Part shown: piece after piece, positions 1-20,926 of the stretch
Position numbering within the stretch: position 1 is the stretch's first letter
How the letters are laid out: the number at the start of each line of letters is the position of its first letter
Assembly (NCBI GenBank): GCA_018398765.1
Contig: JAHBMJ010001234.1
Span: 12,501-33,426, forward strand
Direction of reading: 5' to 3'
Origin: Chromera velia
Lineage: Eukaryota > Sar > Chromeraceae
DNA length: 20,926 nt
The notes under the pieces: generated by a model
The model's input: the letters and a program-made list of their open reading frames with translations, nothing else
Database searches by the model: none
What the model was told of the DNA's origin: nothing
Program-made: the position numbers and the translations under genes

Positions 1-1
1 G

Positions 2-3000
2 AAGGAAAACAAGAGAGAACGCAGAGAGGGGGGGCGGCTCTTGCAAAACTTCAAGAGTGGTGCGCTCCGTAGTGCTCTCGGTGGCCTGGCCTCGGGGCCC
101 CGTAGCTCTTTGCCCCTCCCCTCTCACGTGAACCCCCCACCCCCTTCCCCATCTGCCGAACCAGAGGAGACAGCAGGGGGTGGGACTCAGATCCCCTCAC
201 CGACTCGAGGCGATGGTCTGACGTCTCTCCTCCCCTCGATCCTCTATCCCCCCCCTCGATCCTCCCGTGGCACCTTTCCCCTTCCACCTCCCCAGAACCC
301 AGTACAGAATGCTGTAAACGAGTCTGCCGCTTCTGCAAGTGCCACCGCTCCGACCCATATCCCCTCTCAACGCTTCTCTTCCTCTTCTTCAAGCGCATCA
401 CAGGCAAAGCCCGGGCTCTCCCAAACACACCCACCCAGATCCCCCCGTCCGTTTTTGTTCAGGGATCCCTCCGCAGCAGACAGAGACAACAGAGAGAACC
501 AAACCCCCAGTCGCCGTCTTTCGCCTGTCTTCGAGGCTTCCTCTGTTTCGTATGTCTCTCCACACCCACACAGAAATCGAGAAGCGTTCTCTTCCCGCCC
601 ACTCGAAAGTCGAGAAGTGAGTTCACCACCGCAGATGCAAAGGGAGTCAGCGGGAGTGAAAGTAGAAAGGGGAAGAGAGAAAGGTTGGGATAGTGAGGAA
701 GAGGAAGAAGAGGACGAATTTATGAGAAGGGAAAGAGGAAGAGAGGAAAAATGGGACAGTGAAGCACAGGAAGAAGAGGACGAATTTATGGAGGGGGAAA
801 GAGGGAGAGAGGAAGAATGGGACAGTGAAGCACAGGAAGAAGAGGACGAATTTATGGAAAGGGAAAGAGGAAGAGAGGAACAATGGGACAGTGAAGCACA
901 GGAAGAAGAGGAGGAATTTATGGAAAGGGAAAGAGGGAGGGAGGAGGGGTGGGGCGGAGAGGTGGAGGAAGAGGCCAAGTCAGATTCGAGAGAAGTGAGA
1001 GTGAAAGTAGAAGAGGGCCTGGAGGAGGAAAACCCACAGCATCCTTCTGACAGTCAGCCTGTTCCGTCTCCTGCTGCTGCTCTTGGGCGAGATGCTCATT
1101 CCCCCCCTTCTGTTCCCCCTGCTGCTGCTGCTGCCGAACCAAAAGAGACGACAGAGAATAGAAAGTCTGCAGCCAAACGAGAAAGCGGAGTGGATGGGGT
1201 GAGTTGGGACAGAAAGAATTCCCGTTGGGTTGTGAAATATCGGGAAGATGGCCGAGTTTGCTTTCAGCGATTCCCCCCCGTGTCTTCCTACGAAAATGAT
1301 CAGGAGGCTCTGGAGGTAGCCATTCAGTTCAAAAAAGATATGACGCCAGCGGGAGAGGAGGAGAGTGAAAGAGAGGGGGGAAAAGGAGACCCTCCGCCGG
1401 ACCAGAAGGGTTCTCAGCAGCTGTCCGGACATACAGCCGCACCCCCTTCCTCGTCTAACAGAGGTAGAGGGAGAGCAGCAGGGACCGAGGAGAAGAGAGA
1501 GAGCGGGGTGGTTGGCGTTACGTGGCAGAGGCAGCACGAAGCTTGGGCTGTCTCCTGTTCACTTGGTAAGTCGGGTTCTGCTCAAATTGAGTTTCCTGAA
1601 TCGAATTTTGGGAAGGAGAACGCACTGCAGAAAGCCATAGAATGTCGGGAGGAGATGTTGAGATTGAAGGGGGAGGGTTGGAGTGACCCCAAGGCTATGC
1701 GAAAGAAGATGCGCGAAGTCTTTCCGCTCCCCCCTAGGATCTCATCCGCTCCCTCATCAGATACAAGAAAAGAGCAAGGCGTTAGAGAAGAAGGAGAAGG
1801 TGGAAGAGGGAAGGTGCGAGATGATTCAGAGTCGCAATCCAACGAGAGGAGTTCAAAGAGTGAGAGAAAGGAGGGAGACACTGTCAGCGGGCTGGCAGAG
1901 ATTGACTGGCGGGAGAGTCATAAAAGTTGGCGGGTCTGCTGTACTTTTTTTCCGGGTGCAGGTGGGAAGCTGACACTTTCTTTCCCCGAGTCGAAATACG
2001 GAAAGATCGGGGCAGAGAAGAGAGCGAAGGGGTGTAAGTTAGAGATGAATAAAATGAGAGAGGAGGGGAGAACAGACGTTGAAGAGATGAATGCAGAGCT
2101 TGCAGAGAAATACAAATCCGACCCTTTGAATCAGAATCGCTCCTCTTCCTGTGCCTCTGCCTCTGCCCCCTCGTCTTCTGCCCGGGTGACCGGACAACAG
2201 AGTGGAGGGTTGTATCTGAGTAATCGTTTCCCGCAGAAGGGGGGGGGGAAGGCAAGAGAGAGTGGGTTTGTTGGGGTTGCGTGGAACGATCGCAATCAAT
2301 CCTGGCAGGTCAGTTTCAGGGGGCAGTACGGAGGTTCCTTTGCTGTCGGTCTGCATGGAGAAGAGAAGGCCCTGCAGAAAGCCGTTGCCGCCCGCAAAGC
2401 GCTGCAAAGAAAGCGCTTGGGAAGGGGAAGGGGGAGGAGACCTGCGGGTCTTGCCGAAGGGCGTTGCAGGAGAGAGTCCGAGACAAAACCAGAGAATGAT
2501 TTCGGGTGGTCGTCTGGGGTAGAGGGAGGGGGGAAGGAGGGAAAGCATGAGAGTGGGGTCAGTGGAGTCTCTTGGGAGCAGTATGGGAGAAGGTGGTTTG
2601 CCAACATTTGGATAAATGGTCACCAGTTTGGCAAGTACTTCAGTGCGTCCGTGCATGGGTACAAAGATGCTTTGCAGAGAGCAAAAGAGTGTCGGGAAGA
2701 GTTGGAAAAGATGAAAGCGGCAGGGAGAACAGACATTGAGAAAATCAAGGCAGAACTCGACAAAAAGTTTAGGCAGAGCGGTCGGCCAGAAGGGGTTCAT
2801 TGGGAAAAGACAGGGAGGAGATGGATTGCCAATATCTCAGTTCAGAATCGCCCGCTTCACCTCTACTTCCCTGTGCATGTGTATGGGAAGAGTGAGGCAC
2901 TGCAGAAAGCGACCGAGTGTCGGAAGGAGATGATTAGGATGAAAGAGGCCGGAAGAACAGATGCGGAAGGCATGAAGGCAGAACTCCAGAAGAAGTTCAA

Positions 3001-5889
3001 AAAAACCAGGAAACCCACCGCACACCTGAGGTTCTCGTCTGTCCCTCTGTGCTCTTCTGTCCCTCCCTCTGCTTCTGCCTCTTCCTCCTCTTCTGTTGCC
3101 CAAAAGCACAGACCCTGCAAAAAGAGAAAAGAGAGAGAGGCAGGGTCAGATACTGAGAACAACTACGGAGAGTCGGAGGACGATGAGAGCAGTGAGGGGG
3201 GTGAAGAGAGGGGGCAGGATAGGTCGGAAGGTGTTAGGTGGAGCACGTCTGGGGTAGAGGGAGGGGGGGAAGGAGAGGGAAAGCATGAGAGTGGGGTCAC
3301 AGGTGTCTCGTGGGAAAAGAGTGGGAGTAAGTGGTTTGCCAACATTTCCATAAATGCTCAGCAGTTTGGCAGGTACTTCAGTACGTCCGTGTACGGGTAC
3401 AGAGGTGCTTTGCAAAGAGCGAAGGGGTATCGGGAAGAGTTGGAAAAGATGAAAGCGGCAGGGAGAACAGACATTGAGAAAATCAAGGCAGAACTCGACA
3501 AAAAGTTTCCTAGTCCCGTGCAGGGCAGGGGGCGGCAAAAGAGAAAAAAAAGAGACGGAGAGTCAGATGCAGAGAATTGCAAGGGGGGGTCAGATGAGGA
3601 TGAGAGCGAGGGGGGGGTTGAAGAGAGGAGGCAGGGCTGTCGGCCAGAAGGTGTTACTTGGGAAAAGACAGGGAGGAGATGGATTGCCAATATCTCAGTT
3701 CAGAATCGCCCGCTTCACCTCTACTTCCCTGTGCATGTGTATGGGAAGAGTGGGGCACTGCAGAAAGCGACCGAGTGTCGGAAGGAGATGGTTAGGATGA
3801 AAGAGGCTGGAAGGACAGATGTGGAAGGCATGAAGGCAGAACTCCAGAAGAAGTTCAAAAGTATCGGGAAACCCACCGCACACCTGAGGTGCTCTTCTGT
3901 CCCTCTCTCTGCTTCTGCCCCTTCCTCTTCTGTTGCCCTACAGCGCAGAGACTCGAAAAAGAGAAAAAAGAGAGAGGCAGGGTCGGACACTGAGAACGAC
4001 TATGGAGAGTCCGAGGACGATGAGAGCAGTGAGGGGGGTGAAGATAGGGGGCAGGATAGGTTGGAAGGTGTCACGTGGAAGAAGTCAAACAAACAATGGA
4101 TTGCAGGAATCTCGATCCGCAATCGCCTGCTTCAGATCGGTTTCTCCACGTCTGTTTTCGGTGGGAAGAGCGAGGCACGAGAGAGGGCGAATGCATGTAG
4201 GCGGGAGATGGAGAGGATGAAAGAGGCAGGAAGAACGGATTTGAAGGACATCAAAGCAGAGCTCAAACGGAAGTTCAAAAGTGGCACCGGCCCCCTCGCA
4301 AGGTCGCACGCCTCCCTGTCGTTTGCGGGAAGGAAAAGACATGGTGAAGGAAAGAAAGTGGGTGGGAGGGGGAGAGTTACCGTTTGTTCCCCTGACAGTA
4401 GGCCCGCGGATCGGGGTGGCAGTATTGGTGTGCGCCGATTGAATGGAGTGCGTGCTTCATATTGGGGCGCGAACTGCAGAATTGCCAACAAGGCAATGGT
4501 GATTTGGTTTTCCAACCTGAGGTACGGAGAGGGGGGTGCTCTGCAGAAGGCGAAAGAGTGCCGGAAGGAAATGGAACGCATGAAAAAGGAGGGGAGAACA
4601 GACGCTGAGGGTGTGAAAGAGGATCTCCACAGAATGTTCAAATCTGAGGAGAGCACTCACTCTGCCGTTCAACCCCCGTGTCATTCTTCTTCTTCTTCTT
4701 CTGCCTCTGCTTCTTCGTCTTCCGCTGCCTCGGCGGCTGCAGTTGGCAGACAGCGTGGAGGGGGTCTGTGTGTGAGGGGAGATTGGCAGCAGCCAAAAGG
4801 GTGCATAGGGGAAGGAAGAAAGAGGAAGGCAGATTCTCCCCTCTCCCCTTCCTCCTGCATTAGCCAAGCTGTGGCCGACGCCAAGCGCCCGTGTGAGAGT
4901 GCCGCTGATGACAGTCCCCCCACCTACACCAGCAATGTGCCGGGTGTCAGATGGGCACCTTCGGGCAACTCTTGGACCGCCTCTTTGAAGTTTGGGGCAC
5001 GGGTGAAGATTGAGAGCTTCTCCGCAAAGAAATATGGATTTAAAGCAGCGAAGGAGATGGCAGAGAAGAAAAAGAGAGAGTACCTATGGAAAAAGCAGAA
5101 GAACCTCATATCGTTGAGACAGAAGAACCAACACAAAGGTCTCTCTGCCTCTGAGTCTGCTCCGTCCCGAAGCGCCCTCCCGCCTCGCCCCGTTTTGAGG
5201 TACGGTTCCAATCTGTCTTTTTCTTCTGTTTCCGGACGGGGGGAGACAGAGGGAAAGGAAGGAGGAGGGGCGCCCATCTGCACATTGAAGAGACGCCTTG
5301 CTCTTTCAGGAGGCGCAAACGGCAGCGCGTCTGCCGCGTTGAGGAAGAAAACCAAAAAGGCACCGATGCCGCCAGTGGGAGAATTGGATGACGACGGGAA
5401 GAGGGTGGAAGGGGAAGGGAAAGGGGAAGGGGACGGTGATTGGCAGCAGAGCGAGAGAGAAAAGAAACGTCTTGGTGGGGGCATGGATGAGGATGAGGAG
5501 GGGGAGTACGCGAACGAGGGAGACATCAGTGGGGGGATGAAAATTGAAGGGGGGAGGGAATGTATGCAGAGACTTTTTGGTCCCCCCGTGTTTTCTGGTG
5601 CACCTCTTCCCTCTTCTTCTGTTCCCTCTTCCTCTTCGTCTTCCTCCTCTTCTTCCTCCTCTTCGTCTTCCTCCTCTTCTTCTGCCTCCGGTGCAGTAGT
5701 GCAAGCCCAAAGAAGTCTCGGGAGTTGGCAGGGGGACGGCAGAGCTGTTGAAGGAAAGGGAGACGGGGAGGGGGAGGAAAAGTCTGAAGACGAGGACGAT
5801 ATTAATAAAGACGCAGAGATAGGCCGACACAGCAGTTTCTACGAGAGTGCTCTGGTGGCGGCGATGGAGCACAAGAGACGACACCTCAT
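2..5889 (+). CDS. Exon 1: low-complexity N-terminus plus eleven AP2-like DNA-binding repeats
   Basis: A single uninterrupted reading frame of almost 5.9 kb. Residues are numbered from codon 41. Residues 1-200 are rich in Pro and Ser. Residues 211-300 are an acidic Glu/Arg tandem repeat. Eleven AP2-like repeats occupy 380-1685, separated by linkers rich in Ser, acidic residues or basic nuclear-localisation-like clusters such as KKRKKRE. A 19-Ser run lies near residue 1863. No membrane segment or signal peptide is visible. The multi-AP2 organisation with basic and acidic linkers is typical of ApiAP2-type regulators of apicomplexans and chromerids, though eleven copies is unusually many. Cryptic donor-like strings occur inside the exon (GTGAGT at 1199, GTAAGT at 1566), but the frame reads through conserved AP2 sequence there, so they are probably not used. 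If the GTGAGT at 5890 is not a donor, translation ends at TGA 5891-5893. Confidence 0.9.
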
Positions 5890-6380
5890 GTGAGTGAGCG
5901 AGCGTCTCTCCCTTCTTTGGTTGGGGCTACTTTTGGATGCATGGGTGAATTGGGAGAGAGCGCAGTCTGCCTGCGGAGTGCCTTCCTCGCATCTCTCCCT
6001 TTTAGTTGCTCTGACCGAATTGATCTTTGCATTGAGACGCAGTGACTGAGTGAGTGTGAGTGAGCCTGTTATCACCGATGTTTGTTTTGACTCTTGCGAT
6101 GATTCCTTCTTTGACAATTCCGTTCCGTTCATTCAATTGTCTTCTACTTGCTTGCTTCTTTGCAGGAGACTTCTGCACCCCGGCAACCTTCCCGGGGTGT
6201 GGAGGTACGAGGACTCAGACAGAGACGCGAGGGCAGACAGACGTCAGTCAGTCAGACAGGAAGGAAGGAGCCGACTTGCTGGTGGACTGTAAACCTTTGG
6301 AGTCCTGACGTAGATTCGTTTTTGCGGTATCCGTCCCTGTTTGTGTCTGCCTGTTTGTCTGGCTCTGCCTCTGTTCTCTG

Positions 6381-6449
<69 letters not shown>

Positions 6450-7976
6450 GGGAGAAAAACGAAACATCCTATATGTCTGTCGATCAAAGTGTTGCCTCTT
6501 TCTGTCTCTTCCCTTGCGTGGAGGCGGTTAAAGTAGTCTGTGACATCAAAGAGCGTGTGGAATACCAACGGGGGGTGTCTGCTGCCCGCGTTGTCTGAGT
6601 GAACTTCTTGTTCTTTTGCCGTTTCTTTTTCCTTCCTTTCTTCCTTTTTGTGTTCCTTTCTGCCCTCCTTCCTTCGTTTCGCAATTCGTTTGTTTATTTA
6701 TGTCCTTTCTCTCTCTCTCTCTCTCTCCCTGCTTGTCTCTTTCTTTTTTTCTTTCTTTCTTTCTTTCTTTCTTTCTTTCGCTCTTCCGCTCTTCTTCATT
6801 CTTACCTACTTTCCCTGTCTGCCGTGTACGTAAAAATAAAGAGGGAAGAAAAGGAAAAAACTAGTGAGTGTCTGAGGCAGTAAGGAAGAAAAAGAACAGA
6901 AAGAATGGCAGAAGACAACAAAACGGGGGCACGGGCGTGAGCGTGTTTTTGCTTCTATTTTTCTCTTTCTGCTCTCTGATTTTACCCTTTTGTCCTCTCT
7001 TTCTTCCTCCCCCCTTTCCTCACATGCAGGTGCGCGAACAAGGGCAGAGGAAAAGAACACGACCGTCTCTCGAGAGACGACCCAACAGCTTAAGAAGAGA
7101 TGGTGCACTCCTCTCGTCCTCCGGGGAAAGGAGGTCGCAGTCGTCGGGGATGGCGTTGTAGTCCAGAAGTCAGTCAGTCAGTCAGTCACCATGCAGGTCT
7201 CTCTCTACCTTTCTCTCTCTCTCTGCTGCGTCCCGAGCTGCCTGCCAAGTAGTTGGTGTTTGCAATCACTGATCAGACGCGAGAAAGTCCGGGAAAAAGT
7301 ATATTTCCGCATTGGACTTCAACTCCAGCCGTCTCGGCCCCTCATCATTCGGGTCAAAGATTCTCTCTTTTCCAACAATCGATCGGCTGAATCGATCATT
7401 CGTCGAGTGGATTGATATCGCAAAGTAGAACCGCGATAAGAGGCTGTAGCCATGCAATCGACCCATTTGCCTCGCTTGCCCGTGGTGTCGCGGCCATCTT
7501 CTTCCTTCCTCGTTCGTTCGAAGCGCATCACAGCAAACGACGCGACGAAACCCATACTTGCAGACTTCTCTCTCTCTTTTCTTCATTTGTCTGTTTTCTC
7601 AATAATTTCTTCTGACTTGCTTCGGAATCCACTGACCCTCGTCTTTCTATCTCTCTCTCTGTCTGTCTGTCGGTCGGTCTGCAGTTCCACCCTGGGTGTT
7701 CTGGTTGGGAGCGGCCTCTTCGTGACTCGGTCAGTAGTTGGGGTGGAGCTTTTCTGACGTTGAGATGCCCTTGGTGTTTTTTTTTCTGTTTTCTGTCTGT
7801 CCTTTTGCCTTGTGGACTGCACTCCGCACTTGAACAAACAATACACCATTTATTTCTCCAAGGTGAAAGATACGCACGTGTCTGCATGTGTGTCCATCCT
7901 GTTGTTTGTTTCTGAGTTTGTAGGAGTAAGAATTTCGCTCTGCATGTCGCCCGCAAAACCCTGTGTGTGTGTGAGT

Positions 7977-8019
<43 letters not shown>

Positions 8020-9855
8020 TACCCCCCGTGTGTTTGTGCGTGTGTGCGTCTGCAGCGACTTCGAAGAGGGAGACATCATCACAGAGTATGTCGGCTTTCA
8101 GATCGACAGACCGACTGCGCTGAAGCTGCGGCAGGAGGGGAGGGACTCGCACATCGTCGCTCTCAGCAAGGGAGACCGATATCTGGATGGCCTGGTACGT
8201 CTTTCTTTTGCCTCAGGGGACCTTTCCTTGGTATGAATGAAGTTGTGGTTGTTCGTTCCTTTGTTGTTGGCGCTCTAGATTCGTTCCGCCCGAGAGCTTT
8301 CGGTGTGCGTCCTCGTTTGAGACTCTGTGCCGGTGGCAGCCCTCGGCAGTCACCAGACCTCATGCAGATGTCTCGTTGTTGCTTATAGGCAAGTGTTAAT
8401 TCCCCTTTTCTCTTTCTTTCTTTCCTTGTTTTTTCTGCATGCAGAAATTCCCCCACCCGGGTCTCGGAGGCGCGCAATTCGCAAACGACGGCAACGTGAA
8501 GATTGACGGTCGGCAGGCTCTGGGGGTGAACGCCGAGAAGTTCTGGAGGTACTTCGAGGACATCGTCAGTCGATCGATCGATCGATCGAGAGAGACTTAA
8601 GGGGATGCTGGCTGGTCTTTCTTGTAGGGTCGTTGCTCCGTGAATCGATCAAGCATTCTTCTGCTGTGAGGGGAGGGAGTGCTGTGTGAAGGGAGGGCAT
8701 CCAGTGGAATCATGTCTCTGTGGAATCTGGAAGAGAAAAATGGGTGATGACATAGAAGGCAAATGACACAACGGAAAAATATATCTTGTTCTGCATGTGC
8801 TCATGAGGCAAACGAGAATGAGGCTGCCGATCGTCTCCTGTCTATCGTCCCTGCTTGTCCCTGTGTTGAGGGGGTGTGGAGGGAGGAGGGACTTCTTCTC
8901 TTGATTTCGCCGCGCCTTTGTTCTGACGCTTTCTTTTCCTCTGTCTTTCTGTCTATCTGTCTGTCTGTCTGTTTGTCTCTGCCTGCAAAACTCATAAGAC
9001 ATTCTGCCCGGCCGTGCTGTCTCGTTCTGTCTAAGGGAAAGAGAAGAGGGAAACATGTGGAAAAATACGAATACAGTCTCTTGGTCGTTGTGTGTCGGTC
9101 TGTCAGCGTCTTCTGTCTTGTCTTACCTCTGAATCAAGTTCAAAGCTTCGCCCCCGGCTCTGCCAGTGAATTGATTCTCTCAATTGCCCCTGCCCGCCTC
9201 TGTCTGTCTCTGTCTCTCTGTCTCTGTCTGCCTTCCTTTCACGCAGGGGGACGAGAGGGTCTTCTTGAGGGCCACCAGAGCAATCAAAAAGGGAGAGGAA
9301 GTTTTTATTTCGTCAGTCGATCTTTGCTGCTTGCATGCTTGCTTGCGCGATCGTCTTCTTTCCCCCTCCTTCTCTTTCTATTTGAGTTGCGGTTTCGCAC
9401 TGTCTCTTCCCCCTGTGCTCATCCCCATTTCCCTGCAACCCTCTGGTCTTCTGCGTCTGCGCCTGTGTGTGTGTGTGGGGGGGNGGTGGGTGGGTGTCGA
9501 GCCCGCCTGTGTTTCTCTCTAAAAGCAACCAGGAAACAGCCTCCTTTCGACGCACAGGGGGATTCACCATCCTGTTTGTGACTTTGCCTGCAGCCAGCAA
9601 TCCGTCTTTCTTCATTTTCTTCGAATGACTTCCTTCTTTGCATATTCTTTTTCCATGCTGAAGACACCTCGTGCCGGTCACCGCGTGGGGCTGCAAGAGG
9701 TGGTTGTGATGCACAAGCGGCAGAGAAGCTTTATTTTCTGTATTAGGTGGTTGTCCGATCAAAAAAGGGATCTAGCTCGTCCTCCCTCAGACTGATTGCA
9801 TGTGCATCCCTTGCTTGCTTGCAGGTACGACAAGTACTACTGGAGGGGCGAGTGA
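2..9855 (+). CDS. AP2-repeat array / SET-domain fusion protein, 8 exons, 5' partial
   Basis: Proposed exons are 2-5889, 6166-6242, 7030-7168, 7685-7729, 8056-8194, 8445-8564, 9247-9311 and 9825-9855, with a TGA stop at 9853. Donors are GTGAGT, GTCAGT (five times) and GTACGT; all seven acceptors end in GCAG. Codon phases (2,1,2,2,0,0,2) match at each junction with no internal stop. From the TTG at 41 the product is about 2,154 residues: low-complexity N-terminus, 22-residue acidic repeats (about 211-300), eleven AP2-like repeats (about 380-1685), a poly-Ser linker, then a C-terminal SET domain. AP2 domains bind DNA, and SET domains transfer methyl groups from SAM to lysine. The inferred role is a nuclear, sequence-directed methyltransferase or chromatin regulator. 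The frame is open to the window edge with no ATG before 635, so the true start is probably upstream. The alternative is two genes, with the first stopping at 5893. The SET exons have no in-frame start codon of their own; ATG appears only across the 5889/6166 junction, which favours fusion. Confidence 0.72.
671..936 (+). repeat. 66-bp in-frame tandem repeat (22-residue acidic unit), 4 copies
   Basis: Copies start at 671, 737, 803 and 869, each 66 bp, with a partial fifth after 935. Each unit encodes a Gly-Arg-Glu-Glu start, a Trp-Asp-Ser-Glu centre and a run of acidic residues ending Glu-Phe-Met-Glu. Copies 2-4 are nearly identical, so the expansion is recent. The whole-codon period keeps the frame. 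The segment is likely a charged helix or disordered acidic spacer. Confidence 0.95.
1178..1342 (+). other. AP2-like repeat 1
   Basis: Residues about 380-434. It starts RESGVDGVSW, followed by the second Trp in NSRWVVKY and an EALEVAIQFKK helix. It is among the closest to the canonical AP2 fold, though the middle strand and turn (FPPVSSYEND) are longer than in the others and lack the usual YG. Confidence 0.8.
1496..1710 (+). other. AP2-like repeat 2
   Basis: Residues about 486-557. It starts RESGVVGVTW and has W in EAWAVSC, the turn FPESNFGKEN and the helix ALQKAIECREEM, followed by a basic tail. It resembles repeat 3 in the FPES turn, which suggests a shared duplication history. Confidence 0.8.
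1883..2122 (+). other. AP2-like repeat 3, divergent first strand
   Basis: Residues about 615-694. The first strand reads VSGLAEIDW rather than ESGVxGVSW. WRVCC, the FPESKYGK turn and the C-terminal EEGRTD tail shared by repeats 5-10 are present. It was assigned by alignment to its neighbours. Confidence 0.65.
2255..2422 (+). other. AP2-like repeat 4, shortened
   Basis: Residues about 739-794. It starts RESGFVGVAW, with QSWQVSF and an ALQKAVAARKAL helix. The turn is abbreviated (AVGLHGEEK), so the middle strand is shorter than in other copies. Confidence 0.7.
2546..2770 (+). other. AP2-like repeat 5 (type a)
   Basis: Residues about 836-910. It starts HESGVSGVSWEQ, with RRWFANIWING, the turn YFSASVHGYK, an ALQRAKECREEL helix and the tail AAGRTDIEKIKAELDKKF. 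It is nearly identical in DNA to repeat 7, so it is one half of a recent duplication. Confidence 0.88.
2783..3007 (+). other. AP2-like repeat 6 (type b)
   Basis: Residues about 915-989. It starts RPEGVHWEKTGRRW, with an ISVQNRPLHLYF strand, a VYGKSEALQKA helix and a GRTD tail. It is nearly identical to repeat 8. Only a four-residue linker separates it from repeat 5. Confidence 0.85.
3284..3508 (+). other. AP2-like repeat 7 (type a)
   Basis: Residues about 1082-1156. It is a duplicate of repeat 5 with few substitutions (for example WINGHQF to SINAQQF). The tail AAGRTDIEKIKAELDKKF is unchanged. Confidence 0.88.
3641..3868 (+). other. AP2-like repeat 8 (type b)
   Basis: Residues about 1201-1276. 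It is a duplicate of repeat 6, identical over most of the domain. It is separated from repeat 7 by a 44-residue basic/acidic linker that is absent between repeats 5 and 6. Confidence 0.85.
4061..4285 (+). other. AP2-like repeat 9 (type b, diverged)
   Basis: Residues about 1341-1415. It starts LEGVTWKKSNKQW, with an ISIRNRLLQIGF strand, the turn FSTSVFGGK and a GRTDLKDIKAEL tail. It is preceded by the same acidic linker that precedes the truncated repeat start at 3221. Confidence 0.8.
4418..4648 (+). other. AP2-like repeat 10, degenerate N-terminal half
   Basis: Residues about 1460-1536. The helix half (YGEGGALQKAKECRKEM, then EGRTDAEGVK) matches the family well. The first strand reads GSIGVRRLNGVRASYW, so the usual first Trp is not in place. 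It may be impaired for DNA contact. Confidence 0.6.
4931..5095 (+). other. AP2-like repeat 11
   Basis: Residues about 1631-1685. It starts SNVPGVRWAPSGNSW, then FSAKKYGFKAAKEMAEKKK. The KKYGFxxAKE segment is the closest in this protein to the ApiAP2 helix signature of apicomplexans, so this is probably an old copy distinct from the duplicated internal ones. Confidence 0.82.
5627..5683 (+). repeat. 19-Ser homopolymer encoded by mixed TCT/TCC/TCG codons
   Basis: A pyrimidine-rich in-frame run with no change of frame, near residues 1863-1881. It is a flexible linker between the AP2 array and the C-terminal part of the protein. The mixed synonymous codons argue against pure trinucleotide slippage. 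Confidence 0.9.
5890..6165 (+). other. Intron 1 (276 nt)
   Basis: The donor is CAT|GTGAGT and the acceptor is CTTTGCAG|G after a pyrimidine-rich stretch. It interrupts an ATG codon in phase 2. The apparent stop TGA of exon 1 lies at intron positions 2-4. Removal joins the AP2 frame to the SET frame. Confidence 0.72.
6166..9855 (+). CDS. Exons 2-8: SET domain (lysine methyltransferase-type)
   Basis: These seven exons add 204 residues after the AP2 exon. Exon 2 (6166-6242) and exon 3 (7030-7168) give a charged linker and the first strand. Exon 4 (7685-7729) carries GSGLFVTR, the SET motif I. Exon 5 (8056-8194) gives DFEEGDIITEYVG, the second conserved SET block. Exon 6 (8445-8564) carries GGAQFANDGN at the place of the usual RFxNHSCxPN motif. 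Exon 7 (9247-9311) gives RATRAIKKGEEVF. Exon 8 (9825-9855) gives SYDKYYWRGE and the stop. The catalytic-type Tyr after GEEVFIS is present. No Cys-rich pre-SET or post-SET is visible. The NHS core is replaced by NDG, so SAM binding or specificity may differ from histone methyltransferases. The protein could be a protist-type SET enzyme with a non-histone substrate. The domain call is strong; attachment to the upstream AP2 exon is inferred from splice phases. Confidence 0.85.
6382..6448 (+). repeat. (CT)n-(GT)n compound microsatellite
   Basis: About 26 bp of CT directly followed by about 34 bp of GT, within intron 2. Confidence 0.95.
6737..6779 (+). repeat. (CTTT)n microsatellite
   Basis: A pure CTTT run of about 30 bp preceded by T-rich sequence, within intron 2. 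It is pyrimidine-only on the + strand. Confidence 0.95.
7169..7684 (+). other. Intron 3 (516 nt)
   Basis: The donor GTCAGTCAGTCAGTC follows CAGAA. The acceptor is GGTCTGCAG, preceded by CT and GTCT repeats. Phase 2: AA plus T makes an Asn codon. No recognisable coding sequence lies inside. Confidence 0.72.
7685..7729 (+). other. Micro-exon (exon 4, 45 nt) encoding SET motif I
   Basis: It encodes STLGVLVGSGLFVT with split codons on both sides. The GSGLF block is the SAM-contacting glycine motif of SET domains, so the exon is needed for a complete fold although it is very short. Confidence 0.82.
7730..8055 (+). other. Intron 4 (326 nt) with (GT)n near its acceptor
   Basis: The donor is GTCAGTAG and the acceptor is GCGTCTGCAG. 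The (GT)n array at 7962-8018 ends about 37 nt upstream of the acceptor, where a polypyrimidine tract would normally lie. Confidence 0.8.
7962..8018 (+). repeat. (GT)n microsatellite
   Basis: About 57 bp of nearly pure GT with two GA interruptions, within intron 4 close to the splice acceptor. Confidence 0.95.
8195..8444 (+). other. Intron 5 (250 nt)
   Basis: The donor is CTG|GTACGT and the acceptor is TTTTTTCTGCATGCAG|A, in phase 0. It is the only intron here with a GTACGT donor. Confidence 0.85.
8565..9246 (+). other. Intron 6 (682 nt)
   Basis: The donor is ATC|GTCAGTCGAT, leading straight into a CGAT repeat at 8571-8589. The acceptor is CTTTCACGCAG|G after CTGT-rich sequence. Phase 0. Confidence 0.82.
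8571..8589 (+). repeat. (CGAT)n short palindromic repeat
   Basis: About five CGAT units beginning 6 nt after the donor of intron 6. Each GATC or CGATCG unit is self-complementary, so the run can form a hairpin beside the splice site. Confidence 0.9.
9312..9824 (+). other. Intron 7 (513 nt)
   Basis: The donor is TTTC|GTCAGTCGAT (the same ten bases as intron 6) and the acceptor is TTGCTTGCTTGCAG|G. It contains one undetermined base at 9484 in a GT/G-rich stretch. The split Ser codon is TC plus G. Confidence 0.82.
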
Positions 9856-10014
9856 TCTCGAGATGGATGTGCTGAAGATTTTGTTGATGAGTGAATATGT
9901 CCATACATGCAATCTGATCGAGAATCTGGTCGAGGTACTTGTGCCCAATGGGTCCCTGCCGAGACTTCTGCGCATGCATGCATGCATGCAGTGAGCTAGC
10001 GACAGGACGGAATG
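9856..10014 (+). other. 3' flank / probable 3' UTR of the AP2-SET gene
   Basis: Follows the TGA at 9853-9855. It contains an alternating ATGCATGC run at 9972-9990. No convincing polyadenylation signal was identified. Confidence 0.4.
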
Positions 10015-10182
10015 TTCGATTAGCTTACAAGTCCATTGAAACGTGTATGACTTTTTTAAAATATGGAACAACTTAAAACAAAGCCTAGAACAAAGCTTAT
10101 ATAAACGTACTAAGCAGTATACCTTTAGTTTCGGAGCTTTAACTATTTGTGTTGGATAAATTCCCAGGATTCATTTTTGATC

Positions 10183-10327
10183 ACCGTAAAATTTAGAATT
10201 TTTAAGCTAAACTAACGGTGTAAGACACTAAGACTTTGGAACTGGACCTAGATCACAACTGGAACAATTATACAATTTACATAGCAGGATGTGTAAGGAT
10301 GTGAATTAATCCTCCAGGCATTAATTC
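10183..10327 (-). repeat. AT-rich dispersed repeat, copy X
   Basis: Read on the - strand, this block aligns with 20379-20617 on the + strand. Shared anchors are AATG[C/T]CTGGAGGATT, CTGCTATGT, AGTTGTGA[T/C]CT, GTT[A/G]GTTTAGCTT and AAAAATTCTAAATTT, in the same order. It lies in an AT-rich island (about 10015-10370) unlike the neighbouring GC-rich sequence. It looks like an old interspersed element of unknown class. Confidence 0.6.
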
Positions 10328-10370
10328 TATTCTATTTCGTATTTCACCCCTCCACTAGCCCCTGCATGTT

Positions 10371-11449
10371 AGTAGGCCTAGTAGTGAACCGCGCGAGGGG
10401 GGGAGAAGAGTAGATGCGAGAGATGTGGGCGAGGGTGGAATCTGCAACACGCCCTTAACTGTCTAGTAGGGGGACTACCCACGCTGCGGACAGATCTGCA
10501 GTACAGACCTTTAGAGTTGAAGGGTGTTGTTCTTGTTCTGCACTCTCCGGCCGATAAAGTGTGGGAGCACATTGAAAAGCCCACATGCAGGCTGCCAGGC
10601 CTTGGTGCCGATGCACACGTCGATCTGTCTCTTTCACACACACACACGCACACACAAAAATAGGAGGGACGGACACGCATGTCGGGCGAAACTCCCTTAG
10701 CAGCAGCCCCCCTGCCCTGTTTGCTTTTAACTGAATTGCTTGCAAACTGTCTGATCAGCGCTTGCTCTCCAAGCGAATAAGCGGATTCGACTCAATTCCA
10801 AGGAAACCCCGATGCGAAGGCGAAGACGAACTGTAGGCTGTACGTCAGACTCTTAAGCGGGCTTACGAAATGAAGACCGACCAGCTTCTCAAACACTGGA
10901 GATCGACTGAGCGACAACGACAGGAAGAGCGACACTCATCCAGACAATGACCCCTCACTCCAAGCCAAATTCCTTCAACTGCTACAAGAACGACCAGAGA
11001 GAGAGAGCCGGAGAGGCAAAAGCGATGGAGAGTCTACGTTTTGTCTGAAAAGGAGAGAACAAAGCGAGGGTGCTTTCAGTTAGAACAACTCCTTGCAATT
11101 ATGGAGGGATGGTCTGCTGCGTGCATCAATCATCGGATCTAGTTCAGCCGCTGATCAACCTGAAAGCCACTCCTTGCTTCTTATGAATGACACAACCCTT
11201 ATCATCCCAGAAGGAAGGAAGGAAAGACAGGTGAGGGACTGCATGTCATGGAGGCAGGGGGGCACAGAGGCATCACAACTGCTGGATACACTTGATCATC
11301 CAAGCCCTGCTACTGCTGCTGATGGTTCCGTAGGTACCTATTTCGCCAAGGCCCATCTATGGATGGGGTCCCCGACCGGGGCTTCCCCTGCCTCAAATGT
11401 CCACAGCTGCCAACAAGTCACGCTCAAACGCATACGAGAATCATACGAA

Positions 11450-11451
<2 letters not shown>
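10371..11451. other. Intergenic, nothing recognised
   Basis: Mixed-composition sequence with a short (CA)n at 10635-10660. Frames of about 100 codons on the - strand and about 160 on the + strand (from 11093) have low-complexity ends and no domain or repeat-family similarity that I recognise. Confidence 0.5.
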
Positions 11452-11486
<35 letters not shown>

Positions 11487-11496
11487 ATACACACAA
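11452..11496. repeat. (CA)n microsatellite
   Basis: About 45 bp of CA with two AT interruptions near the end. Confidence 0.95.
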
Positions 11497-11879
11497 AACG
11501 AACACTCGAGAGCATAGAGGAGAGAGAAAGAGAGAAAAGGGCCTGTGCGTGGTGTTCTCGATGCTGCAGGGGGGCACCCGTTGACCTGCATTCAGCCGCA
11601 CAAAAGGGAGACAGGAGGGAATTTCAAAGAGGACGAATCTCTTGAGGGCATTTCCATCGGGGTCGGGGGAAAAGAAGAAAGTCAGAAAACTTTAAGGCCA
11701 GGCTGTAGAAGAAAGACAGCCAAAAATGAGAGAAGAATCGCAAGGGGAGAAGAAGAAAAAACGCGTGGCGAATATGAAGGAAAGAGGGGACAGGAATAAA
11801 TGGAGACAGACAGAAGGGAAGGGTGCAGGAAAACCGGAAAACGGGGAAAACCTTGGGAGTGAAAGAACGACCTTCCATC
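11497..11879. other. Purine-rich intergenic stretch, no gene seen
   Basis: GA-rich sequence (AGAGAGAAAG, GAAGAAGAAAA). Its open frames are compositional. Confidence 0.5.
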
Positions 11880-12165
11880 TTTGCTTGTTTCCTTCCTTCC
11901 TTTCTTGCTTCCTTCCTTCCTTCTTGACTTCCTTCCCGACTTCCAACTGACTGACCGATTGTCTCAGTGAGTGAGTGACCGACTGGCTTGCTAACAGCCT
12001 GACAGGCCAACTGACTTACTGACTGACTCAGTCACTGCTTGACCGACTGACTGGCTGACCCACTCTCTGACTAACTAACTCATAAACTGACAGACAGACA
12101 GACAGACTGACTCACTCACTCACTCACTCACTCACTCATTGTGTGACCGACTGACCAACTGGCGA
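11880..12165. repeat. CTTC tract grading into degenerate CTGA/CACT tetranucleotide tract
   Basis: CTTC units at about 11888-11940 are followed by about 220 bp of imperfect CTGA, CCGA and ACTC units. These include pure runs of (ACAG)n near 12091 and (ACTC)n at about 12110-12138. The tetranucleotide is the reverse complement of the TCAG unit seen reiterated at several splice donors of the upstream gene. Confidence 0.8.
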
Positions 12166-12586
12166 TCCAAAGTCAGTAGGGGGTATCTCTAGTCTCCCGT
12201 CACCATGCTCGTGGCTGCCTGCACCAAAGAAAAGGAGGGAGAGAGGGAGAGAGAAAAGACCCTCCCCCACACGTTTCAAGGGTTCTTTGAGGTCCCTCCA
12301 CCCCTGGCAGCTCCCTTCCCTAAGACAGTGCCGCCTTCCCATGTATAAACAAGTGCATGTATAAATGCAGGTGTGAGCGCAGAACCCGACCGATGAAGAA
12401 TCCTCAGGCGCACCCTGGTCTCTCATGACCAGGCCACCCCTATCCATTCCGGCCATGTTGTTGGCGCCAGACAAACGGTAGATTGAATGCGGAGATGTGT
12501 GCCTGGCAAGCCTCAGAAAGGAGTTGAACAGTGCCTGTTGCACAGACCCACCGGAATTCTCCATCGTGCGCTTTGTTGTTTGAATC
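12166..12586. other. Intergenic, nothing recognised
   Basis: A - strand frame of 142 codons (12136-12564) has no recognisable domain, and its start and stop fall in repeat-flanked sequence. It is left uncalled. Confidence 0.4.
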
Positions 12587-12823
12587 CTTCCTTTTTTTTT
12601 TTCTTCTTGCTTTTTTCCTTCCTTCTTTTCTTTCCTTCCTTTTTTTGTCGCTTCCTTCCTCCCTTAAATCGCTTCTTCCTTTCTTTCTTGCTCTCTCTCT
12701 GGCTTTCTTTCTTTCTTTCCTTGCTGTTTTTTTTTCCTCCTTCCTTTTTTCTTTCTTTCCCTTCCCTCCTTCCCTTCTTCCCCCCTTTCTTCCTTCCTTC
12801 CTTCCTTCCTTCCCTCCCTTCAT
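12587..12823. repeat. Long polypyrimidine (CTTT/CTTC/CCTT) tract
   Basis: About 235 bp almost entirely C and T on the + strand, made of CTTT, CTTC and CCTT units with T runs. It is strongly strand-asymmetric. All long frames across it are Phe/Leu/Ser or Lys/Glu/Arg artefacts. Confidence 0.93.
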
Positions 12824-12913
12824 AACCTCATTTCGATGTCTGTATGTCTACACGTTATGCATCATCATCGATCAAATTGAATCAAGTGAATAGATGACGT
12901 CTGTCCTCACTAG

Positions 12914-12944
12914 CACACACACACACACATACACACACACACAC

Positions 12945-12975
<31 letters not shown>

Positions 12976-13004
12976 TACACACATACATACACACATACAC
13001 ACAC

Positions 13005-13035
<31 letters not shown>

Positions 13036-13062
13036 CATACACAAGCACACATACACACACAC
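12914..13062. repeat. (CA)n/(CATA)n microsatellite, about 150 bp
   Basis: CA dinucleotides interrupted by AT to give CACATA units throughout. It is the longest alternating purine-pyrimidine run in the window. Confidence 0.96.
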
Positions 13063-14084
13063 GTTCTGCATGCCCCCATGCACCCATCGACAGACACCAC
13101 CTAGGTAGGAGGGAGGAGGGATGAGGCCAAGTGCGGACAGTCAGAGGAAGAAAACAACGGACCCCCCGTCCTTGAGTGCATGGCAGCAAGAAAAGAAGTT
13201 CATCTTCTTCGCCCTCCCCCACACCCAAGCTGCGAGTGATGAGAAGAGGGGAATGACGATCAAAAATCAACCCGGCACACAGTGCGTTCAACACCAGCGC
13301 TCCCATGCAACCTACAGAGGAAAACACTCAGGATTTTGGAGGGAATGAAGGGGCAAGCGTTGAGCGTCTGTCAAGAATCTGTTAGAATGATCTACGAGAG
13401 GAAGAAACACTTCAGCCTGCGTTTCCTGTATATGAATTCAATAATTCTTTATACGTATATTGACATCACCGCCTCCGCTTCCAGCTCAGACTCTCACTGC
13501 AAGTCCCTCCCCCTTCTGCTCACCCGTAAGGGGTGGGTGGACGAGGAGCCCTGTCGAGCGACTGGAAGAAGGAAAGACAACATTCAAGTCCCGCCATGAG
13601 GAATTAGGGGTCTCTCACATCGCTTGGCATTAACAGCAACACCTCGGATCAACTGAAGCACGTGCGAGTAAGCATTGAACAAGAATCAGACGGGGAGACA
13701 GGCAACATCAAGTTGTGCTTTGTTTTCAATTTTTTAGGAACCGGTTTATGAGAAGCTCAAGTGGGGGCCTCTCATTTGTTTGCTGTCAAACAGCGTCACT
13801 ATATACAAGCCAGGTAAAATAGATATTTATCGAGAATCCACAATTACATGCACTCAACTGCGGTACGTATATATAGGGTCAGAGTGGTTGACTGCAACTG
13901 GAACTGGGGCTTCGATCAACATACTTCGACATGTGCTTCGATTGTTCAATCTTCGACGTATGGCACACACACCCAACCCATACCCAACGCTATAGACCAT
14001 ACAACAATACCATAACAACACCCAATTAATCACAACGATACGGTAGCTCCTGTTGTTTTGACAACGTACGTGCGTATGTAACGG
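13063..14084. other. Intergenic, nothing recognised
   Basis: No long frame, RNA gene or repeat family was recognised. The 3' part from about 13700 becomes AT-rich and contains CCAACCCATACCCAA-like short repeats near 13970. Confidence 0.45.
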
Positions 14085-14660
14085 GATACATCCAACCAGT
14101 TAGGTGAGTGCCTCGGGGGGCCATTTAGGGGGTCGGCCATAATTTGATTGATGCAAACCATCAGGGGCTTGCCTGCATGCAACAGGCAAGTATATCGGGA
14201 GCCATGCGGCAACGCGTGCAAAATATGCTTTTCGGGACCGCCTCGCCTCGGGGGGCAGCTCAGCTCTGCTGAGATCAGCCGAGAGGCCCTGAGATCACAC
14301 GCAGTCGCATAACGCATTTTTTTATTTTTTGGGGGGGGGGGTCACTTCTATCTCCATCTGCATGTCACGGTGTCACCCGAATTCTAAAATGTGCCCTTCA
14401 AGCAACTTGCATGGAGCCGCGATCGCACATATCTTAATTACTTCACATATGCGTGCCTCTCAAGTAACTCGCACAGAGTTGTAAGTGCATGCTTGTGTGG
14501 TCCCATACTTCGTGCACGTTGCCATAACCCCCGCCCCATGCATGCATGCATGCACCTTCACAAGACATCCCAAAGCCTCCGATGGTGTGCATCCATCAAT
14601 TAAATTTGCGGACCCCCTAAAGGGCCCCCCAAGGCACTCACCCAACTGGTTGGGTGTATC
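14085..14660. repeat. Inverted repeat pair A (arms 14085-14170 and 14572-14660)
   Basis: The left arm begins GATACATCCAACCAGTT and the right arm ends AACTGGTTGGGTGTATC. The arms share GGTGAGTGCCT, a GGGGGGCC core, TTTAGGGGGTC and a TTGATGxxTGCA block, all in inverted order with scattered substitutions. The right arm lies inside the loop of inverted repeat B, and the left arm lies outside it. Confidence 0.82.
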
Positions 14661-14933
14661 TCATATATATGCATGCACGCTCATATAACTCCGTACGAGT
14701 TGCTTGAGAGACACTTATATCATGAGGAGCGAATTAAGTATAATTAATGCGATCATGGCTCCGTGCGAGTTTTTTGAGAGGCATATTTTAAAATCAGGGG
14801 GATACCGTGACAAACAAATAAACAGACAGACCCCCCCCCAAAAAATGAAAAAATTCGTTATGCGAGCTAGTGTATGCGATCTCAGGGCCTCTCGGCTGAT
14901 CTCTCAGCAAAGCTAAGCTGCCCCCCGAGGCGA
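14243..14933. mobile_element. 691-bp foldback (MITE-like) element B
   Basis: The termini are TCGCCTCGGGGGG and CCCCCCGAGGCGA. Outer arms 14243-14345 and 14824-14933 pair over about 100 bp (GATCAGCCGAGAGGCCCTGA is shared), each carrying a G or C homopolymer at its inner end. An inner pair, 14385-14490 and 14682-14800, continues the palindrome. It has no coding capacity. It is likely a non-autonomous DNA transposon or foldback element. No clear target-site duplication was found, so the class is unassigned. Confidence 0.72.
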
Positions 14934-15129
14934 TGCAGTAGGTACGTACCCCTTCTACAGGCTCCGGAGGTATGAATCGATGCACGCACTGCATACCATC
15001 TACACCTGCTATTCGGGGCTGATTCTGAGTTCCTCAAAATTGAGTCCCGGGTTTGATAATAACTTCGATTCCCACGGCACACTTTTTTTATCGCGTGCAT
15101 AGTGATACGTGGTAATAATGATGATGATG
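14934..15129. other. Spacer between foldback element and LINE
   Basis: No gene seen. It ends in a GAT-rich run at about 15108-15138. Confidence 0.5.
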
Positions 15130-15138
15130 TATGATGAT
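15108..15138. repeat. (GAT)n microsatellite at LINE 3' end
   Basis: The + strand reads TAATAATGATGATGATGTATGATGAT. It is either the target site or the simple repeat tail of the element. Confidence 0.85.
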
Positions 15139-15244
15139 AGAAGACTTAACCCCTAGCCTCTGTTAGGCTCGGGTGGTCCGTTCATCCATGCATTCATGCA
15201 TAGGGTGTTTGATCGATCGATTGTTCTAAATCAAACGCATGCTC

Positions 15245-15547
15245 TCAATTCTCCACCTCTCTCAAGCACCTCATTATTGCTTCAAACCCCTGCCGCGGCT
15301 TATGATTAAGCATCAAGAAGCAGCTCTTAAAGGCTTCTACCTCTGCCAGGCCTGCCCCTTTAACCTTAAAGATTGCTGCCACTCTTTGCGCAGCGGTAAC
15401 CCTGTCAAAAAGAGAGAGACCATCCTTCACTTCTCTCACTACCGCTTTCAATGCTGCTTGCTCCTCTCTCCTCCCTATGCAATCAGTCAGGCGATGCACA
15501 GCATCGTCAACCGGTCGTCTGTCTTGATCTAGACAACGTGCACACAA
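15245..15547 (-). pseudogene. LINE C-terminal Cys/His knuckle segment
   Basis: It begins with CARC (15533-15544), followed by DDAVHRLTDC. This CxxC...H...C spacing is typical of the zinc knuckle at the end of many LINE ORF2 proteins. It is out of frame with the reverse transcriptase by one base at an A run. A stop follows at about 15245. Confidence 0.7.
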
Positions 15548-15559
15548 TTTTTACTGCAC

Positions 15560-17724
15560 CCCGCCATGGCATGCTCCCCCCCCCCCATGACTTTGAGTAA
15601 AAGGGGCGTGATGGAAATGCCTGCCTGAAGAAAGGGCGAGGGCAGAGAGCACAGCACCGACATCTTCTTTCCTGAATGGATTCGTTGGGTAGAAAGGAGC
15701 AGTTTAGCAAATCTCTCTCTCGATGGACGTGCTTTCTGAAAAGCGGTGCATGCAGCGTTGGGTGGGTAGAGTGATGGGTTTCTTCTTGGATAACTGTTGT
15801 CGTCTTCATTCTCAGCTGCCCATCCCTTCAACCACTCCCCTTCTGTCTGGACCGCCATTTCTCTTTTCAACCGGTTCCCTACCAGGGCTCTTTCTGTTTT
15901 CCATTCTCTTTGCCTCATATCTTCATACTGCAGTGACCACACGCTGCGGGCCTCTTCCTCACTTAGAGAGAGGAGCTTGGCGGTCTCTTTCGGGAGCAAC
16001 TTATTGATAGATGCATGAAATGATGGGCACAGCCCTCCTCTGTATATACACAGGACTGTTTTAGGGAGGTCTCGCTTTTGGAGGTGAAGAGAAGAAAGGA
16101 AAGAAGCAACACGACTTCGCATGACACAGAGCATAGAGGACAGACTAATAGAGAAGAGAGAAAGAGAGGTGAAAGAGTTGTGAGGGAGACGGAAGGCCCA
16201 ACGAACAAATCTGAGTTGCAGCGCGGTCAGTGTGTCGATGTCCTGTTTCCTAAGAGGGAGTGTCTCCAAGGAGTAGGTAACGACAGGCAGCCAAACCGAC
16301 CGGAAAAGCTGCACTTTCGTAGAGGCATGAAGGGGACCAAAAGAAGAGAGGAGGCCCTGAAGAGACCCTAGGGCCTTTGTTGCTGACTGTAGGCGTGCAT
16401 TTACACTCATTTTTAAATTCCCTTCCTTATAGAACATGCATCCCAGGTACTTATATTCATTCACCCATTCAACCACCCTCCCATCGAACGTCACTTCCCC
16501 TTCCTCTCCGGCCCCCCGGGAAGACAGAGTCATGATCTTCGTCTTTTTTAGATTGACCAACAACCCTTGTTTTCTACAGTATCTGTCTAATCTGTCTATT
16601 TTTCTTTGCAGGTCTTTTCTACTGTGAGAGAGAAGGACGAGGTCATCCGCGTACCCTATACTGGATAGGAGGAAATCTGCGAGCAAGACAGCCTCCCCCC
16701 CTTCAAACCCCCCCTCCCTGCCTTACTGTCTGTCCGACGATTCGATCCCTTTCTCTATCCGTTCATGCAAATTATTGATATACAAAAGAAAGAGAAGAGG
16801 AGACAAAGGATCACCCTGCTTTACCCCTGCGCCCTCTTCGATGTCTGTCTGGCTGCCGTCTACTCTGGCCCTCACTGACGCATACATGACATGCACCATA
16901 TAAATGTCCTGTTCTTCTACCCCTTCCTCTCTGAGTCTCTCTAGCATTCTCTGCCAGGGAACACGATCAAAAGCTTTGCTAAAATCAACAAAGGCCCCCA
17001 GTAGAGCTTTCTTCTCTTTCTCACAACTCTCTATCACTGAGGCAAGGGCCGCAATTCCTTCTCTCGTCCCCATACCTTCTCTGAAGCCCACCTGTCTCTC
17101 GTCTATCTTAGTCTGTTTCCTCAGCCTACCTTTCTATAAAAAAGAGAAAAGCTTTGTAAGAGCGGATACCACGTGGATGGGTCTCCATTCTCCGCAGTCT
17201 AAGCACGGGGGTCCTTTAGGCACGGGCATAATCCAGATTGAATTCCAGCCCTTTGGCCATACACGAAAAAGAAACATTAAATTAAACAAAACAAACAAGA
17301 GAAGTTGAGAGAGAGAGGAGGTTGCAAAACAAAGTTCCATCAGTTGAGGGGGCAGGCCTTCGAGTCCCGCTGCCTTACTTAGGTCTATCTTCTTGACTGC
17401 ATTCTGTATGTCTGCCCATGAGAAGAAGGGAGAGTTAGGAGGGATAATAGGGAGGTCTGAGGGGAGAGGGGGGAGCCTAGGACCCGCGAAAACACTCGAC
17501 CAGAAATTTGTGAACTCACCTGCATTGGGTTTCAGGCCCTCTGCATCTCTTCCATCTATAGTGAGAGTCAGCCGGCGACGGAGTTTCCAGATCAGACACG
17601 GGTCTCTCTGTGTGTGATATGCAAGTCTCTTTAACTTCTCTTTTCTGTACGCTTTCCTTTTCTTCTCATAGAGTCTTGCTGTCTCTCTTACTATCTTCAC
17701 CTCAGCTCTACGTGCTTCCTTCAT
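15560..17724 (-). pseudogene. LINE reverse transcriptase domain, degenerate
   Basis: The fingers region carries IMPVPKG and a WRPI block. Motif A (FVDFSKAFDRVPW) is at about 16956-16994, motif B (GVKQGDPLSPLLF) at about 16790-16827, and motif C (YADD) at 16642-16653. A thumb and connector of about 300 residues follow. The catalytic Asp residues of A and C are intact, but two nonsense codons (17134 and 16723) interrupt the domain and a third lies just upstream (17734). Confidence 0.88.
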
Positions 17725-18234
17725 CAGACTCTCTTATGGCCTGCTTACGGTTTCTTTCTCGACCCTGTCTCTTTCTTTTCTTGCTTCCTGAAGCCTTGCT
17801 TTCATGCATGCACATTCACGGTCAAACCACTCGGCTCTCTCTTTCCTCCTTCTCGTCCCTCCCCCCCACTCGCTTCCCTGGGAGTCGGGTTTCGACGGCT
17901 TCACCCCTGACAGGGTCACTTCCCATTCACTCACCAGAACTTGCAGCTGCTCAGTAGGGGGGGTCGGCTCAGACGGGGAGACAAGAGGTATGTTTAGTGC
18001 AGGAGGAGGAGGAGGCATGAGGCAGATCACCTGTGCTCTCTCTTCCCCCCACCCCCAGAGCTCGGCCCATGACTGGTCACTGAAAGCCTTCACTCTGGAT
18101 GCTAGCCAGAAAAGGTCTGTGTCTGTCACAAGGGTTGACCTCATTGGCTGTGGTGCCTTTCCCTGACAGGCACTTCTGTGGTTTAGATCTCCCTTGCTGC
18201 TGTGGTCTGTCCTTCTATCCTGCTGCCGTTCAAG

Positions 18235-19192
18235 TACCAAAACAACCGTGCGATGGTGACTCGCACCCTCGGGGATAGGGATGGTGTGTAAGGACGGCTG
18301 TGTGAGGAGAAGGGATGGATCTGCCAAAGTGAGGTCAATGACCGTCCCCTCCCCTTTCCCTTCATTCTAAATGTCTTCTTCTGTAACATCGATGAAAGTG
18401 CACTGGTCAGAAAAGGAACTCCACCCACTTCCCCTGTCCCCCCCTTACGAGATTCTGCTCAAGCCGTGGTAGATGAGCATGTTAGACTGCTCACACATCT
18501 GTAAGACCGCTTTCCCTTGCTCAGTCACCACTGGCTTTCTGCACTGGCTTCGCCTCTCTCACCCTTTTACTAGAAAATCTTCTCTACCTTCCAACTCCTC
18601 AGCCTCTAGGTCATGCACCCAAGTCACTCCTTTGGGCATTTCCGTCCGAACATGTGCATTTGCGTCCGGGGACCCCCATCACCACTCTCCCATGCTCAAG
18701 TGGCACCGAACAGAGTGCATCCAAAAATAATTCCCTTTCTCTCGCTCTCTGCTCTATCTCACCTCTCTGACACGAATTGACCCCAACCCAATAATACCCA
18801 AAAACATGCAAAACAGAAGGGGAGGAAGACACAGGAACGTCAGGCTCTAGATAGAAAGGCAGATAGACTCCCCGCAAGACAACTTTTGCCACGCTGGGAG
18901 CCACAAGCTCCCACGTGGGACGATACTGACCGATGAGGGAGGAACGCGCCAAAATGGCCACCCCCCCTGTGCTTACGTTCTTATCTCTGGCTGCAGCGTG
19001 CACGTTCATCTTTCTTTTGAACCATTCGCGGTATGAGAAATTCTCTCCTTCAAAACCTCCCACCTTAACTCTGGTGGTCGGCATTTTTGTTTCCGTCAGT
19101 ATGGCAATATCGATAGTCAAAAAAAAAGAGAGAAGGGATCCATCATTTAGTTTCCCTCCCAACCCCCCGACGTTGTATGTTCCAACCCTCAA
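18235..19192 (-). pseudogene. LINE endonuclease domain, degenerate
   Basis: It starts LRVGTYNVGG and has ILTETK (catalytic Glu block), TGGVAILAR and GVYLPF. After the frameshift come a D-A-N-A-H block (the GDxNxH motif) and TVIDLTLADP (the S/TxIDxxL motif). The last motif reads SHH (18253-18261) instead of SDH, so an active-site Asp has been lost. Confidence 0.8.
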
Positions 19193-19235
19193 AGCATATA
19201 CAGAGAGAAGAGCGGCAAGGGATATGATGATGATA

Positions 19236-19533
19236 AATCCTAATATGATTCTTTTTGTGTATTTTTGTTATATTCGTGATTCTAGAGATTGATAATTCTA
19301 AATTATTATCAATTAAACGCTGGTAGTCGCAGGATAGAACAAATCGACAAACTAGGTTAGATCCGCTTTTCATATGAATGAATGAATGAATGAAGTTGGC
19401 TTTGCTAGAGTGGAGCCGTGCTCCCAGCAGCCCATGTTCATATATGGGGACGCGGCATGCATGAAAAAACCCTCAATCATCATTTAGAGTACGTTACATT
19501 AAATTGATCTAGTGATGCTCGGTGATCCTCTAG
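19236..19533. other. Intergenic, nothing recognised
   Basis: AT-rich sequence with a (GAAT)n run at 19376-19394. No gene seen. Confidence 0.5.
19376..19394. repeat. (GAAT)n microsatellite
   Basis: Just under five pure GAAT units. Confidence 0.9.
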
Positions 19534-20002
19534 CGTATGCCGGGGGCGAGTGGGGTGCTTTTTGCCCCCCCCTCTGCATAGAAGACCAGCGCTTTTCCGC
19601 AAAAAACTCGTTCTCATAATTGGTAAGGAGTTAAAAGCTGAAACTTTGTATAAAAAGACGTTGTAACGATAGAAAAAGAACTGCGGAACAGATTTTTTAT
19701 ATTATTTCTATAGAAATATAGGCTGCTATATAAATTTTATGAGTTTTATACTAGGTTTTATACCGTTTTTCTTACTGTTGAAAACCGTTAAAAAATGACT
19801 GCAAAATCAAAAAATTTGTATGGCAGCCTATGTTTCTAGAAATGGTATAAAAAATCTGTTCCATAGTTCTTTTTCTATTGTTACAACGTCTTTTTACACA
19901 AAGTTTCAGCTTCTAACTCCTTGCCAATTATGAGAACGAGTTTTTTGCGAAAATGCGCCGCTTTAGGGGGGCAAAAAGCACCCCACTCACCCCTGGCATA
20001 CG
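19534..20002. mobile_element. 469-bp MITE-like palindromic element
   Basis: The termini are CGTATGCC and GGCATACG. The arms, about 19534-19740 and 19797-20002, are inverted copies sharing long blocks: GAGTGGGGTGCTTTTTGCCCCC, AAAAAACTCGTTCTCATAATTGG, CTGAAACTTTGT, AAAAAGACGTTGTAAC and GGAACAGATTTTTTATA. The centre is AT-rich with no coding capacity. The near-complete palindrome is typical of foldback MITEs derived from a DNA transposon. No target-site duplication is obvious. Confidence 0.85.
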
Positions 20003-20057
20003 AGAAAATGATCATACACGATTAGGATTAAGATCTATATTCCGGCTTCCTACGCGG

Positions 20058-20092
20058 TCTACTACTAGAAATCTACTAGATACTACTAGGCC
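20058..20092. repeat. CTACTAG short repeats
   Basis: CTACTACTAG, CTACTAG and TACTACTAG occur in close succession between the two foldback elements. Confidence 0.7.
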
Positions 20093-20124
20093 TGTAACCA
20101 GACCTATTAAAGACGATTTTTGGC

Positions 20125-20273
20125 AGACCCGGCACCGGAGCTCAGCTCAAGTGTTTACATAGTAAATTGTGATAAAACGCCAGGTTTGCACCGCCGGGTT
20201 TGCGCACGCAGTCGGCCTTCGGCCGACGGCTGACCCGGCAAACCCGGCGTTTACTATGTAAAGCGCCGGGTCT
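20125..20273. mobile_element. 149-bp GC-rich foldback element
   Basis: The ends are AGACCCGGC and GCCGGGTCT. An inner inverted pair reads TTTACATAGTAAA and TTTACTATGTAAA. The centre is the perfect hairpin GTCGGCCTTCGGCCGAC (20211-20227) with a TTCG-type loop. The motif ACCCGGC or its complement occurs five times. Too short for a protein, it is probably a tiny MITE or structured RNA-forming repeat. Confidence 0.75.
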
Positions 20274-20378
20274 TTAACACCTCTGCCTGTAACTACCAGT
20301 AACTACTTATAACTACGAGTAGCCTCCTCGGAGTAGGATAGGATCATTAGAATACTGTTAATGTCTGAATTTTTTTTT

Positions 20379-20617
20379 AAATGTCTGGAGGATTGACCTC
20401 TTGCTAATAGACTGCTATGTTAATCGTGTGATTCTCTAGGTGATTCTTCAAGTTGTGACCTCGGTCGAGTTCTAATAATACCTAGAATAATACTAAATGA
20501 TACTGTTCTATAATCAATCAATCAATCAATAAAAAAAAATATAAAGTGTTGGTTTAGCTTCTAGGTAAGCTTGAAAATTATTGAAAATTCCTACAAAAAT
20601 TCTAAATTTCACAGTCA
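20379..20617 (+). repeat. AT-rich dispersed repeat, copy Y
   Basis: It matches copy X (10183-10327, - strand) through ordered anchors. It is longer than X because of an insertion that includes a (CAAT)n run at 20512-20530 and an A run. Confidence 0.6.
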
Positions 20618-20680
20618 AAGTAGAAGTCTTACCACTTCAGCACAACTTAATTCTATAGACTTAATTCAACAAAATAAAAC

Positions 20681-20871
20681 TGTTGGGGTCATGCCTTCTA
20701 TTTCACACGGTGAATCACACAGTTAAATACAGTTCTAAAGTTTACACTGTAGAGTTCACATAAGTTCACAACAACAACAACGATACACAGCTCATCTGTA
20801 GGCTGAATCTTTACTCAGGAATCCCTCCCGGGTGATACTGCACACATACATAGATATTAATCCACACATAG

Positions 20872-20910
<39 letters not shown>

Positions 20911-20926
20911 TACACACACACATACA
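20681..20926 (+). other. Possible LTR 5' end, unproven
   Basis: The sequence begins TGTTGGGGTC, a start common in LTR retrotransposons, after an AT-rich flank. It runs off the window, so no second LTR, primer-binding site or coding region can be checked. Confidence 0.15.
20874..20926. repeat. (CA)n microsatellite at window end
   Basis: CA dinucleotides with ATAC interruptions, continuing to the last base. Confidence 0.95.

Follow-up and report, generated by a model that had tools for sequence, protein, structure and literature searches.

The window analysed here, a stretch of 20,926 nucleotides from Chromera velia, very probably carries one gene (eight exons within the window) that is predicted to encode a protein in which eleven ApiAP2-like repeats form an N-terminal array, followed by a conserved linker and, at the C-terminus, a SET domain. 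We favour this reading because of the sequence signals, the domain matches and the gene structure that is conserved in paralogues of the same genome. The main transcription factors of apicomplexans belong to the ApiAP2 family, and their action is generally attributed to partner chromatin enzymes. In the gene described here, a transcript spliced as modelled would join the AP2 exon to the SET exons; judging from family membership, the AP2 array would be expected to bind DNA and the SET domain may methylate lysines on nearby histones, and recognition of a DNA sequence and marking of chromatin would thus be found on one chain.

The frame that holds the AP2 repeats is open from base 2 to base 5893 of the forward strand, and its final codons, ATG TGA (5888-5893), run across a splice donor. 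The TGA makes up bases 2-4 of the donor GTGAGT (5890-5895), in the context CTCAT/GTGAGT, where the slash marks the exon boundary. The acceptor of this first intron has its AG at 6164-6165, and splicing to it joins AT (5888-5889) with G (6166), rebuilding an ATG codon. The spliced chain of the eight exons in Table 1 keeps its frame throughout, with intron phases of 2, 1, 2, 2, 0, 0 and 2, GT-AG boundaries in all seven introns and a complete SET domain at its end. The initial annotation had proposed that the apparent stop lies within the donor, that splicing to 6165 restores a methionine codon and that the frame stays compatible through six further introns into SET; all of this was borne out, the description of the donor exactly. 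The single N of the window (9484) falls in the last intron. The 5′ end of the gene lies beyond the window, and the 5,000 bases directly upstream of the window read N.

Table 1. Parts of the predicted AP2-SET gene, in positions of the window; AP2 repeats are those found with the family-trained profile.
Feature	Position	Strand	Remarks
Exon 1	2..5889	+	Low-complexity N-terminal stretch and 11 AP2 repeats, all in one open frame whose first ATG is at 635
AP2 repeat 1	1184..1363	+	
AP2 repeat 2	1502..1702	+	
AP2 repeat 3	1886..2092	+	
AP2 repeat 4	2261..2419	+	
AP2 repeat 5	2552..2749	+	Near-copy of repeat 7 (77%, amino acids)
AP2 repeat 6	2789..2977	+	Near-copy of repeat 8 (94%, amino acids)
AP2 repeat 7	3290..3487	+	
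AP2 repeat 8	3647..3835	+	
AP2 repeat 9	4061..4255	+	
AP2 repeat 10	4454..4618	+	Start incomplete
AP2 repeat 11	4931..5101	+	
Intron 1	5890..6165	+	Phase 2; GTGAGT...TTTGCAG; holds the apparent stop TGA, 5891-5893
Exon 2	6166..6242	+	Linker (RLLHPGNLPGVWRYEDSDRDARADR); equal length in C1740 and C2407
Exon 3	7030..7168	+	Linker ahead of SET (KKRWCTPLVLRGKEVAVVGDGVVVQ)
Exon 4	7685..7729	+	SET motif GSGLF
Exon 5	8056..8194	+	SET motif EYVG
Exon 6	8445..8564	+	SET motif FANDG
Exon 7	9247..9311	+	SET motif RVFLRATRAIKKGEEVFIS
Exon 8	9825..9855	+	C-terminal SET tyrosine (SYDKYYW); terminal stop TGA, 9853-9855

The count of eleven AP2 repeats in the initial annotation stands with a profile trained on the gene family, whereas the Pfam AP2 model (PF00847) passes nine stretches of exon 1 (E=2.1e-54, 182.1 bits, cut-off 33.3). 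Most of the repeats carry a conserved extra segment, RTDxExxK. When a profile of the 11 repeats was compared with solved structures in the PDB, nine sequences were matched at E<=0.1, eight of them AP2 proteins and one a lectin. The best match was Toxoplasma gondii AP2VIIb-2 (E=5.9e-13), AP2IX-6, AP2IV-1 and PF14_0633 were also found, and the AP2 matches bear apicomplexan-style names in what is a small structure library. The AP2 fold by itself is no proof of DNA binding.

Repeats 5-6 and 7-8, which contain pieces at a spacing of 738-858 nt with 88-94% identity, look like the outcome of a recent internal duplication, so the length of the array would seem to change by duplication. Between repeats 6 and 8, raw pS is 0.075 and raw pN 0.034 (pN/pS 0.45), and between repeats 5 and 7, the values are 0.204 and 0.107 (pN/pS 0.52). 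Positive selection on the array, of the kind associated with PRDM9, was considered and is not supported by the ratios in these two recent repeat pairs.

The same arrangement of exons recurs elsewhere in the genome. When the SET part, together with the final residues of exon 1, was used to search the 177.8-Mb assembly (4040 contigs), 45 matches were obtained at E<=1, in exon-by-exon clusters on several contigs; a PF00847 search of the same assembly gave 67 matches at E<=0.01. Four contigs besides the window's own appear in both lists. On three of them (C1325, C1740 and C2407), the SET exons are closely preceded, on the same strand, by a large AP2 frame; on the fourth (C3514), there is a weak SET match (E=0.55), with an AP2 match about 5.6 kb downstream. 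By the family profile, the fetched stretches of C1325, C1740 and C2407 hold 10, 8 and 7 AP2 repeats, in each case with the array in one long exon, and the Pfam model gives E=1e-62 (8 stretches), 2.6e-49 (6) and 1.1e-35 (3), respectively. In all three, the same linker and SET exons follow the AP2 exon on the same strand at a distance of no more than 450 nt.

A spliced protein-to-DNA aligner, given the window protein as query with neither intron positions nor phases supplied, put intron 1 at the residue where the window has it, each time as a phase-2 intron, in all four of C1325, C1740, C2407 and C1754. Agreement with the window in both position and phase extends to 7 of 7 introns in C2407, to all 6 of those reached in C1740 and to 6 of 7 in C1325, where intron 2 was not placed and one additional intron, called within the low-complexity region, was taken for spurious. 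For C1754, 4 of 7 introns agree (1, 3, 4 and 5), intron 2 was not placed here either, the last two were not reached and there is an extra intron upstream. Exon 1 ends with AT/GTGAGT in the window, AT/GTACGT in C1325, AT/GTCCGT in C1740 and AT/GTCAGT in C2407. An altered U1 behind the GTCAGT donors was also considered and rejected, as ACTTACCTG is retained both in the only U1 copy that passes the Rfam cut-off and in a second copy that falls short of it.

Exons 2 to 6 measure 77, 139, 45, 139 and 120 nt in the window, C1740 and C2407 alike, even though the proteins of C1740 and C2407 are only 53% and 50% identical to that of the window, which would be difficult to account for if the chain were not a single conserved gene. 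Since the same junction recurs in paralogues, it is more than chance, and the arrays, shared SET exons and intron agreement in C1325, C1740 and C2407 make the window gene one member of a small family. The proposal that the AP2 array and the SET domain form one protein thus gains support from the architecture shared by three paralogous loci and from conserved intron positions, phases and exon lengths.

The junction was also examined by scoring the real tail of exon 1 (19 residues) against 200 shuffles of it over the region formed by the end of exon 1 and exon 2. Shuffles scoring as high as the real tail or higher numbered 0 of 200 in C1740, 1 of 200 in both C2407 and C1754, 8 of 200 in C1502 and 200 of 200 in C1325. 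Judged by these scores, the tail is recognisably conserved in C1740, C2407 and C1754, weakly so in C1502 and not in C1325.

Read from the rebuilt junction methionine, the 205-residue product matches PF00856 with E=2.6e-9 and 37.8 bits (cut-off 22.4), covering profile positions 1-104 of 105. Among solved structures, a profile of five SET sequences found KMT2C as its best match (E=2.3e-5), followed by KMT2D, vSET, EZH2, NSD2 and KMT5A. A search for viral relatives of the SET block gave 234 pattern matches, none of which was confirmed. The catalytic motifs of SET domains are GxG, Y-x-G, NHxCxPN and a C-terminal tyrosine. GxG is kept in all five aligned sequences, E[YF]VG reads Y-V-G in three and F-V-G in two (phenylalanine for tyrosine in C1740 and C2407), and the C-terminal tyrosine is present in all three sequences that reach its place, while FANDG occupies the place of NHxCxPN in five of five. 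The window gene has its SET core in common with SET lysine methyltransferases (KMT2C/D, EZH2, NSD2, KMT5A and viral vSET), but differs from them in having NDG for NHxCxPN, its own linker and a RWxxP...GKxVAVxGDGV segment.

The presence of NDG in all five sequences leaves the activity of the SET domain uncertain, and it is conceivable, although we lean against it, that the fusion is real while its SET domain is a non-catalytic binding module. The change from tyrosine to phenylalanine in two paralogues would fit such a module as well, but GxG and the C-terminal tyrosine have been kept wherever they could be seen. Moreover, ND is also found in five of the six more distant SET loci of this genome that reach the NHxCxPN place (the sixth, C489, has NH), so it may be a variant of the lineage. 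Purifying selection on exons 2-7 likewise speaks against a non-catalytic module. Expressed as raw proportions, with synonymous sites close to saturation, pS and pN over these exons are 0.61 and 0.307 between the window and C1740, 0.682 and 0.343 between the window and C2407, and 0.524 and 0.213 between C1740 and C2407, for raw pN/pS values of about 0.4-0.5. In exon 2 alone (25 codons), the corresponding pairs of values are 0.352 and 0.398, 0.549 and 0.425, and 0.393 and 0.245, with no clear purifying selection between the window and C1740. A pseudogene was rejected in view of the 1963-codon open frame, the seven GT-AG introns and a pN below pS in exons 2-7 and in the two recent repeat pairs.

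The stop at the start of intron 1 brings up another reading, which we consider rather unlikely, in which the locus makes both products: retention of intron 1 or early polyadenylation would give an AP2-only protein, splicing would give the AP2-SET protein and the choice would act as a regulated switch. The retained-intron stop is immediate in the window and, by eye, in the more distant relative C619, again as a TGA inside GTGAGT, but the donors of C1325, C1740 and C2407 contain no such stop, so this feature is absent from the other three genes with clear arrays.

We give very little credence to a split of the locus into two neighbouring genes, one for an AP2-only protein that stops at the TGA and one for SET, driven from its own promoter and possibly starting with a short exon within intron 1. 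The AP2 frame does close at 5893, but the pair of AP2 exon and linker exon, with its phase-2 junction, is conserved in paralogues. As the initial annotation had stated, the SET exons of the window are without an in-frame ATG upstream: none is found ahead of exon 2 (40 codons) or exon 3 (53 codons) back to the first stop, and the 204 residues of the SET part contain no methionine, the rebuilt junction methionine not counted. The same lack of an upstream in-frame ATG holds for C1325, whereas intron sequence provides in-frame ATGs upstream of exons 2 and 3 in C1740 and upstream of exon 2 in C2407, as two separate genes would allow. Thus, the missing-start argument is not general: only in the window and C1325 does it exclude an ATG start of their own for the SET exons. 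On the other hand, the AP2 frames of C1325, C1740 and C2407 continue past the donor by unrelated residues before their stops, so there is no conserved C-terminus common to putative AP2-only proteins. Across the window gene and four paralogues, intron 1 measures 276-448 nt, which is also less than the median gene spacing of 989 bp that the chromerid genome paper gives for Chromera (PMC4501334).

A single AP2-SET gene thus remains our preferred reading of the window, and its linker-SET block is common to ten examined genes, some of them seen in part (the window, C1325, C1740, C2407, C1754, C619, C3470, C1502, C4013 and C1291; weaker genome matches were left out). Clear AP2 arrays are found in the first four. 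C1754 has one weak AP2 repeat by the family profile (E=1.9e-5) and none by Pfam, and since this weak repeat is not read in the frame of the exon 1 tail, the link between AP2 and SET is indirect there. The family profile found no AP2 in the fetched stretches of any of the other five. In two of these five more distant relatives (C3470 and C1502), the aligner again put intron 1, as a phase-2 intron, at the residue seen in the window; in C619, C4013 and C1291 it did not put it there. By eye, these last three show a basic tail and then a GT donor.

Where the array would stand, C1502 has an open frame that runs for 1103 residues or more. In C4013, there are exons that are Cys-rich and PHD-like (PHD_2 E=0.0021, short of its cut-off). 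The linker-SET family therefore looks modular, with an AP2 array, a Cys-rich PHD-like region or a long low-complexity N-terminus standing before the same block. In a tree of the SET region, the ten linker-SET genes are joined against four other SETs (100/99). The tree does not settle whether AP2 was added once: it implies two changes, and the AP2-bearing genes form one clade in 2% of bootstrap trees.

Several known systems invite comparison. With the ApiAP2 transcription factors of Apicomplexa and chromerids, the window gene has its AP2 repeats in common, and it differs from them in its long array, mostly with the RTDxExxK segment, and in combining that array with a SET domain in one protein. 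In PRDM proteins such as PRDM9, an array of C2H2 zinc fingers and a PR/SET domain share one chain. The likeness to them is an analogy of working, a DNA-binding repeat array with a SET-type domain, and the Chromera array likewise bears internal duplication; in contrast to PRDM9-type proteins, the repeats are AP2 domains instead of zinc fingers, the array is N-terminal and the two recent repeat pairs show no excess of amino-acid change.

A further case is T. gondii AP2VIIa-7, which, in the passages that describe it, has AP2, PHD and SET domains and turned up together with bromodomain proteins (PMC10470533). A chain with both AP2 and SET is thus already on record, and the remark of the initial annotation, which knew of no described AP2-array/SET fusion, has to be qualified in that respect; for a long array joined to SET, no description appeared among the literature matches listed, a scope outside which lay subscription papers, preprints and protein databases. 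Compared by description, the T. gondii protein has one AP2 domain, while the Chromera family has 7-11 in a row, on a chain that in the window is predicted from the gene model and paralogues. The window gene also lacks the PHD of AP2VIIa-7: hmmscan found neither a PHD nor a zinc finger in exon 1 (from 41) or in the SET part at E<=1, and weak PHD-like exons occur in the AP2-less relative C4013. Within the same literature scope, no description was found of a family with a shared linker, a phase-2 junction and exchanged N-termini, and neither 'SET domain' nor 'histone' occurs in the main text of the chromerid genome paper (PMC4501334). The long AP2 array and its gene family therefore seem to be undescribed in the literature searched.

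More tentatively, one could imagine that the phase-2 intron joins a constant linker-SET block to swappable N-terminal targeting modules, above all expanding ApiAP2 arrays, as a family of histone methyltransferases that would itself recognise the sequence of the loci to be marked, with no need for another protein to recruit it; the AP2-PHD-SET factor of T. gondii might then be a survivor of this old family, which would predate parasitism. Whatever its history, the gene would, if each frame were read by itself, be broken up into an AP2 gene and a piece of SET that has no start codon. The Chromera family provides a setting for the otherwise isolated AP2-PHD-SET factor of T. gondii and a case with which PRDM9 can be compared. 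If the chain is made as predicted from sequence, long AP2 arrays and SET on one protein would, in what is probably a free-living relative of apicomplexans, lead directly from a sequence in the DNA to a mark on histones.

Among the 27 introns inferred in the window gene and its three paralogues from the same genome (C1325, C1740 and C2407), 16 have GTCAGT as their donor, a tally in which intron 2 of C1325 was read by eye. A cytosine at donor position +3 is odd at such a frequency, and the U1 snRNA retains the usual ACTTACCTG despite the many GTCAGT donors. Several of these donors sit within tandem GTCA runs.

In exon 1, eight of the 11 AP2 repeats (2, 3 and 5–10) carry a conserved segment C-terminal to the AP2 core, resembling RMKEAGRTDxExxK, which is also present in repeats of C1740 and C2407 and which may form an additional helix. 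Given that exactly 5,000 bases directly upstream of the window (contig positions 7501–12500), either an assembly gap or sequence that was withheld, are all N, the start of the AP2-SET gene lies out of view.

The window also contains two candidate mobile elements. The reverse transcriptase frame is probably part of a broken non-LTR retroelement; the inverted repeat is perhaps a small transposable element. By eye, the frame at 18614–19192 looks endonuclease-like; it had no match in the Pfam search.

Features located in the window
Feature	Position	Strand	Details
Inferred GTCAGT donor sites	6243–6250; 7169–7184; 7730–7735; 8565–8570; 9312–9317	+	inferred introns
Reverse transcriptase frame	15532–16686	minus	PF00078, E=7.4e-10
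Further frames nearby	to 17724; 18611–19192	minus	by eye
Long imperfect inverted repeat	19534–20002		inner arms 19589–19718 / 19829–19958, 90% complementary
Outer arms of the repeat	19534–19570 / 19966–20002		95% complementary

Two more distant relatives share the SET block. In C619, an upstream exon on the reverse strand near position 3194 of the stretch analysed, read by eye, seems to end CCT|GTGAGT, with a TGA within the donor, an arrangement like that at the end of window exon 1. In C4013 (42001–46000), Cys-rich PHD-like exons lie upstream of the SET block in place of AP2, and these are reminiscent of the PHD domain in Toxoplasma gondii AP2VIIa-7, described as an AP2 factor with PHD and SET domains (PMC10470533).
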